Notes under the pieces: model-generated
Told to the model about the DNA's origin: nothing
Seen by the model: the letters and a program-made list of their open reading frames with translations, nothing else
Database searches by the model: none
Assembly: GCF_000092205.1 (NCBI RefSeq)
Contig: NC_014216.1
Location: forward strand, 1,555,742-1,619,741
Direction: 5' to 3'
Source: Desulfurivibrio alkaliphilus AHT 2
GTDB lineage: Bacteria > Desulfobacterota > Desulfobulbia > Desulfobulbales > Desulfurivibrionaceae
DNA: 64,000 nucleotides
Program-made: the position numbers and the translations under genes
Part shown: piece by piece, positions 1-64,000 of the stretch
How positions within the stretch are numbered: position 1 is the stretch's first letter
Layout: every line of letters starts with the position of its first letter

Positions 1-2187
1 CTGCAGTTGCCGCACAGCGAAACCATGGCGCCGAACAATCGGGTAATCGTGCAATTTTTCCCCGCCTCCTCAGGCTTGAAGGTACGCCTGCGGGTTCGCC
101 CCCTGGGCCCCGATGGCCCCGAGCTTAACCCCGGCCACGGCCCGCCCCTGCTCTGGGCCGGCATCAGTGGCCGCCGCTACCGCCTGCGCCGCGAACTGGC
201 CGAAGAAACCGACCGGGCCCAAAAACTGGCGGCGTACTGCAAGCTGGACTGGAAGAGGCAACAGAGCAACGACCCGGCCGGCCCCGATCCCGCCACCTGG
301 ACCTTGACCTCCCCCCAAAGCTGCCTGGAGTTTTTAAACCGGCTGCAGGAAATTTCCCCCCCGGTGCCCCAGGAGTGGCCGGCCGGCCGGGGTTTTTCGC
401 TAAGCCCCACCATTGAGTTGCAGCGATTGCAACTTAAGATCAGCAAAAAAAACGACTGGTTCGCTTTAAACGGCGCTTTGCAGCTGGACGACGGTCTGGT
501 GCTGGAACTCTCCTCGCTGCTGCGCACCACCAAGCGAGGCAAGGGGCGGTTCATTCCCCTCGGGCATGGCCGCTTTCTCAGCTTAAGCAACGAACTTAAG
601 CGTAAAATAGATGAGATCGAGGCTTTTGCCGAGCTCCACCGGGGCGAGATCAGGCTGCACCCTTTGGCCGTGCGGCTGTTGCTCAACGCCGAAGAACCCC
701 AGGTGCCGGGCCAACGGCCGCAGGTATCCACCGATGGGCACTGGCAGGACTTCCTGACCCGGCTGGAGCAGAACCGCACCCGGCAGGACCCGCCACCGAC
801 CGGCCTGAAAACCCGACTGCGCCATTACCAACTGACCGGCTACCGCTGGCTGCGCCAGATGGCCGACCTGCAGCTAGGCGCCTGCCTGGCCGACGACATG
901 GGCCTGGGCAAGACCATTCAGGCCCTGGCCCTGTTGCTGGCCCGGTCCAATCAAGGGCCCGGCCTGGTGGTGGCCCCCACCTCCCTGTGCCTTAACTGGC
1001 AGGCCGAAGCCCACCGCTTTGCCCCGGGGCTGAGACTGATCCACTACAGCGGCCGCAACCGCAGCCAGTTACTGACGCAACTGGGGGCCGGCGATCTGGT
1101 GGTCTGCAGTTACGGCATGCTGCAGCGGGACGCCGGGGTTATCGGTGCCGTTCACTGGCACACCATTGTGCTGGACGAGGCCCAGGCCATCAAAAATTTT
1201 CTGGCCAAACGCTCCCGGGCGGCCATGCAGTTGCAGGGTGACTGCAAGCTGATCACCACCGGCACCCCGCTGGAAAACCATCTCACCGAACTGTGGACCC
1301 TGTTTCGTTTCATCAACCCCGGCTTGCTGGGCAGCCTGGAACAGTTCAGGAAAAAATTCATCATCCCCATCGAGCAGCACGGTGACCAGCAGGCCCGGCA
1401 ACGACTGAAAAAACTGCTCACCCCATTCATTCTGCGCCGGCTCAAGAACGAGGTATTGCAGGAACTGCCGCCGCGCACCGATATCACCCTGCAGGTCAGC
1501 ATGCACCGGGAGGAGGCCGCCTTGTATGAGGCCTTGCGCCGGCAGGCCAGGGCAACCTTGAAAAACGGCGCCAACCGTGACCGCCCCGGCGCCCCGCTGC
1601 AGGTGCTGGCGGAAATCATGAAGCTGCGGCGGGCCTGCTGCCACCCCCGGCTGGTGTTGCCGGACAGCACCATGCCCGGGGCCAAGCTGGAACTTTTGAC
1701 CAAGGTGGTGGCGGAACTGCTGGAAAACCGACACCGTATCCTGGTTTTCAGCCAGTTTGTCGACCACCTGGCCATCGTCCGGCAGTATCTGGATGAACAA
1801 CAGATCAGTTATCAGTATTTTGACGGGGCCACGCCGGCCCGCGTTCGCCAGCAGCGAGTCCGGGACTTTCAGGCCGGCCGGGGAAAACTGTTTTTGATCA
1901 GCTTGCGGGCCGGCGGCCTGGGGCTCAACCTTACCGCCGCCGATTACGTGATCCACCTTGACCCATGGTGGAATCCGGCGGTTGAAGAGCAGGCTTCCGA
2001 TCGGGCCCACCGCATCGGCCAGGACAAACCGGTTACCATCTACCGCCTGATTACCACCGGCACCATCGAAGAAAAGATCCTGGCGATGCACCAGCAAAAA
2101 CGACATTTAGCCGCAGAGTTACTGGACGCCACCCGTTCCGGCCCACCTCGCAGTTACGATGAACTGTTGGCTCTGCTGGAAAAATAG
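1..2187 (+). CDS. SNF2-family DEAD/DEAH-box helicase, 5' end outside window
   Basis: The frame is open from the first base, so the N-terminus lies outside the window. The visible 728 codons hold a complete SNF2 ATPase core: Walker A in LADDMGLGKTIQALALLL (about residues 295-312), the DEAQ Walker B box in VLDEAQAIKN, then a helicase C-terminal domain with FSQFVDHLAIV, the SLRAGGLGLNLT motif and the arginine-finger segment ASDRAHRIGQ. Bacterial family members (HepA/SNF2-like) are often 900-1100 residues with an N-terminal SWIM or DUF region, so a few hundred residues are probably missing. Such proteins are ATP-driven DNA or nucleoprotein remodellers; the substrate here is unknown. It is followed after 76 bp by a sensor kinase on the same strand with no evident functional link. 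Confidence 0.93.
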   Translation: MQLPHSETMAPNNRVIVQFFPASSGLKVRLRVRPLGPDGPELNPGHGPPLLWAGISGRRYRLRRELAEETDRAQKLAAYCKLDWKRQQSNDPAGPDPATWTLTSPQSCLEFLNRLQEISPPVPQEWPAGRGFSLSPTIELQRLQLKISKKNDWFALNGALQLDDGLVLELSSLLRTTKRGKGRFIPLGHGRFLSLSNELKRKIDEIEAFAELHRGEIRLHPLAVRLLLNAEEPQVPGQRPQVSTDGHWQDFLTRLEQNRTRQDPPPTGLKTRLRHYQLTGYRWLRQMADLQLGACLADDMGLGKTIQALALLLARSNQGPGLVVAPTSLCLNWQAEAHRFAPGLRLIHYSGRNRSQLLTQLGAGDLVVCSYGMLQRDAGVIGAVHWHTIVLDEAQAIKNFLAKRSRAAMQLQGDCKLITTGTPLENHLTELWTLFRFINPGLLGSLEQFRKKFIIPIEQHGDQQARQRLKKLLTPFILRRLKNEVLQELPPRTDITLQVSMHREEAALYEALRRQARATLKNGANRDRPGAPLQVLAEIMKLRRACCHPRLVLPDSTMPGAKLELLTKVVAELLENRHRILVFSQFVDHLAIVRQYLDEQQISYQYFDGATPARVRQQRVRDFQAGRGKLFLISLRAGGLGLNLTAADYVIHLDPWWNPAVEEQASDRAHRIGQDKPVTIYRLITTGTIEEKILAMHQQKRHLAAELLDATRSGPPRSYDELLALLEK

Positions 2188-2263
2188 GTAAAATTACTGA
2201 TAGCACTTCAAGCGCCGGACAACCACCGGTTGGAGCGCGCCACCAGGCAAAATAAGGAAAAAC

Positions 2264-3916
2264 ATGATTGGAAAGCTGCAATTAAGCCTTAGCTGTAAGT
2301 TGATCGTCGGCTGCGTTTTGACCCTGCTGATCACCATGAGCATCACCTTCTACCTGATCAGCCTCCGCCAGGAGCGGTTGATCGTGCAACAGGCGGAGAA
2401 CGAGGCCCGGACCATCTTTCGCCAAATCATCGTCACCCGTAAATGGGTGGCCGACCATGGCGGGATTTTTGTCCGCCAGACATCTCAGCAACCCTGGATC
2501 AGGCCCTCCCCGTTTATGGTCAATGCCGACATCACCGACCAGCTTGGCCGGCGCTATCTGCTGCAAACCCCGGCCATGGTGACCAAGGCCCTGGCCGATT
2601 ACGCCAAGGAGGAAGAAACCTACTGGTTTCGTATCACCAGCCTCAATCCGGTAAACCCCGCCAACCGCCCCGATGAAACCGAACGGGCCGCACTTGAGGC
2701 CTTCAGCCGTGAAGAAATCGACGAATTGATGGTCATGGAGACCATCAGCAGCGATGTCTACCTGCGCTACATCTCCCCACTCTACATTGACAGGGTCTGC
2801 CTGGATTGCCACGGCAACTACCGGCTCAATGAGGTCCGCGGCGCCATCAGCGTCGCCGTGCCGCTCAGCGAGACCTTCGCCGAGGCGGCCCGGAACCGGC
2901 GCCTGCTGTTTGCCTCCATGGGCCTGGTGGTGATGGTCCTGAGCGGTTCGCTGCTACTGATGATCCGCCACCTGGTGCTCACCCCCATGCAGACCCTGGC
3001 CACCGCCATGACCCGTTATTCCCGCAGCGGACACGCCGATGATGCGGTGGTGCTGCAAACCGGTGATGAGCTTGAAGCCCTTTCCCACTCCTTTGCCAGC
3101 ATGGCCGGCAAACTCAGCGACTATCACCACAATCTGGAAGACAAAATCCAGATCGCTACCCGTGATCTGGAACAGAGCAACCGGCAACTGCTGGAGGCCA
3201 ACCGGCTGCTGGCCGCCACCAATCTCCGGAAATCGGACTTTATCGCCCGAGCCTCCCACGAGTTACGCACCCCGCTGACTTCAGTCAAAGGCGGCATGGA
3301 ATACCTGACGGCCAAGCTCGCCAGCCTGGACCGGGATACCGGCCAGGCCTGCAACCGCGACGAACTGCTGGACTTTCTCAAGCTGATCCGCAACAACACC
3401 GACCGGCTGATTCGCATGGTCAACACCATGCTGGACATTGAGCATATCGAAATGGGCACGGTCTCCTCCCTTAATATCCGGGATTTCGACCTGGCCCTGA
3501 TCATCTGGGAAAGCCGGGAGGAACTGGCCCTAACCGCCGCCGGCAAAGACATTGAGCTTACCATCCAAGGACCGCAGACCATGATGGTGCGGGCCGATGA
3601 GGACCGCATCCGGCAGGTGCTGACCAACCTGCTGGCCAATGCCGTCAAGTTCTCCCCAACCAACTCAGCCGTGCAACTCTGTTTCCGCCAGGATCAGGAA
3701 GTAACGCTGGTGGAGGTACTGGATCGGGGGGCGGGGATCGAGCCCGGACAGGAAGAGAAGATCTTTGAGAAATTTTATCGCTTGGGCGACAAGGAAGGCA
3801 GCGGCCTGGGGCTGGCCATCTGCCGCAGCATCATCGAGGCCCATGGCGGTCACATCGGCGCTGAAAACCGCCCCGGAGGCGGGGCCCGGTTTTATTTTCA
3901 GCTGCCATCCCGGTAA
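2264..3916 (+). CDS. Membrane sensor histidine kinase with Tll0287-like (DUF3365) haem-c domain
   Basis: 550 residues. One membrane helix at about 11-33, a periplasmic domain at about 45-205 and a second helix at about 213-235. These are followed by a HAMP-like linker, a coiled coil, a HisKA domain with phospho-accepting His332 in SHELRTPL, and a HATPase domain with DRGAGIEPG and SGLGLAI boxes. The periplasmic domain resembles DUF3365/Tll0287 and carries a CLDCH motif (C179, C182, H183), the signature for covalent c-type haem. A redox or gas-sensing role is therefore plausible but inferred. The OmpR-type regulator 219 bp downstream on the same strand is the obvious partner. The ATG start places the first helix right at the N-terminus, as expected. 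Confidence 0.92.
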   Translation: MIGKLQLSLSCKLIVGCVLTLLITMSITFYLISLRQERLIVQQAENEARTIFRQIIVTRKWVADHGGIFVRQTSQQPWIRPSPFMVNADITDQLGRRYLLQTPAMVTKALADYAKEEETYWFRITSLNPVNPANRPDETERAALEAFSREEIDELMVMETISSDVYLRYISPLYIDRVCLDCHGNYRLNEVRGAISVAVPLSETFAEAARNRRLLFASMGLVVMVLSGSLLLMIRHLVLTPMQTLATAMTRYSRSGHADDAVVLQTGDELEALSHSFASMAGKLSDYHHNLEDKIQIATRDLEQSNRQLLEANRLLAATNLRKSDFIARASHELRTPLTSVKGGMEYLTAKLASLDRDTGQACNRDELLDFLKLIRNNTDRLIRMVNTMLDIEHIEMGTVSSLNIRDFDLALIIWESREELALTAAGKDIELTIQGPQTMMVRADEDRIRQVLTNLLANAVKFSPTNSAVQLCFRQDQEVTLVEVLDRGAGIEPGQEEKIFEKFYRLGDKEGSGLGLAICRSIIEAHGGHIGAENRPGGGARFYFQLPSR

Positions 3917-4031
3917 TCGCCGTGGGCCGGCAGGAGGAGGCAACCTTACATTATTTTAGCAATTTTAAGAAAAATGTGTTTAATTAAGATTGTTTGTCGA
4001 CTTTGAGCAAGTCGTAGAGACGCCAAAAGTA

Positions 4032-4061
4032 GTAACCGGCAAGCTGAAAATTGCCGGTTAC
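4032..4061. promoter_or_regulatory. Perfect 11-bp inverted repeat between kinase and regulator
   Basis: The arms GTAACCGGCAA and TTGCCGGTTAC are separated by 8 bases and lie in the 219-bp gap between the haem sensor kinase and its presumed regulator. No T-run follows, so it is not a classic intrinsic terminator. It may be an operator or a processing hairpin that sets the kinase:regulator ratio. This is inference from position and symmetry only. Confidence 0.45.
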
Positions 4062-4135
4062 CGGGCGCCGGTCGCCCCTTACGGCAACGCCCGACCGCAC
4101 CTCACCTACACCGCCGCTAACGAGAACCGCAAAAC

Positions 4136-4837
4136 ATGGAAGAAAGCGCCGCAACCTCAACCCTGCTGGCCATCGACGACGACCAGGACATTCTCAAGGT
4201 ACTCAAGGCCAACCTGGAACTGCATGGCTTCAAGCTGGTTACCGCCACTTCCCTGACCGAGGCCCGCCAGGTCCTGGAGTCACTCCAGCCGGACCTGATT
4301 ATTCTTGACTTGATGCTGCCCGACGGCGACGGCCTGGAGTTCTGCTGCTCTCTGAAGTCGATTCATCCCCAGTTGCCGATTATCATGCTCACTGCCCGGG
4401 ACAAGGTCTCCGACAAGGTGGTGGGGCTGGAACTGGGGGCCGATGATTATGTGGTCAAGCCTTTTGAGACCAGCGAGTTGCTGGCCAGGATCAAGGCACG
4501 GCTCAGGTCAAGCCCGGGAGGGGCCCCCAATCCGGTGATCCGGGCCGGCGAGTTGGAAGTGGACCTGCGTAACCAGACGGTTAGCGTCAACGGCCAGGAG
4601 ATTTATCTGACCGCCAAGGAGTTCCAGCTGCTGGCCTGCCTGGTGGAAAACCGCAACAACCTGGTAACCCGGGATGAGATTCGCAAAAGGCTGTGGCGCG
4701 ACTCCAAAATCTATTCCTGGAGCCGGGTGATTGATGTGCACATTCAGCACTTGCGCCAAAAAATCGAAAAGACCCCCTCCCGCCCCCGCTTTATCATCAC
4801 GGTACCGGGCCGGGGCTACCGTTTTGCCGAAGAGTAG
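4136..4837 (+). CDS. OmpR/PhoB-family response regulator
   Basis: 233 residues. The receiver domain (about 9-125) has an acidic pocket in DDD, phospho-acceptor Asp58 in ILDLMLPDGDG and the conserved Lys108 in DYVVKPF. A winged-helix DNA-binding domain (about 135-230) follows, with the typical ending VPGRGYRF. Length and architecture are standard for the family. It lies downstream of the haem-c kinase, on the same strand and across a 219-bp gap with an inverted repeat, so it is the likely cognate regulator. Its stop codon lies inside a small hairpin shared with the convergent lptC stop. Confidence 0.95.
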   Translation: MEESAATSTLLAIDDDQDILKVLKANLELHGFKLVTATSLTEARQVLESLQPDLIILDLMLPDGDGLEFCCSLKSIHPQLPIIMLTARDKVSDKVVGLELGADDYVVKPFETSELLARIKARLRSSPGGAPNPVIRAGELEVDLRNQTVSVNGQEIYLTAKEFQLLACLVENRNNLVTRDEIRKRLWRDSKIYSWSRVIDVHIQHLRQKIEKTPSRPRFIITVPGRGYRFAEE

Positions 4838-4853
4838 CAGCGGAAGCTGCTAC
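4834..4853. terminator. Small hairpin spanning two convergent stop codons
   Basis: GTAGCAGC, a GGAA loop and GCTGCTAC form a perfect 8-bp stem. The regulator TAG (4835-4837) lies in the left arm and the lptC TAG (read on the minus strand, 4850-4852) in the right arm. There is no U-tract on either side, so termination is possible but not shown; it may simply protect both 3' ends. Confidence 0.35.
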
Positions 4854-5425
4854 GGTACGGTTAGAAACTCCACCTCACCGCTAAGCTCATAACGGCCGTC
4901 GACCAGGAAGTAATCCAGGCTCTGCCCCCGGGCCGACACTTCGTCTCCGCTGATCTCGACCCCTACCCGGCTACTCACCCGCCCCTCCCGTTCATAATAA
5001 TTCAGGGCCTGGGTGCGAAGAGAAAAACCGTCGGCATCAAGCAGTCTTACATTATCTTCCAGCTCCAGTACCGCCAACGCCTGATCATAACGGCCGTGAT
5101 CGGCGTCAATCCAGACCTGCTCCGCTTCGTCCCGAAAAAAGACGGCCTCCACCCCGGTCAGGAAAAACCCCTCTCCCCCGGCACCGGAGCGCAAATCACG
5201 GCTGTTAGCCCGCCACTCCAGGGTGCCATCGATTTCCTGGGCAAAGCGGACCTGCTCCATGGTGAAGTGCTGTTCCTCCGTCGGCCGGCGCTCTCGCACC
5301 TCATCATCACCAACCGGCACCGGCGGCGGGGCTAAAAAATCGCTCAACCGCGCCCCGTAAAGCGGCCAGCCCAAGGCCAGCAACAGGGGCAGCAGCCAAA
5401 GCAGGTTGCGCATTCCGTGCATCAT
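4850..5425 (-). CDS. lptC: LPS export ABC transporter periplasmic protein LptC
   Basis: 191 residues from the chosen ATG. A single N-terminal hydrophobic helix (NLLWLLPLLLALGWPLYGA) anchors it in the inner membrane. It is followed by a periplasmic domain with the repeated short beta pattern typical of LptC/OstA folds, including a segment on DADHGRYDQALAVLELEDNV and an FSLRTQAL motif. LptC passes lipopolysaccharide from LptBFG to LptA. The open frame runs back to a TTG at 5503, but the ATG cluster at 5425/5422/5413 just before the helix is the more plausible start. It lies downstream of kdsC, the usual order in deltaproteobacteria. Unusually, no lptA follows; the next gene is a convergent response regulator. 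Confidence 0.82.
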   Translation of the reverse strand: MMHGMRNLLWLLPLLLALGWPLYGARLSDFLAPPPVPVGDDEVRERRPTEEQHFTMEQVRFAQEIDGTLEWRANSRDLRSGAGGEGFFLTGVEAVFFRDEAEQVWIDADHGRYDQALAVLELEDNVRLLDADGFSLRTQALNYYEREGRVSSRVGVEISGDEVSARGQSLDYFLVDGRYELSGEVEFLTVP

Positions 5426-5542
5426 CTGATCAGTTTTAACCGGCTCAATTAAGGTGTAATCGCAAAAACACACCAAGCGGGTTGGTCGGTAAGGCGAGAG
5501 CAATTAGTTACAAAGCGTGCCCAGTCGGCGGCCGTTGCCAAC

Positions 5543-6211
5543 CTAGCGGGCATAATCGGCCAGCAGTTTATCCCGCATGCCCCGGGCTTCGATGATCAGC
5601 TCGCAGACCTCACGCACCGCCCCGCGGCCACCGGCGGCGCGGGTGACGTAATGGGCCGCCGCCCGCACTTCGGCCACCGCGTCGGCCACCGCCACGGCCA
5701 GGCCGGCCCGCAGCAACAGAGGGAGATCGAGCCAGTCGTCGCCCACGTAGGCCACCTGCTCCGGCGCCAGCTTTTCCGCCGCCAGCACCTGCTGCCAGAC
5801 CTCAAGCTTTGCTCCCCGGCCCTGGTAAACGTGACGCAGCTGCAAATCCTCGGCCCGGCGCCGCACGGTCTCGGAGGTTCGGGCGGTAATCAGCCCGGTT
5901 TCCACCCCGGCCTCCCGCAACAGCCTGATGCCCAGCCCATCGCGGGTGGAAAAGGACTTCATCTCGTAACCTTCCGGCCCGTAGACAATGGTGGAATCGG
6001 TCAAAACGCCGTCAACATCAAGCAGCAGCAGTTTAATTCCGGCCGCCTGCGGCAGGCAGTTTTTCCAGGCATAACTCCGCTCCGGCCCGCCGGCGCGTTC
6101 CAGGGAACGCTGGCGCAAGCCCTGGGTAATCTCGCAATCGGAGGGGTAGTGTAAGCGGTTACGGGGTGCTACATTACCGCTTTGGGGGGTGGTGTGATCC
6201 GGGCCTGCCAT
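5543..6211 (-). CDS. kdsC: 3-deoxy-D-manno-octulosonate 8-phosphate phosphatase KdsC
   Basis: 222 residues of the HAD superfamily. The nucleophile motif is LLLLDVDGVLTDS (the DxDGVLTD hallmark of KdsC), followed by the Ser/Thr motif GLITARTSE, a conserved Lys region and the acidic motif YVGDDWLDLPLL. It removes phosphate from KDO-8-P, the step after KdsA in KDO synthesis. About 58 residues precede the nucleophile Asp loop, longer than the usual 10-25. No internal ATG exists there, and the chosen ATG has a GGAG sequence six bases upstream and sits 21 bp from the kdsA stop, so the extension may be real. It lies between kdsA and lptC on the minus strand. Confidence 0.93.
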   Translation of the reverse strand: MAGPDHTTPQSGNVAPRNRLHYPSDCEITQGLRQRSLERAGGPERSYAWKNCLPQAAGIKLLLLDVDGVLTDSTIVYGPEGYEMKSFSTRDGLGIRLLREAGVETGLITARTSETVRRRAEDLQLRHVYQGRGAKLEVWQQVLAAEKLAPEQVAYVGDDWLDLPLLLRAGLAVAVADAVAEVRAAAHYVTRAAGGRGAVREVCELIIEARGMRDKLLADYAR

Positions 6212-6232
6212 GACTGTCTCCGGGGCCGGCCG

Positions 6233-7087
6233 CTAGACAGCGGCGCTCAGTTGATGAATGGCCAAGACCTGGCGCAGGAGTTCTTCCACCTGGTCCAGGG
6301 GCCAGGAGTTGGGGCCGTCACAAAGGGCCTGCCGGGGGTCGGGATGGACCTCCATGAACAGGCCGTCAATGCCCACCGCCGCCGCCGCCCGGGCCAGAGT
6401 CGGCACAAAACGGCGCTGGCCACCGGATCTATCGCCGGCGCCGCCGGGCAACTGCACGCTGTGGGTGGCATCGAAGATCACCGGGCTGCCCAATTGGCGC
6501 AACAGCGGCAGGGAACGCATGTCGACCACCAGGTTGTTGTAGCCGAAACTGCTGCCCCGCTCGGTGAGCAGCACCCCCCCGGTACCGGCGGAGCGAACCT
6601 TGGCCGTGGCCGGGGCCATATCCCAGGGGGCAGCGAACTGGCCTTTTTTAACATTAACCGGCTTGCCGGTTTGTGCCGCTGCCACCAGCAGATCGGTCTG
6701 GCGGCAGAGGAAGGCGGGAATCTGCAGTACGTCGAGTACCGCGGCGGCGGCCGCCGCCTGCCCGCTTTCATGGACATCGGAGATCAGGGGCAGATCAAAT
6801 TCACGGCCGATGGCCGCCAGCATGGCCAGCCCTTCCGCCGGCCCCGGCCCCCGGTATGATTCCAGTGAGGTCCGGTTGGCCTTATCAAAGGAGGCCTTGA
6901 AGATCAGGTTAACCCCCAGGCGGGCAGAGACTTCCTTGAGATGGCCGGCAATTTGGCGCATGATCGACTCGGACTCGATCACGCAGGGGCCGGCCAGCAG
7001 GGTCAGGGGTTGCCCCGGCCCGATCCGGAAACGCCCGGCTATCTCAACCGGCTGTATTACCGAAGCCATGTTGCCCGGCTCAGCCAT
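6233..7087 (-). CDS. kdsA: 2-dehydro-3-deoxyphosphooctonate aldolase (KDO-8-P synthase)
   Basis: 284 residues. Typical KdsA landmarks are GPCVIES near residue 32, [17 protein letters not shown], the [12 protein letters not shown] segment and [13 protein letters not shown]. It condenses phosphoenolpyruvate with arabinose-5-phosphate to KDO-8-phosphate for LPS inner core. It overlaps the end of pyrG by 8 bp. Two starts are possible (7087 and ATG at 7069). They lie in the two copies of an 18-bp tandem duplication, so the longer N-terminus may be a recent product. The [10 protein letters not shown] motif is present; cofactor dependence was not judged. Confidence 0.96.
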
Positions 7088-8759
7088 GTTGCCCGGCGTC
7101 CTGCTGGTGAGTCAGGGCCGCCCGGATAAAGGCGGTAAAGAGCGGATGCGGCTGCATGGGGCGAGACTTGAATTCCGGGTGAAACTGGCAGCCCAAGAAC
7201 CATGGATGATCGGCCAGTTCAACAATTTCCACCAGCTTATCATCCGGTGAGGTGCCGCCGATCACCAGCCCTTTGTCCGCCAGCGGTTGGCGGTATTCGT
7301 TATTGAACTCGTAGCGGTGCCGGTGACGCTCGTTGATCAACTCTTCACCGTAGGCATCCATGGCGTTGGTCCCGGGCTGCAGCCGGCAGGGATAACTCCC
7401 CAGCCGCAGGGTGCCGCCCAGATCGGTGGCCTCATCGCGCACCTGCACCTGGCTGGTCCGATAGTCGTACCATTCTTTGATGAAGTAAATCACCGGGTGG
7501 GGGGTTTTGGGGTTGAACTCGGTGCTGTCGGCATCTTGCAGGCCGGCCACATGGCGGGCAAACTCGACGGTGGCCAGCTGCATCCCCAGGCAGATCCCGA
7601 AAAACGGCACCTTCTGTTCCCGGGCATAACGGATGGCTAAAATCTTGCCGGCCACCCCGCGACCGCCGAAGCCGCCGGGCACCAGGATGCCATGACAACC
7701 GGCCAGCAGGGTGGCCGCCCCTTCCAGGCCGTGGGCTTCAATATCTTCGGCACTGACATAACGCAGCACCACCCGGGCGTCATTGGCCACGCCTCCGTGC
7801 ACCAGGGCTTCATGCAGGCTTTTATAAGACTCCTTCAGCTCCACATATTTGCCGATGATGGCGATATTGACTTCCGAGGCAGGATTTTTGATCTTTTCCA
7901 CCAGTTCGCTCCATGGTTCCAGGCGCGGGGAGCCGGTCCAGACATTGAGCTGCTTGAGGATTTTGTCGTCCAGCCCTTCTTTGTGAAACCACAGGGGCAC
8001 TTCATAGATGTTGTCCACGTCGCGGGCGGTGATCACCGCGTCCCGCTCGACATTGCAAAACAGGCCGATTTTGGCCTTCAATTCATCACTGAGCGTCGTT
8101 TCGGTGCGACAAAGCAGGATATCGGGCTGGATCCCGATGGCCCGCAGTTCCTTAACGCTGTGCTGGGTGGGTTTGGTTTTCACCTCGCCGGCGGTTTTGA
8201 TGAAAGGCACCAGGGTGACATGCAGATAAAGGGTGTTTTCCCGCCCCAGATCGCTGCGCAACTGCCGGATGGCCTCCAGGAAGGGCAGCGATTCAATATC
8301 GCCGATGGTGCCGCCGATTTCGATGATGGCCACATCCACCTCGCCTTCCAGCTGGCGTACGGCGGCCTTGATTTCATCGGTCACATGGGGAATCACCTGC
8401 ACGGTGCCGCCCAGGTATTCACCCCGGCGCTCCTTGCTGATCACCGTATGGTAAATGCGCCCGGAGGTGTAGTTGTTGCGCTGGCTCAGGCTCACCGAGG
8501 TATAACGCTCGTAGTGCCCCAGATCCAGATCGGTTTCGGCCCCGTCATCGGTGACGTATACCTCGCCGTGCTGAAAGGGGTTCATGGTACCGGGATCGAC
8601 ATTGATGTACGGGTCCAGCTTCTGGAAGGTAATACTCAGGCCCCGGCTTTCCAGCAAGGCGCCGATGGCGGCGGCGGCCAGGCCCTTACCCAGGGAGGAA
8701 AGCACTCCGCCGGTGATAAAGATAAACTTGGTTCGCGTTGTCCGTTGGGCAGGTTTCAT
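7080..8759 (-). CDS. pyrG: CTP synthase
   Basis: 559 residues from the chosen ATG. The synthetase domain starts with [19 protein letters not shown] (P-loop) and contains the conserved [11 protein letters not shown] and [23 protein letters not shown] regions. The class I glutaminase domain has the nucleophile Cys in [11 protein letters not shown] and the His-Glu pair in [11 protein letters not shown]. It converts UTP to CTP with glutamine. The frame stays open to 9053, but the preceding 98 codons are Arg/Pro-rich and overlap a palindromic repeat, so the ATG beside GGAG at 8759 is chosen. It heads the pyrG-kdsA-kdsC-lptC group; CTP feeds CMP-KDO synthesis. Confidence 0.96.
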
Positions 8760-9102
8760 GGCTCCAGGTTCTGCAACAAATTGGTCGGAGGCGGGTCGGC
8801 GCTGCTGCTTGCGCCGATCATCATGCCATCGTACCATTAGCATAATCGCCTCTGGGTGATGGCAACAGGCTGACAGGGGCGGATCGGCAAGCGACGCGGG
8901 GTAAGTGAGTAACGGGACACCCCGTGATCGCTTACCCCGTGGACGCTTGCGGCCGCCTTTATCCGGCCGAATATAGCACCAACCGGGCTGGAGGAAAAGC
9001 AAAAAGCCGGGACTTTTTTGGCGATGGCGGATAAAGTATCGCCAATTCAGCATCCCACTGAAATCCTACCACCCATTCATTAGGCGCCAACTTTAAGGAA
9101 GC
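8760..9102. other. Divergent intergenic region between pyrG and rlpA
   Basis: 343 bp without a convincing gene. It holds the start regions of both divergent genes and one 64-bp family 3 palindrome (8887-8950). The frame open on the minus strand here is the untranslated-looking extension upstream of the chosen pyrG start. No clear promoter pair could be picked by eye. Confidence 0.6.
8887..8950. repeat. Family 3 palindromic repeat, intergenic copy
   Basis: An imperfect inverted repeat with outer arms GCAAGCG and CGCTTGC and inner arms GCGGGGTAAG and CTTACCCCG around a short loop. The inner core CCCCGTGATCGCTTACC recurs, with small changes, inside the DegT aminotransferase gene near 42.6 kb and upstream of the flavoprotein near 28.2 kb. 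Its role is unknown; here it could act as leader structure for pyrG. Confidence 0.65.
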
Positions 9103-9936
9103 ATGATGATGATGTCAAACCAGGGTCCTTTTTTTCGGCCATACCACCCCAGCCATGGCTGGCGATTGCTGGGCCTGCTGCTGGTGCTGATGGTTTTGGG
9201 GGCCTGTGGCAAACCTCAGGTAATCTCCAGCCCCACCGGCAAGAGCCGGGTGGAAGCACCGCATGATTCTCCGGCCAGAATCCCCCCCACCCAGCGGCCC
9301 TACCAGATCCAAGGAACCACCTATTACCCGATTCCTTCCGCCCACGGCTACTCTGAAACCGGCATCGCCTCATGGTACGGGCGCAAGTTCCATGGCCGCC
9401 GCACCTCCAACGGCGAGATTTACGACATGCATGCCATGACCGCCGCCCATAAAACCTTGCCCATGGACACCCACCTGCTGGTGGAAAATTTGGAAAACGG
9501 CCGGGAAATCACGGTGCGAATCAACGACCGGGGGCCGTTCGTGCGGGGCCGCATCATTGATCTGTCTTACCGGGCCGCCCAAAAACTGGGAATGGCCGAA
9601 CAGGGCCTGGCCCAGGTAAGAATCACCGCCCTGGGGGCCACCGAGCGTTACGTGGAAGATGGCCAGCTCCAGCAGCGTTTCACCGCCACCCCAGATTTTG
9701 AGCATGGTGAATTTTATGTCCAGGTCGGCGCCTTTACGGTGGCGGAAAACGCCACTCGCCTGCGGGACCAATTGCAGGAGTGGGGCCGCACGGCGGTGAT
9801 CCGGGAATATGACCACGGCGGCAGGCTGTTTCACCGGGTCCAGGTGGCCGCCGGGGATACTTTAAGCGGCGCCCTGCGCCTGGAACGGGTGCTGATCGAA
9901 GCGGGATACACCGACGCCTTCGTCGTTGCCCGTTGA
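9103..9936 (+). CDS. rlpA: RlpA-family septal/peptidoglycan lipoprotein with SPOR domain
   Basis: 277 residues. The N-terminal signal ends in a lipobox (LGACG), so the protein should be a lipoprotein. A double-psi beta-barrel (about 85-180) has the RlpA landmarks GIASWYGRKFHGRRTSNGE, MTAAHKTLP and VRINDRGPFVRGRIIDLS. A C-terminal SPOR domain (about 203-277, beginning FYVQVGAF) binds denuded glycan strands. In other bacteria RlpA is a lytic transglycosylase acting on such glycans at septa. AAGGA lies just before a run of four ATG codons; the second or third ATG has the best spacing. The stop codon touches the start of a terminator-like family 1 repeat. Confidence 0.93.
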   Translation: MMMMSNQGPFFRPYHPSHGWRLLGLLLVLMVLGACGKPQVISSPTGKSRVEAPHDSPARIPPTQRPYQIQGTTYYPIPSAHGYSETGIASWYGRKFHGRRTSNGEIYDMHAMTAAHKTLPMDTHLLVENLENGREITVRINDRGPFVRGRIIDLSYRAAQKLGMAEQGLAQVRITALGATERYVEDGQLQQRFTATPDFEHGEFYVQVGAFTVAENATRLRDQLQEWGRTAVIREYDHGGRLFHRVQVAAGDTLSGALRLERVLIEAGYTDAFVVAR

Positions 9937-10044
9937 AAAAATCGCGTCAGCACCGCATTTTGCGGCGATCGGCCCGGCTTGCGTACCTGGGGTACGCGGC
10001 GCCGGGCCGCTTGCCGCAACCTGCGGCACTGACGCGATTTTTTT
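9936..10044. repeat. Family 1 repeat, GC-rich subtype acting as a likely terminator
   Basis: The outer arms AAAAAATCGCGTCAG and CTGACGCGATTTTTT are perfect inverted repeats, so on either strand the stem is followed by a T-run. The interior matches the other family 1 copies (CGCA, GCGATC, GGCC, GTAC...GTAC, AACCTGCGGCAC) but is more GC-rich. It directly follows the rlpA stop codon, so it probably terminates rlpA transcription. Confidence 0.75.
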
Positions 10045-10249
10045 ACTTGGCCCAGTGATGCCGCGATTTTTCCCTTGCTCCATGATGCGTGCTTATGTGG
10101 TGCCCCGTTTGGATTTCTTTGCCGGCGGGAGGCGGTGGCTTACTGTTTTGGGTGGGCTACTTGCCAAACGGCCTTGGGATACTTATGTTCTTGCCTGAAT
10201 TGTTTCGGTTGAATTAATTATCTGTTTTTAGCTAAGGACTGATCGGGAT
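10045..10249. other. Upstream region of the DnaJ-like gene
   Basis: Together with the preceding repeat this makes a 313-bp gap. The last 60 bp are AT-rich (TTGCCT, then TTAATTATCT about 17 bases later) and may hold the promoter of the co-chaperone gene. No gene is supported here. Confidence 0.4.
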
Positions 10250-11209
10250 ATGGATTACTACAAGGCTTTGGGGGTTGGGCGTTCGGCCAGCCCGGAAGAG
10301 ATTAAGAAGGCCTATCGCAAGCTGGCCCTTAAATATCACCCGGACCGCAACCAGGGCAACAAGGAGGCGGAAAACCGCTTTAAGGAGATCAGTGAAGCCT
10401 ACGCCGTGCTCAGTGACCCGGAAAAGCGCAAGCAGTACGACACTTTCGGCGCCGACGGTTTCCAGCAGCGCTACTCCCAGGAAGACATCTTCCGCAACGC
10501 CAACATCAACGACATTCTGCGGGAGTTCGGCATCAACCTGGGCGGTGGCCGGGCCACTTTTCACGGCGGCATGGGCGGCGGGCCCAGTTTCTTCGACGAG
10601 CTGTTCGGGGTCGGCGGAATGAGCGGCATGGGGGGCCAGGCCCAGGATTTCCGCCACTTCCAGCAGGATCCGCGCCGGCAGCAAATGGTTAAGGGCAACG
10701 ACTTAAGCCTGGAGTTGCCGGTGACCCTGGAAGAGGTGCTGCACGGCAGCGAAAAGACCATTTCCTTGGGGCATGGGGGCAAAAGCGACAAGGTCTCGGT
10801 GAAAATCCCCGCCGGGATCGAAGACGGCAAGAAGTTGCGGATCAACGGCAAGGGCGCCCCATCTCCCATGGCCGGTCCGCCGGGCGATTTATTGCTGCTG
10901 ATCAGGGTGAAGCCCCACCCGGTGTTCAGCCGGGAAGGCCGGAACCTGGTGGTGGATCAGGAGATTCCCTTAAGCGGCGCCCTGCTGGGCACCGATATCG
11001 CCGTACCCACCCTGGAAGAACGCCGGCTCAAGGTCAAAGTGCCGGCCGGCAGCAAGCCCGGCGCCAAACTACGCCTGAAAGGTCAGGGGCTGCCGGGCGC
11101 GGGTGGGGCCCGGGGCGACCTGCTGGTCCGCCTCAACCTCAAAATGCCCGCCAAATTAACCGCGGACCAGCGCGAACTGGTTAAAAAACTGGCAGCAACC
11201 GGGCTTTAA
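10250..11209 (+). CDS. DnaJ-class co-chaperone without zinc finger (CbpA/DnaJ2 type)
   Basis: 319 residues. The J domain occupies 1-70 with the HPD motif at 30-32. A Gly/Phe/Met-rich linker (about 95-145) follows, then two C-terminal substrate-binding beta domains (about 150-310) with [17 protein letters not shown] and [19 protein letters not shown]. The CxxCxGxG zinc repeats of DnaJ are absent, which makes it a type II J protein like CbpA. It stimulates DnaK ATPase. It stands alone between rlpA and a convergent diguanylate cyclase, with no dnaK or grpE in view. Confidence 0.94.
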
Positions 11210-11250
11210 CAGCCCGCCCGAAACGGACGGTTAACGGCGGTTTTAAAAGC

Positions 11251-12264
11251 TCACGACTTGACAAAGGCCCGCGGCCCCTGGACCTGCACCCGGTTGCGCC
11301 CGCCTTCCTTGGCCACATAGAGGGCCTTGTCCGCCGCACAGATCAGATCCTGCTCACTGAACTCCGGCTGCGGCACCACCGAAGAAACCCCGAAGCTCAT
11401 GGTAAGCTGCAGCCGGGTGCCCGATTCCGGGTGCTCAACACTCATCTTCTCCACCTCCTGGCGGACGGTTTCAGCCAGGTGCCGCCCCCCTTCCAGGTCG
11501 GTTTCCGGCAGCAGGATCACGAACTCCTCCCCGCCAAAACGGGCCGCCAGGTCTGAAGGGCGCATCAGCGGGCTGCGAATCACCGCAGCGATTCTGACCA
11601 GGCACTCATCACCCACCAGATGCCCGAAGTTGTCGTTGAACTGCTTGAAGGAATCGATATCACCCAGGACCAGGGTCAGCGGATGCCGGTTGCGCATGGC
11701 CCGCCGCCATTCGGTGTGAATGGTTTCCTGGAAGCAGCGACGATTGGCCAGGCCGGTCAGAGCGTCGGTAAGGGAAAGTTCATTAAGCCGGGCGTTGGCC
11801 TCTTCCAGTTGCGACTTGACCCCCAGCAGTTCCCGCACCTTGCGATCCAACTCGGCGCTCTTTTGGGCCAGCAGTCGCTGCTGGCGGTCCAACTGCAGAA
11901 AGATCTCCACTTTGCTGCGCAGAATATGGGCATTGATGGGCTTGAAGAGATAGTCCACCGCGCCGGCTTCATAGGCCTTAAAGACATGTTTGTCTTCCTT
12001 GCTGATGGCGGTTACGAAGATGATCGGCAGATGCCTGGTCTGCTTGCGGCCCCGCAACAGGCTGGCGGTTTCAAAACCGTCCATCCCCGGCATCTGCACA
12101 TCAAGCAGGAGCAGGGCAAAGTCATGCTCCAGCAGCAGGGAAAGGGCCTGTTCACCGGAAGTAGCGGTGACCAACTGCGCCTCCATCCCTTCAAGCAGCC
12201 CTTCCATCACCAGCAGATTGGCCGGCTGGTCATCGACAATGAGAATTTTCGGTATACCCGGCAT
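11251..12264 (-). CDS. Response regulator with GGDEF diguanylate cyclase output
   Basis: 337 residues. The N-terminal receiver (about 5-122) has phospho-acceptor Asp55 in LLLLDVQMPGMDG and the conserved Lys in YLFKP. A coiled coil (about 128-165) leads into a GGDEF domain with DALTGLANRR and the catalytic GGEEF at 244-248. An RxxD inhibitory site (R235-D238) lies five residues before GGEEF, so product inhibition by cyclic-di-GMP is expected. It should make cyclic-di-GMP when phosphorylated. It is the last gene of the kinase-cheR-cheB-GGDEF group, 30 bp after cheB, and is the likely output of that system. Confidence 0.94.
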   Translation of the reverse strand: MPGIPKILIVDDQPANLLVMEGLLEGMEAQLVTATSGEQALSLLLEHDFALLLLDVQMPGMDGFETASLLRGRKQTRHLPIIFVTAISKEDKHVFKAYEAGAVDYLFKPINAHILRSKVEIFLQLDRQQRLLAQKSAELDRKVRELLGVKSQLEEANARLNELSLTDALTGLANRRCFQETIHTEWRRAMRNRHPLTLVLGDIDSFKQFNDNFGHLVGDECLVRIAAVIRSPLMRPSDLAARFGGEEFVILLPETDLEGGRHLAETVRQEVEKMSVEHPESGTRLQLTMSFGVSSVVPQPEFSEQDLICAADKALYVAKEGGRNRVQVQGPRAFVKS

Positions 12265-12294
12265 AATCTCAACTTATCCCCAAAAACAAAATAT

Positions 12295-12903
12295 TCACGC
12301 CGGCCGGTAAAGGTTGGCCAGAAAACGCCCGATGGCCGGTAACGGCAGCACAAAATCCACTTCGGCGGCCTGGATGGCGGCCCGCGGCATGGTCGGAAAT
12401 TCAGCCCCGGCCGGATCCTGCACCACCGCCAAGCCACCCCGGCGCTTCACCGCCGCCAGGCCGCGGCTGCCGTCATCGTTGGCCCCGGTCAGCACCACGG
12501 CAATCAGGCCGGCGCCATGGACCTCGGCGGCGGTTTCAAACAGCAGATCAATGCTGGGCCGGGAAAAGTTGACCCAATCCTCCAGGGAAAGGGCCAACGA
12601 GCCGTCATCCTCCACCAGCAGGTGGTAATTGGCCGGCGCCAGGTAGGCGGTGCCGGCCACCGCCGACTCCTTGTCTTCCGCCTCCTTGACTCGAATGGCG
12701 CAGCGCTGATCAAGCCAACGGGCCAGGTAGTCATCGGCATCCCCCCCCAGGTGCTGCACCACCAGCAGCGGCAGCGGAAAATCCGCCGGCAGGCGGCTCA
12801 AAATCTCGCGCAGGGCCTCCATCCCGCCGGCGGAAACCCCGATCACCACAGCCCGGTAGGGCGGAACCTGACGCCCGGTAACCTCCGATTTCTTGGTTGC
12901 CAT
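12295..12903 (-). CDS. cheB: CheB-type methylesterase domain protein, no receiver
   Basis: 202 residues that are only the esterase domain. The catalytic Ser is in GVSAGGMEAL (S24), the His in VVQHLGGD (H51) and the Asp in LTGANDDGSRGL (about D144). Normal chemotaxis CheB has an N-terminal receiver that controls activity; it is missing here, as in stand-alone esterases found with hybrid kinases. It presumably demethylates or deamidates glutamate side chains. No methyl-accepting receptor is visible in the window, so the substrate may be the large neighbouring kinase or a remote receptor. It lies 47 bp after cheR. Confidence 0.92.
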   Translation of the reverse strand: MATKKSEVTGRQVPPYRAVVIGVSAGGMEALREILSRLPADFPLPLLVVQHLGGDADDYLARWLDQRCAIRVKEAEDKESAVAGTAYLAPANYHLLVEDDGSLALSLEDWVNFSRPSIDLLFETAAEVHGAGLIAVVLTGANDDGSRGLAAVKRRGGLAVVQDPAGAEFPTMPRAAIQAAEVDFVLPLPAIGRFLANLYRPA

Positions 12904-12950
12904 ATTGTTGTTAACCGGCCGGTCCGTTTAGCTTAACCCCGGCGATGGAA

Positions 12951-13805
12951 TTATTGCAAACGTTTCTTGAAAATTTTTTCACTACCGTAGAGTTCGCTGA
13001 ACTTTTCACCGATCTTCATAAGCTTCAGCGACTCCTTGGCCCCCAGCCAGAGAAAGCCGCCCGGGCATAGACTCTGGTGAAAGGTGGTAAAAATCCGCTC
13101 CTGGAGATCCCGGTTGAAGTAAATCACCACATTGCGACAGACCACCAGTTGCATCTCACTGAACACCCCGTCGGTGACCAGGTTATGATCGGCAAAAACC
13201 ATCTGTTTGCGCAGCCAGCTTTTAAGCAGCATGGACTCGCTGTCGGTCCGGTAATAATCGACCAGGGAGGCCCGACCGCCGCTCTTCTGGTAATTACTGT
13301 TGTACTGCCGGGCCCGCTCCAGCGGATAAACGCCTTCCTTGGCCTTTTGCAAAGCCACCCGGTTGAAATCGGTGGCATAAATCCGGCACCGCTCCAGCAG
13401 GCCCTCTTCATGGAGCAGGATGGCCGTGGAGTAGACTTCTTCCCCGGTGGCACAGCCGGCATGCCAGATCTTGACATAGGGGTAGGTTTTCAGCAGCGGC
13501 ACCACATCCTCGCGAATCCGCCGGTAGGCCGCCGGGTCACGGAACATCTCGGTGACATTGATGGAAAGATCCCGCAACAGTTGCTCAAAAAAATCGCGCT
13601 GGCAGAGCAGCCGGTGCTGCATGGCCCCCAGGTCGGAAAGGCCGGAGAGTTCCAGCCGGTGGCGCAGCCGGCGGCGCAAATGCGCCCGGGCGTAGTCGCG
13701 GAAGTCATAACCGTAACGCTGGTAAATCGCCTCCAGCAGCAGGTTGATCTCCAGCTCTTCAATCTCCTTGGCCTCGTCGGCCAACTCCTCCCGCTCCAGG
13801 CTCAT
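12951..13805 (-). CDS. cheR: CheR-type protein-glutamate O-methyltransferase
   Basis: 284 residues. A small helical N-terminal domain precedes the SAM-binding domain with IWHAGCATGEEVYSTAI (motif I), IYATDFNRVALQKA and VVCRNVVIYFN. CheR uses SAM to methylate receptor glutamates. The ATG at 13805 overlaps the TGA of the upstream kinase (ATGA), so translation is probably coupled. The frame remains open 29 codons further upstream inside the kinase gene, which is not used. It belongs to the kinase-cheR-cheB-GGDEF group; receptor genes are not in view. Confidence 0.94.
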   Translation of the reverse strand: MSLEREELADEAKEIEELEINLLLEAIYQRYGYDFRDYARAHLRRRLRHRLELSGLSDLGAMQHRLLCQRDFFEQLLRDLSINVTEMFRDPAAYRRIREDVVPLLKTYPYVKIWHAGCATGEEVYSTAILLHEEGLLERCRIYATDFNRVALQKAKEGVYPLERARQYNSNYQKSGGRASLVDYYRTDSESMLLKSWLRKQMVFADHNLVTDGVFSEMQLVVCRNVVIYFNRDLQERIFTTFHQSLCPGGFLWLGAKESLKLMKIGEKFSELYGSEKIFKKRLQ

Positions 13806-16800
13806 TGGTACAACCAGACCCGCAACAGGGATAGCAGCCTTTCCGGATCCACCGGCTTGGCCAGGTAGTCGTTGGCACCGGCGGCCAGGCACTTGTCCTT
13901 GTCTCCACGCATGGCCTTGGCGGTGAGCGCGATGATGGGCAGTTTCGCCCGGGCCGGATCCCGGCGAATCTCGCCCATGGCCTCATAACCATCCATTTCC
14001 GGCATCATGATATCCATCAGCACCAGATCGATCTCCGGATGTTCGGCCAGCTTGGCCAGGGCCTCGCGGCCGTCCCGGGCCACCACGATCTCCAGGCCGG
14101 CCTCTTCCAGCACACTGGAGAGGGCGAAGATGTTGCGCATGTCATCATCCACCAGCAGCACCGTCCGGCCCTGGAAGGCCGATTCGCGGTTATGCAGGGT
14201 CTTGAGTACTTCCTGTTGCCGGCTGGGCAGGCTCTTTTCCACCCGGTGGAGAAAGAGGGTGGTCTCATCCAGCAGCCGTTCCGGCGAACGAGCCCCTTTA
14301 ATGATGATGGAGTCGGCATATTGCTGCAACCGCTCTTCCTCATCGGGGCTGATCTCCCGCCCGGTGTAGATCACCACCGGCACCTGGGAAATGCGCTGAT
14401 CATCCTTGATTTTGGTCAGCAGATCAAAGCCGCTCATATCTCCCAGGCCCAGATCCAGAATCACGCAATCGAAGTGTTCCGTACCAAGCAGGCGGTGGGC
14501 CTCTTCCCCGTCGGCGGCCTCCACCACTTCGATATCGCCGCCCTCGCCCACCATGGCTCGAATCGCCTGGCGCTGGACCATGTCGTCTTCCACCACCAGC
14601 AGTCTTTTCACCGGGTTTTCCGCCAGCTTTTCAATGCGGCCAAAAACCTGCTCCAGCTTGTCCACACTCACCGGCTTGGTGAGAAAGCCCACCGCCCCCA
14701 GTTGCATCACCTCGTTTGAGGGGTCGCTGGCAGAGATGAAATGAACCGGAATATGCCGGGTTTCCGGATTTTTCTTGAGCCGCTCCATAACCTCGCGGCC
14801 GCTGATGCCCGGCAGGCCCATGTCGAGAATAATCCCGCTGGGCCGGAAGTAATCGGCCAGGTGCAGTCCGGTTTCGCCATCTTCGGCCACCAGCCCCTTG
14901 TAACCTTTGTCCCGGGCCAGCTCCAGCAACAGGGAGGCAAAAGAGCTGTCATCCTCGATGATCAGCAAACTTTTGTCTTCCCGGCTGAGGATGCGGCGGT
15001 CGTCTCGCACCAGGGCATCGGGGGCCTGTGGCGGCGGCTCGGCGGCTTCCGGGGCGGGAATGTCGGCCGCCCTTTTGGCGCTGATCTCTTCCGGCAGGGC
15101 CGGGGGCGAGGGGGAGGCGGCGGCGACATCCTCCGGCCTGGTTGCCGCCCCGGCCGTTACGGAACGGGCGGGCGCAGGCGGCAACCCCTGGTCGTCTTTG
15201 GGCAAAGGAGAACCTCCCGGCAGTGACGGGCCCGGCAGAGCGCCGGCCTCTACCCGCAGTTCCAGACGCTCGGGCAGCCAGAGGGTAAAGACGCTCCCCT
15301 CCCCGGCCCGGCTGGCGGCGGTCAGCTCACCGCCCAGCAACCTGGCCAACTGCCGGGAAATGGACAGCCCCAGGCCGGTGCCCCCGAATTTGCGGCTGGT
15401 GGTGCCATCGGCCTGTTTGAAGGCCTCAAACACCACCTCCAGTTTATCGGCGGCAATCCCGATCCCCGTATCACGAACCTGAAAGACCAGGGTCCGGGCG
15501 GGATTCAGCTTGAGGCCGGGGGGCAGCTTGTCATTTTCGGGGCGGCCGATGGTAATCTTGACCTCACCCTCGGCGGTGAATTTCAAGGCGTTGGAGAGCA
15601 GGTTTTTCAGGATCTGGCCCAATCTGGTCTCGTCGGAATAGATGGTAACCGGCAGATCATCGGCCAGCTCGCCGACCAGGGTTAGCTGTTTCTCCTCGGC
15701 CAGGGGCCGGAAGGGGTGCAACAGGCTGTCCAGCAAGGCCTTGAGATTGACCGTTTCGGGATTAATATCCATCCGGCCGGCCTCGATCTTGGAGAGATCC
15801 AGCACCTCATTGATCAGATTCAGCAGATCGGAGCCGGAGTTGTTGATGGTGGTGGCATACTCCAACTGCCGGGGCAGCAGGTTACCCTGCTTGTTGGTGG
15901 CCAGCATCTGGGAGAGGATCAGAATGCTGTTCAGCGGCGTGCGCAACTCGTGGCTCATGTTGGCCAGAAACTCAGACTTGTAACGGCCGGAGATCTCCAG
16001 CGCCCGAGCCTTTTCCTCCAACTCCTGCCGGGCCTTCTGCAGTTCGCGGTTTTTCTCCGCCAGGGACCGGGAACGCTCTTCCAGTTCCTCGTTGGAAACC
16101 CGCAACTCCTCCTGCTGCACCTGCAAACGTTCCTCGGAGGCGGCCAGGGCCCTGGCCTGTTCCTGCAACTCGGCGTTGGTCTGGCGTAGCTCCTCCTGCT
16201 GCACCTGCAGTTTTTCCGATTGTTCCTGGGTGGTCTCCAACAGGCGGGCCAGCTCGTAACGAACCTCGGTGGTGTGCAGGGCCACCCCGATATTTTCCAT
16301 CACCCGCCGCAGAAGCTCCTCTTCCCGCGGCGCAAAAGCGCGATGGGTGCCCAGTTCGAGCACGCAACGCAACTCCGTCTCGAAATAGACCGGCAGCACC
16401 GCCACGGCGGTGGCGTCAACCTCGCCCAGGCCGGAGGAGATTTTCAAATAGCCCGGCGGCAGGTCGTTCACCACCAGCAGCCGGCCTTCCTGCAGGGCCC
16501 GCCCCACCAGCCCTTCATCCCGGTGCACCGCCGTCCGGGCCCCGGCCTCGCCGCTGGCCGAAGAGCCACCGTAGACCTTGAGCAGGCGCAGGGTATCTTC
16601 ATCCTGGGCCAGGTAAAAGGCCGCCACCGGCACATCCAGCACCTCCACCAGGGCTTCCAGTACGTTATGGGCCAGGCTGAGCTGATCATGCTCGCCATGC
16701 AGGCGGTCGCTCACCGCCGCCACCCCTTCATTGAGCCAGCGGCTTTCCTCCTGGGAGGCCTCCAGCTGCTTCAAGGTAGAGGCCATCTGGTTCAAGGCAT

Positions 16801-17692
16801 GACTTAAGCGATCATCCTCGGAGCGGGGGGTAATACAGAAATCGTACCGCCCCTGGGCAATGGCCTCGGCCATCTCCACCACCCGCACCTCGTCACGAAT
16901 ATCGACGATGTACTCCACCGCCCCGACGATCCGGCCGTTTTCATCTTTGAGCGGGGCGGCGGTGTAACGGTAAGGCGCTTCCCCCCGGGCGGTGATGGAG
17001 ATATTTTCTCCCGTCAGGGTCCGGTTCTGGATCATCGCCCGGATCACCTTGCAGCGATCGGAGTTGCAGTCCCGGGTGTGAAAGATCTCGTGGCATTTTT
17101 TGCCGATGCACTGGCCCGCCGCCAGCCGGGCCGCCCGGGCCCCGGCCTGGTTGATGAAACGGATATTGAGTTCCCGGTCCACCACCTGCACCGGGGTGGG
17201 AATGGCGTGAAGATAGCTGATGGCTTCGGCGTAACTGAGGTTGGCCTGGTTTAGGTCATCCAGCAGGCCGTTGAAGGCCGGGGTCAGTTGATCCTGGGGA
17301 CTGCGCAGCGGCAGGCGGCGATCCAGCTTCCCCTCCCGCGCTGCCCAGCAGATATCAAGAATTTCCTGTTGCCAGGAAAACAGTTTCCGTAATTGCTGCC
17401 GGGGTCGGGCCCAGTCGGCCAGACCAACGGCGGGCGGTTCGGCCCGGCTGTCGCCACGGCCGACAAAATCACCCAGCCAGGCGGCCAGTTTGCCCAACTC
17501 CTGCCTGATCCCGGCGCTGAACAGCCAGGCGGTGCCGGCCGCCGCCACCGCCACCGCCAGCAAGACCGCAACCCACACCACCCGGCCTGGGGGGGCCAGG
17601 TAGTAAACCGCCAGCACCGTAAGCAGCACGGCCACCAGAGCCGAAACCAAGGCGGCCAGAAAAATCCGGCCAAAAAGGGAGTTGAACATCAT
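13802..17692 (-). CDS. Large hybrid sensor histidine kinase (PAS-GAF-HisKA-HATPase-three receivers)
   Basis: 1296 residues. Two closely spaced membrane helices occupy about 8-32 and 38-60. A PAS domain (about 155-270) carries a Cys-rich insert (C195, C200, C209, C214), and a GAF-like domain spans about 335-475. A long coiled coil with repeated LQVQQEELR units fills about 475-570. HisKA has His581 in SHELRTPLNS, HATPase spans about 690-810, and a Pro/Ala-rich linker covers 815-900. Three receivers have Asp957, Asp1080 and Asp1227; the middle one, with its degenerate GAR segment, is the most divergent. It leads a coupled group with cheR, cheB and a diguanylate cyclase. Such kinases occur in sensory systems merging phosphorelay and methylation; the input signal is unknown. 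Confidence 0.93.
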   Translation of the reverse strand: MMFNSLFGRIFLAALVSALVAVLLTVLAVYYLAPPGRVVWVAVLLAVAVAAAGTAWLFSAGIRQELGKLAAWLGDFVGRGDSRAEPPAVGLADWARPRQQLRKLFSWQQEILDICWAAREGKLDRRLPLRSPQDQLTPAFNGLLDDLNQANLSYAEAISYLHAIPTPVQVVDRELNIRFINQAGARAARLAAGQCIGKKCHEIFHTRDCNSDRCKVIRAMIQNRTLTGENISITARGEAPYRYTAAPLKDENGRIVGAVEYIVDIRDEVRVVEMAEAIAQGRYDFCITPRSEDDRLSHALNQMASTLKQLEASQEESRWLNEGVAAVSDRLHGEHDQLSLAHNVLEALVEVLDVPVAAFYLAQDEDTLRLLKVYGGSSASGEAGARTAVHRDEGLVGRALQEGRLLVVNDLPPGYLKISSGLGEVDATAVAVLPVYFETELRCVLELGTHRAFAPREEELLRRVMENIGVALHTTEVRYELARLLETTQEQSEKLQVQQEELRQTNAELQEQARALAASEERLQVQQEELRVSNEELEERSRSLAEKNRELQKARQELEEKARALEISGRYKSEFLANMSHELRTPLNSILILSQMLATNKQGNLLPRQLEYATTINNSGSDLLNLINEVLDLSKIEAGRMDINPETVNLKALLDSLLHPFRPLAEEKQLTLVGELADDLPVTIYSDETRLGQILKNLLSNALKFTAEGEVKITIGRPENDKLPPGLKLNPARTLVFQVRDTGIGIAADKLEVVFEAFKQADGTTSRKFGGTGLGLSISRQLARLLGGELTAASRAGEGSVFTLWLPERLELRVEAGALPGPSLPGGSPLPKDDQGLPPAPARSVTAGAATRPEDVAAASPSPPALPEEISAKRAADIPAPEAAEPPPQAPDALVRDDRRILSREDKSLLIIEDDSSFASLLLELARDKGYKGLVAEDGETGLHLADYFRPSGIILDMGLPGISGREVMERLKKNPETRHIPVHFISASDPSNEVMQLGAVGFLTKPVSVDKLEQVFGRIEKLAENPVKRLLVVEDDMVQRQAIRAMVGEGGDIEVVEAADGEEAHRLLGTEHFDCVILDLGLGDMSGFDLLTKIKDDQRISQVPVVIYTGREISPDEEERLQQYADSIIIKGARSPERLLDETTLFLHRVEKSLPSRQQEVLKTLHNRESAFQGRTVLLVDDDMRNIFALSSVLEEAGLEIVVARDGREALAKLAEHPEIDLVLMDIMMPEMDGYEAMGEIRRDPARAKLPIIALTAKAMRGDKDKCLAAGANDYLAKPVDPERLLSLLRVWLYQ

Positions 17693-17784
17693 TCACCCGG
17701 CAAAATGTTTTTCAGGCAGTAACCGCAAGCGATCATCGCCAGCAAAACTGGTTTCGCCCATTTTGTCAAATAAGTTTACTGATT

Positions 17785-18675
17785 TTACTCCTGGGCGGTG
17801 AGGCGTTGCAGGGCCTCGCGGTAGCGAGCCGCCGTTTTTTCAATGATCTCCGCCGGCAGCGGGGGCGGCGGCGGGTTTTTGGGCCAGTCCAGAGAGGAGA
17901 GATAATCCCGCAGAAACTGCTTGTCGAAACTGGGCTGGGGGCTGCCGGGGCGGTACTGGTCGGCGGGCCAGAAGCGCGAGGAATCGGGGGTCAGGGCCTC
18001 GTCGATGAGTATCAGCCGATCATTTTCATCCAGCCCCAGTTCAAACTTGGTGTCGGCAATGATGATCCCCCGGCTCAGGGCGTAAGCCGCCGCCTTACGG
18101 TACAGCGCCAGACTGACTTCGCTCACCCGGGCGCTCAACTCCGCCCCCAGCAACCCTTCCATTTGCGCCAAAGAGATATTCTCGTCGTGGGTCCCCAGAG
18201 CTGCTTTGGTTGACGGGGTAAAGATGGGCTCCGGCAGCTGTGCCGACTCCTTGAGCCCGGCCGGCAAGGCAAAGCCGCAAACCGTGGGGTGCTGCTGATA
18301 AGCGGCCCAGAAGGAGCCGGAAAGATAGCCCCGGACAATGCACTCCACCGGCAAGGGCCGGGCCTTTTTCACCAGCATGCTGCGCCCCTCCAATTGCTCC
18401 CGGTAGGGGGCGCAGGCGGCGGGATAGTTGGCAGGTTCGGCGGTCAGCAGATGGTTGGGAACAATATCCTGCAAAAAGTCAAACCAGAAAAGCGACATGG
18501 CGGTTAGGATCCGCCCCTTTTCCGGGATCGGCTCATTCATCACCACGTCGTAGGCGGAGATCCGGTCCGAGGCCACCATCAGCAGGTAGTCATCCACCCG
18601 GTAAAGGTCGCGCACCTTGCCCCGGTGCACAAGTTCCAGGTCGGCAAAATCGGTCTGGTAGAGAGGTTGGCTCAT
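17785..18675 (-). CDS. purC: Phosphoribosylaminoimidazole-succinocarboxamide synthase
   Basis: 296 residues. The N-terminal [27 protein letters not shown] is the SAICAR-synthetase signature (only part of it needed: GKVRDLY and ASDRISAYD). [17 protein letters not shown] and the late [10 protein letters not shown] motif follow. It ligates aspartate to CAIR in purine synthesis. The length matches the longer eukaryote/actinobacterial-like form rather than the 240-residue E. coli type. It is the last gene of a minus-strand run and is separated from the sucrose cluster by a family 1 repeat. No other pur gene is adjacent; purD is at 34-35 kb. Confidence 0.96.
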
Positions 18676-18713
18676 CTTGGTTATAATCTCACGGTTAAAG
18701 TTGGCTTACAAAG

Positions 18714-18863
18714 GTAAGCGTTCAGCCGTGCCGCATCTTCGGGCGATCAGCCAAGCTTACGTACAGGGGGTACGCTGCGCCTGGCTGCAAGACCAAACCT
18801 GCGGCACGGCTGTTCGCTTACGGCCCGTTAGGTTGGCAGTTTAGCACCCCTGGTGAACGGTTA
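18714..18863 (+). repeat. Family 1 dispersed palindromic element, full-length copy
   Basis: The core runs from GTAAGCGTTCAGCCGTGCCGC to its inverted counterpart ending CGCTTAC (18714-18821), with GTACAGGGGGTAC near the centre. A conserved roughly 41-base tail with GGCCCGTTA and GGTGAACGGTTAC follows. The same core plus tail recurs at about 19.8, 29.3, 30.2 and 62.7 kb; at 47.2 kb only the core is present. It lies between purC and the fructokinase gene. It encodes nothing obvious. Confidence 0.85.
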
Positions 18864-18864
18864 C

Positions 18865-19782
18865 TTACAAAGAGGGCATTTCCGGGGTCGCCCCGGGTTG
18901 GCCGGCCACGTAAGCGCCCCGTCGGTTGGCCAGGGCCAGAATTTCCGGCCAGGGCAGCTTTTGCCGGCAGGCGGCAATCAGCGCCGCAAAGAAGGCGTCC
19001 CCCGAGCCCACCGTATCGGCCACCTGCACCGGCTCACCGGCCGCCGCCCAGGTTTGCTCCGCCGTCCGCACCCAGGCCCCCGCTGCCCCTTCGGTGACCA
19101 CCAAGGCCTGGAGCCGGTAACGAGCGATTATCGCGGCGGCAAGTTGTTCCCGTGGCGCGGAGGGCGGCAGCCCACCTTCCCCGGCCTCGATCTTTCCCAT
19201 AGGCGACAGACCAAGCCAGAGGCCAAGCTGGGTCAACTCATCGCCGTTAACCTTGACCAGGTCGGCCTGCTCCAAAGATTCCACGACCAGTTCGCGGGTG
19301 GTAAACGGCGGGCGCAGATTAACATCATAATAGCGGTAGCGGGCCGCCACCGCCAAGCGCCGGATGGCCTGCCGGGAGCGGGGATCGCGCTGGGCCAGGG
19401 TGCCGAAAATCAGGCTGAAGCCATCTTCCCCATCTTTCCCATCTCCCTCCTCGGCGGCGGCCAGGGCCTGCTCCGGGTCGATGTTATCCCAGGCGGCGGG
19501 GGCGACAATATCGTAAACGGGCTCGCCGTCGGCCCCGAACTCCACCCGTACCTGACCGGTGGGCAACGCGGGATCGCGCTGCACCCCGGCCAGCGGCAAA
19601 CCAAGCTCGGCCAGCCGGTCCAGGGCAGCTCGGCCCAACTCATCGTTACCCACCCGGGTAATCACCCCCACCGGCAGGCCCAGGGCCGCCAGATGGTAGG
19701 CGACATTGATCGGCGCCCCGCCCAGCACCTGCCGGGCCGGAAAAATATCCCAAACCACCTCGCCAACGGCCACAAACTTCAT
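18865..19782 (-). CDS. PfkB-family carbohydrate kinase, probable fructokinase
   Basis: 305 residues of the ribokinase/PfkB fold. The start MKFVAVGEVVWDIFP and the substrate-side GGAPINVAYHLAALG match fructokinases. The C-terminal DTVGSGDAFFAALIA carries the catalytic Asp and anion hole. A short Glu/Asp/Gly-Lys-rich insert (about 112-122) is unusual. AAGGGG lies 5 bases before the ATG. It sits beside sucrose synthase and sucrose-phosphate synthase, so it most likely phosphorylates the fructose released from sucrose. Both flanks are family 1 repeats, so co-transcription with the sucrose genes is uncertain. Confidence 0.88.
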   Translation of the reverse strand: MKFVAVGEVVWDIFPARQVLGGAPINVAYHLAALGLPVGVITRVGNDELGRAALDRLAELGLPLAGVQRDPALPTGQVRVEFGADGEPVYDIVAPAAWDNIDPEQALAAAEEGDGKDGEDGFSLIFGTLAQRDPRSRQAIRRLAVAARYRYYDVNLRPPFTTRELVVESLEQADLVKVNGDELTQLGLWLGLSPMGKIEAGEGGLPPSAPREQLAAAIIARYRLQALVVTEGAAGAWVRTAEQTWAAAGEPVQVADTVGSGDAFFAALIAACRQKLPWPEILALANRRGAYVAGQPGATPEMPSL

Positions 19783-19808
19783 AACTGCCCCTTGCCTGTT
19801 ACCTGATC

Positions 19809-19958
19809 TAACCGTTCACCAAAGGCACCATCCTGCCGGTTGAACGGGCCGTAATCGTTCAGCAGTGCCGCAGGTTCGGGCAAGCAGACAGGCGCAGCGT
19901 ACCCCCTGTACGTAAGCCTGGCTGATCGCCCGAAGATGCGGTACTGCTGGACGATTAC
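19809..19958 (-). repeat. Family 1 dispersed palindromic element
   Basis: A full-length copy in the opposite orientation to the 18.7-kb copy. The tail TAACCGTTCACC leads into core arms GTAATCGTTCAGCAGTGCCGC and a right end GGACGATTAC. It fills nearly the whole gap between the fructokinase gene and sucrose synthase and reaches the sucrose synthase stop codon. Confidence 0.85.
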
Positions 19959-22354
19959 TACCTGATCTGTTCCGCCCTGGCCTTGTAAAAAAGGTGGTAC
20001 AGCACCTCGCTGTACTGATTAAGCCGCATCTTGGCCTGTTGGGAGGTGGAGTAGCGCCAAAAACCATACACCTTGGTCAGCCGGGTCAACTCCCGGCAGT
20101 GGCGCTGCCAGGTGAAGCGTTCCCGGGCCCGCTCCAGCGCCCTTTGGGAAAAGCCTTGCCAGTAACGGGGGTTTTCCTCGCAATGGTGAAAAAACTCGCG
20201 CAAACGGGCGGTCATTGCCGGCTGGTCGGTGGGGTTGATCAGAAAGCCCGATTTTTCATGCTCAATGATCTCCAGCGGCCCCCCGAACTGGGTGGCAAAA
20301 ACCGGCAGGCCAGAATGCATGGCCTCTAAAATGGTCAAACCAAAGGCCTCGAACAGCGCCGGCTGGACGAACACCCCCCGCCGGTCGGCCATGATCCGGT
20401 AGGCCTCGCCGGTTTCGGCCTTGCCCAGAAATTTGCCGACCCAGCGGACCTGCCCCCGCAGGCCGTACTGCTCAATGATGCCATGCATCTTGCGGATCTC
20501 TGCCGCCTCTTCGGCATCCTTGGAGCGCTCCGGGTCGGTGACGCTGGCCACCATGATCAGGTTGACCCGCCGACGCAGCTCCTCATCCTGGCCGTAAGCC
20601 TCCACCAGCCCGGTGAGGTTTTTAATCCGGTCCAGCCGGGCGATGGTAAAGAGCGGCGGCAGGTCGAGATTCTCCAGGCGGCCCAGGCAATCGGCATCTT
20701 CTTGTTCAAACAGCAGCCGGGTCACCTCCCGGCGCATCTTCACCTTGCGCCCCCGCTTGCGATTATAGGGAAAATAAACCTCCTGGTTAACCCCCGGCGG
20801 GATGACGTTGAAGCGAGGATGAAAAAGGTTGATGCCGCTGATCACGTTAACCAGTCCGGGCATGGTGAAAAACTGGTAGGATTCATACTGGCCGATGCTG
20901 TTGTCGGTGCCGGTGATCTCCTGGGCGGTGCTGGTGATGATGAAGTTGGCCTGGTTCATGGCCAGCAGGTCGGCCATGAACTGGATGGAAAAATTGTACT
21001 CCGGCTCAAACTCATCCCAGTACAGGTCGCTGAAGAGATATTTCGATTTCTCAAGGGCATGGGCGATATTGCACTGGATCACCCCCATGTTTTTGGAAAG
21101 CCTGGTGGCCACCAGGTTGCCGTCGGAATAATTGCCCACCAGCAGGTCGGGCCGGCCGCCAAGCTCACGCCGGATCTCCTCTTCGGCATCCACCGCAAAC
21201 TGATCGAGATAGGGCCAGATCCGAAACCGCGACAGCCAGTGCGGCACCACCGAGTTGTCGGGGTAACGGAAAGGGACCCGCAGGATCCAGACATCATCGG
21301 TGTCGTAAACCTTTTCCAGCCGCTGATCGGCGCTGGTGCCCTCGTTTTCCGGGATCAGCCGGCTGACAATCAGGATTTTAGGGGCAATTTCAAGCCCCGC
21401 ATCGCGCAGATCCTGGGCCAGAAAATCCTCCAGGGCCTTGGCCTGATCCAGCACGTAAACCACCTGGCCGCCGGTGTCCGGCCGCCCCAGCACGTTTTCC
21501 TGACCAAACCAGCCGTGGGGGCTGATCAGGGCCACGCTGGAAACCATGGGGATGCGCGAGAGAAACTCCTCCAGGTTGGCCTCGTCGGGCTGCTCCAGAA
21601 TATCCTGCAGCATGTGCATGGTCTCCAGCATCCGGGGCAGACTGTTGCCCCAGCCGGCAAGAAAACCCAGCCGCCCCAGGCGTTGGCTGATTCTGGCCAG
21701 ATCATCCGGGTACCGGCAACGTTCGAGAAAGTCCATGGCACTGCTAAGCGCCTCTTCCAGTTCCTCGGGGCTGCGCACCAGGGAGCCGTCCAGCAGCAGT
21801 TGGGTACCGTGCAACTGGTGCAGCTTGAGAAATTCGTAGAGCGAGCGGTTCCATTTCTCGGGATGATTGGACAGATTGCCGGACATATGACGGTTTAAAA
21901 ACTTGATCCCCTGGCCGATGGTATTGGGGTCCTTCAGGGTGGGGCCGTAGTCGTAGAAGGGGGCCAGGTTGATGGCCAGGGTGCGCTGCTGGGGAGGCAG
22001 GTTGGGCCTGATCAAACGTTCCTTGATGGCCAGAAAGTCGATGAGGGTGACGGGGATCAGCCGGTCGTCATCTTCGCTCAAGGCAAAGATCCGGCAACTG
22101 GCCCGGCGGTGCCGGTAGAGGATGATCAGCAGATCATCGGCCAGCAGCACCTCCTGGACTTTGCGCAGAAACCGCCAGGCCCCGGCCAAATCACCTTCAG
22201 CGGCGGGGCGCTGGCCGGCAAATTGCTGGAAGGCCAGCAGGATATCGTTGCGCAGCAGCAGCGGCGGTTCGGGTCGCTGAAGCGACAGGAGAAACTCCCG
22301 CAGGGGCGCGACATCCTGTTCATCAACGAAACATCCCAGATCATTTTCCATCAT
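19958..22354 (-). CDS. Sucrose synthase
   Basis: 798 residues, the usual length for plant and bacterial sucrose synthases. The N-terminal half is the regulatory region (with FYDYGPTLKDPNTIGQG). The GT-B half includes SPHGWFGQENVLGRPDTGGQ, VIPPGVNQEVYFPY and the E-x7-E motif in ALFEAFGLTILEAM. It reversibly converts sucrose plus NDP to NDP-glucose and fructose. The ATG at 22354 overlaps the TGA of the upstream synthase by one base (TGATG), with AAAGGA upstream, so translation is coupled; a TTG at 22357 is the alternative. Next to SPS/SPP and fructokinase it forms a sucrose cycle that can feed ADP-glucose to glycogen. Confidence 0.95.
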   Translation of the reverse strand: MMENDLGCFVDEQDVAPLREFLLSLQRPEPPLLLRNDILLAFQQFAGQRPAAEGDLAGAWRFLRKVQEVLLADDLLIILYRHRRASCRIFALSEDDDRLIPVTLIDFLAIKERLIRPNLPPQQRTLAINLAPFYDYGPTLKDPNTIGQGIKFLNRHMSGNLSNHPEKWNRSLYEFLKLHQLHGTQLLLDGSLVRSPEELEEALSSAMDFLERCRYPDDLARISQRLGRLGFLAGWGNSLPRMLETMHMLQDILEQPDEANLEEFLSRIPMVSSVALISPHGWFGQENVLGRPDTGGQVVYVLDQAKALEDFLAQDLRDAGLEIAPKILIVSRLIPENEGTSADQRLEKVYDTDDVWILRVPFRYPDNSVVPHWLSRFRIWPYLDQFAVDAEEEIRRELGGRPDLLVGNYSDGNLVATRLSKNMGVIQCNIAHALEKSKYLFSDLYWDEFEPEYNFSIQFMADLLAMNQANFIITSTAQEITGTDNSIGQYESYQFFTMPGLVNVISGINLFHPRFNVIPPGVNQEVYFPYNRKRGRKVKMRREVTRLLFEQEDADCLGRLENLDLPPLFTIARLDRIKNLTGLVEAYGQDEELRRRVNLIMVASVTDPERSKDAEEAAEIRKMHGIIEQYGLRGQVRWVGKFLGKAETGEAYRIMADRRGVFVQPALFEAFGLTILEAMHSGLPVFATQFGGPLEIIEHEKSGFLINPTDQPAMTARLREFFHHCEENPRYWQGFSQRALERARERFTWQRHCRELTRLTKVYGFWRYSTSQQAKMRLNQYSEVLYHLFYKARAEQIR

Positions 22355-24570
22355 CAATCCTTTGTCACCTGGCGACTGCCGGAATTAAGAAATTTGTAGT
22401 GCCGGATGCCATCCATGATCCCGGCGGCGTATTCCTGCTTGCTGAAGAAGAGCTTGCGCTGCCCGCGCAGGGGCTCCAGCTCCCGGGAGTAGTTGCCCAC
22501 CACCACCCCGCAGGTGTCGCCCCGCAGCATCTGGGCGTCACTGCCGGAATCACCGCAGATCATGATGCGATTTAAGGGGATATTCCACTTGTAGCTGAGA
22601 TAGCGCAGGGCCTTGCCCTTGCCGGCCCGGTACGGCAGGATATCGAGAAAACTGCCGTGGGAAAACTCCAGGGTGTAATGCAGCTTCCGCTCCTGCAGGG
22701 CGAAATGGACCCGGGCCAGGTTATCCTCCGCGTCGTCCATGAAATAGCTGACCTTAAACGGATGCTGGTCGCTGTCTTCCTGCAGCTTTAAAAAAACCAG
22801 CCCGGCCAAGGCCTTGCGGATGGCCGCCGGTTTCCACTGGTAACGCAGGTGCTGCTGCCAGCCATTGTCCCGGCCGAAATCGGGACCGTAATAGATTTCC
22901 GTACCCACCGCCGCAATAATGATATCCGGCACCGGAATCCGGTGTTTGGCCAGCACATCCAGGGTCACCTCCAGGCTGCGGCCGGTGGCCACCCCCCAGG
23001 CCACCTGATCGCGGTGCTTATCAAGCAGTTCCAGCAACTCCCGCATCGCCTCTTCATCGCCCACCAGGGTGTTATCGATATCGGTGATCAGCAGCCGATC
23101 CACCCCGGCCAGACGCTTGCCGATGGCGCGCGGTTTCTGCTCGGTGGCCGGATCAGGCTTGGGCACGGCCGCCTGGGCCCGGGCATACACTTCGATGGTG
23201 GAGGCGCAATGGGACTCCCAGGAGTAATGGTTACGCACCCCGATGATACCGTTGCGGGAGTACTTGTCCCACAGTTCCCGGTCCACCAGGATGGCCTTGC
23301 AGGCGGCGGCAATCCGGCCGCTGTCGGTGGGATCGACCAGGATGCCGTTGTCGCAGTTGGCAATGATATCCGCCGGGCCGCCGTCCTCGGTGGCGACGAT
23401 GGGCACCCCGCAGGACGCCGCCTCCACCAGGGTCAGGCCAAAAGGCTCCACCAGGGCGGGGTTGACGAAAACCCCGCGACTGTCGGCGCAGAGCCGGTAA
23501 AGCTCCGGCACCTCCAGGGTAAAATCATGTTTTTTGGGAATGGCCAGCTTACCGTAAAGGTCATAGTTGTCCATCAGCAGCAGCATCTCGGTGAGCACGT
23601 GGCGCTCGTTTTCCTCCATGCTGGCAATATCCTTTCTGATCCCGGCGAAGATGGCCAGGTTGGCAATGGCCTGCAGGTCCTTGTCCTCGCCGTAAGCCTT
23701 GATCAGGCCGGAGATGTTCTTACGCTGGTCGGGCCGACAAAGGGCCAGGATAAAAGGCTTGTGGGTGGAACCCCAGAACCGCTCCAACTCGGCCAGCAGC
23801 ACCACCCTGGTCTGCCGGGCCAGTTCTTCATCAACATTGTGTTCGAACTGATTCTGGTAGTAAGGGTAAAAGGTGTCGATATCAATCCCGGGCGGAACCA
23901 CATTGAAATGGCCGGCGGCAAAGTTTTCATACAGGCTGTACTGCCGCTCGATCTCATGCCGGGTGCTGACCACGATCTGTTCGGCATCGCGGATAATCCG
24001 TTCCTCCACCCTGATGCGCTGATCAATATGATAGCGCCGGTTGACCTCTTCCTCGCTTAAGCCGTCGGCCATCAGCTTGCCCTTTTTATGGGCCCCCATG
24101 GAGTGCCCGGTAAAGACGAAAGGCACCCCGAAAAAGGCCGCCAGCTCCCGGGCCACGTAACCGCCATCGGCATAATGGCCGTGAAAGACATCGGGGATCC
24201 GACCCTGTTTTTTGAGGTACTTGACGGTCTTGTCCACCATCTCGTCCAGGTGGGGCCAAAGCAGTTCTTTCCTGACATACTTGCGGCCGCCGCACTGGAT
24301 GCGAACGATCCGGGCTTCCGGGCTGAGGGGTTCCACGGGCTGGGCATAATCCTTGGAAACCGCTTTGTCGCTGATCAGCCGGGTAACCAGCTCCACCCGT
24401 TCCACTTCAGGACGCCGCCCCAAGGCCCGGGCCAGTTCCAGCACATATTTCACCTGCCCGCCGGTATCGGCATCCCGCCCCAGTTCCAGTGCCTCCCCCC
24501 GCACCAGACCATGAATGCTGAACATCTGCACATAAAGGTCTTTGAGATTCCTGTCCTTGCCTTTACCCAT
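22354..24570 (-). CDS. Bifunctional sucrose-phosphate synthase/phosphatase
   Basis: 738 residues. A GT-B glycosyltransferase region (about 10-465) has GRDADTGGQVKYVLELA, HGHYADGGYVARE, FTGHSMGAHK and the E-x7-E motif in ALVEPFGLTLVEAA. A C-terminal HAD domain (about 490-735) has the nucleophile motif DIDNT (D497, D499), the GVATGRS loop and MICGDSGSD. In many SPS proteins this HAD domain is degenerate; here the catalytic Asp pair is intact, so it may also dephosphorylate sucrose-6-phosphate. It is first of the sucrose pair. A 45-bp gap to mutL contains a short GTAAGCGATCAC motif. Confidence 0.94.
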   Translation of the reverse strand: MGKGKDRNLKDLYVQMFSIHGLVRGEALELGRDADTGGQVKYVLELARALGRRPEVERVELVTRLISDKAVSKDYAQPVEPLSPEARIVRIQCGGRKYVRKELLWPHLDEMVDKTVKYLKKQGRIPDVFHGHYADGGYVARELAAFFGVPFVFTGHSMGAHKKGKLMADGLSEEEVNRRYHIDQRIRVEERIIRDAEQIVVSTRHEIERQYSLYENFAAGHFNVVPPGIDIDTFYPYYQNQFEHNVDEELARQTRVVLLAELERFWGSTHKPFILALCRPDQRKNISGLIKAYGEDKDLQAIANLAIFAGIRKDIASMEENERHVLTEMLLLMDNYDLYGKLAIPKKHDFTLEVPELYRLCADSRGVFVNPALVEPFGLTLVEAASCGVPIVATEDGGPADIIANCDNGILVDPTDSGRIAAACKAILVDRELWDKYSRNGIIGVRNHYSWESHCASTIEVYARAQAAVPKPDPATEQKPRAIGKRLAGVDRLLITDIDNTLVGDEEAMRELLELLDKHRDQVAWGVATGRSLEVTLDVLAKHRIPVPDIIIAAVGTEIYYGPDFGRDNGWQQHLRYQWKPAAIRKALAGLVFLKLQEDSDQHPFKVSYFMDDAEDNLARVHFALQERKLHYTLEFSHGSFLDILPYRAGKGKALRYLSYKWNIPLNRIMICGDSGSDAQMLRGDTCGVVVGNYSRELEPLRGQRKLFFSKQEYAAGIMDGIRHYKFLNSGSRQVTKD

Positions 24571-24586
24571 CTGTCACCTGTCACAA

Positions 24587-24602
24587 CCGTAAGCGATCAC
24601 GG
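24587..24602. repeat. Short family 3-like motif
   Basis: CCGTAAGCGATCACGG matches 15 of 16 bases of a segment of the in-gene family 3 copy near 42.6 kb (CCGTAACCGATCACGG read on its coding strand). It lies between mutL and the sucrose-phosphate synthase gene and looks like a truncated arm. Confidence 0.4.
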
Positions 24603-24615
24603 TGCGGCTGGTCGA

Positions 24616-26544
24616 TTACCGATTAAACCACCGCTCCAGTTCGCGGGCCCCGAAATGCCGCACCACCGGGCGCCCATGGGGGCAACGGGAAAAGATCCCC
24701 GCCCCCTGCATCTCCTTCAGCAAGCCCTGCATCTCTGCCGGCGCCAGCACCTGCCCGGCCTTTACCGCCGCCTTGCACGCCATCCCGGCCAGTACCGCTT
24801 CCAGGCGGCCGTCCCCTCCCCCGCGATTCGTACCATCATCCAGGTAGCGGGAAAGCACCCCGGCCAGAATTTCCGTCGGGGAATGGGAGGCCAGCAACGC
24901 CGGTACGGCCTTGATCAAATAGCTGTGGCCGCCGAAAGTCTCGATTCCCAGCCCCAGCCTGGCAATTTCCCCGCCACGGGCTTCCAGCACCGCCGCCTCG
25001 GCCGGTGAACACTCCAGCACGGCCGGGAAAAGCAGGGCCTGCCGCGCCAGCCCCCGCTCATTGTACTGGGCCAGCAACCGTTCGTAAAGCAGACGTTCGT
25101 GGGCGGCATGCTGATCAATGGCCAGCATGCCGTCGGCGGTGGCGCAGATGATATAGGAATGCAGCACCTGGCCCAGCAGTTGGGGGGCGGCATCTTCCAG
25201 CCCGCAGGCGATTGCCGGAGACGCTGCCGCCCTCGGTTCAGGCGCAATCGGCGGGGCCGGGGGTTCGGCAACCGCCGGCGGCGGTTGCGCCACCGCGCTG
25301 GAAGGATAGTCGCCAGGCGCCTCCGCGCTGTTGATCGCCAAAACAGTCTCCGGCGGCGACGGGGACGCGGCGCCCAGGGCGGCGGCCGGTGCAACCGATC
25401 CGCCCGCCGCTGTTGCCGACCGGAAAAGCCGACCCTGGGCAGCCGACTCAGCTGCCGGCGCCCGCTGCCCGGCCTCTGGCGCCGGCGGTTTCCGCACCGC
25501 TGCCCCCGCTGAGCCGAACAGGCGCCGGCTTTTCTCTTGTTCGTGCAGTTCAACCGCTTTGCGCACCGCCGCCCGCACCGCATCATGGACCTGGCCGGAC
25601 TGCCGGAAGCGGATCTCCTGCTTGGTGGGATGGACATTGACATCCACCGTCGCCGGATCAACCCTTAGAAAAAGCACCCCTGCCGGCTGCCGTCCCCGCA
25701 ACAGCTGGTGGTGCAGACCTTCCGCCACGGCGTGGCTCAACATCCGATCCCGAACCGGGCGGCCGTTGACGAAAAGCCGCAGGCGCGCCCCGGTGGCCGG
25801 GGTCTCTTCCGGGGTCAACAGCAAACCGGTAACCACCGGCTCCGAGACCGTTCCCTCCCCGGGCTCACCCACCGGAACCAGTTCCAGCTCGCCCCTTTTG
25901 CCCAGCAAACGCCTGATTCGCCCCGCCGCGTCATCGACCCCGGCGGGCCACTGCAGCACCGTCCGGCCGTCCACCTGGTAGTGCAGGCCCAGACCGGGGA
26001 AGGCCAGGCCGCAGTTTTTCACGCACTCTTCCACATGATACAGCTCGGTGCGGGGGCTTTTGAGAAACTTGCGCCGGGCCGGCACATTGGCAAAGAGATC
26101 GCGGACCTCCACCACCGTGCCTTGGGCCGCCCCGGTCTCCTGAACCCGGCGCACGGTGCCGAAGCGCACCTCCACCAGGGTCCCGAGATCGGCGCCCTGG
26201 GGGCGGGAGCTCAGCAACAGGCGGGCAACCGAGGCGATGCTGGGCAAGGCCTCGCCCCGGAAACCCAGGGTGCTGATGGCGGCCAGCCCCTCGGCATCGG
26301 CGATTTTGCTGGTGGCGTGACGCTCCAGGGCCAGCAGCAGGTCATCGGCGTCCATGCCGCTGCCGTCGTCGCTGACCCGCAACAGCCCCACGGCCCGGCC
26401 TTCCACCTGTACGCTGATGTTGCGGGCTCCAGCATCCACCGCGTTTTCCAGCAACTCCTTGACTACCGATGCGGGGCGCTCCACCACCTCACCGGCGGCG
26501 ATCTGGTTGGCCAGGTTTTCCGGCAGGACCCTGATCCGTGACAA
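24616..26544 (-). CDS. mutL: DNA mismatch repair protein MutL
   Basis: 642 residues. The GHKL ATPase domain begins IRVLPENLANQIAAGEVVERP with the catalytic Glu in ELLENAVDAG and has DDGSGMDADDL and STLGFRGEALPSI. A long Ala/Pro-rich linker (about 340-445) joins the C-terminal dimerisation domain. That domain has an endonuclease-type metal site: DQHAAHERLLYE fits DQHA-x2-E-x4-E, and CPHGRP lies near the end. It should therefore be a nicking MutL as in bacteria lacking MutH. It lies just upstream of the sucrose genes and 4 bp downstream of the M23 peptidase gene, so it may be co-transcribed with the latter. Confidence 0.96.
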   Translation of the reverse strand: MSRIRVLPENLANQIAAGEVVERPASVVKELLENAVDAGARNISVQVEGRAVGLLRVSDDGSGMDADDLLLALERHATSKIADAEGLAAISTLGFRGEALPSIASVARLLLSSRPQGADLGTLVEVRFGTVRRVQETGAAQGTVVEVRDLFANVPARRKFLKSPRTELYHVEECVKNCGLAFPGLGLHYQVDGRTVLQWPAGVDDAAGRIRRLLGKRGELELVPVGEPGEGTVSEPVVTGLLLTPEETPATGARLRLFVNGRPVRDRMLSHAVAEGLHHQLLRGRQPAGVLFLRVDPATVDVNVHPTKQEIRFRQSGQVHDAVRAAVRKAVELHEQEKSRRLFGSAGAAVRKPPAPEAGQRAPAAESAAQGRLFRSATAAGGSVAPAAALGAASPSPPETVLAINSAEAPGDYPSSAVAQPPPAVAEPPAPPIAPEPRAAASPAIACGLEDAAPQLLGQVLHSYIICATADGMLAIDQHAAHERLLYERLLAQYNERGLARQALLFPAVLECSPAEAAVLEARGGEIARLGLGIETFGGHSYLIKAVPALLASHSPTEILAGVLSRYLDDGTNRGGGDGRLEAVLAGMACKAAVKAGQVLAPAEMQGLLKEMQGAGIFSRCPHGRPVVRHFGARELERWFNR

Positions 26545-26548
26545 GGTT

Positions 26549-27925
26549 TCAGGGCTCCACGGTGAGTTGATTTTCTACCCAGTTACGATCCCACCACTCG
26601 ATGGGATTGACGAAAATACCGTTGACCAGCATGCTGAAGTGTAAATGGTCGCCGCCGGCCATCCCGGTAACCCCGCTGTAACCCAGCTGGTCACCCCGTG
26701 CCACCCGCTCGCCCACCTCGGTGGTGATCCGGCTCAGGTGGGAGTACAGGCTGAAGATCCCCTGGCCGTGATCAATGATCACCGTATTGCCGTAAATCCC
26801 CAGGTACTCGGCGAAGACCACAATACCGTGGTTGGCGGCCTGGATCTCCGCCTGCCGCACCGAGGCCAGGTCAATGCCAAGGTGGGTCTGCTCATCGATC
26901 TTGCGGCCATCATAGAAATAACTGCGGTGATCGCCAAACCCGGCCTGCTCGCTGCTCCGGGCCATGCGCAAAAACCTGCCTTCCCAGAGCCGCTGTGGGT
27001 GTGAATCTCGGCAGATCTCCATGATCCGCCGATCATTCATCTCGCGCACCCGGCGGTTGACATAGAGGTACTGCTCCAGGTAACTGCCGGACAGCTCCGG
27101 GTAGTGGGTGACAAACTCCGGCAATTTGCTGCGCAGAAAACTGTCGGAAACATTGATCCGGCCGGTGGAGTATTCCACCTGCCGCAGGTTGATACCCAGC
27201 CCCGCCCGGGCCTGGTTGCCGGCCCGGTCCACCGCCACCACCTGAGCCTGATCGAGGGAAGTGGTATCATGGGGCAACCCGATATAGGCCAGATATTCAC
27301 CGGACCTGTCATCGGCCAGCGGGAAGCCGGGGTGGAAAAAGCCGTTGATCTCCACCCCGTGTTTCACCACCTCTTCATCAATGGTGTAGCGCACCACCCC
27401 GGCCCCGCCGGCCCGGACGTAACGCGTGGCGGCCCCAACGTTGATCACCGGCGGCCGGGTGTCAATGACCACGGGATAAATCTCTTCCCGGTAGTTACCG
27501 CTGCCCCAGTTGCGCCAGGAATAATCTCCGGCCTTGAGCACCAGTTCAGCCTCACCTTCCCGCAGATTAAGTTCGCGTCCGACCACCTCAACTACTTCCC
27601 GGAATTCCTCCGGACCGGCGCGAAAAAAGGCGCTGGCCCGGGGAAACTCCCGCTTCAGCAGGCCGACTTCTCGACCTCCCTGGCGCAGCAGTACCTCCAC
27701 TGAACGTAAGCCGCTGCGCTCATCGGCGGCCAGCACCGCAAACTCGTTGTGCTGGCCGACCCAGGCCACTTCCGGGTCCAGCCCCAGCCGGGGAGGATTC
27801 CCCTCGTGGAGGCGGACCAGGATGACCAGCACCGGCACCAGGATGGCCGCAGCCACCACCAACAACCAAAAACGCCAGGGAAAAGCGCTTTTCTTTTCCC
27901 TTTTCTGGATAGGTTCAAGACTCAT
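26549..27925 (-). CDS. Membrane-anchored M23 (LytM-type) metallopeptidase
   Basis: 458 residues. The cytosolic N-terminus is basic and a single membrane helix spans about 18-40. A large beta-rich region (about 45-300) without a clear family match follows. The C-terminal M23 domain (about 335-445) has the zinc ligands in HLGIDLAS and HLHFS and the typical GNTVIIDHGQGIFSLYSHL stretch. Such proteins cleave or regulate cleavage of peptidoglycan peptide cross-links in the periplasm. It is transcribed towards mutL, with only 4 bp between them, and diverges from the flavoprotein gene. Confidence 0.92.
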   Translation of the reverse strand: MSLEPIQKREKKSAFPWRFWLLVVAAAILVPVLVILVRLHEGNPPRLGLDPEVAWVGQHNEFAVLAADERSGLRSVEVLLRQGGREVGLLKREFPRASAFFRAGPEEFREVVEVVGRELNLREGEAELVLKAGDYSWRNWGSGNYREEIYPVVIDTRPPVINVGAATRYVRAGGAGVVRYTIDEEVVKHGVEINGFFHPGFPLADDRSGEYLAYIGLPHDTTSLDQAQVVAVDRAGNQARAGLGINLRQVEYSTGRINVSDSFLRSKLPEFVTHYPELSGSYLEQYLYVNRRVREMNDRRIMEICRDSHPQRLWEGRFLRMARSSEQAGFGDHRSYFYDGRKIDEQTHLGIDLASVRQAEIQAANHGIVVFAEYLGIYGNTVIIDHGQGIFSLYSHLSRITTEVGERVARGDQLGYSGVTGMAGGDHLHFSMLVNGIFVNPIEWWDRNWVENQLTVEP

Positions 27926-28157
27926 GACAATAAACTCTCCGAAATTGGTTAAGAATCAAACAACAAAGATTTTCCCGCAGGAAACGGCTGCAAACTAAAT
28001 GATGTAGCGGGCCCCGGCCGGGGCTGCTCCCGAATGGTACAGGGAAGGAATTTTACCACAGAGAACCGGAAAAAGGTAGTCCATGGGGCAAATTCCTTTT
28101 GCTTCAGGGGCCAAATTGTGTAATTGATGATCCTGGCAAGCGCCTCCAGACCATTGT

Positions 28158-28197
28158 GGTAACCGCTCACCCCTTGGCCCCCGTGATCACTTACCCA
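28158..28197. repeat. Family 3 repeat upstream of flavoprotein gene
   Basis: GGTAACCGCTCACC, a short spacer and CCCCGTGATCACTTACCC match the inner part of the other family 3 copies. It ends 10 bp before the ATG of the flavoprotein gene, where a ribosome-binding site would be expected, and no Shine-Dalgarno sequence is visible there. Confidence 0.55.
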
Positions 28198-28207
28198 GCG
28201 TTAAGTC

Positions 28208-29251
28208 ATGCCAATCTCTTCCGCTCATACCATCATTATCGGGGCCGGTCCGGCGGGCCTGGCCTGCGCCACAGCCCTGGCGGCGGCGGGCAGGGAGGTG
28301 CTGGTACTGGAGCGACTGTCCACCGCCGGACCCAAACCCTGTGCCGGCGGGGTGCCCGCCGGCTCTTTGGAGCCGGACATGCCGCCGGAACTGCTGGAGC
28401 GCAGTTTTCATCGCCAGCGAATTGTCACTGCCTGCCAGGACTTCCAGTTCCAGGGAGAGGATCCGATCATCCACACCATCAACCGTGAGCGGCTGGGAAG
28501 CTGGATGCAGCAGCGGGCCGAAGCCGCCGGCGCGGTGATTCAGACCGGCACCAGGGCACTGCGGATTAACGGTCGGACACTGACCACCGACCAGGGCGAG
28601 ATCAGCTTCCAGTATCTGGTAGGCGCCGACGGCAGCAACTCCCTGGTCCGCCGCCACCTCGGCCTGCCCCTGGTTCTGGCCGGTATCGGCATCACCTACC
28701 AGGTGCCGGGCCACTTCCCGGAGATGGAGTGGCACCTGCAACCCAGGCTTTTCGGCAGCGGTTACGCCTGGATCTTTCCCCACCGTGACAGTGCCTCGGT
28801 AGGGGTTTACGCCTTTCGCCGCCGCCAGCGTTCACACCTGCTGCATGACCGGCTCCATCTCTGGGCGGAAAAACGGGGCCTCCGGCTTGACCAGGCTCGC
28901 CCCCGGGCCTCGCTGGTCAGCTTCGATTACCGGGGCAGCCGATTCGGCAGTCTTTTTCTGGCTGGCGATGCCGCCGGCCTGGCTTCCGGCCTCACCGGTG
29001 AAGGAATCGCCGCCGCTTTGTATTCCGGCCGCGCGGTGGCGGCGACGATCCTTAAAGACCACGGCCAGGCCCCGGACCTGGCCCCTCTGCTTTCCCGGCA
29101 CCGCCAGCACAGCCGCCTGGTTCGCCTTACCACCGCTCTGCCCCCGGCCGGGCGCCTGATTCTGGAAACCCTGGCCCTGGCTTTGCGCTGGAGGCTGCTG
29201 CAACCCGACAGTTTGGAAATTCGCGCCCGCCACCAAGCGGGGACACCATAA
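28208..29251 (+). CDS. Geranylgeranyl-reductase-family FAD-dependent oxidoreductase
   Basis: 347 residues. The Rossmann FAD motif is IIGAGPAGLACATAL (about 9-23), followed by the family's PCAGGVP segment and the second FAD motif FLAGDAAGLASGLTGEGI. These fit the GGR/ChlP-like group, which saturates isoprenoid double bonds in lipids, quinones or other polyprenyl compounds. The substrate cannot be read from sequence. It is the first of a plus-strand trio with a dihaem miniprotein and tsaE, separated from them by a family 1 repeat. No Shine-Dalgarno sequence is visible; a family 3 repeat occupies that position. Confidence 0.9.
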   Translation: MPISSAHTIIIGAGPAGLACATALAAAGREVLVLERLSTAGPKPCAGGVPAGSLEPDMPPELLERSFHRQRIVTACQDFQFQGEDPIIHTINRERLGSWMQQRAEAAGAVIQTGTRALRINGRTLTTDQGEISFQYLVGADGSNSLVRRHLGLPLVLAGIGITYQVPGHFPEMEWHLQPRLFGSGYAWIFPHRDSASVGVYAFRRRQRSHLLHDRLHLWAEKRGLRLDQARPRASLVSFDYRGSRFGSLFLAGDAAGLASGLTGEGIAAALYSGRAVAATILKDHGQAPDLAPLLSRHRQHSRLVRLTTALPPAGRLILETLALALRWRLLQPDSLEIRARHQAGTP

Positions 29252-29270
29252 CAATGCACCTTAAATTGTG

Positions 29271-29420
29271 TAACCTTTCACCAAGGGTATTAACTTACAG
29301 GTATAACTGGCCGTAAGCGTTCAACAGTGCCGCAGGTTTGGTCTTGCAGCCAGGCGCAGCGTACCCCCTGTACGTAAGCCTGGCTGATCGCCCGAAGATG
29401 CGGTGCTGCTGAACGCTTAC
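29271..29420 (-). repeat. Family 1 dispersed palindromic element
   Basis: A full-length copy in minus orientation: tail TAACCTTTCACC, then core from GTAAGCGTTCAACAGTGCCGC to GAACGCTTAC. It lies between the flavoprotein gene and the small dihaem gene. This is the closest full-length relative of the deleted copy at 30.2 kb, 800 bp away. Confidence 0.85.
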
Positions 29421-29476
29421 TAAATTGTTACCCCAACACTACGTGACAACTGCAATATTCAACAAAGGAGCAACCA

Positions 29477-29749
29477 ATGACCGCCACCCCCCCCAAACGT
29501 AAGACACTGCTGCTCAATATTGTGTTCGTAGTGGTTGTGCTGGGCCTGCTGCTTTTTCTCTGGAACGCCCCGCCGGAAACCACCCCGCGACTGCCCCAAG
29601 ACGAAAACCACCAGCACTTTTTTACAATGGACCGCAAGGAGGCGGAGAGTTTCTGCGAGTCCTGCCATCAACCCGATGGGATCAGCCCGCTGTCGCAAGA
29701 CCACCCGCCGACCTATCGTTGCCTTTTCTGCCACAAGCGACCGGAATGA
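29477..29749 (+). CDS. Small membrane-anchored dihaem cytochrome c-like protein
   Basis: 90 residues. A single hydrophobic helix (about 13-31) should anchor it with the C-terminal part in the periplasm. That part has two haem-binding motifs, CESCH and CLFCH, only 24 residues apart, plus extra His residues (HQHFF) that could be axial ligands. AAAGGAG lies 6 bases before the ATG, a strong start. It is too short for a classical cytochrome fold and is probably a membrane-tethered electron carrier or a subunit of a larger complex. Its TGA overlaps the tsaE start (ATGA), so the two are co-translated although unrelated in function. Confidence 0.88.
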   Translation: MTATPPKRKTLLLNIVFVVVVLGLLLFLWNAPPETTPRLPQDENHQHFFTMDRKEAESFCESCHQPDGISPLSQDHPPTYRCLFCHKRPE

Positions 29750-30201
29750 GCTTGAGCGAGCCCATTGAGCAGATTCTGCCCGACCTGGCAGCCCTGGAAG
29801 CATTCGGCCGCGAGCTGGGCCGGCAAGCCGCCGCCGGGGACATCATCTGCCTGTACGGCCCTTTGGGCGCCGGCAAGACCACCCTTACCAGGGCCATTGC
29901 CGCCGGCCTGGAGGTGCCGCCCGAACAGCCGGTGACCAGCCCCACCTTTGCCCTGATCCACGAACATCAGGGGCGGCTGCCGCTTTTTCATCTCGACCTG
30001 TACCGTTTGGGCGGCGATGAGGATGAACTGCTGGAGTTGGGGATTGAGGACTACCTTTATGGCGATGGCGTCTGCGTCATCGAGTGGCCGGAAAGGCTGG
30101 GCGGCCTGCTGCCGGCAAGACACCTGGATATCCGGCTGGCCTTTGCCGTCCCGCCGGCCCCGGAGACGTCCAGAATCGTAACCGTTCACCGGGGGCACTA
30201 A
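29746..30201 (+). CDS. tsaE: tRNA t6A biosynthesis ATPase TsaE
   Basis: 151 residues. Walker A is LYGPLGAGKTTLTRA (about 37-51), followed by the family's TSPTFALIHEH and LFHLDLYRL and the later CVIEWPERL. TsaE is the ATPase partner of TsaB/TsaD in making threonylcarbamoyl-adenosine at tRNA position 37. The ATG overlaps the stop of the dihaem gene. The last seven codons and the TAA fall inside a family 1 repeat (TAACCGTTCACC from 30179), so the repeat defines this C-terminus. A Sua5-type enzyme of the same pathway is encoded at 33.5-34.1 kb. Confidence 0.95.
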   Translation: MSLSEPIEQILPDLAALEAFGRELGRQAAAGDIICLYGPLGAGKTTLTRAIAAGLEVPPEQPVTSPTFALIHEHQGRLPLFHLDLYRLGGDEDELLELGIEDYLYGDGVCVIEWPERLGGLLPARHLDIRLAFAVPPAPETSRIVTVHRGH

Positions 30202-30267
30202 CCTACAGGTATAACGGGCCGTAAGCCTGGCTGATCGCCCGAAGATGCGGTGCGATTGAACGCTTAC
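30179..30267 (-). repeat. Family 1 element with internal deletion
   Basis: The tail (TAACCGTTCACC to TAACGGGCC) and the far end (CTGGCTGATCGCCCGAAGATGCGG to CGCTTAC) are kept. The middle of the core, including one arm and the central GTAC palindrome, is absent. The join occurs at CGTAAGC, which is present twice as a direct repeat in intact copies. The element overlaps the 3' end of tsaE. Confidence 0.8.
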
Positions 30268-30271
30268 GAAC

Positions 30272-32065
30272 TTACGCAACGGGGCCGCTGAGCACCTCCA
30301 GCAGCTTTTCCCGGACAATGGGTTTGCTCAAAAAATCATCCATGCCGGCGGCATAACAGGCCTGCTCGTCTTCGCTGCGGGCATGGGCGGTCAGCCCGAC
30401 AATCCGGATCGGCCCGCGGCCCCCGGCCAGCGAAGCGTACTCACCGCGCCGCTCCAGGTCTTTTTCAATCAACCGGATTTCCCGCGTGGCCGCCAGGCCA
30501 TCCAGCCTGGGCATCTGGACATCCATCAGCACCAGGTCAAATTTTTCCTCCCGCAACCGCGCCAGGGCTTCCAGGCCGTCCGCCGCCACCGCCACCTCGC
30601 AGCCCTGCTTGCTGATCATCAGGGAGGCCAGCCGCTGATTAACCGGATTGTCTTCCACCAGCAGCACCCGCCGACCGCCGGCTTCCGGCCACCGACCGGG
30701 GGCCGGGGCCGCCGGGGCCGGAGCCGCCGCCAGGTCCGCCGCCTCAACCGCCGACAGGCCGATGGTAAAGCTGAAGCAACTGCCCTGCCCTTCAAGGCTT
30801 TCCACCTCGATCCGGCCCCCCATCAGCTCCACCAGTTGCCGGCAAATGGCCAGCCCCAGTCCGGTGCCCCCGAAGCGCCGGGTGGTGGAACCGTCGGCCT
30901 GGGTAAATTTCTCGAAGATGGCCTCCAACCGGTGCGGCGGAATACCAATGCCGCTGTCACGGACCACGAAACGCAGCCACTGTTCCTGGCGCGCCGCTTC
31001 AGGCGGGGCGACGGACTCCACCAGCAGTTCCACCCCGCCGCTTTCGGTGAACTTGACCGCATTGCCCACCAGGTTGGTGAGAACCTGACGCAAGCGGTGG
31101 CTGTCTCCCAGGTAGGCGCGGGGCAGGCCCTGATCACGCCGCACCTGAATGGCAATCCCTTTTTCGCGAATCGAAAGGGAAAACATGGCCGCCACACTTT
31201 CCAGCAGTTCATCCAGGTCGAAGGCCACAATTTCCAGTTCCAGGCGTCCGGCTTCAATCTTGGCCAGATCGAGGATATCGTTGATCAAGGCCAGCAGGGT
31301 GGCCGAAGACTGGCGAATGGTACGGCAGTACTCCTGCTGGGTCGTATCCAACGAGGTATCCGCCAGTAGTTGAGCAAAACCGGTGATGGCGTTCATCGGC
31401 GTCCGCAACTCATGGCTCATGTTGGCCAGAAATTCACTTTTCAGGCGGCTGCTTTCTTCCAGCCGGGCGTTGGCTTTTCTCAGCTCGGCGGTCTGGCGGG
31501 CAATTTCACTCTCCAGGGTGCGGGCATACTCCTGTTCCTTTTCCCGATTTATTGAGTATTGCCGGTAGTTATCCTCGATCAGCCGACCGTGCTGCCGCTT
31601 GAGCACTTCAATCTGGCTCCGGAACTGCCCCTCTTGGGCGGCCATCTCCTGGCGATCCTGTTCACCCAAGGCGTAAAGCAGGGTATTATGCAGCAGAAAG
31701 GCCCCGGCCGGTTCAGCCACGAGGTTCACGGTGCCGGGAATCAGCCAGAACAGGACTCCGGCAAAGCGCTGCACGGTCAGGGCGTAAACCCAGCCTGTTT
31801 GTGTCCGTTGCGCCGCCGGAGAGGATAAAACCGGGGCCGAACGGGGCGCTGTGGCGGCAACTTGGGACAGATCCGCCCGTAAGGCTGTTTCCTGGTCCGC
31901 CGACAGTTCCAGGGGGATTCCGGCCCGCAGTCGGGTGCCGTCCTCGGTCAGCAGAAGCAGGCCACTGCCGGGGACCAGAGCAGCCACCGCCGCCAGCAAT
32001 TCCTCTTCGGCGTCGTGCTCACCAAGCAGTTCGCCAAAAATTTCCGTAAAGTCTGAATCAATCAT
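30272..32065 (-). CDS. Soluble hybrid histidine kinase (input domain-HisKA-HATPase-receiver)
   Basis: 597 residues from the ATG at 32065, with no membrane helix. The first 140 residues look like a degenerate GAF-type input domain, and a coiled coil (about 140-205) follows. HisKA has His218 in SHELRTPMNAITGF. HATPase has RDSGIGIPPHRLE and GGTGLGLAICRQL. A C-terminal receiver has its Asp in FDLVLMDVQMPRLDG. The start overlaps the stop of the HDOD gene by 8 bp, so the HDOD protein and this kinase are co-translated and may act in one pathway. It is convergent with tsaE across a family 1 repeat. Confidence 0.92.
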   Translation of the reverse strand: MIDSDFTEIFGELLGEHDAEEELLAAVAALVPGSGLLLLTEDGTRLRAGIPLELSADQETALRADLSQVAATAPRSAPVLSSPAAQRTQTGWVYALTVQRFAGVLFWLIPGTVNLVAEPAGAFLLHNTLLYALGEQDRQEMAAQEGQFRSQIEVLKRQHGRLIEDNYRQYSINREKEQEYARTLESEIARQTAELRKANARLEESSRLKSEFLANMSHELRTPMNAITGFAQLLADTSLDTTQQEYCRTIRQSSATLLALINDILDLAKIEAGRLELEIVAFDLDELLESVAAMFSLSIREKGIAIQVRRDQGLPRAYLGDSHRLRQVLTNLVGNAVKFTESGGVELLVESVAPPEAARQEQWLRFVVRDSGIGIPPHRLEAIFEKFTQADGSTTRRFGGTGLGLAICRQLVELMGGRIEVESLEGQGSCFSFTIGLSAVEAADLAAAPAPAAPAPGRWPEAGGRRVLLVEDNPVNQRLASLMISKQGCEVAVAADGLEALARLREEKFDLVLMDVQMPRLDGLAATREIRLIEKDLERRGEYASLAGGRGPIRIVGLTAHARSEDEQACYAAGMDDFLSKPIVREKLLEVLSGPVA

Positions 32066-32903
32066 CAATACGGTAGAGCTCCTTGGCCTTTTCCATTTCC
32101 TCCGGCAGATCACGCACGATGATCTTGTAATTGGCCATCATGCTTTTCACGTGCCGGGCCAGGGCGGGAGGAAGCGAGGGCACCGGCACCCCGGGCACCG
32201 GGTTGTACTGCATCTTGAAGGCCATAAAATCGGCCAGAACCATGATGGCGGGCACACTGGGCAGGGTAAAGGATTTTCGTTCATCATGGTGATAGCGGAT
32301 CGACTTGAGCACCTCATCACCAAGCTTCCACTCCTTGGCCAGCAAGGCGCCGATTTCGCAATGATCGGTCCCCAGGTAGCGCCGCTCACTCGCCACCAGC
32401 GATCCCTCGCCCCGGCGCGTGGCGTCGGCGGCCAGACGCAGTTCTTCCCCGGCCACCTGATCTTCCGCCACCAGGCCGACATCGTGAATAATGCCGGCCA
32501 GGAAAACGTCCTCTCCCTCCAAGCCGAAAATACGCTTGGCAATCATCTCCGCTAAAATGGCCACGGTGGCCGAATGCAACCACAGCTTTTCCCGGGAGAA
32601 ACGCTCACCATCTCCCTTGAACATCCCCCGCAGGGCCTCCACCGCCACCAGGTTGCGCAACTGCTTAAAACCACAAAAAACAACCGCCTTAGAGATAGAC
32701 TCAACCTTCTTGGCCAGGCCGAAATAGGGACTGTTGACCAGCCGCAACAAGCGGGTAACCAGCACCGGGTCCAGCCTGATTACCTCTTCAAAGTCATGCA
32801 TGGTGGCCCGTTCATCCCGGACCAGTTGGTTGACCTTTAAAGCTACGTGGGGCAGGGTTTTGGTGGCAGTGAACTTACTGACTATCTGCTGGGATATGTT
32901 CAT
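32058..32903 (-). CDS. HDOD-domain signalling protein
   Basis: 281 residues. The HDOD domain covers about 15-215, with ATKTLPHVALKVNQLV near the start, RLDPVLVTRLLRLVNSPYFG and a residual HD-like IIHDVGL. HDOD proteins are non-enzymatic relatives of HD-GYP phosphodiesterases and relay signals in motility, competence and c-di-GMP networks. Eighteen further codons are open upstream, but the ATG at 32903 followed by NISQQIVSKF fits the family start. It is followed by the overlapping hybrid kinase and preceded by a small Hpt gene across 154 bp. Confidence 0.9.
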   Translation of the reverse strand: MNISQQIVSKFTATKTLPHVALKVNQLVRDERATMHDFEEVIRLDPVLVTRLLRLVNSPYFGLAKKVESISKAVVFCGFKQLRNLVAVEALRGMFKGDGERFSREKLWLHSATVAILAEMIAKRIFGLEGEDVFLAGIIHDVGLVAEDQVAGEELRLAADATRRGEGSLVASERRYLGTDHCEIGALLAKEWKLGDEVLKSIRYHHDERKSFTLPSVPAIMVLADFMAFKMQYNPVPGVPVPSLPPALARHVKSMMANYKIIVRDLPEEMEKAKELYRIDD

Positions 32904-33057
32904 GGCATGGTTAATCCGGCATGGTCGGCTTGCCGCCCTGAAAGCGGCAACCGGCATAAGAGGTGATCATTAAAACCGTCACGCAATAATTGCCCCCGGC
33001 ACCAATGATTGCGGCAGCCTGCGGCACAACCCCCGCAGCAACCGATTTGCCGGGCTG

Positions 33058-33384
33058 CTAGCCTGCCGGCAGTTGCTTCAGCAACGTCTCAAGGGTGGTA
33101 AGCTGGGTCGCAACCCCGGCCAGTTCTCCGGCTCGACCGGCCTGTTCCAGGTCCGAGGCAAGCAGGCGCACACTTTCCATACCCAGGCTGGCGGCCGCCC
33201 CTTTGGTGTTGTGGGCCGCATCGGCCAGGGCCGGTCCATCACCGGCCTGCAACGCCTCTTTCATCCGCCGCAGATCATTCGCCGAGGACTGGCGCAACAT
33301 CCCCAGCAACTCGGTCAGCAATTCCTCGTCATCACCGGCCTGCTCCAAGGCAAAACCGCGATCCCACTGCAATTCCAACACCAT
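33058..33384 (-). CDS. Histidine phosphotransfer (Hpt) domain protein
   Basis: 108 residues. A single four-helix Hpt domain has the phospho-accepting His58 in AAHNTKGAAASLG. Stand-alone Hpt proteins shuttle phosphate between hybrid-kinase receivers and output regulators. TTGGAGG lies 9 bases before the ATG at 33384, which decides the start; 20 more codons are open upstream. The nearest hybrid kinase is the one three kilobases downstream on the same strand, but four hybrid or orphan systems in this window could use it. Confidence 0.9.
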   Translation of the reverse strand: MVLELQWDRGFALEQAGDDEELLTELLGMLRQSSANDLRRMKEALQAGDGPALADAAHNTKGAAASLGMESVRLLASDLEQAGRAGELAGVATQLTTLETLLKQLPAG

Positions 33385-33484
33385 CAACAAAATCCTCCAA
33401 CGTTGCCCTTCAGCGGCCATCACGGTCACCAAACCACCCCCCAATCAACACCTGTCGCCCCCAGGCAGGCTCTTCCGTGAGCGA

Positions 33485-34123
33485 TCAGTTACCCTCTTCG
33501 GGCCCAGCGATTATCCGCTCCGGACCCAGCACATCATTCAGTTCCTGTCGGGTGATCACCCCGGGGCGCCGCAGCACCAACTGCTCATTTTCCACGCCGA
33601 CCAGGGTTGAGCCGGCTCCGCCGGGGGTCTCGCCGCCATCAAGAATATAATCCACGTCGGGACCCAACTGGGCTCCCACCTCAGCGGCGTTCACCGCCGC
33701 CGGATGTCCGGAAAAATTGGCGCTGGTGGCGGTGATGGCCCCTCCATAGATCTGCGCCAGACGAGCCGCCACGGGATGCGAGGAAAGCCGAACGCCCACG
33801 GTGCCGCTGTAACCGGTGAGACTTACCGGCACTTCTTCGCGGGCGGTAAAAATCAGGGTCAACGGACCGGGCCAGAAGGCCTCCATCAAAGGTTCATAAG
33901 AGGGCGGGATCGAATCGGCCAGGGAGAACAAATGCTCCCGGTCGGGAACCAGGCAGAGAATAGGCTTGTCCGGAGCGCGCCTTTTGAGGGCGAAAAGACG
34001 GGAAAGCGCCTCCCGGTTGAAAGGGTCCACCGCCAGTCCGTAATAGGTTTCCGTGGGGAAAGCGACGATGCCGCCGCGGCGGATAATCGCCGCCGCCTGT
34101 TCCAACTCGGCAGGGGTAACCAC
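33485..34123 (-). CDS. Sua5/YciO/YrdC-family L-threonylcarbamoyladenylate synthase
   Basis: About 212 residues. Family marks are GGIVAFPTETYYGLAVDP near the N-terminus, KRRAPDKPILCLV, FWPGPLTLIF and ITATSANFSGHPAA. The enzyme makes threonylcarbamoyl-AMP, the first step to tRNA t6A, and so works upstream of TsaE. It is the short YrdC-type without a C-terminal Sua5 domain. The start is uncertain: GTG at 34123 gives the family's usual N-terminus, while an ATG at 34246 would overlap purD by 58 bp and add 41 unrelated residues. It is downstream of purD on the minus strand. Confidence 0.88.
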   Translation of the reverse strand: MVTPAELEQAAAIIRRGGIVAFPTETYYGLAVDPFNREALSRLFALKRRAPDKPILCLVPDREHLFSLADSIPPSYEPLMEAFWPGPLTLIFTAREEVPVSLTGYSGTVGVRLSSHPVAARLAQIYGGAITATSANFSGHPAAVNAAEVGAQLGPDVDYILDGGETPGGAGSTLVGVENEQLVLRRPGVITRQELNDVLGPERIIAGPEEGN

Positions 34124-34188
34124 TGCCTCGGGATGATTAGAAGGTTGCAAGCCGGCTGAGTCTCCAGGTCTGAAGGTCTTAACTGTGG

Positions 34189-35469
34189 TCAGCGGGGGCG
34201 CAGGGCCTTTTGCCCAATATCCCGCCGGAAATAACAGTCGGGCCATGAGATCAGCCCCACCGCCCGGTAGGCCTGGGCGATGGCCGCCGGCAAGTCATCG
34301 GCCAGGGCGGTTACGCCCAGCACCCGCCCGCCGGCGGTGACAATCCTTTCGTGCTCACGGCGCGTCCCGGCATGAAAAACCTCCACCCCGGCCAGCTCTC
34401 CCGCCGCCTCCAGGCCTTGGATATCCCGACCGGAGGCATAGGCACCAGGGTACCCGCCGGCGGCCATAACCACGCAAACGGTGGGGCGGGGATCGATATC
34501 GAGGGTAATCTCGGCCAACCGCTGATCAATCACCGCGTCCATCACCTCGGACAGGTCACTGCGCAAGCGCATCAACAGCGGCTGGGCCTCGGGATCGCCA
34601 AAGCGGCAGTTAAATTCCAGCACCTTGGCCTCACCCCGGTCGATCATCAGGCCGGCGTATAACATCCCTCGGTACGGGCGCCCCTCCGCCGCCATGGCTG
34701 CCACCGTGGGATACATGATCTTTTCCATCACCTGGCGTTCCAACTCCGGCGTCAGTACCGGCGCCGGCGAGTATGCTCCCATGCCGCCGGTATTGGGACC
34801 CTGATCACCGTCAAAAACCGCCTTGTGGTCCTGGGAGCTTGGCAGCGGCAGCACCGTCTTGCCGTCGGTGAAAGCGATAAAAGAGGCCTCTTCCCCGGTT
34901 AGAAATTCTTCAATCACCACCTGGCTGCCGGCCTCACCAAAGGCCTTTTCCCCCATGATCAGTTCCAGGGCGGCCACAGCCTCCCCGCGGTCGGCGGCAA
35001 TGATCACTCCTTTCCCGGCGGCCAGGCCATCGGCCTTAACCACCACCGGGTAGCTCACAGCACCGCCATCAAGATAGGCCACCGCTTGCGCCTGGTCCTG
35101 GAATACCGCATAGGCGGCAGAGGGGATCCGGTGCTTGGCCAGCAGGTTTTTCATGAACACCTTGCTGCCTTCCAGGGCCGCCGCTTGTCGACTGGGCCCG
35201 AAGATCCGCAAGCCGGCGGCGGCAAAGTCATCAACTATCCCCCGGCTCAGGTGGGCCTCGGGCCCCACCACCGTCAGTGTGATACCTTCGGCACGGGCAA
35301 AAGCAATCAGTGCCGCATGATCCGTGGTGTCCAGATCGACATTGGTGGCCACCGCCTCGGTCCCGGCGTTGCCGGGAGCGCAGTAAACTCCGCTTACCCG
35401 GGGAGAACGGGCAAAACTCCAGGCCAGGGCATGCTCACGCCCCCCGGAGCCGATTACCAGAATTTTCAT
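34189..35469 (-). CDS. purD: Phosphoribosylamine-glycine ligase (GARS)
   Basis: 426 residues. The N-terminal motif VIGSGGREHALAWSFA is diagnostic. The ATP-grasp domain has YPVVVKADGLAAGKGVIIA, GPNTGGMGAYSPAPV and EFNCRFGDPEAQPLL. It joins glycine to phosphoribosylamine in purine synthesis. The ATG at 35469, with AAGGAAGAG upstream, is preferred over an open extension of 15 Arg-rich codons. It probably heads the minus-strand group purD, Sua5-type gene, hpt. The 712-bp region before it is the longest gene-free stretch of the window. Confidence 0.96.
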   Translation of the reverse strand: MKILVIGSGGREHALAWSFARSPRVSGVYCAPGNAGTEAVATNVDLDTTDHAALIAFARAEGITLTVVGPEAHLSRGIVDDFAAAGLRIFGPSRQAAALEGSKVFMKNLLAKHRIPSAAYAVFQDQAQAVAYLDGGAVSYPVVVKADGLAAGKGVIIAADRGEAVAALELIMGEKAFGEAGSQVVIEEFLTGEEASFIAFTDGKTVLPLPSSQDHKAVFDGDQGPNTGGMGAYSPAPVLTPELERQVMEKIMYPTVAAMAAEGRPYRGMLYAGLMIDRGEAKVLEFNCRFGDPEAQPLLMRLRSDLSEVMDAVIDQRLAEITLDIDPRPTVCVVMAAGGYPGAYASGRDIQGLEAAGELAGVEVFHAGTRREHERIVTAGGRVLGVTALADDLPAAIAQAYRAVGLISWPDCYFRRDIGQKALRPR

Positions 35470-35615
35470 TGTAACTCTCTTCCTTTCCGGTCTTTCCGGT
35501 CGCCGCCGGGCCACGGGAAAAATAAGCGATTGCCAGGTATCCCAGGGACCTGTTTGCTCTTTTGCAGCTTCGCTACGCTTGGGGCTTCCGGTTTTTCAGT
35601 TAACGGGATACAGTT

Positions 35616-35696
35616 CTCAGATTGTCGGAAAATACCGTCAGCAACGCCCTTTTGTCAAGCCACACGACACCACCGGAGCTCAGATTGCCGGAAAAT
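35616..35696 (+). repeat. Pair of 18-bp direct repeats, 63 bp apart
   Basis: CTCAGATTGTCGGAAAAT at 35616-35633 and CTCAGATTGCCGGAAAAT at 35679-35696 differ at one position. The 63-bp spacing is about six helical turns, which would put bound proteins on one face of the DNA. A regulator-binding role is possible but inferred. Confidence 0.55.
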
Positions 35697-35815
35697 TACC
35701 AATGCCGCCGCTGATGGCCAAGAAGACCAGCAAACAACCATTTTCTCGACCAGACGAACAGCCTGCGGAAACACGGAGCTTAACACCACGCAAGGTGGTA
35801 GTAGCAATATTATTC

Positions 35816-35845
35816 TTGACAGGTCGCGATCATCATGAATAAATA
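35816..35845 (+). promoter_or_regulatory. Possible sigma-70-type promoter
   Basis: A consensus -35 box TTGACA (35816-35821) is followed after 17-18 bases by an AT-rich ATAAAT/TAAATA, a weak -10. It points towards the TetR gene, 340 bp downstream. The -10 match is poor, so confidence is low. Confidence 0.3.
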
Positions 35846-36018
35846 TGGTAATTTTAAAAAAATAAAAATGAATGATGGTTCACCCATTTTTTTGAGCCAC
35901 CAACCCAGAGACCACCCACCCCAGTCGGTCAGCCAGTTTGCCGGCCGCCGGTCTGGCAGCCTCGCTAAACCACCGTCACTTCGAGTGCCAATGGTTTTGG
36001 CGGTCCCATGATTTATGG

Positions 36019-36058
36019 GCCGTCTGACAGTCCTTATTTCATCGGGCTGTCAGACGGC
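36019..36058. promoter_or_regulatory. Perfect 12-bp inverted repeat upstream of TetR gene
   Basis: GCCGTCTGACAG and CTGTCAGACGGC are separated by 16 bases, about 125 bp before the TetR start. No T-run follows. It could be the TetR-family regulator's own operator, although the spacer is longer than usual for that family, or a leader hairpin. Confidence 0.45.
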
Positions 36059-36181
36059 AAGCGCAAACGGGCCCGACCGGGAATTGTATCTTAAGGATTG
36101 TTATCTTACGGCACGAAATGGCAGGCCATTTTGGGCCTGCTGCCGCGCCCCCTATTTACCGAGCCGGGACTCAGTCTTGCC

Positions 36182-36775
36182 ATGATACGTACCGCCGACA
36201 AACACGCCAAAATTATTGAGGCCGCCATCAGGGTCTTTTCCCGCAAAGGTTTTTTTCATGCCCGCATCGCCGACATCGCCAAGGAAGCCCAGGTGGCAGA
36301 CGGCACCATCTACCTTTACTTCAACAATAAGTACGATATTCTGATTTCCCTGTTCGAAGAGGAGATCGGCAAAATCATCCTGGAGGTCAAGCTGCTGCTG
36401 GACTCCGAGGCCGGCGACGACCCCCGGAAGATGCTGCGGGTTTTCGCCCTTCATCACCTGCAGTTAATGGATGACCGCCGGGAGCTGGCGGAGGTGCTGC
36501 AAATGGAGTTGCGCCAGAGCAACAAATTCATGCGCGAGTACCGTCTAACCAAATTCAGCGAATACCTGGATATTATTTCCGGGATCGTCAAACAGGGACA
36601 GCAGCAAGGTATTTTCCGCCCGGATGTACTGCCCGGCGTTTTTAAACGGGCCTTTTTCGGGGCCCTGGATGAAACCGCCCGGCTGTGGGTACTCTCCCCC
36701 GATCACCCCTATTCCATTGAAGAGACCGCCAACCAGATCACCGATGTCTTCATCCGGGGGATCAATACCGACTGA
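36182..36775 (+). CDS. TetR/AcrR-family transcriptional regulator
   Basis: 197 residues. The N-terminal TetR helix-turn-helix covers about 6-52, with IIEAAIRVFSRKGFFHA and VADGTIYLYFNNKYDIL. The C-terminal helical ligand domain resembles the FadR-like group that responds to acyl-CoA or other lipophilic ligands, but the ligand is not deducible. An open extension begins at a TTG at 36098; the ATG at 36182 gives the normal family N-terminus, though no strong ribosome-binding site is visible. It stands alone, with no divergent or downstream transporter or fatty-acid gene that would reveal its targets. Confidence 0.9.
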   Translation: MIRTADKHAKIIEAAIRVFSRKGFFHARIADIAKEAQVADGTIYLYFNNKYDILISLFEEEIGKIILEVKLLLDSEAGDDPRKMLRVFALHHLQLMDDRRELAEVLQMELRQSNKFMREYRLTKFSEYLDIISGIVKQGQQQGIFRPDVLPGVFKRAFFGALDETARLWVLSPDHPYSIEETANQITDVFIRGINTD

Positions 36776-36824
36776 TCGAACAGTCCGCTGAAAACGCCGG
36801 TCCCGGCTTTTTCGGCAGCGACGG

Positions 36825-36958
36825 CACCTCGGTTCAAGAGTTGCTGATCTGGCTCTGGCGAGCTACGGGTAAGCACCCGCGGGGTGCCAAAGCTTGCGGC
36901 TTTCTCCCGATGCCGCGCACTCCAGCACAAAGGCCGAGCCCACCCGCAAGCTGAGGTG
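36825..36958. other. Structured intergenic segment between TetR gene and greA
   Basis: Nested inverted repeats: CACCTC (36825) with GAGGTG (36953), AGCTTGCGG (36891) with CCGCAAGCT (36944), and a local CGGGT-AAGC-ACCCG hairpin near 36866. It lies between convergent genes and could be a two-way terminator, a repeat fragment or a small RNA. No T-rich terminator end was found. Confidence 0.35.
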
Positions 36959-36978
36959 ACCTGCAAACGCTTACAAGA

Positions 36979-37464
36979 CTACCCCGCCTCGGGAGGGGAT
37001 ATCTCCATAACTTCGAACTGCCGGATCCCGCCCGGGGTCTTGACCACGACCTCATCGCCCACCGACTTTCCGATCATCGCCCGACCCAGAGGGGAAAGCA
37101 CCGAAATGCTGCCATCCTCCACACTGGCCTCCTCCGGCCCCAGCAACTGGTAACGAATCTCGTCGTCGGTGTCGAGGTCAACCAGGGTAACCACCACCCC
37201 GAACACCACCCGCTCACAATCCAGGGCAGAGCAGTCGATCACCTCGGAACGGCTGAGCTTATCCTTCAATTCCATGATTCGCCCCTCAACATGGCTCTGA
37301 CGTTCCTTGGCCGCGTGATACTCGGCATTTTCCTTCAAATCGCCATGCTCCCGGGCCGTCTCGATGGCCTGAATGATCCGGGGGCGTTCCACCCGTTGCA
37401 ACTGATTCAGTTCCTGGCGCAGTTTTTCGTGGCCGTTTCGGGTCATGGGAATACGTTCAACCAT
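36979..37464 (-). CDS. greA: Transcription elongation factor GreA
   Basis: 161 residues. The N-terminal coiled coil begins MTRNGHEKLRQELNQL and has REHGDLKENAEYHAAKERQ, with the acidic tip that enters the RNA polymerase secondary channel. The C-terminal FKBP-like domain has SPLGRAMIGKSVGDEV. GreA stimulates transcript cleavage in stalled polymerase. GGAGGAA lies 9 bases before the chosen ATG, so the long open extension upstream is not coding. An intrinsic-terminator-like hairpin lies 56 bp upstream on the same strand, reminiscent of attenuated greA leaders in enterobacteria. Confidence 0.96.
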   Translation of the reverse strand: MVERIPMTRNGHEKLRQELNQLQRVERPRIIQAIETAREHGDLKENAEYHAAKERQSHVEGRIMELKDKLSRSEVIDCSALDCERVVFGVVVTLVDLDTDDEIRYQLLGPEEASVEDGSISVLSPLGRAMIGKSVGDEVVVKTPGGIRQFEVMEISPPEAG

Positions 37465-37519
37465 GGGCCTGCTTCCTCCAAGCAAGAAATTTACGGACTC
37501 CTCAAACAAATCACATGTA

Positions 37520-37572
37520 AAATAAAAAATCGCGCCGTTCCATCCGCGGTACACACCTGGACGAAACGGCGC
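37520..37572 (-). terminator. Intrinsic terminator-like hairpin upstream of greA
   Basis: On the minus strand GCGCCGTT pairs with AACGGCGC, extended inwards by about six more pairs including two wobbles. The stem is followed at once by GATTTTTTATTTT. It may end transcripts from the upstream TPR-barrel gene, or attenuate greA from within its own leader. Confidence 0.6.
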
Positions 37573-37689
37573 AAACTGGAGCACAAAAATAAAATGGACG
37601 GCCACTCCTGCGGGATCAAGACAGGGGCGCCGACCATTGCAGGAGCTTACCATAACCATTTCCCGATTGCAAGCAACTCCCCTTTTGCC

Positions 37690-37904
37690 GCAGGGCAACG
37701 TCAAAGTCGCCTGGGAACTGGACGGGGGCCGCGAAACCCGGTAGCGACGGGTTCGCCCGCCGCTGGGCGCCCCTGGCAATTGGCAGCGCAGGAGCCCCGC
37801 GGGCGCCTCGGAGGCGGGCATGGATGCCCGCCGAGAATGAGTCGCTACCGGGTTTCGCGGCCCCCACCCCGGTGCAACAACCAATGACTTTGACGTTGCC
37901 CTGC
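37690..37904. repeat. Family 2 repeat inside a nested perfect palindrome
   Basis: The inner arms at 37724-37748 and 37841-37865 are a perfect 25-bp inverted repeat around a 92-bp loop that contains its own hairpin (GGCGGGCA/TGCCCGCC). The outer arms GCAGGGCAACGTCAAAGTC and its exact complement (37690-37708, 37886-37904) add another perfect 19 bp. The inner unit recurs at 46.4 kb in the opposite orientation. It starts 10 bp beyond the stop of the TPR-barrel gene. Confidence 0.85.
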
Positions 37905-37913
37905 TTTTGCCCT

Positions 37914-40900
37914 CTACCAGCGGTAGGTCAGGGAGGAATCAAGCCGGCGCTGCCGATAGTCGGAGCCGGAAACAAGCCCAAACCCGGCCTGCCAGATCAG
38001 GCTGTCACTGAGTTCCAGAAAGAAAACGCCCTCCAGGCTCTGCTGCCCGTAGCTGGCGGAATCGTAACTGGTGGCATAGCGCAGTGTATAGTAGCGGGGC
38101 CGATCCCGCATAAAGGGGTCATCGCTCAACTGGTGCCGGAAGCTGAGGGCAAAGGTCTTGCGCCAGAAGTTGAGCGGTGCCCAGTAGGGATGATCATCAT
38201 CGGCAAAGCCGTCGTCCAGCCTCACCCCGCCTCCCTGCGGCCCTTCCCGGGAATCCAGGTACTCATACAGGTAGCTGAAAGTCAGCAGGGTCGGATCGGG
38301 CAGCAAGGCATAGGTTGCCCAGAGGTCATAGCCGTGGGTCTGGTTGTTGTCGGAGAAATAACGAAAACTGTAGGCGGAACCTAACTCCAGCCGGGTCAGC
38401 AAATCCACCGCCCCCTCAACCGCAATGGTGTCGGCTCGGATGCCGCGCTGTAAAGCGGCCAGGGTATCTTCCACCGCCTCACGCCGGTAAGCGATCCTTC
38501 CCCGCAAGCGATCACCCAGGTCGCCGGCGATTTCAGCACGGCCCAGCACGGAGTTCCTCCCCTCCCCCGAATCTCCCGCCGTCAACCAGGCGCCGACCCC
38601 CAGCAGCAGGTCAACCCCGGCAAAGGCATCGCGACGGTAGAGCAGCTCCGCCTGATTGGCGTTGAGGGTACCGGGCCCGTCGGTATTGCGGTACCTTAAG
38701 CGACTGTAACTGAAATCCATCTCATGCCCCAGCAGCGGCGCCCACCAGTGGGAGGCGGTTAACGCCTCCCGGCCGCTGGCGACATAACCGTCACGACCTC
38801 TTTCCCGGCGGTACTCATAGCCCAGGGTGGAACGCTGGCGACGCTTGAGATCACTGCGCATCCGGGCTTCCGCCAGGCCGGGATAGTGCAGATCGGCCGC
38901 CTGCAGGCGCCGGTAAATGGCCGCTTCCGCCTCCCAGCGCTGAAATCGGCTGTGGACCCCGGCCAGGTCGTAAAGTATCGGCCCCTCGTCGGGATAGTTA
39001 CTGTCAAGCTGCTCATACTCCCGAGCGGCGGCAAAAAAGTCTCGCCGCTCAATGGCCGCCCGGGCCCGCAACTCCAGGGCCAGGCGCTGTTGCCAGCGGT
39101 ATTCGGCATAAAGAGGGGCCGCCACCCGGCGCAGCCGCGGATCACCCTCCAAGAGCCCGGCGGCATAGGCCGGACTCATCACCTCGTCGGTTAGTTCCGC
39201 CAGCGGGCTGCTCGCGCCGGTTATCCGGCCCCACAGTCCCGGCGGTTCTGCCGACGGCATCGCCAGCCCCAGCTCTGCCGCCCCGGCCGCCAGCAACGAG
39301 CCGACCTCCGGTGTTAAGCGGGACTCCAACTCCGCCAGAACCGGTCGCCATTGCCGTTGCATCCACAGGGCATGCAGCCGAGCCAGAGCCAGCGCGGGCT
39401 CACTCCAGGGGTGGGCTCGGCTCAGCTCCTCACTCAGCGCCACCACTTCAGACATATAGCCCAAGCGCAGCAGCAGTTCCAGTTTCTGGCGACGCACCTT
39501 GTAAAGCCCCACCCCGGCTGCCGGCAACTCCTGCAGGGCCTGCCAGGCCGCCCGGTTGTCGGGCACGGCGGCCAGGGCTTCCACCTGCAGCATGCCGGCC
39601 CCGACCGAGCCGGGCATGCCCGCCGCCGCCCGCGCGGCCAGCGCCGCCGCCTGCGGGAATCGCTCGTAACGCTGCAGGATCGCGGCCAACTGCAGTTGCC
39701 GGCCCGGATCATGTTGCGCCCACTCTTCCAGCCGGTCCATAAATTCCTGTTCGGCGGCCCGCTGGCCGCGCCGCTGGCTGATCATGGCGGCCAGCACCAA
39801 CACTTCCGGCTCCACCTTGTCCTGCTCCAGCAACTCCCGCACCTGCTGTTCCGCCGACCACAGGGCATCGGCGGCCCAGAAAAAGCGGGCCGCACGGAGG
39901 CGGTCCGACTCATCCACCGGTTCCTCGGCCAGCAACAGGGAGGGCAGCAGGCGCAACACCGCCCGGTGATCACCACGGGCAGACAACAGGCGCAACCGCA
40001 GCATGGCCGCCGGCTCCTCACTCTGCTGCCGGGTCAAAGCGGTCAGCCACACTTCAGCTTCCGGGTAACGGCCGGTGGCCAGGGTCAACTCGAACAGGGA
40101 GCGATACACCGCCGGGAGATTTTCTCCCCACAACAGAGCCTTGCGCAACACCTGCTCGGACTCATAGGGCAAATCGGCCAACCGGTAAACCTCTGCCCGG
40201 CTCAAGGCCAGTTCCAACTGCCGCTGGGGCTCGGGAAATTCCGCCGCCAGCCGGTCAAGAGCCCGCAAAGCCCCGTCGCTGTCTCCAAGCTCAAGCCGCG
40301 CTTGCACCAGCTCTAAACGGCGGCTGAATGCAGATTCCACGGCCTCAAGATAAGACAAATGGAGCTCCACCCGCTCCGCTAAGCCCAGTTGGGCGGCCAG
40401 GCTCAGAGCCCGACGGCGCACCTCAAGTCTGTCCGGCTGTTGGGCGAGCAGCTCTTCATAGTCCTGCAGCGCGGCCCATGGCCGATTGCGACCTTCCGCC
40501 CAGGCCGCCCGGGCCCGCAACATCTCCGGATCATTGGGCGCCACAACCGCCAGCCGCGCCAGCACCTCTTCGGCCGCCTCCCACTCGCCCTGTTCCAGGT
40601 GGGCAAAAACCAGGGCGGTCATCACTCGCCCATCGTCGGGTTCCAGGGCATGCCAGGCGGCCAGGATCTCCGGGGTTCGCGTGCGCCAGCCGGGGCTGCG
40701 CAGCATTAGCCCGATCTCGTTTTCTCTCCCCAACCGGTCCAGCAGGCGCAGCTTCTCCGCCATAACCTCCGGTTGGTCGGGATAATAGGCCATGATCCGG
40801 GGATAAAGCTCCAGTGCCTTGGCGTACTGGCCCCGTTCCTGGTAGATCTGTGCTGCCTGCCGCAGTTTTTCCGGTGAGGCCTCACCTTCCAGGGCCAGCA

Positions 40901-41921
40901 AACGCTCCAGTACCAGCAGCGACTCCGCCTGCTGCCCGGTGGCATCATAAGCCTGCAGGGCCAACTGCAACACCTGCTGATCAGCAGGTTGCCCCTCCAG
41001 GGCCCGCTCCAGATAGGGCAAAGCCTGGTCCGGCCGCCCCAGCTCAAGGTGCACCTGCCCCAAACGCCGCAACAGCCAAGGGTTATCGGGGTCAGTCGCC
41101 AGGGCCGGTTGCAGGTAGCCCAAGGCCTCCTCCCCGCTTCCAGCCGCCAGCATATGCGCTTCCACCCGGGCCTGGGCCCTTGGATCGGCCGGCTCTTTGG
41201 CCAGCAGCCGGCGCCAGTATGCCACGGCCCGCTCCGACCGCCCCAGATCTTCGTGGACTTCGGCCGCCAGGCGCAACAACTCAGGGGCGGCATCGGGCCT
41301 TCCAGCCAGCCGGTTTACCAGCGGCCTGGCCTGTTGGGGACGACCCAGGCGCTGGTACAACCGGGCCAACTCTGCCCCCTCGTCACCGTCAACCCCCCGC
41401 AGCTTAACCAGACGCTCCTGGTATTCCAGGGCTTCGGCCTCCCGCCCCTGCCTGACCAGCGCCGTCACCAGACCGGCCAGAAGGTCGGGATCATCGGGGA
41501 ACTGGACCAGCAGCCCCTGAAACAGTTCGGCCGCCCGCGCTGAACGGCCGACGGCCAGCAGGGCGGTGGCCAGACCCCTGGCATAGCGGGGCTCATAGGG
41601 TGCCGCTTCCCGCAGCAGCTCAAAGTGCCCCAGAGCCCGCTCCGCCGTTCCCAACTGCAACCAGAGCCGGGCCAACTCCCAGCGGGCCTCCCGGAGGTCC
41701 TCCCGTTGCGCCAACAGCTCCTCGTACACCGGGGCCGCCTGCCGGTATTCACCCCGGCGCACCAGATCACGGGCCTGCCGCCACTGCTTCAGCCAACCCG
41801 GCATCGGCCCGTCCTGCTGGGTAATCTCCCGGGCTGGCACCAGATCACCACCCACTTCCCCCAGAGCCGGCACTGCACCTCCCAGCAGGAGCAACAGCAG
41901 CATGACCGGCAGACGAACCAT
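37914..41921 (-). CDS. Giant TPR protein with C-terminal outer-membrane beta-barrel
   Basis: 1335 residues. A signal peptide (about 1-21) precedes about 950 residues of tandem tetratricopeptide-type helices, with recurring patterns such as LGRPDQALPYLERAL and LARLYQRLGRPQQA. The final 330 residues or so are alternating beta strands rich in Tyr and Trp and end in SSLTYRW, an aromatic C-terminus typical of outer-membrane proteins. The layout is like PelB and PgaA, which export exopolysaccharide through a TPR-capped porin, but no pel or pga partners are in view. The ATG shares one base with the TGA of the DegT aminotransferase gene, suggesting joint production. A surface polysaccharide role is inferred. 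Confidence 0.85.
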   Translation of the reverse strand: MVRLPVMLLLLLLGGAVPALGEVGGDLVPAREITQQDGPMPGWLKQWRQARDLVRRGEYRQAAPVYEELLAQREDLREARWELARLWLQLGTAERALGHFELLREAAPYEPRYARGLATALLAVGRSARAAELFQGLLVQFPDDPDLLAGLVTALVRQGREAEALEYQERLVKLRGVDGDEGAELARLYQRLGRPQQARPLVNRLAGRPDAAPELLRLAAEVHEDLGRSERAVAYWRRLLAKEPADPRAQARVEAHMLAAGSGEEALGYLQPALATDPDNPWLLRRLGQVHLELGRPDQALPYLERALEGQPADQQVLQLALQAYDATGQQAESLLVLERLLALEGEASPEKLRQAAQIYQERGQYAKALELYPRIMAYYPDQPEVMAEKLRLLDRLGRENEIGLMLRSPGWRTRTPEILAAWHALEPDDGRVMTALVFAHLEQGEWEAAEEVLARLAVVAPNDPEMLRARAAWAEGRNRPWAALQDYEELLAQQPDRLEVRRRALSLAAQLGLAERVELHLSYLEAVESAFSRRLELVQARLELGDSDGALRALDRLAAEFPEPQRQLELALSRAEVYRLADLPYESEQVLRKALLWGENLPAVYRSLFELTLATGRYPEAEVWLTALTRQQSEEPAAMLRLRLLSARGDHRAVLRLLPSLLLAEEPVDESDRLRAARFFWAADALWSAEQQVRELLEQDKVEPEVLVLAAMISQRRGQRAAEQEFMDRLEEWAQHDPGRQLQLAAILQRYERFPQAAALAARAAAGMPGSVGAGMLQVEALAAVPDNRAAWQALQELPAAGVGLYKVRRQKLELLLRLGYMSEVVALSEELSRAHPWSEPALALARLHALWMQRQWRPVLAELESRLTPEVGSLLAAGAAELGLAMPSAEPPGLWGRITGASSPLAELTDEVMSPAYAAGLLEGDPRLRRVAAPLYAEYRWQQRLALELRARAAIERRDFFAAAREYEQLDSNYPDEGPILYDLAGVHSRFQRWEAEAAIYRRLQAADLHYPGLAEARMRSDLKRRQRSTLGYEYRRERGRDGYVASGREALTASHWWAPLLGHEMDFSYSRLRYRNTDGPGTLNANQAELLYRRDAFAGVDLLLGVGAWLTAGDSGEGRNSVLGRAEIAGDLGDRLRGRIAYRREAVEDTLAALQRGIRADTIAVEGAVDLLTRLELGSAYSFRYFSDNNQTHGYDLWATYALLPDPTLLTFSYLYEYLDSREGPQGGGVRLDDGFADDDHPYWAPLNFWRKTFALSFRHQLSDDPFMRDRPRYYTLRYATSYDSASYGQQSLEGVFFLELSDSLIWQAGFGLVSGSDYRQRRLDSSLTYRW

Positions 41922-43219
41922 CAGTTCCGCACCGCACCTTTCCGGTAAAAGGAGCTCACCGCCGCCACCACTTCCTGCTGCATCTCGACGGTCAACTCGG
42001 GATAAATGGGCAAAGCCAGGGTTTCCCGAGCAGCCCGCTCGGCCTCCGGAAACACCTCGGCATGACAAGCCAGATGGGCGACACAGCCCTGCTTGTGCAA
42101 CGGCACCGGGTAGTATATCTCACAGCCGATACCGGCCTGCTGCAGATGCGCCATCAGTTCATCCCGTCGGCGAACCCTGATGACAAACTGGTTGTATATA
42201 TGATAGTCCTGTACACCGTCAGCCTCCGCCGCCTGCCGGTAAACCGCCTCCGGCAGAACCACGCCCTCTTCCAGCAGACCGGCGGTTTGAAACATCTGCC
42301 GGTAACGATCGGCATTGGCCCGCCGGGCGGCATGCCAGGCGGGCAGGTGCCGCAGCTTGATCTCCAGCACCACCGCCTGGATGGGGTCCAACCGGAAGTT
42401 ACCGCCCACCAGGCCATGGTGATACTTGGGGGCGCCGCCATGTACCCGCAGGATCCGTATTTTCTCGGCCAGCGCCTCATCCCGGCACAACACCAGACCG
42501 CCATCACCGATACCACCGAGATTCTTACTGGGAAAAAAAGAAAAACAGCCGGCCACGCCCAGGCTGCCGGCCCTCCGCCAGGTGGGTAAGCGACCGCTTA
42601 CCTCGTGGAACCCGTGATCGGTTACGGTGGCATGGGTAATGGGAACGGCGGTGCCGATGGCCTGGGCCGCGTCTTCCACCACTGGAATTCCATGCCGGGC
42701 GCAAAGGCTGAGCACCGCGCCCATATCGGCCGCCTGCCCGTACAGGTGCACTGGAATACAGGCCTTGACCCGGGCCGCCTCGGCCGGCCGAGTGTGGAAA
42801 AACTCCTCCAGGGCGGCGGGGTCGATATTATAGGTCTGGGGATCAATGTCGACAAAAACCGGTTGGGCGCCAAGCCGGAGGATACACCCCATGGTGGCGA
42901 AAAAACTGTAGGGGGTGGTCAAGACCAGGTCGCCCGGCCCGATCTCCAGGGCCATCAGCGCCACCAGCAAGGCGTCGGTCCCGCTGCTGACCCCGATGCC
43001 CTGCAATTCCACCGCTCTTTCGCCTGTTGCCTCCTGTGCCGCCCCATGCCCATTCTCACTTGGGCCGGTGGCGCAATAAGCCGCCAGTGCCTGCTCCAGA
43101 CTCTCCACCCGGGGGCCCAGGATATAGCCGGTGGAGTCTATCACCTCCGCCACGGCCGCCATTATTTCCTCCCGCAGGGGAGCCATTTGTGGTTGTAAAT
43201 CCAGCAACGGTACGGGCAT
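41921..43219 (-). CDS. DegT/DnrJ/EryC1/StrS-family PLP aminotransferase
   Basis: 432 residues, longer than the usual 365-390. Family marks are GVSSGTDALLVALMALEIGPGD, TTPYSFFAT, PVHLYGQAADM, VVEDAAQAIG and the PLP Lys232 in FFPSKNLGG. These enzymes aminate nucleotide-linked keto sugars for surface polysaccharides. Residues 193-214 (PITHATVTDHGFHEVS and following) replace the short turn normally found before RRAGSLG, and their DNA is a family 3 palindromic repeat. A second unusual insert occupies about 51-72. It is translationally linked to the TPR-barrel gene downstream. Confidence 0.92.
   Translation of the reverse strand: MPVPLLDLQPQMAPLREEIMAAVAEVIDSTGYILGPRVESLEQALAAYCATGPSENGHGAAQEATGERAVELQGIGVSSGTDALLVALMALEIGPGDLVLTTPYSFFATMGCILRLGAQPVFVDIDPQTYNIDPAALEEFFHTRPAEAARVKACIPVHLYGQAADMGAVLSLCARHGIPVVEDAAQAIGTAVPITHATVTDHGFHEVSGRLPTWRRAGSLGVAGCFSFFPSKNLGGIGDGGLVLCRDEALAEKIRILRVHGGAPKYHHGLVGGNFRLDPIQAVVLEIKLRHLPAWHAARRANADRYRQMFQTAGLLEEGVVLPEAVYRQAAEADGVQDYHIYNQFVIRVRRRDELMAHLQQAGIGCEIYYPVPLHKQGCVAHLACHAEVFPEAERAARETLALPIYPELTVEMQQEVVAAVSSFYRKGAVRN
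42578..42643. repeat. Family 3 repeat inserted in frame within the aminotransferase gene
   Basis: On the plus strand GGGTAAGCGACCGCTTACC is a near-perfect palindrome and CCCGTGATCGGTTACGG follows. Both match the intergenic copies at 8.9 and 28.2 kb. The unit is 66 bp, a multiple of three, and keeps the reading frame, adding about 22 residues to a surface loop. Confidence 0.7.
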
Positions 43220-43303
43220 TTCGCCACTTATCCTTTCAGGTTCAGTTTATAAGATTAAATTCTCACCGGCAGCCCGCTCAAAACGCGCCCGGCAAGGGGC
43301 CGT

Positions 43304-44311
43304 TCAGGCCGCCGGCCCAAAAAACTCATCTAAAAACTCCTTGATATCGGGAACCTCGTTTTCCAGATAGGTCCGCATCTTCTTGAGCAGGTTGGCCTCA
43401 ATCTGGCGCACCCGCTCTCGGGAGATGGCAAAACGGTCGGCAATCTCCTGCAAGGTTGCCGGTTCATCGCTGAGCAGCCTCTCCCTGAGAATCGCCAACT
43501 CCTTCTCATTCAACGTTCGCCGCATTTTATCGAGGATGCCGGCCATCCACTCCCGCACCTCATCGGCGGCCACCCTTTCCTCTACACTGGGGCCGGCCAC
43601 GGGAAGAAAATCCTTGCGTTCATCACCGGAATCTTCCCGCATCGGGCTTTCCAGCGACATGTCCCAGTTGTCCATGCGCTGGCTCATCTCGATGACTTCG
43701 CTCTCCTTAACATTAAGGCGCTGGGCCAGCAGTTTGGGTTCGGGCTTGAACCCCTGGGACTCCAGCAGCTTTTTCTCCTTGTTGAGACTGAAAAAAAGTT
43801 TGCGCTGGGCCTGGGTGGTGCCGATCTTGACCAGGCGCCAGTTGTCCATGATGAACTTGAGGATATAAGCCCGGATCCAGTAAGCGGCATAATAGGAAAA
43901 TTTAACCTGGCGGTAAGGATCAAACTTCTTCACCGCCTGGACCAGCCCGATATTACCCTCCTGGATCAGGTCGAGAAAGTTCTGCATCCAGTATTTCTGG
44001 AAATCCATGGCCACCTTGACCACCAGGCGCAGGTTGGCGGTGACCAGTTTATAGGCCGCCTCGGGGTCACCAGTCTCCTTGAAAAGGCGCGCCAGCTCGT
44101 CGGTTTCCGCCCGGCTGAGCAGCCGGTACTGGCTGATCTCCTGCAGGTAACGGTGCAAAGCGGCATTACCCACCACCGGCAGATTAGCCGAGTCATCCAG
44201 GGTGACCAGGGGGTGAAATTCCGCTGTCTCCCCGTCGGCTGCCGACTCGTCACCGAACAGTTCGGCCTCGCCGTCCTCCGGGGGCAGTATTTCAGGATCA
44301 TCTTTTTTCAT
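43304..44311 (-). CDS. rpoH: RNA polymerase sigma-32-type factor (RpoH)
   Basis: 335 residues. An acidic N-terminal extension (about 1-45) is followed by sigma region 2 with NLRLVVKVAMDFQKYWMQNF, FLDLIQEGNIGLVQAVKKFDP and YYAAYWIRAYI. The RpoH box QRKLFFSLN (about 169-177) identifies the heat-shock branch. Region 4 ends with the helix-turn-helix TLQEIADRFAISRERVRQIE. At 335 residues it is about 50 longer than E. coli RpoH, mostly from the acidic extension. The chosen ATG precedes KKDDPEIL; 62 unlikely codons are open upstream. It is divergent from lepA and upstream of the aminotransferase gene. Confidence 0.92.
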   Translation of the reverse strand: MKKDDPEILPPEDGEAELFGDESAADGETAEFHPLVTLDDSANLPVVGNAALHRYLQEISQYRLLSRAETDELARLFKETGDPEAAYKLVTANLRLVVKVAMDFQKYWMQNFLDLIQEGNIGLVQAVKKFDPYRQVKFSYYAAYWIRAYILKFIMDNWRLVKIGTTQAQRKLFFSLNKEKKLLESQGFKPEPKLLAQRLNVKESEVIEMSQRMDNWDMSLESPMREDSGDERKDFLPVAGPSVEERVAADEVREWMAGILDKMRRTLNEKELAILRERLLSDEPATLQEIADRFAISRERVRQIEANLLKKMRTYLENEVPDIKEFLDEFFGPAA

Positions 44312-44579
44312 AAGCAAAACCCGGCCTCGGCCGCCGGCAAAGGGCTGCAGCCGCAGGCAAATGACAAACTTCAGCGACCAATTACAATCAAACAAGGGTT
44401 GCAGACACCTGCCCCCTTTTAGCTGATTCGCAGCAATTTTACCATGATTAACCGTTAAGCGCATCCCGAGCGGCCCCGGGGCGCCCCTGGAGACCAAGCT
44501 TAAACCGTTGCCAGGGCGGGGGTTTTATGATAAGAATGCGTGATTTTACCCCGGCCACCACCAACCCCCACGGACAACC

Positions 44580-46376
44580 ATGAAAAATATTAGAAATTTC
44601 AGCATCATCGCTCATATCGACCACGGCAAATCCACCCTGGCCGACCGCTTTATTCAACACTGCGGCTCGGTAAGCGACCGGGAGTTCAAAGACCAGCTCC
44701 TGGACAACATGGATATCGAACGGGAGCGGGGGATCACCATCAAGAGCCAGACCATCTGCTTGCCATACCAGGCCGCCGACGGCCAGCAGTATGTGTTCAA
44801 CCTGGTGGACACCCCCGGGCACGTTGATTTCAGCTACGAGGTCTCCCGCGCCCTGGCGGCCTGCGAAGGGGCACTGCTGCTGGTGGACGCCGCCCAGGGC
44901 ATCGAGGCCCAGACCCTGGCCAACCTCTATCTGGCCATGGAAAATGACCTGGAGATCATCCCGGTGATCAACAAGATCGATCTGCCCGCCGCCGAACCGG
45001 AAAAAGTGGCCCTGGAAATCGAAGAAGACCTGGGGCTGGAGGCTGAGCGGATCCAGCTCTGTTCAGCCAAGACCGGCAAGGGGGTGCCGGAGTTGCTGGA
45101 GGCCATCGTCAAGTACCTGCCGCCACCCACCGGGGATCCGGACCTGCCGCTGCAGGCGATGATTTTCGATGCCCAGTACGACTCCTTCCGGGGCACCATC
45201 ATCTCCTGCAAGGTGGCCAACGGCCGGGTCAAGGCGGGCGACCAGATCAGCTTCTGTTCCACCGGCCGCAGCCACAAGGTGGAAGAGGTGGGCCATTTTC
45301 GCTTTAAAAAGGAACCGGCCAAGGAACTTGCCGCCGGCGAGGTTGGTTATATTATCGCCGGGATCAAAAACATCGCCGATGCCCAGGTGGGGGACACCAT
45401 CACCCTGAAGGAAAACCCCTGCGCCAAACCACTGTCCGGCTACCAGCCGGCCAAGCAGGTGGTCTTTTCCTCCATCTACCCGGTCTCCACCGAGGATTAC
45501 GAGGACCTGGCCACCGCCATGGAGAAGCTGACCCTAAACGACGCCTCCCTGACCTTCCAGAAAGATTCTTCCTCCGCCCTGGGTTTCGGCTTCCGCTGCG
45601 GCTTTCTGGGGCTTTTGCACCTGGAGGTGGTCCAGGAACGGCTGGAGCGGGAGTTCGGCCTGTCGCTGATTCTCACCGTGCCTTCGGTCAACTACCATGT
45701 CTACCTTAACGATTCCACCATGGTGGAGGTGGACAACCCCGCCTATTACCCGGACCCGGGCAGCATCCAGCGGGTGGAAGAGCCCTACATTAAAGCCACC
45801 ATCATGATCCCGGAGCGCTACATGGGGGCGGTGATGAACCTCTGCATGGAGCGCCGGGGGGTTAACAGCAATCACCACTACCCCATGCCGGGCCGCATCG
45901 AGTACACCTGCGAGCTGCCGCTAAGCGAGGTGATCTACGACTTTTACGACCGCCTCAAGTCCCTGACCCAGGGGTACGGCTCCTTCGACTACGAGATACT
46001 GGATTACCGTACCGGGGACCTGGTGAAAATGGACTTGCTGGTCAACGGCGAGCGGGTGGACGCCCTGTCGCAACTGGTCCACCGGGATAACGCCCGGGCC
46101 CGGGGGCTGTCCGCCTGCGAAAAACTGAAGGAAGAGATCCCCCGCCACATGTTCAAGATCGCCATTCAGGCGGCCATCGGCGGCAACATCATCGCCCGCA
46201 CCACCGTTGCCGCCATGCGCAAGGACGTACTGGCCAAGTGTTACGGCGGCGATATCACCCGCAAGCGCAAACTGCTGGAGAAACAGAAGGCCGGCAAGAA
46301 GAAGATGAAGACGGTGGGCAACGTGGAAATCCCCCAGAGCGCCTTCCTGGCAGTACTGAAATCCGACGACTCGTAA
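44580..46376 (+). CDS. lepA: Elongation factor 4 (LepA)
   Basis: 598 residues, the standard length. The GTPase domain has [14 protein letters not shown], the switch region with [20 protein letters not shown] and NKIDLPAA. Later features are the LepA-specific C-terminal domain with [20 protein letters not shown] and the Lys/Arg-rich tail [18 protein letters not shown]. It is a ribosome-associated GTPase that acts on stalled or mis-translocated ribosomes. It is transcribed alone, divergent from rpoH. Its 3' side carries a truncated family 1 fragment and a family 2 palindrome. Confidence 0.97.
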
Positions 46377-46383
46377 ACCTCCA

Positions 46384-46421
46384 GCAGCACCGCACCTTGC
46401 GGCGATCGGCCCGGCTTGCGC
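46384..46421 (+). repeat. Truncated family 1 fragment
   Basis: CAGCACCGCACCTTGCGGCG and the following GATCGGCCCGGCTTGCG match the left half of the GC-rich family 1 copy at 9.94 kb. The match stops abruptly at the point where that copy has its central GTAC palindrome. A family 2 element begins about 20 bp further on. Confidence 0.6.
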
Positions 46422-46442
46422 CGTGAAATTTAGTAGAAGTCG

Positions 46443-46610
46443 GTTGTTGCCATGGGGTGGGGGCCGCGGCAACCGGTAGCGGCTCATTCTCGGCGGGCAT
46501 CCTGCCCGCCTCCGAGGCGCTGGGGGCCTCCTGCGCGTCCATGCGCCCGGCCCGCCAGCGAACCCGCCGCTACCGGTTGCCGCGGCCCCCGTCCAGGCTG
46601 CAAGGGGCTT
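46443..46610. repeat. Family 2 palindromic repeat, second copy
   Basis: Perfect 25-bp arms at 46459-46483 and 46566-46590 enclose an 82-bp loop with the same CGGCGGGCAT and GCCTCCGAGGCG blocks as the 37.7-kb copy, in inverted orientation. The arms differ from that copy at four positions, and every change is matched in the opposite arm. It lies between convergent lepA and engB. Confidence 0.8.
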
Positions 46611-46621
46611 GCATGTTGGCC

Positions 46622-47224
46622 CTATTCGCCCTGGCAAGTGCTCATAAGATAAGTTTCCAGTCTTTCCAACAGTTCCTGTCGGCCTTCGCCGCTGAGGGAG
46701 GAGAAGAGGAGGCGGTCCTTGGGGCTGACGCCCAGAGCGGCATCCAGCAGGCGGGCCTGGCGCTGCTGCTGGTTGCGGGAGAGCTTGTCCTTCTTGGTGT
46801 AGACCGGCAGCCAGGGAATTCCCTGGGCCTGGAGCCAGCCGGCCAGCATCCGGTCCGACTCTTTCAGGGCGTGGCGCAGGTCGATGATCAGCACCACGCA
46901 GCGCAGGTTGGGGCGGGTTTCGAGGTAGGCGGTGATCAACTCCTGCCACTTGGCCTGGAGCCGCTTGTCCACCCGGGCAAAGCCGTAGCCGGGCAGATCC
47001 ACCAGGTGCAACTGATCACCCACCAGATAAAAATTGAGGCTCTGGGTCTTGCCGGGCCGGGCGCTGACCTTGACCAGATTTTTGCGCCGCAACAGGCAGT
47101 TGAGCAGGCTGGACTTACCCACGTTGGAGCGCCCGGCAAAGGCGATTTCCGGCAGATCCCCAACCGGCAACTGGGCCAGGCTGAAAACGCTGTCCACAAA
47201 ACTGACTTTCTCAACCTGAATCAT
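46622..47224 (-). CDS. engB: Ribosome biogenesis GTP-binding protein EngB/YsxC/YihA
   Basis: 200 residues. G1 is FAGRSNVGKSSLLN, with the family's KTQSLNFYLV segment, G3 LVDLPGYGFA, G4 TKKDKL and G5 FSSLSGEG. EngB assists large ribosomal subunit assembly. It comes 11 bp after a family 1 repeat on the minus strand and is convergent with lepA. The repeat fills the whole gap to hisG, so whether engB shares the his transcript depends on that element. Confidence 0.96.
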   Translation of the reverse strand: MIQVEKVSFVDSVFSLAQLPVGDLPEIAFAGRSNVGKSSLLNCLLRRKNLVKVSARPGKTQSLNFYLVGDQLHLVDLPGYGFARVDKRLQAKWQELITAYLETRPNLRCVVLIIDLRHALKESDRMLAGWLQAQGIPWLPVYTKKDKLSRNQQQRQARLLDAALGVSPKDRLLFSSLSGEGRQELLERLETYLMSTCQGE

Positions 47225-47235
47225 TATTTTTCCCC

Positions 47236-47342
47236 GTAATCGTTCAGCAGTGCCGCAGGTGAGGTCTTGCAGACAGGCGCAGCGTACATCAGTACGTAAG
47301 CCTGGCTGATCGCCCGAAGATGCGGTGCTGCTGAACGATTAC
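47236..47342 (-). repeat. Family 1 element filling the hisG-engB gap
   Basis: The core is complete in minus orientation (GTAATCGTTCAGCAGTGCCGC to CTGAACGATTAC). The centre has changed to GTACATCAGTAC, still a palindrome. The conserved 41-base tail seen in other copies is missing. It starts 11 bp before engB and ends 3 bp after hisG. Confidence 0.85.
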
Positions 47343-47345
47343 CTT

Positions 47346-48218
47346 TCAAATGACTTTGTTCAGCGAATACTCAATGATTCCTTCGGCCCCGCTTCGGAGC
47401 AGGCGGGGAATGAGATCGCGCACCTCATGCTCGGAGATCACCGTCTCCACCGAAAACCATTCCTGCTGATACAGCGGCGAGATGGTGGGCCCCCGCAGGC
47501 TGGGCAACAGTCCCACCACCTCCTCGAGCTTTTCCTTGGGCACGTTCATCTTCAGGCCCACGATGCGGTCGGCCCGTAGCGCCCCTTTCAGCAGCAGGGC
47601 GATGTTTTCGATCTTTTCCCGTTTCCAGGGGTCGGCCCAGGCGCTTTTGCTGGCAATCAACTGGGTGTTGGAACTCATCAACTCTTCGATCACCCGCAGG
47701 CCATGAGCCCGGATGGTGCTTTCGGTCTCGGTGACCTCGACAATGGCGTCGGCCAGCCCGGAGACCACCTTGGCCTCGGTGGCCCCCCAGGAAAAGGCGA
47801 TATCCACGTTGATATTACGGGAGGCGAAATATTCTTTGGTGAAATTGACCAGCTCGGTGGCAATCTTCTTGCCCTCCAGGTCTTCCGGCCGCTTCACCGG
47901 CGAATCGCCGGGTACCGCCAGCACCCAGCGGGTGGGCTTGCGGCTGACCTTGGAGTATACCAGGTCCGCCACCACCACCACCTCGGAGCGGTTTTCCAGG
48001 GTCCAGTCCTTGCCGGTTATACCGGCGTCCAGCACCTCCTTTTCGATGTACATGGACATCTCCTGGGGGCGGCAGATGGAGCAACTGAGCTCCGGGTCGT
48101 CGATCTCGGGAAAGTAATTACGCGATGAAAGCTTGATCTGCCAGCCCGACTTGGCAAACAATTCGATGGTGGCCTTTTCCAGACTGCCTTTGGGAATACC
48201 CAGCTTCAACTGATTCAT
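47346..48218 (-). CDS. hisG: ATP phosphoribosyltransferase, long form
   Basis: 290 residues, the long HisG form with a C-terminal regulatory ACT-like domain. It starts [22 protein letters not shown]. It has [13 protein letters not shown], the phosphoribosyl-binding region [16 protein letters not shown] and a C-terminal [22 protein letters not shown] typical of the histidine-feedback domain. It catalyses the first step of histidine synthesis. The ATG overlaps the hisI stop codon (ATGA). The long form does not need HisZ. Confidence 0.96.
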
Positions 48219-48595
48219 TTCTGATAAACCTCCGCGGGATCAAAAACCGGGGAATCGGTAACTTCCAACTCTTGGCCGTCGGCGCTCAGACGCCGGTAAA
48301 AGCAACTGCGATGCCCGGTGTGGCAGGCCGCCCGGCCCAGCTGTTCAACCTTGAACACCACCGTATCTGCGTCGCAGTCCACCCGGATCTCGCAGATCAG
48401 CTGGACATGGCCCGAACTCTCCCCTTTCAGCCAGATTTTGTTGCGCGACCGGCTCCAGTAGTGGGCCTTGCCGGTGGCCAGGGTCCGCCGCCAGGATTCT
48501 TCGTTAATATAGGCCAGCATCAGCACCTCGCCGCTGGCCTGATCCTGGACAATGGCCGGCAGCAGCCCCTGTTCTCCCTTGCTGAAATTAAGCAT
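48215..48595 (-). CDS. hisI: Phosphoribosyl-AMP cyclohydrolase
   Basis: 126 residues, the single-domain form without the HisE pyrophosphohydrolase. Diagnostic sequence includes [36 protein letters not shown] (only its core need be noted: AYINEES and HYWSRSR), VDCDADTVV and the zinc-site [11 protein letters not shown]. It opens the purine ring of PR-AMP in step three of histidine synthesis. AAGGA precedes the ATG. The order Cys-rich miniprotein, hisI, hisG is tight, and hisE must lie elsewhere. Confidence 0.95.
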
Positions 48596-48605
48596 CGGCT
48601 TTCCT

Positions 48606-48794
48606 TCACTCACTGTTGGTCGCCTTTTTTGGGCGGTTGGCGGCAGATTGCCCCGCCGCTGCTCCCCGTCGCCGCTCCTGGCCGACAAAATGGATGATGC
48701 AGGCGGTTCTGAACTTGCAGTACTCGTTGGGGCGACGGCAATACGCCTCGTCCTCGGGCATCTTTTCCCGGTATTTCTCGCAAATGAGTTCCAT
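48606..48794 (-). CDS. Cys-rich miniprotein upstream of hisI
   Basis: 62 residues. The first 36 or so are dense in Cys and charged residues: [19 protein letters not shown], followed by [12 protein letters not shown], with Cys5, Cys19, Cys26 and Cys32. The rest is a low-complexity Arg/Ala/Lys tail. Four cysteines suit a small zinc or iron-sulfur site. It ends 10 bp before hisI and is probably co-transcribed. I believe small proteins of this look occur near other deltaproteobacterial genes, but I cannot name a family. The longer open frame upstream (to 49205) is antisense to the next gene and not used. Confidence 0.6.
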
Positions 48795-49035
48795 AGACCA
48801 CTCTGCCGGCGAAAGGCAAACAAAAAGCAGCAGAATATGCGTATCGCCCCGTGCTGTCAAGGAGTAAAGCCCAAAGCGGATGGAATCAAAACAATATTTT
48901 TCCTCTTTTTGGGGCGGCAAGCACGGCAAAATCTGGTATATCTGCCGCCTGCCTGGCGCCCCCCTGACTCCGGCGGCTCCGCAAGAAGGCAGCCCCGCCC
49001 AACCGATGGCCAATTTGCCGTAATAAGATAATAAA

Positions 49036-50442
49036 ATGAAAAACCCGGACCACCTGAACCACGAGCTGGAGCAGATCCAGCAGTTGCTGCAAGCCGTGCG
49101 GACCGCCGTCGAACCCCTGTCCCGCGACCGCCGCCTGAGCCAGTGGCAAAGGGTCAATTTCGACCGCCACGATCTGCTGTTCAAGGAGTACGGCCTGCGG
49201 GACAATTACAAGCAGGCCCGCAACCAGTTGGTGGTCGGCATCCGCACCATTCTCCATGAACTGGCCCGGCTGGAGAATGAGTACGGCGACCTGGCCATCG
49301 ACATCCGCCGCCGAACCATCGCCCCCCAAGCGGCCAAAGCCGCCGCCACCAATATTCAGAAACAGGCCGAACTGCTTGAACCCCCGCTAAGGGAACTGGA
49401 AGCCGCCTGCCGGGTGCTGTTTAAAGGCCGGGAACAGCTTTTTCAGCTTTACTCTCTGGCCGGCCTGCTGCCTTACGCCAAAAAAAGCAGCCGGGTCGAG
49501 CCGGAGGAACTGGACCAGGGACTGCGTTTTTTCCTGTTTGTTACCCGCCAGGATGCCGCCGCCGGCACCCCGTCCCTGGCCCATTGCCTGGCCCGGGCCA
49601 CGGCCCTGGAGCAGCAACTGAAGGCCCTGGAGTTTGCCGACCTGCCACCTTTGGCCGGCAACCTGCTTGAACAGCATCGCCTGGCCGGCCTCACCGCCGC
49701 CGACCGGCTCAAGGCCTATATTGAGCAATTTCGCCGCCGCCCGCCCCAGGAAATTAAAACCCTGGAGGAATTCCGTAATCAACTAAAAGAATTGCGACGC
49801 GGCGAAACGGTTACGTTATTGACCGAGCTGCCCCGGCTGAGCGCCCGCTACGGCACTATCCTTTTTGACCTGGCCTACCGGGCTCGAAATCAGCGGCAGA
49901 TTGCCCTGATTCAACCCTTTCTGGACAAACTGGAATTGCTGCACAGCACCCTGGCTGGGCCACTGCCGGCTCTAACCAAAGAGCAGCTGGCCACCCCGGA
50001 TTCCTCCCTTAACCCGGAACAGTTGGCCGCCGCCAAGGCCGCCGATTTTTTCATGGGCTTGCGCGGGGTCATGCTCTCTTTCAAATTGCTGCTGCGTTCC
50101 CTGAGCGGCCAGAAAGCCATCACCGCTTTGGAATTGCAGCGCAAAACAGTTGACACCCTCAAGCGCTGCCCCTCCCACCACACCCGCACCGAGGAGGAAA
50201 GGACCAGGCTCGAGCTTATTTTGCATGAAGCCCTGACCGACTACAGCAAGCCGTTTCCCTTCGATCTGCTGGCCACACATCTGCGCAAGTGTATCCTTAC
50301 CTTCGGCCGGCGCCTGGAAAGGCTGGTCAACCAATTTCCCATCGGCAGGCAACCCGGCAACGGCGACAGTGGCGGCGATGACCACACTTTGGGCCTGCTG
50401 ACCGCCAAGTTGGAAATCTGGGGCGAACGACTGGAGAACTGA
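49036..50442 (+). CDS. Helical protein of unknown function
   Basis: 468 residues with no recognised motif, signal or membrane segment. It is almost entirely predicted alpha-helix with heptad-like stretches: about 5-25, 60-125 (RTILHELARLENEYG and NIQKQAELLEPPLRELEAA) and 195-265. A C-terminal segment (DNA 50209-50440) ends in a short Gly/Asp-rich patch and a last helix. The composition (Leu, Arg, Gln, Glu) suggests a soluble scaffold. It starts the plus-strand group with the FKBP and the HIT-like protein. Codon use is like that of its neighbours, so foreign origin is not suggested. Confidence 0.75.
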   Translation: MKNPDHLNHELEQIQQLLQAVRTAVEPLSRDRRLSQWQRVNFDRHDLLFKEYGLRDNYKQARNQLVVGIRTILHELARLENEYGDLAIDIRRRTIAPQAAKAAATNIQKQAELLEPPLRELEAACRVLFKGREQLFQLYSLAGLLPYAKKSSRVEPEELDQGLRFFLFVTRQDAAAGTPSLAHCLARATALEQQLKALEFADLPPLAGNLLEQHRLAGLTAADRLKAYIEQFRRRPPQEIKTLEEFRNQLKELRRGETVTLLTELPRLSARYGTILFDLAYRARNQRQIALIQPFLDKLELLHSTLAGPLPALTKEQLATPDSSLNPEQLAAAKAADFFMGLRGVMLSFKLLLRSLSGQKAITALELQRKTVDTLKRCPSHHTRTEEERTRLELILHEALTDYSKPFPFDLLATHLRKCILTFGRRLERLVNQFPIGRQPGNGDSGGDDHTLGLLTAKLEIWGERLEN

Positions 50443-50557
50443 GCCGCCCGGGTTATCATGCAAAGCCCTTGCCGCCCCGGTTTTTTTTCGGCATAATGGC
50501 CCGAACCGACGTGGCAACAAAACCAGCGAACATACATTCTCAACAAGGATTTACAAT

Positions 50558-51013
50558 ATGCGAAAGGCACAGGAAAACGATCAGGTAACCATCCAGTATG
50601 AAGGCCGGTTGGCCAGCGGCGAGGTGTTTGAGTCGTCCAGCAACACCGCTCCCATGACCTTCCGGATCGGCGAACAAATGATTCTGCCCTCTCTGGAGCG
50701 GGCCATCCTCGGCATGACCGCCGGTCAGACCCGTACCATCAGCATCCCCCCGGACGAAGGCTACGGGCCTCACCTTGATGAACTGGAAATCACGGTGAGG
50801 CGCGCCAGTTTCGGCGACCAGGAAATCAAGCCCGGCATGGTCCTGGCCATGAACATGGAACGCGACGGCCAGACCCACCGCCTGCCGGCCCTGGTTAAGG
50901 AAATTGAAGGCGAGCAGGTCCGGGTGGACTTCAACCATCCTCTGGCCGGGGAAGAGCTTTTTTACACCATCACCGTCCAGGAAGTAACCCCCGCCGAGGA
51001 GAAAGAGCAGTAA
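50558..51013 (+). CDS. SlyD-like FKBP-type peptidyl-prolyl isomerase
   Basis: 151 residues. It begins with the FKBP strand VTIQYEGRLASGEVFESS and has MILPSLERAILGMTAGQTRTISIPPDEGYG, where the insert-in-flap domain (about 68-120) follows. The remaining FKBP strand VRVDFNHPLAGEELFYTI is the SlyD signature. It lacks the metal-binding His/Cys tail of E. coli SlyD. It isomerises prolyl bonds and chaperones folding proteins. AAGGA precedes the ATG. A second gene follows after 18 bp. Confidence 0.95.
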   Translation: MRKAQENDQVTIQYEGRLASGEVFESSSNTAPMTFRIGEQMILPSLERAILGMTAGQTRTISIPPDEGYGPHLDELEITVRRASFGDQEIKPGMVLAMNMERDGQTHRLPALVKEIEGEQVRVDFNHPLAGEELFYTITVQEVTPAEEKEQ

Positions 51014-51031
51014 AGGCAGAAGGAGTGAGCC

Positions 51032-52624
51032 GTGCCACGCGACTTCCTTGACCACCACGGTAATTTCCTGGTGCTGGCCCACCACCCCTCCTACCGGGTG
51101 CGCAACCTCCGAGCCCACGACCAGCTGGAGGTTCTGGGCCGGGAGGCGGACAGCGACTGCGTCGTCGACAACCGGCGCAATTTCCCCCCCGGCGAGGTGG
51201 AGGTAGCCCGGGCCGACCCGGTTTACGAGATCCCCAACCCCTTGACCTTTCGCGGGGTCACCTATATCAACCGCCCCTGGGCCGAGGCCAGGGCCGCCGA
51301 CCCTAACAGCATCCGCCTGCCCAAGCAGCCGGAAGTTTCCCTGGGACGAGACCTGACGGCTGCCTTGGCCGGCAAACAACCGGAGCTGCCGGCCAAGGAG
51401 CGGCTCATCGCCCTGCTGCCCCGCCCCCTGCAACTGACCCTGGCCGCCACCAGCACCGACCCCGACGACCTGACGGCCCTGGCCGCTTTGAGCTGCGACT
51501 TTGCCATGGGGCCGGAACAAACCCCGCAGGGCCTGCTTTTCCGGCCGGATGACCAACGCCCCCAGATCCATGACCACGACCTTTACGAAACGGTGGCCAA
51601 CAACCCCCACCTGCCCAGTCATTACAAAAGAATCATGGTGCTGCGGCCCGGCGCCCAGGGCGGCAGCGAAATTGTCGGCGAGTACGGCGCCCCCGGCGCT
51701 GCCACTCACATTTATGAATATTTACGCCGCAACAGCTACATTCCCTGGGGGCACTATGCCGCCAACATGGCCGAGGACGCCATACGTTACCGTATTGCCG
51801 ACCTGACCGCCGCCGACATGACCGGCCTGCGCCATCTTTATTACCAGCGGACTTATGTGCGCCTGGCGGAACTGCTCGACCTGCCGGCAAAGTGGCAACG
51901 CACCGGGCTTACCGGCGACGAGTTGGAAGAACTGCGCCTGCAGTTGCAAAAACGGCTGGCCGCCGACGGGGCCGACCGGCTGCCCTTCACCGGCACCCTT
52001 TGGGGCTGGAACTTCGGCTATGACTGCTCCGGCAGCGGCTATCGCCTCCATGCCTCCCACCAGCAGGTGCACCAGCAATACGCCCTGGTCCCGCCCCCAC
52101 CGGCCTTTGCCGCCGGCGACCAGGTGGCGGCCTGCTGCCGGTCCTTTCGCAAACGTCACGGGCAAGGAATGTTTGCCGCCTACCTCAAGGCCCTGCGGCA
52201 AAACCGCCGTATTGACGGCCGCCGCCAGGCCCCGGCGGAGCTGATCATCCACGAAGATGAGCAGCTTATCCTGTTTGTCCCCAAGGCCCAGGCCTCCCAG
52301 TGGGAGCTGCAGATCATGACCAAAGCGGAAGTGGGCCATGTCCTGGAGGCCGACGCCGCCTGCCGCGCCGCCCTGGATCGCGCCCTGCTGCTGGCCCAGC
52401 AGATTCTCGCCGGCCTTGGCGCCACCATGGTAACCAGCATCGAGTACAGTAAACGGCTGGACGCCGCCGACCACGACCAGCGCCTGCTTTACGCCCTGCT
52501 GCCCAAGCTGCCCTATGCCATGGGTGCCTTTACCGAGGCCCAGCAACGCTTCATCTGCGGCCACTACCCGGAAGACTTTGCCGCCTGCTGCCGCAATGTC
52601 GCCGGCAAGCTCACCAAGGCGTAA
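51032..52624 (+). CDS. Uncharacterised protein with HIT-like histidine cluster
   Basis: 530 residues from GTG, with AGGAG 7 bases upstream. No membrane segment. Around residue 345 a Ser/Gly/Tyr-rich stretch leads to LHASHQQVHQQYALVP, reminiscent of the catalytic histidine motif of the HIT/GalT/Ap4A-phosphorylase fold (H-x-H-x-Q then a Pro), though the spacing is not canonical. The N-terminal region contains VTYINRPWAEARA and VLRPGAQGGSEIVGEYGA, also fitting a nucleotide-binding sugar-phosphate or dinucleotide enzyme. This is inference; it is best treated as unknown. It follows the FKBP gene by 18 bp. Confidence 0.75.
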   Translation: MPRDFLDHHGNFLVLAHHPSYRVRNLRAHDQLEVLGREADSDCVVDNRRNFPPGEVEVARADPVYEIPNPLTFRGVTYINRPWAEARAADPNSIRLPKQPEVSLGRDLTAALAGKQPELPAKERLIALLPRPLQLTLAATSTDPDDLTALAALSCDFAMGPEQTPQGLLFRPDDQRPQIHDHDLYETVANNPHLPSHYKRIMVLRPGAQGGSEIVGEYGAPGAATHIYEYLRRNSYIPWGHYAANMAEDAIRYRIADLTAADMTGLRHLYYQRTYVRLAELLDLPAKWQRTGLTGDELEELRLQLQKRLAADGADRLPFTGTLWGWNFGYDCSGSGYRLHASHQQVHQQYALVPPPPAFAAGDQVAACCRSFRKRHGQGMFAAYLKALRQNRRIDGRRQAPAELIIHEDEQLILFVPKAQASQWELQIMTKAEVGHVLEADAACRAALDRALLLAQQILAGLGATMVTSIEYSKRLDAADHDQRLLYALLPKLPYAMGAFTEAQQRFICGHYPEDFAACCRNVAGKLTKA

Positions 52625-52724
52625 AGGCAAGCGTCCGCCAGCCCGCACATAGTGTCATCTGCAAAGCCGGCCCAGCAAACCCAGAAAAGTTGACTTTTCA
52701 TAATTTTTCCCGCAAAGTAGGCGC

Positions 52725-53630
52725 ATGGAAAAATCTATCAACAAACGATCCAGCCAAGGTAAAAAAAATAATCCGACTGGCGGCCGCTGGCGGTTGCTGT
52801 TGCCTCTGCTGTGCCTCTGGTTCATCTTTTACCCTCAAACCCAGGCGACCGGCGCGGCAGCAGGCCACCTTACCTTGTGGGTGCACCCCTATTTACCGGC
52901 CACCGAGCTGGTCAACCGTTTCACCCCACTGGCCGAGTACCTGGCCGCCGGGCTGGATCGCCCGGTGGAAATCAGGGTGCCCCAGAATTATCAGACCCAC
53001 GTGGAGGTGGTCGGTCGCAACCAGGCCGACCTGGCCTTCATGGGACCGGCGGGCTACGTTGCCATGCGCCGCCAGTACGGCGAAAAACCGCTACTGGCGG
53101 TGCTGGAGGAGAAGGGCTCAATCTTATTTCACGGCGTGATCATCGTCCGCCAGGATTCACTGCTGCACGAACTTGGCCAAGTCAAAGGACAATCTTTTGC
53201 CTTCGGCGACCCCCACTCCACCATGAGCTATCTGGTCCCCCGGGCCATGCTGGCCCGGGCCGGGGTGGAATTGGCCGACCTGGCCCGTTACGATTTTCTC
53301 AACTCCCACCACGACGTGGCCCTGGGGGTGCTGGGGGGCTATTTTGCCGCCGGCGGAGTCAAGGATGAGGTCTTCGATTACTACCAGCCCCGGGGGCTCA
53401 GGGCCCTGGCCGTCAGTCCGCCGATCCCCGACCACCTCTTTGCTACCCGCAGCAACCTGGACACCGGCACGGTTGAGCGGTTGCGGGAACTGCTGCTGGC
53501 CGTCAACGAGCACCCCGACCGGCAGCTCATATTGGGCAGCATCAAAGATGGCCTCACCGGCCTGCGGCCGGTTACGGCGGAAGATTACGATGAACTGGCC
53601 GCCCTGACCGAAGAATTCGACGATGACTGA
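52725..53630 (+). CDS. PhnD-type periplasmic substrate-binding protein
   Basis: 301 residues. A basic start and a hydrophobic segment (about 22-41) form a signal peptide. The mature domain is a type 2 periplasmic-binding fold of the phosphate/phosphonate (PhnD/PtxB) group: LAEYLAAGLDRPVEIRVPQ, VGRNQADLAFMGPAGYVA, VKGQSFAFGDPHSTMSYLVP and DVALGVLGGYFAAGGVKD. There is no transporter ATPase or permease beside it. Its stop overlaps the next gene, a membrane histidine kinase, so it probably presents a ligand to that kinase. The ligand is unknown; phosphonate-type anions are the family's usual choice. Confidence 0.9.
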   Translation: MEKSINKRSSQGKKNNPTGGRWRLLLPLLCLWFIFYPQTQATGAAAGHLTLWVHPYLPATELVNRFTPLAEYLAAGLDRPVEIRVPQNYQTHVEVVGRNQADLAFMGPAGYVAMRRQYGEKPLLAVLEEKGSILFHGVIIVRQDSLLHELGQVKGQSFAFGDPHSTMSYLVPRAMLARAGVELADLARYDFLNSHHDVALGVLGGYFAAGGVKDEVFDYYQPRGLRALAVSPPIPDHLFATRSNLDTGTVERLRELLLAVNEHPDRQLILGSIKDGLTGLRPVTAEDYDELAALTEEFDDD

Positions 53631-54888
53631 ACAACCGCCCACCTCTCAGCCGGAGCTGTTTTCCTATCGGCGGGTAATCGCCGGGATGCTGGCGGTACTG
53701 CTGCTGGTTCTGGGGCTGACCAACTACCTGCTGCTGCACCAGCAGCGCCAGGCTCAACTGGCCGAGGTGGAAACCCAGCTTAATTATCAACTGCAGGCCG
53801 CCGCCACCTTCATGACCGAGCCGCTGCTGAAATACCAGTTCGCCGACGTCGAGCAGTTCATGCAGCAATGGAGCGCCCACCACGAGGACGTGCTGCTCTT
53901 CGAGGCCCACACTCCCACCGGCCATCTCCTCAGCCGCTTTTCCCGGCAGTCGGAATCCCCCTTTGTCATCACCCGCCGCCACCCGGTAACCTACCAGGAC
54001 CAAACCCTGCTGACCCTGACCTTAAGCAAGGATTACCGCCAGGCGGAAATAATTCTGCAAGAGATGCGCAACCGGCTGCTGCTTATCTCCTTAACCATTA
54101 CCGCCGTGCTGGGCCTGATGCTCTGGCTGGTTTTCCGCCATCTGGCCCTTGCCCCTCTGGAACGGGAGATCAGCAAGCGCCGGCAGGCCGAGCAGGAGCT
54201 GAACGCCACCAACAAAGAACTGGATGCCTTCGCCTACTCAATCTCCCACGATCTGCGCGCCCCATTGCGAGGTATTGACGGTTTCAGCCAGGCCCTGCTA
54301 GAGGACTACCATGACCAACTCGACGACACCGGCCAGGACTATCTCCGGCGGGTCCGGGCCGGCTGTTCGCGGATGGGCCACCTCATCGACGACATGCTGC
54401 AACTCTCCCGGCTCTCCCGGGGTGAGATCAACTGGCGCCGGGTGGACCTGAGCGCCATGGCCATTGAAAGCATTGCCGAACTGCAGAAAAACGAAGCCCA
54501 GCGGCAGGTTGAGGTGGCCATCGAGCCCAACGTACAGGTCATTGGCGACCCGGTCCTGCTGCGGGCGGTATTGGACAACCTGCTGGGCAACGCCTGGAAG
54601 TTCACCGGCAAGACCGAACAGCCGGCAATCAGCTTCGGCACAGTGCAAAAGGATGGCCGCACCGCCTGCTTTATCCGGGATAACGGGGCCGGCTTCGACA
54701 TGACTTATGCCGACAAGGTCTTCACCGCATTCCAGCGCCTGCACAGCCCCAAGGAGTTCGAAGGCACCGGCATCGGCCTGGCCACGGTACAGCGGATCAT
54801 CCACCGCCACGGCGGCCTGATCTGGGTTGAGGCCGAAGAAGGTAAAGGGGCCGTTTTTTATTTTACCCTGGACCGGGGAACCCCTTAA
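53623..54888 (+). CDS. Membrane sensor histidine kinase coupled to the binding protein
   Basis: 421 residues. Two membrane helices (about 17-37 and 153-172) flank a 115-residue periplasmic domain with a predicted four-helix or PAS-like fold. A short coiled coil and HisKA follow, with His209 in YSISHDLRAPLRG, the phytochrome-type H-box found in kinases that use small Rcp1-like regulators. HATPase has DNLLGNAWKFT, IRDNGAGFDM and GTGIGLATVQRI. It overlaps the binding-protein gene by 8 bp and is followed by a single-domain regulator and a hybrid kinase, giving a four-gene signalling operon. Confidence 0.92.
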   Translation: MTEQPPTSQPELFSYRRVIAGMLAVLLLVLGLTNYLLLHQQRQAQLAEVETQLNYQLQAAATFMTEPLLKYQFADVEQFMQQWSAHHEDVLLFEAHTPTGHLLSRFSRQSESPFVITRRHPVTYQDQTLLTLTLSKDYRQAEIILQEMRNRLLLISLTITAVLGLMLWLVFRHLALAPLEREISKRRQAEQELNATNKELDAFAYSISHDLRAPLRGIDGFSQALLEDYHDQLDDTGQDYLRRVRAGCSRMGHLIDDMLQLSRLSRGEINWRRVDLSAMAIESIAELQKNEAQRQVEVAIEPNVQVIGDPVLLRAVLDNLLGNAWKFTGKTEQPAISFGTVQKDGRTACFIRDNGAGFDMTYADKVFTAFQRLHSPKEFEGTGIGLATVQRIIHRHGGLIWVEAEEGKGAVFYFTLDRGTP

Positions 54889-54906
54889 CAAGAAATGGAG
54901 CAAGCA

Positions 54907-55353
54907 ATGAGTGACAAAATAATCCTGCTGGTGGAAGACAATCCCGACGATGAAGCCCTGACCATCCGGGCCCTCAAAAAAAACAACATCTTAAACGAGG
55001 TGGTGGTGGCCAGGGACGGGGCCGAGGCCTTGGACTACCTTTTCGGCCGCGGCGCGTTTGCCGGCCGTGATCCGGCCGTGCTGCCCGAACTGGTCCTGCT
55101 GGACATCAACCTGCCCAAGCTCAACGGCCTGGAGGTACTGGAAAAAATCCGGGCCGATCCGCGCACCGAGCTGCTGCCGGTGGTCATGCTCACCACCTCC
55201 AACGAGGAACAGGACCTGCTCAAAAGCTATCTTTTGCGGGCCAACAGCTTTATCCGCAAACCGGTGGATTTCACTCAGTTCAGCGAGGCCATTCGCCAAC
55301 TCGGCGTCTACTGGCTGGTGCTGAATCAGGGACCACCCAAGAAACAGGGCTGA
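54907..55353 (+). CDS. Single-domain response regulator (Rcp1-like)
   Basis: 148 residues that are only a receiver. The acidic triad lies in LVEDNPDDEALT, the phospho-acceptor is Asp66 in LVLLDINLPKLNG and Lys is in FIRKPVDFTQF. The N-terminal DNPDDEALTIRAL helix resembles the Rcp1 family that partners phytochrome-like kinases. The ATG at 54907 is preferred because GGAG lies six bases upstream; an upstream in-frame ATG at 54895 overlaps that GGAG. With no output domain it probably acts by protein contact or passes phosphate on to the next gene's kinase. Confidence 0.93.
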   Translation: MSDKIILLVEDNPDDEALTIRALKKNNILNEVVVARDGAEALDYLFGRGAFAGRDPAVLPELVLLDINLPKLNGLEVLEKIRADPRTELLPVVMLTTSNEEQDLLKSYLLRANSFIRKPVDFTQFSEAIRQLGVYWLVLNQGPPKKQG

Positions 55354-55357
55354 AAAG

Positions 55358-56920
55358 ATGGAAAACAAGCTGCGGGTACTGCTGATCGAGGATTCCGACG
55401 ACGATGCGGCCCTGATCATTCGCGCCCTCAAACAGGGCGGCTACGACCCCGAGCACCTGCGGGTGGATAACGCCATCGAACTGCAGCAGGCCCTGCCACA
55501 GAACTCCTGGGATCTGGCAATCTCAGACTACTCCATGCCCGGCTTCAACGGCCTGGAAGCCTTGGAGCTGGTTCGGGCCACCGCCCCCGAACTGCCCTTT
55601 ATCCTGGTTTCCGGGGCGGTGGGCGAGGAAACCGCCACCGAGATCATGCGCCACGGGGCCCGGGATTATGTAATGAAAGACAAGCTGGCCCGGCTGGTCC
55701 CGGCGATCCAGCGTGAGTTGGCGGAGGTGGCGGAACGCCGGCGGCAGCGGGAGCGGGAAAAGTTGCTGCAGTCCCAGCTTAACCAGGCCCAGAAAATGGA
55801 GGCCATCGGCGCCCTGGCCGGTGGGGTGGCCCATGATTTCAACAATATTCTCACCGTCGTCAAGGGCTATGCCGAACTGGGGCTGCTGCGGCTTCAGGAA
55901 AGCCAGCCGGGCCACGAAGAATTTGCCGGTATCCTGGAAGCGGCCCAACGCTCCACCGACCTGACCCGGCAACTGCTGGCCTTTGCCCGCAAACAAACGG
56001 CCAACCCCATTGTCCTCGATCTCAACGAGACGGTCACCGGCATGCTGAAAATGCTTCGGCGGCTGATCGGGGAAGAGATTGAACTGGACTGGCAGCCGGC
56101 GGCCGACCTGTGGCCGGTGAAGATGGACCCCGGCCAGGTGGACCAGGTACTGGCCAACCTCTGCATCAACGCCCGGGACGCCATCAGCTATGAGGGCCGC
56201 ATCAGTATCGCCACCGCCAACGTGGTGCTGAACGATCAATACTGCACCACCCACGCCAGCTGTCTGCCCGGCGAATATGTGCTGCTGACGGTCAGCGACA
56301 ACGGGGCCGGCATGGACCGGGAAACCCAGACCCATATCTTTGAGCCTTTTTTCACCACCAAAGAAACCGGCAAAGGTACCGGCTTGGGGCTGGCCACGGT
56401 TTACGGGATCATCAAACAGAACCAGGGGTTTATCAATTTCTACAGCGAACCCGGGCAGGGCTCCACTTTCCGGATCTATCTGCCCTGTCACCGGGCGGCT
56501 GAACAAGAGACACCGCCCCCAGACAAGAGCCCGGAGACCTTAACCGGCGGCGGTGAAACCATTCTGCTGGTGGAGGATGATCCGACTATTTTAACGGTAA
56601 CCACCAAGATCCTCCAGGAACTGGGCTACCGCATCCTCGCCGCCGCCACCCCCCGGGAGGCACTGACCCTGGCCCAACAGCAGCACGATCTACCGGACCT
56701 GCTGCTCAGCGACGTGGTAATGCCGGAAATCAACGGTCGGGAGTTGGCGGAAAAAATCCGCGCCAGCCGGCCGGACATCCGCTGCCTGTTCATGTCCGGC
56801 TACCCCGCCGAGGTCATCGCCCACAATGGAATGCTCGAAGAAGGGATCAACTTCCTGCAAAAGCCCTTTTCCATGCAGGACCTGGCCTCCAAAATCCGCA
56901 TCGCCCTGGATGCCCCTTGA
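55358..56920 (+). CDS. Hybrid kinase, receiver-HisKA-HATPase-receiver
   Basis: 520 residues, soluble. The first receiver has Asp57 in [14 protein letters not shown] coiled coil precedes HisKA with His159 in [17 protein letters not shown], the NtrB-like H-box. HATPase has [33 protein letters not shown] and [12 protein letters not shown]. The last receiver (about 397-515) has its Asp in [15 protein letters not shown] and Lys in NFLQKPF. This receiver-first layout suits input from another kinase, probably the membrane kinase two genes upstream. It has no DNA-binding or enzyme output, so the relay probably continues elsewhere, for example to the free Hpt protein at 33 kb. Confidence 0.93.
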
Positions 56921-57011
56921 GTGCCGGGACAATTTACAAACGCCGCACTTTGAAGTAGATTGCCTTTCCTGTTGTTTTTTTCAAATTAACCATCTGCGCC
57001 ATGGAACACTT

Positions 57012-58280
57012 ATGAAACCAGGTTATTACGGAAACTGGGGCGGGGCCTTCGTGCCTGAGATCCTGCACGAAACCTTCCGCCAACTCAACGCCTTCTTTAC
57101 CGAGGCCCAGGCCGACCCGGCCTTTTGGCGGCAGTATGTGGACCTGATGGGCAGCTACTCCTGCCGCCCCACCCCCCTCACCCTGGCCGAAAACCTCACC
57201 CGCCGCTTCGGCGGCGCCAGCATTTACATCAAGCGCGAGGATCTCAACCATACCGGGGCGCACAAGGCCAACAACGTCATGGGCCAGGGGCTGCTGGTGC
57301 AGCGCATGGGCAAACGCCGGGTGATCGCCGAAACCGGCGCCGGCCAGCACGGGGTGGCCACCGCCACCATGGCCGCCAAGTTCGGTTTTGAATGCACCAT
57401 CTACATGGGCGAGGAAGATGTGCAGCGCCAGCGCCCCAACGTCTTCTGGATGGAGAAACTGGGCGCCACCGTAGTGCCGGTGACCTCGGGCAGCCGCACC
57501 CTGAAAGACGCCATCAACGAGGCCTTCCGCGACTGGGTGGCCAACATGGATTCCACCCACTACGTGATGGGCACGGTTTGCGGCCCCCACCCCTTTCCGG
57601 CCATGGTGGCCTGGTTTCAAAAAATCATCGGCGAGGAGGCCAAAGAGCAGATCCTGGCCGCCCACGGCCGCCTGCCGGCCCGGGTTTACGCCTGCGTGGG
57701 CGGCGGCTCCAACGCCATGGGCATCTTCCAGGGCTTTCTGGCCGACGAGGAGGTGGAACTGGTGGGGGTGGAGGCCGGCGGCGAAGGGTTGACCAGCGGC
57801 CGGCACGCCTCCCGGCTGGCGGCAATACCCACCACCGCCGATACCGACGGCATCCCCGATGCTACTCCCGGGGTGGCCCAGGGCTACAAGACCATGTTTT
57901 TACAGGACGACGACGGCCAGATGAAAGACACCCACTCGGTGGCCGCCGGCCTGGACTATATCGGGGTTTCGCCCATGCTGGCCGATCTCTGGGAGCGGGG
58001 CCGGGTCCGGATGACCGCCGCCACCGACACCGAGGTCATGGAGGCCCTGCAACTGGCCATGGCCAGCGAGGGTATCATCCCGGCCCTGGAATCAGCCCAC
58101 GCCTTTGTCCAAGCCTTTAAAGAGGCCGGGGAGCTGTCGCCGGAAAGCGCCATTATCATCAACCAGTCGGGCCGGGGCGACAAGGATATCTTCACCATCG
58201 CCCACGCCTTCAAAGATCCTTCCTGGCGGGAGTTCATCCGCGCCAAAGGCGAGGAATACGGCAAGGAGCCGGTATCATGA
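57012..58280 (+). CDS. trpB: Tryptophan synthase beta subunit
   Basis: 422 residues. It begins with GYYGNWGGAFVPEIL and has the PLP Lys in HTGAHKANN, EDVQRQRPNVFWMEKLGA, the phosphate-binding GGGSNAMGIF and the C-terminal NQSGRGDKD. It makes tryptophan from indole and serine. A longer open frame reaches back into the upstream kinase gene, but the ATG at 57012 gives the normal N-terminus. Its stop codon overlaps the trpA start (ATGA), as usual for this complex. No other trp genes are adjacent, so the pathway is split. Confidence 0.96.
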   Translation: MKPGYYGNWGGAFVPEILHETFRQLNAFFTEAQADPAFWRQYVDLMGSYSCRPTPLTLAENLTRRFGGASIYIKREDLNHTGAHKANNVMGQGLLVQRMGKRRVIAETGAGQHGVATATMAAKFGFECTIYMGEEDVQRQRPNVFWMEKLGATVVPVTSGSRTLKDAINEAFRDWVANMDSTHYVMGTVCGPHPFPAMVAWFQKIIGEEAKEQILAAHGRLPARVYACVGGGSNAMGIFQGFLADEEVELVGVEAGGEGLTSGRHASRLAAIPTTADTDGIPDATPGVAQGYKTMFLQDDDGQMKDTHSVAAGLDYIGVSPMLADLWERGRVRMTAATDTEVMEALQLAMASEGIIPALESAHAFVQAFKEAGELSPESAIIINQSGRGDKDIFTIAHAFKDPSWREFIRAKGEEYGKEPVS

Positions 58281-59041
58281 GCCTCACTCAGCAAATCAGA
58301 CAAGCCAAAGCGGACCGGGAAATCCTGCTGATGACCCACCTGGTGCTGGGTTACCCCTCCTTTGCGGTCAACCGCGAGGTGATCGCCCGAATGGTGGCGG
58401 CGGGGGTGGAGATCATCGAGCTGCAGATCCCCTTTTCCGAGCCGGTGGCCGACGGGCCGGTAATTCTCCGGGCCAACCAAGAGGCCATCGACCGCGGCGT
58501 CAGGGTACGGCAATGCCTGGAGTTTGCCGCCGAAATGACCGCCGAACACCAAATCCCCTTCCTCTTCATGACCTACTACAATATTTTGTTCAAGTACGGG
58601 GTGGAAGACTTTCTGGCCCAGGCCAGGAAGGTGGGCGTGCGGGGGCTGATCATCCCCGATCTGCCCCCCGAGGAGGGAGAAGAGTACCTGGCGGCCTGCC
58701 GCAAGCATGAGCTGGCCCCGATCCAGATCTTCGCCCCCACAAGCAGTGATGAGCGCATGGCCAAGCTGGCCGGTCACGGGGATGGGTTCATCTACTGCGT
58801 GGCCCGGCGGGGGGTCACCGGCGCCCAGACCAGCTTCGACCGGGAGTTCGACGATTACATCGCCCGCTGCCGCCGGGCCACCGACCTGCCTTTGGCGGTG
58901 GGATTTGGCATCAGCAACCGGGCCGACGTGGAGATGCTGAAAGGCAAGGCGGAGATCGCGGTGATCGGCTCGGCCACCATCCGCCTGGTGGAAGAACACG
59001 GCCCGGCGGCGGTGACCGAATTTATGGAGGGGTTGCGCTAA
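58277..59041 (+). CDS. trpA: Tryptophan synthase alpha subunit
   Basis: 254 residues, a TIM barrel. The catalytic Glu and Asp are in IIELQIPFSEPVADGPVI (canonical form IELGVPFSDP.ADGP), with the family motifs FLFMTYYNILFKYG, GLIIPDLPPEEGEEY and the phosphate loop VGFGISNRADVE. FSEP has Glu where most enzymes have Asp, and a Gln replaces the usual Gly two residues after the catalytic Glu; neither change should abolish activity. It splits indole-glycerol phosphate into indole, channelled to TrpB. It is convergent with the glgC pair, 12 bp apart. Confidence 0.95.
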   Translation: MSLTQQIRQAKADREILLMTHLVLGYPSFAVNREVIARMVAAGVEIIELQIPFSEPVADGPVILRANQEAIDRGVRVRQCLEFAAEMTAEHQIPFLFMTYYNILFKYGVEDFLAQARKVGVRGLIIPDLPPEEGEEYLAACRKHELAPIQIFAPTSSDERMAKLAGHGDGFIYCVARRGVTGAQTSFDREFDDYIARCRRATDLPLAVGFGISNRADVEMLKGKAEIAVIGSATIRLVEEHGPAAVTEFMEGLR

Positions 59042-59053
59042 AAAATGTTCATA

Positions 59054-60325
59054 TTATAAGCTGCCACCGCTGGCCAGCGGCCCGTTGAACTCCTCGGCCC
59101 TCCGCCCGGGGGCGATGATGCAGTTGCGGCCGATTTCCGCCCCGGCGGGAATCTGCGCCCCTTTGCCCACCAGGGTGATACCGCTGTACAGATGCTTGGG
59201 ATGCTCCCGGTTGAGCTGTTTCTTCTCCCGCTTACCGCCGCAACCGACCACCGCCGCCGCTCCCACCGTGACTCGTTTGTCGAGAATGACCAGATCAAGC
59301 TCCGCCCCGGCGCCCACCCGGCAGTCGTGGAAGAGGATGGAGTCGCGCACCACCGCCCCGGCCTCCACCCGAACCCCGGGCGAGAGCACCGAGTTGATCA
59401 CCGTCCCCTCGATAACACAGCCGGCGGACACCAGGGCATTCTGCACCCTGCCGGCCCCCACCAGGCGGGCCGGGCAACGATCGTAGGGCAGCCCCTCGGC
59501 CTCGGGGTTGGGCCTGATCCCCCAGGTTTGCGGGGCAATGGGCGAATCCGGCCGCAGCACATCCATATTGGCCTCCCAGTAGGCCTGAATGGTACCCACA
59601 TCACGCCAGTAGCCCCGAAACGGGTAGGCATAAACCCAGTCTGCGGCAATGGCCCGGGGGATGATATCCATCCCGAAATCAGTATCGTCCCGGTAGGTCT
59701 CCAAGGTATTGAGCAGGTAATCGGTGTTGAGCACATAAATGCCCATGGAAGCCAGGTCGGTGCGTGGATGGGCCGGCTTTTCTTCCCACTCCAGCACCCG
59801 GCCGTCGGAATCGGTGATGGCGGTGCCGAACTGGTGGATCTGCTCTTTGGGCACCACCATGGTGGCCACCGTCATGTCGGCCCCCTTGCGCCGGTGCGCC
59901 TGCAGCAGGTCGTCGAGATCCATGCTGTAGATATGATCACCGGATAGAATGATCACCTCCGGGCTGGGGTGGGCCCTGATAAAATCGATATTCTGGCGTA
60001 CCGCATCGGCGGTGCCCTTGTACCAGTCGGAATCGCGGGAGCCGGTGCGCGGCGGCAGGATCTTGACCCCGCGGGTGCGACCGGTAAGGTCCCAGGCGGC
60101 GCCATTGGCAAGGTGGCGCATCAGCGACAGCGGTTTGTATTGAGTCAGCACCCCCACCTGGGAAAAACCGGAGTTCATCACGTTGCTGAGGGAAAAATCG
60201 ATGATCCGGTAAATGCCGGCAAAGGGCACCGCCGGCTTGGCCCGGCTCTGGACCAGGTTGTTAAGCCGGCTGCCGACCCCGCCGGCCAGCAGCAACACCA
60301 ACGGTTCGTCCTTTTGTCGAATCAC
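59054..60325 (-). CDS. glgC: Glucose-1-phosphate adenylyltransferase (catalytic)
   Basis: 423 residues from GTG at 60325. The start GTG overlaps the TGA of the upstream paralogue (GTGA), which decides it over an unlikely longer frame. The nucleotide-binding motif is intact: LLLAGGVGSRLNNL with G18, R20 and L21, then AKPAVPFAG. Catalytic Asp is in LSGDHIYSMD, and EWEEKP is present. A left-handed beta-helix C-terminus (about 290-420) with alternating valines follows. It makes ADP-glucose for glycogen and, with sucrose synthase at 20-22 kb, could draw glucose from sucrose. Co-translation with the paralogue suggests a mixed oligomer. Confidence 0.95.
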   Translation of the reverse strand: MIRQKDEPLVLLLAGGVGSRLNNLVQSRAKPAVPFAGIYRIIDFSLSNVMNSGFSQVGVLTQYKPLSLMRHLANGAAWDLTGRTRGVKILPPRTGSRDSDWYKGTADAVRQNIDFIRAHPSPEVIILSGDHIYSMDLDDLLQAHRRKGADMTVATMVVPKEQIHQFGTAITDSDGRVLEWEEKPAHPRTDLASMGIYVLNTDYLLNTLETYRDDTDFGMDIIPRAIAADWVYAYPFRGYWRDVGTIQAYWEANMDVLRPDSPIAPQTWGIRPNPEAEGLPYDRCPARLVGAGRVQNALVSAGCVIEGTVINSVLSPGVRVEAGAVVRDSILFHDCRVGAGAELDLVILDKRVTVGAAAVVGCGGKREKKQLNREHPKHLYSGITLVGKGAQIPAGAEIGRNCIIAPGRRAEEFNGPLASGGSL

Positions 60326-61587
60326 CGCACCACCTCCCCGTCGGCAATCCGGTTGCGGGCCATCTTTTCCGGTCCCAGGGCCGGATAAAGGGTGCAACCG
60401 GCACCGATCAGCATCCCCGCCGGGATCTGGTTATTCCAGCCGAGCACGGTAACTCCGGCTTCCAGATCGGACGCACCGGAACCGATCTGCACCTCATCGC
60501 CGACGGTGACATTGACATCACTCACCACCTTGTCAAGCTGGGCCCGGCGCCCCACCACGTTATCGAAAAAAAGCACCGAGTCGCGCACCACCGCCCCGGC
60601 TTTTACCTGCACCCCGGGAAAGAGGATGGAGTTTTCCACCGTTCCCTCCACCACGCAGCCGTTGTAGATCAGGCTGTTGCTCACCACCGCCTTGGCCCCC
60701 ACCTTGAGCGGCTGGTAATCTCTGATGCCGCGATGATCGAGGTTGGTGCGCAAACCCCACTGATCCATGGGCAGGCGGGGAGATGGTCCCAGCAGGTCCA
60801 TGCTGGTCTGCCAGTATTCTTCCACCGTCCGGGTATAACCCCAGTAACCGTGGAATTTGTAGCCGTAAATTTTCTTGTGGGCGATCATGGCCCTGGGCAG
60901 GATATCGCGGCCGAACTCAAAGGATTCATCCTCGCGGGCGTTGGCCTCCAGCAGTTCGTAAAGCACCTTGGGTTTGAAGCAGTAAACGGTCATGGAGGCC
61001 CAGGTAAACTCCGGCTTTTCCGGCTTCTCCCGGTACTGCAGCACCCGACCGCCGGTCTCGCCGTCTTCGTCGTCGATCTCCGCCACCCCGAAGCGATGCG
61101 CCTTGTCCCGCGGCACCTCAACGCAGGCCATGGTGCAATCGGCATCCTTTTGCCGGTGGTATTCGATGATTTTACGGTAATCCTGGTGATAGATGTGATC
61201 GCCGGAGATCACCAAAACGGTTTCCGGCTCATGAAACTGGATAAAATCAAGATTCTGGCGCACCGCATCGGCCGAGCCGCGGTACCAGCTGCTCTGACCG
61301 AAACCCTGGTAGGGGGGCAACACGTAAACCCCGCGATAACGGCCGACCATATCCCAGGAGGCACCGATCCCCAGGTGGTTGATCAGGGAGAAACTGCGGT
61401 ACTGACTCAGCACCGCCACCAGCTCCAGGCCCGACTGCATCAGGTTGCTCAGGGCAAAGTCGATCACCCGGGCAAAGCCGCCGAACGGCACCGCGGACTT
61501 GGGCCGATGGGCGGTGAGCACGCTCAACTCATCCACCCGTCCGCCGGCCAGAATCACCGCCATCACCTCGGGCTTGAGTCTCCGCAT
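60322..61587 (-). CDS. GlgC paralogue with altered nucleotide-binding loop
   Basis: 421 residues, clearly of the same family: KSAVPFGG, RVIDFALSNLM, ASWDMVGRYRGVYVLPP, ISGDHIYHQDY and the beta-helix C-terminus. In the N-terminal loop, however, canonical AGGxGxRL reads AGGRVDEL: Gly18 is Val and Arg20 is Glu, both needed for pyrophosphate and ATP contacts. It may therefore be a non-catalytic regulatory subunit, analogous to GlgD in Firmicutes or the plant large subunit; this is inference. AAGGAGGA precedes the ATG by six bases, a very strong start. The catalytic glgC overlaps its stop. Confidence 0.92.
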   Translation of the reverse strand: MRRLKPEVMAVILAGGRVDELSVLTAHRPKSAVPFGGFARVIDFALSNLMQSGLELVAVLSQYRSFSLINHLGIGASWDMVGRYRGVYVLPPYQGFGQSSWYRGSADAVRQNLDFIQFHEPETVLVISGDHIYHQDYRKIIEYHRQKDADCTMACVEVPRDKAHRFGVAEIDDEDGETGGRVLQYREKPEKPEFTWASMTVYCFKPKVLYELLEANAREDESFEFGRDILPRAMIAHKKIYGYKFHGYWGYTRTVEEYWQTSMDLLGPSPRLPMDQWGLRTNLDHRGIRDYQPLKVGAKAVVSNSLIYNGCVVEGTVENSILFPGVQVKAGAVVRDSVLFFDNVVGRRAQLDKVVSDVNVTVGDEVQIGSGASDLEAGVTVLGWNNQIPAGMLIGAGCTLYPALGPEKMARNRIADGEVVR

Positions 61588-61609
61588 CGCGCTCCTCCTT
61601 GTTGCACTG

Positions 61610-62656
61610 TTACATATGTTTGGTGGTCAGGCGGATCAGGGAGTTAGTGCTGATCTCGGCGGCCTCTTTTTCCATGTTTTTAAGCGGCACTTCCGCCCGG
61701 GCCGCCTCTCGGTGGCCGCCGGCGCTGCCGTTGCCGCCAAAAATCTTCTCCGCCAACCGGCCCGCATTCTTTTTGTAGCCGTCGCAGCGGAAAATTACCA
61801 CCAGTTTATCGTGGTGGATGCCGGAAACAAAAACCCAGGCCGCTTCATGGACCTGCTTTAAGAAGTCGGCAATCAGCACCAGAATATCGGGGCTGGGCAC
61901 CTTGCCCACATGGGCGTACAGCCGCTGCTTGCTGAGCTTCATCTCGTTCAAGGCGGTGCGGAAGTAGTTAAGCTCCGAACGCCGCAGGGATGAGAGTTCG
62001 ATCTTGCGCACCAGGTTCAGGTTGGCCAGGTTGAAGAGATAGCGAAAGGAAATGGCGTCGGAGAGGGTGACCCGCTTTTCAAAATTCTGGGTATCAACCT
62101 TGATGGCGTAAAACAGGGCGGTGGCCAGTGCCACCGAGGGCCGGGCATTGGCGGCCCGCAGGTACTCCACCATCATCGAAGCGGTGGCCCCGTATTCCTT
62201 GCGGATATCGACGAAGGTGGCCAGCCACCCCTTGGTGGCGGGGTGGTGATCGATGACCACATCAAAATCGATATTCTCAAAGCTGGGCAAGTGGCTGGGC
62301 TGGGAGTCCAGCATTACCTTCTTGGAGTAATCCGCTAGCTTGACCGTATGCAACCGCTCGGCGGGGATTTTCAACAAATCCAGCATCACCAGATTGTTGA
62401 GCCGGCGGATTTCGTTGGGATAGGCGATGGTGACGTTTTTCACCCGGTGCCGCAGCAGCCGTTTAACGGCAAAGGCGCTGGCCAGGGCGTCGGGGTCGGC
62501 ATTGATCACCACCAGGACGTTGTCTTCCTTGTCGAACACGCCCCAGAACTCCTGCAGGCGGTCCTTGGCCGTTTTTTTGGAATTACGCTTGCGGTTGGGG
62601 TTGGGGCCAAGCCGGGGGTTAGCCTGCTTTCTGGCAACGGAACCATTATTCTTCAT
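61610..62656 (-). CDS. DHH-family phosphoesterase
   Basis: 348 residues. A basic, disordered-looking N-terminus (about 1-33, Lys/Arg/Asn-rich) precedes the DHH domain with VLVVINADPDALASAFAV and IDFDVVIDHHPATKG. The C-terminal DHHA1-like domain contains VFVSGIHHDKLVVIFRCDG and, near the end, FGGNGSAGGHREAARA. The family covers NrnA-type oligoribonucleases, pAp phosphatases and cyclic-di-AMP phosphodiesterases. Motif I here lacks the usual leading His (HxxPDxDA), having Val instead. The ATG at 62656 is the chosen start. It lies between a family 1 repeat and the glgC pair; no role in glycogen is implied. Confidence 0.88.
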   Translation of the reverse strand: MKNNGSVARKQANPRLGPNPNRKRNSKKTAKDRLQEFWGVFDKEDNVLVVINADPDALASAFAVKRLLRHRVKNVTIAYPNEIRRLNNLVMLDLLKIPAERLHTVKLADYSKKVMLDSQPSHLPSFENIDFDVVIDHHPATKGWLATFVDIRKEYGATASMMVEYLRAANARPSVALATALFYAIKVDTQNFEKRVTLSDAISFRYLFNLANLNLVRKIELSSLRRSELNYFRTALNEMKLSKQRLYAHVGKVPSPDILVLIADFLKQVHEAAWVFVSGIHHDKLVVIFRCDGYKKNAGRLAEKIFGGNGSAGGHREAARAEVPLKNMEKEAAEISTNSLIRLTTKHM

Positions 62657-62705
62657 GGCCCGACCTATACCATATTCCCCCGGCTCCGGGCAAGCGGCAA
62701 GACAC

Positions 62706-62856
62706 GTAAGCGAACAGCCGCACCGCATCTTCGGGCGATCAGCCAGGCTTACGTACAGGGGGTACGCTGCGCCTGGCTGCTTGCCCGAACCTGCGGCACT
62801 GCTGTTCGCTTACGGCCCGTTATGCCTGTAGGTTAGTACCTCTGGTGAACGGTTAC
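62706..62856 (+). repeat. Family 1 dispersed palindromic element
   Basis: A full-length copy in plus orientation: core from GTAAGCGAACAGCCGCACCGC to CTGTTCGCTTAC with central GTACAGGGGGTAC, then the conserved tail GGCCCGTTATGCC through GGTGAACGGTTACC. It lies between the ABC exporter and the DHH gene, filling most of that gap. Confidence 0.85.
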
Positions 62857-62867
62857 CTCCGCCGGGC

Positions 62868-64000
62868 TTACTGCATCTGGTGCAGGCTGGCATAAACCCC
62901 GTTCTGGGCCAGCAGGCTATGGTGGTCTCCCTGCTCGACAATCTGCCCGTCCTGCATCACGATCACCCGGTCGGCATTTTTAATGGTCGACAGGCGGTGG
63001 GCGATGACAAAGGTGGTGCGCCGGGCCATGAGATTTTCCAGGGCTTTCTGCACTTCCCGTTCGGCTTCGGTGTCCAGGGCCGAGGTGGCTTCATCGAGGA
63101 TCAGGATCGGGGCGTCTTTGAGCAGCGCCCGGGCAATGGCCAGCCGCTGCCGCTGCCCCCCGGACAGCCGGGCTCCTCCCTCCCCGATCAGGGTATCCAA
63201 TCCCTCGGGCAGGGCCATGATGAAATCGTAGGCATGGGCCGCCCGGACGGCATCAAGAATTTCCTCTTCAGAACGATCAAGGTCGCCGTAAACGATATTG
63301 TTCCGCACCGTATCGTTGAACAGGATGGTCTGCTGCTCCACAATGGCGATCTGGTCGCGCAGGGAGTCTATGGTCACCTGGCGCAGATCTTGACCGTCAA
63401 TCAGGATTTGCCCGCCGGTAACATCGAAAAAACGGGGGATCAGGTTGACCAGGGTGGTCTTCCCGCCACCGCTGGGGCCGACGATGGCCAGCACCTGCCC
63501 CGCCGGCACCTGGAGGTTAATCTCCTGCAGCACCGGTTTTTTGCCGTCGTAACTAAAAGAAACATCGCAAAATTCAATGCGCTCCCGAAAGGGGGGCAAA
63601 ACCTTGGCGCCGGGGGCATCGGTGATGGCCGGCTTGATATCCAGCAGATCAAACACCCGCACCGAAGCCGCCAGCCCCTTCATGATGGTGCTGTTTAAGC
63701 CGCTCAATTTTTTTACCGGCTCATAGGCCATGAGCAACGCCGCCAGGAAAGCGAAAAAGGTGCCGGGGGTGGATTGGCCGTCCAGCACCTTGTAGCCGCT
63801 GTACCAGATAATCCCGGCCAGGGCCAGCCCGCCCAGCATCTCCATCACCGGGTGCTGCAGACTGCGCATCTGGATATCCCGCACGATGATCTTGTTGAGC
63901 TTTTCCACCAGTTTGCCAAAGCGCCGCTTCTCATACTCCTCCATGCCAAACGCCTTGACGATCCGCTGCCCGCCGATGGTTTCGTGCAGGGCCCGGGAAA
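62868..64000 (-). CDS. MsbA-type lipid A/lipid ABC exporter, 5' part outside window
   Basis: The frame stays open to the window edge, so only the C-terminal 377 codons or so are seen. They cover the end of the transmembrane domain (membrane segments near MLGGLALAGIIWYSGY and FFAFLAALLMAYEP), preceded by the coupling stretch RIVKAFGMEEYEKRRF. A complete ATPase follows: Walker A GPSGGGKTTL, signature LSGGQRQRLAIARAL, Walker B ILILDEATSALD and H-loop VIAHRLST. It fits the homodimeric MsbA group that flips lipid A-core across the inner membrane, consistent with the KDO and LptC genes elsewhere in the window, but other exporter roles cannot be excluded. Confidence 0.9.
   Translation of the reverse strand, partial: SRALHETIGGQRIVKAFGMEEYEKRRFGKLVEKLNKIIVRDIQMRSLQHPVMEMLGGLALAGIIWYSGYKVLDGQSTPGTFFAFLAALLMAYEPVKKLSGLNSTIMKGLAASVRVFDLLDIKPAITDAPGAKVLPPFRERIEFCDVSFSYDGKKPVLQEINLQVPAGQVLAIVGPSGGGKTTLVNLIPRFFDVTGGQILIDGQDLRQVTIDSLRDQIAIVEQQTILFNDTVRNNIVYGDLDRSEEEILDAVRAAHAYDFIMALPEGLDTLIGEGGARLSGGQRQRLAIARALLKDAPILILDEATSALDTEAEREVQKALENLMARRTTFVIAHRLSTIKNADRVIVMQDGQIVEQGDHHSLLAQNGVYASLHQMQ

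What the first reader, a model, noticed from the sequence alone, without database searches (positions are those of the whole stretch)
18714..18863. Family 1: about 150-bp palindrome-plus-tail element dispersed through the window
Seen directly: six copies carry the long complementary arms with a central GTAC...GTAC palindrome (about 9.94, 18.7, 19.8, 29.3, 47.2 and 62.7 kb), plus one internally deleted and one truncated copy. Five of the eight also carry a conserved tail of about 41 bases on one fixed side (TAACCGTTCACC through TAACGGGCC). Every copy lies between genes, in both orientations. The asymmetric tail argues against a plain terminator and for a mobile or RNA-forming unit.
Basis: partly seen in the sequence, partly recalled or inferred. 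Interest (0 to 1): 0.75.

Follow-up and report, generated by a model that had tools for sequence, protein, structure and literature searches.

The report
Mobile stop-codon hairpins of Desulfobulbales
This bacterium carries about 200 copies of a short jumping DNA element that folds into a long hairpin, and many copies sit right behind the stop codon of a gene, where the two arms of the hairpin have stayed matched while their letters changed.

Summary
Confirmed. The window lies in Desulfurivibrio alkaliphilus AHT2. The 151-bp unit is a 108-bp imperfect hairpin plus a 43-bp tail, with about 200 places in the chromosome. It is a miniature transposable element: 38 of 80 tailed copies with a locatable end have exact 8-bp target duplications (0.5 in shuffles), and the sister species lacks the four full tailed copies of the window. 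Ends (GTAA.CG) and duplication match IS66; the mobilising enzyme is inferred. A REP/RAYT link is not supported.

Beyond an ordinary MITE: (1) 53 of 68 tail-less copies have the hairpin end at a stop codon (other end 4 of 68). Ten tail-less hairpins are shared with the sister species at the same gene end; there, 30 stem pairs changed on both arms and stayed paired. (2) Related hairpins occur in 49 of 58 genomes of the order. In one genome, 0 of 14 nearly identical, fresh copies abut a stop codon on that side, while the one diverged copy does. Retention rather than targeting is likely. Open: 21 of the 30 paired changes are transversions, and one-sided changes favour G.U on the strand opposite the mRNA; neither fits a plain terminator. 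Selection on the fold and arm-to-arm copying both remain possible.

The parts
18714..18864 (+). Tailed unit (type A): hairpin 18714-18821 plus tail 18822-18864, flanked by the 8-bp repeat TTACAAAG (18706-18713, 18865-18872). The neighbouring gene on the - strand (18865-19782) ends at the right border.
   Evidence: not found at the syntenic place in G002
19808..19958 (-). Tailed unit (type A), flanked by TACCTGAT on both sides (19800-19807, 19959-19966)
   Evidence: not found in G002
29270..29420 (-). Tailed unit (type A), flanked by TAAATTGT on both sides
   Evidence: not found in G002
62706..62856 (+). Tailed unit (type A); no recognisable target duplication (2 of 8 positions)
   Evidence: not found in G002
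30178..30267 (-). Internally deleted tailed copy (left arm plus tail, right arm missing)
   Evidence: not found in G002
9936..10043 (+). Tail-less hairpin (type B) starting on the last base of the TGA stop (9934-9936) of the gene 9103-9936. Shared with G002 at the same stop codon; nine stem pairs changed on both arms and still Watson-Crick.
47236..47342 (-). Tail-less hairpin (type B); not found in G002
46373..46420 (+). Truncated left arm of a hairpin, running into a second dispersed repeat (about 46442-46621)
36869..36974 (-). Strongly diverged hairpin, probably an old member

Best explanation
It is a miniature, protein-less transposable element (MITE) with ends and target duplication of IS66 type. 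Shown: tailed copies sit between 8-bp target duplications, begin and end with GTAA.CG / CG.TTAC, most of those checked are missing from the same places in a sister species, and three shrunken derivatives of 29, 38 and 40 bp with similar ends also carry exact duplications. Inferred: an IS66-family transposase acting in trans moved them. Second step, partly shown: copies whose tail-free hairpin end lies next to a stop codon are retained. Tail and duplication decay, while the long hairpin stays paired through changes on both arms and keeps its internal mismatches, so that it sits as a lasting structure at the 3' end of the gene. Inferred and least certain: the retained hairpin is useful to the host there (mRNA 3' end, termination, or blocking of transcription or replication) and not merely rewritten into a palindrome by arm-to-arm copying.
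For: 8-bp duplications: 38/80 exact, 55/80 at most 1 mismatch, other lengths at background. An end-pair scan of all 1.8 Mb then held gave 94 distinct pairs with exact 8-bp repeats; 65 are 150-159 bp long and the only two over 300 bp are IS66 elements of 2.2 and 2.4 kb with GTAAGCG ends (those two loci were fetched because they hold IS66, and most loci held were fetched because they hold the hairpin). The IS66 copy of this genome has one end GTAAGCGCTCAGCA, against hairpin ends GTAAGCG[T/C]TCAGCA. Published IS66 traits: IR starting GTAAGCG and 8-bp DR (PMC11946415, passages); IR GTAACCGTCCGGGCA in some members (PMC12888890, passages). Mini-units with exact duplications: L270, L268, L260. Absence in syntenic G002 of the four full tailed window copies. 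Placement: stop within -12..+3 of the hairpin end in 53/68 tail-less and 51/88 tailed copies versus 4/68 and 10/88 at the other end, 28/36 versus 1/36 in G002. In G029, 0/14 copies, 11 of them with duplications, are there, while the one diverged copy without a duplication is (stop at -5). In-place paired change: 30 WC-to-WC double changes in 10 orthologous hairpins; 33 coincident changes versus 7.4 expected, maximum 16 in 5000 placements. Covariation: 0/500 shuffles reach the score.
Against: No IS66 gene was found in G029, which holds fresh copies, and IS66 was found in only 8 of 28 genomes, own included; the one copy here is a 379-aa open frame. So the mobiliser may be gone or different. Copies of D. 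alkaliphilus with exact duplications are already at stops in 23/38, which fits target bias or fast selection as well as slow retention. One tailed copy with its duplication is shared with G002 (2176804 and L317), so tailed copies are not all recent. 21 of the 30 paired changes are transversions (outer stem 11 of 15), against 79% transition-type switches in B. cereus terminators (PMC5381666, passages); that speaks for concerted rewriting of both arms rather than stepwise compensation. One-sided stem changes are mostly A.C on the mRNA-like strand (A 65:7, B 70:9 against G.T), not expected from selection on the upstream mRNA. The search core covers left-arm positions 18-39, so constancy there is partly a matter of how copies were found.
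Confidence: 0.55

Rival explanations
1. Purely selfish MITE: paired changes arise because one arm is used as template to rewrite the other (quasi-palindrome correction) or because copies convert each other, and copies survive behind stop codons only because they do least harm there. No host function.
For: 21 of 30 paired changes are transversions, unlike stepwise compensation through G.U. Runs of neighbouring pairs change together (positions 6-9 in the 1152529 pair). Mixed-arm copies exist in type A at positions 8, 9 and 14. Coding DNA is 90.6% of the genome (PMC5016858, passages).
Against: The mismatch positions are unchanged in 54 of 60 ortholog cells and four of them recur in G007 and G029, two of them mostly also in G043, which wide arm correction should erase; but left-arm constancy at 23, 24, 32 and 34 is partly built into the search core. 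The same orientation at stop codons is not explained by harmlessness, since the other end is rarely there. Some tail-less copies have outer stems of their own, which conversion between copies does not explain.
Confidence: 0.33
2. The transposase targets DNA around stop codons in one orientation; retention plays no part.
For: 23 of 38 copies with exact duplications already have the hairpin end at a stop codon; the target is slightly AT-rich.
Against: Fresh copies in G029: 11 of 14 with duplications, 0 of 14 at a stop on the hairpin side. No clear target consensus in 55 sites.
Confidence: 0.12
3. The units are ordinary bidirectional intrinsic terminators that happen to be similar.
For: Position behind stop codons; very stable hairpins; some tail-less copies have A-tract/T-tract outer stems. 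Terminators are known to evolve by compensatory change (PMC5381666, passages).
Against: A T run of 4 or more at the 3' side in only 15 of 68 tail-less and 0 of 88 tailed copies. 8-bp duplications. Conserved tail. One-sided changes avoid G.U on the sense strand, and paired changes are mostly transversions, both unlike B. cereus terminators.
Confidence: 0.08
4. REP/REPIN-type repeats moved by a REP-associated tyrosine transposase.
For: Dispersed palindromes at gene ends; REP termini often supply a stop codon (PMC3733652, passages); two Y1-transposase genes in this genome.
Against: 8-bp target duplications, no GTAG end, 108-bp hairpin; no hairpin in the 14 Y1-transposase neighbourhoods taken, both of this genome's among them.
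Confidence: 0.02

Closest known systems
IS66-family insertion sequences and non-autonomous derivatives
   Same: Ends starting GTAA.CG, 8-bp target duplication; one end of this genome's IS66 copy differs from many hairpin ends at 1 of 14 bases
   Different: No gene; 29-151 bp; nested third end inside (hairpin ends plus tail end); about 200 copies in this genome; present in genomes where no IS66 was found
YPAL, ERIC, Correia/NEMIS, RUP (bacterial MITEs; PMC2229807, passages)
   Same: Short, dispersed, mostly folding into long stem-loops, duplications, no transposase of their own
   Different: YPAL duplications vary 3-26 bp and most others have TA ends; here a fixed 8 bp and GTAA ends, and hairpins shared between species with paired changes
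REP sequences
   Same: Palindromes near gene ends; can supply the stop codon (PMC3733652, passages)
   Different: 20-40 bp with GTAG or CGTC end; tyrosine transposase; no target duplication (the last recalled)
Intrinsic terminators with compensatory evolution (PMC5381666, passages)
   Same: Hairpin behind stop codons with two-sided changes
   Different: Much longer, usually no T run, constant internal mismatches, mostly transversions, opposite strand bias of one-sided changes
SPRITE (pneumococcal terminator-like element; PMC10969869, passages)
   Same: Dispersed repeat resembling a terminator
   Different: Described for another host; sequence not compared here

Membership tests
MITE (miniature inverted-repeat transposable element) | Short, non-coding, many copies, terminal inverted repeats | tested here: met
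   189 pattern places, 0 in control; ends GTAA.CG / CG.TTAC
MITE (miniature inverted-repeat transposable element) | Target site duplication and sites without the element in relatives | tested here: met
   The intergenic DNA of G002 is too diverged to show a clean single target copy.
IS66-derived MITE | IR starting GTAAGCG or GTAACCG | tested here: met
   with PMC11946415 and PMC12888890; position 5 varies over all four bases
IS66-derived MITE | 8-bp duplication | tested here: met
IS66-derived MITE | Parental transposase present with matching ends | tested here: inconclusive
   One TnpC gene here (379-aa open frame) with end GTAAGCGCTCAGCA; IS66 in 8 of 28 genomes, own included; none found in G029 although it has fresh copies
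IS66-derived MITE | Moved by IS66 transposase | not testable with these tools
   Needs a transposition assay
REP / RAYT system | GTAG (or CGTC) end and 20-40-bp palindrome | tested here: not met
   Ends GTAA; 108-bp hairpin
REP / RAYT system | Tyrosine transposase gene flanked by the repeat | tested here: not met
   0 matches in 14 neighbourhoods, both of this genome included
Intrinsic terminator | Hairpin followed by a run of T | tested here: not met
   T run of 4 or more in 15 of 68 tail-less and 0 of 88 tailed copies
Known RNA family | Match to Rfam at gathering score | tested here: not met
   0 in the window; at 9.94 kb only matches far below gathering score, mostly microRNA hairpins

The most novel reading that the evidence does not exclude
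An order-wide MITE lineage of Desulfobulbales feeds a standing pool of structured gene-end elements: hairpins that land behind stop codons become fixed, lose their mobile ends, and are kept by selection as a specific folded structure with conserved internal loops. That structure is read on the strand opposite to the upstream mRNA (antisense RNA or single-stranded DNA), so it is a gene-end device that is neither a classical terminator nor a REP.
Probability: 0.22. Interest if true: 0.82.

Novelty: new variant of a known kind. Interest (0 to 1): 0.62.

Why it matters
As far as I recall, good evidence that a host keeps individual MITE copies is scarce in bacteria. Here one genome shows a series from 29-bp and 151-bp mobile forms with intact target duplications to tail-less hairpins shared with a sister species at the same stop codons, whose stems changed in matched pairs. 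That makes the question 'can a MITE become a gene-end structure?' directly testable in two cultured species (AHT2 and AMeS2). 104 of the 156 hairpins read abut a stop codon with their tail-free end, about 4% of the 2,676 protein genes.

Tried and rejected
RAYT/REP link: Y1-transposase genes occur in 34 of 38 genomes searched, own included, but no hairpin lies in the 14 neighbourhoods I chose from the list. Rejected as far as tested.

IS66 as proven mobiliser: kept as an inference only, because no IS66 was found in most genomes searched.

Sense-RNA terminator model: T-run count, strand bias and transversions speak against it. The strand bias is unexplained: in type A it is mostly G>A on the + strand (60, against 9 C>T), while T>C is not raised (4) and the tail shows no asymmetry (36 against 41), so a strand-biased mutation in stems is not excluded.

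Rfam: nothing at gathering score; the sub-threshold matches are mostly microRNA hairpins, plus a few other RNAs.

Integron attC sites were thought of because of hairpins behind stop codons; not tested.

Rows dropped. Of 189 pattern places, 183 were listed by the tool (95 + 88). Six are the second arm of a copy already counted and one had no DNA held, leaving 176 read. 10 had no recognisable right arm and 10 more had other hairpin lengths, leaving 156 (88 tailed, 68 tail-less). In the TSD test, 8 of 88 tailed copies had no locatable tail end. In two counted as misses there (598914, 600797), the tail end seems misplaced and a shifted repeat is visible. Of 19 G002 hairpins with a G000 hairpin near a matching flank, I kept 9 tail-less ones as orthologous (same orientation, left flank ending within 11 bp) and dropped 10. 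The window 9936 pair was added from the rows 'hit but no hairpin near', because that copy was missing from my list. On re-check one dropped pair (L317 and 2176804) proved to be a tailed copy shared at the same target, and one (L346) lies at a different place; the other dropped ones were not re-examined. The shared tailed pair has five changed stem positions, one of them on both arms. Two of the ten orthologous copies (9936 and 2540612) are not among the 68 tail-less ones, being found otherwise or of other length. In one search a motif that itself includes left-arm positions 16-19 found 18 hairpins in 29 relatives' loci and 36 hairpins in the G002 loci. From I used 29 of 30, 14 of 15 and 9 of 10 loci of G007, G029 and G043; the three left out were added. 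Relatives' samples are the best-scoring matches, not random ones. The phylum search scored only 13 candidates per genome, so its negatives are weak.

Literature: no listed title or abstract start describes this element in the searches IS66 + MITE + '8 bp' (none held all), palindromic/miniature insertion/stop codon/stem-loop (3 papers), IS66/miniature/non-autonomous (15 of 342 listed), Desulfobulbaceae/palindromic/intergenic/repeat (12 of 4,105) and MITE/terminator/compensatory (12 of 135). The genome papers of the two species hold no word starting with transpos or palindrom in their main text. The library lacks most subscription journals.

Full report
What is there. The window is bases 1,555,742-1,619,741 of a single-contig genome of 3,097,763 bp. 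That size equals the published Desulfurivibrio alkaliphilus AHT2 chromosome (PMC5016858, passages); the order is Desulfobulbales. Six full hairpins, one deleted and one truncated copy lie in the window, plus one far-diverged hairpin at 36.87 kb.

Copy number. A 22-nt piece of the left arm, with up to 3 mismatches, occurs 98 + 91 times in the chromosome and never in the reversed control. A 24-nt piece of the tail occurs 44 + 42 times, again with none in the control. 20 of those 86 tails have no listed core match within 200 bp; they include truncated, diverged and very short units. That makes about 200 places; more diverged ones would be missed. Of 156 readable full-length hairpins, 88 have the tail (type A) and 68 do not (type B).

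Mobility. For type A, 80 of 88 copies had a locatable tail end. 38 of these 80 have an exact 8-bp repeat on both sides and 55 have at most one mismatch, against means of 0.47 and 0.76 when right flanks are shuffled. Mean identity is 0.80 at length 8 and 0.24-0.31 at every other length from 2 to 15. Of 68 type B copies, 2 are exact and 4 have at most one mismatch. The window is syntenic with the sister genome G002 in blocks of mostly 77-89% DNA identity. Contig lengths of G002 equal those of Desulfurivibrio sp. AMeS2, described as D. dismutans with 86.84% ANI to AHT2 (PMC12142623, passages). The four full type A copies of the window, the deleted copy and the 47.2-kb hairpin are not found there; only the 9.94-kb type B hairpin is shared. 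The intergenic DNA is too diverged to show clean single target copies. One tailed copy elsewhere (2176804) is shared with G002 together with its target sequence (L317), so some tailed copies predate the split. Shrunken units of 29, 38 and 40 bp also carry exact 8-bp repeats (L270, L268, L260).

Which transposase. GTAA.CG ends and an 8-bp duplication are the signature reported for IS66 (PMC11946415 and PMC12888890, passages). The only IS66 gene found here (match at 2119221-2120087, 379-aa open frame) lies between ends GTAAGCGCTCAGCA and GTAAGCGCTCAATG. Many hairpins end GTAAGCGTTCAGCA, some GTAAGCGCTCAGCA. Two IS66 elements of another family of the order carry exact 8-bp duplications (G028). 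Against a simple story, IS66 was found in only 8 of 28 genomes, own included, and not in G029 with its fresh copies. I call the IS66 link likely, not shown.

Structure. On 77 aligned hairpins, 26 of 33 predicted pairs have changes on both sides. 97.0% of cells are paired, against 83.9% in shuffles, and no shuffle of 500 reaches the covariation score; sliding the partner by one to three columns drops pairing to 22-37%. Position 5 shows all four Watson-Crick pairs in both types. Six positions (16, 17, 23, 24, 32, 34) mostly hold the same mismatch or wobble. The search core covers left-arm positions 18-39, so constancy of the left side at 23, 24, 32 and 34 is partly built in; 16 and 17 are outside it. 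In hairpins of other genera found with the covariance model, 16 and 17 hold the same mismatches in 23 of 29 (G007) and 9 of 9 (G029) but only 2 and 4 of 8 (G043); position 23 is the same in 29 of 29, 9 of 9 and 7 of 8, and 24 in 23 of 29, 9 of 9 and 7 of 8.

Same place, changed letters. Among 48 hairpins taken from G002, nine tail-less ones lie behind the same gene as a hairpin of D. alkaliphilus, and the 9.94-kb copy makes ten. Over 370 stem cells, 30 changed on both arms from one Watson-Crick pair to another, 29 changed on one side and 3 others changed on both sides. Coincident changes number 33, against 7.4 expected from random placement (maximum 16 in 5000). The six mismatch positions were unchanged in 54 of 60 cells. 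In the 9.94-kb copy both genomes have the hairpin starting at the stop codon, with outer stems AAAAAATCGCGTCAG and AAAAACATTCGGCAG, each with its own matching arm. The mode of change is odd: 21 of the 30 are transversions (11 of 15 in the outer stem; tail changes are 120 transitions to 91 transversions). In B. cereus terminators 79% of switches are of the transition kind and 68 of 76 with a known intermediate went through G.U (PMC5381666, passages). So both arms may be rewritten together, by arm-to-arm copying or conversion, with or without selection for the fold.

Placement. Gene calls used a codon model trained on 44 long open frames of the window. A stop codon lies within -12 to +3 of the tail-free hairpin end in 51 of 88 type A, 53 of 68 type B and 23 of 38 exact-duplication copies; at the opposite end in 10 of 88, 4 of 68 and 3 of 38. 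4.8% of intergenic bases of the window lie within 9 nt of a stop on either side. In 17 A and 22 B copies the stop codon starts at the second base of the element, usually the TAA of GTAA. A second method by open-frame length gives 23/38, 27/50 and 52/68, against 4, 8 and 12 at the other end. In G002, 28 of 36 against 1 of 36. In G007, 17 of 29 against 3 or 18 against 0; the thirtieth locus is not at a stop on that side. In G029, 14 near-identical copies, 11 with duplications of at least 7 of 8 (shuffled mean 0.93, maximum 6), give 0 of 14 on that side and 1 of 14 on the other. The fifteenth locus, diverged and without duplication, has a stop at -5. G043 gives 1 of 9 at each end, the tenth not near a stop. 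New insertions need not be at stop codons, and the pattern looks like retention; the exact-duplication copies of D. alkaliphilus leave room for target bias.

Distribution. With the covariance model, 49 of 58 genomes of the order (own included) have matches at E of 0.001 or better, up to 67 (the cap) per genome. In a draw of 297 genomes of the phylum, 6 match at 1e-6: five of the same order and one weak single match outside it (low sensitivity). A named scan of one genome per species with one subfamily motif found 100 stretches. The 80 listed come from eight assemblies: one Desulfurivibrio isolate and seven MAGs, five labelled Desulfobulbaceae or Desulfobulbales and two only Deltaproteobacteria or Proteobacteria.

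What it does. Position, stability and matched arms suggest a gene-end role, but I could not show one. T runs of 4 or more follow only 15 of 68 type B and 0 of 88 type A hairpins. One-sided changes outside the constant positions give A.C on the mRNA-like strand, which is G.U on the other, in 65 against 7 (A) and 70 against 9 (B) cells, in tandem, convergent and other gene contexts alike; also in G002 (43:6) and 18 relatives' hairpins (37:12). Cells share ancestry, so these are not independent events; in the ten ortholog pairs the count is 15 against 6. Either the structure counts on the opposite strand, or stems mutate asymmetrically. This is the most interesting open point.

Verdict. A new, order-wide family of IS66-like MITEs, a known kind, with an unusual second life as lasting hairpins behind stop codons.

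Noticed in passing
window 37693-37882 and 46442-46621: A second dispersed repeat in inverted copies (61 nt at 89% and 64 nt at 77%), G+C-rich, lying beside the truncated hairpin at 46.4 kb. A similar sequence is seen beside other hairpin copies (L271; G000 near 2357761, 2486373, 2588567).
   Followed up: no
L034 (235987), L089 (283980), L163 (2540629), L182 (3090809): In four copies the GTAC apex is replaced by another palindrome (GGAGGGGACAGTTTT...AAAACTGTCCCC or a part of it); two others (120097, 2422783) have an ATATAGCGCTGCTATA apex. Apex exchange looks modular.
   Followed up: no
L262, L115, L128 and relatives L194, L196-L198: A sister subfamily with outer stem of the kind TAAGCGGTCACGGGG, seen in D. 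alkaliphilus and in another genus, with a GTGATC motif downstream in several.
   Followed up: partly
L270 416-444, L268 407-444, L260 421-460: Units of only 29, 38 and 40 bp with GTAA-type ends and exact 8-bp repeats; among the shortest mobile units I know of (recalled, not searched).
   Followed up: partly
L061 1311-2842: The single IS66 gene found in this genome: a 379-aa open frame, ends present on both sides, no target duplication seen by eye.
   Followed up: partly
L188 (G054): A hairpin directly followed by a second, partial one in the same orientation.
   Followed up: no
L326 (G002) and G000 near 603167: Two hairpins of opposite orientation at one gene boundary in both genomes; the second one in G000 was outside my pattern list.
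   Followed up: no
G000:C1:2096256-2096591 and 1189104-1189430: Two long (about 320-aa) Y1-transposase genes without hairpins around them.
   Followed up: yes
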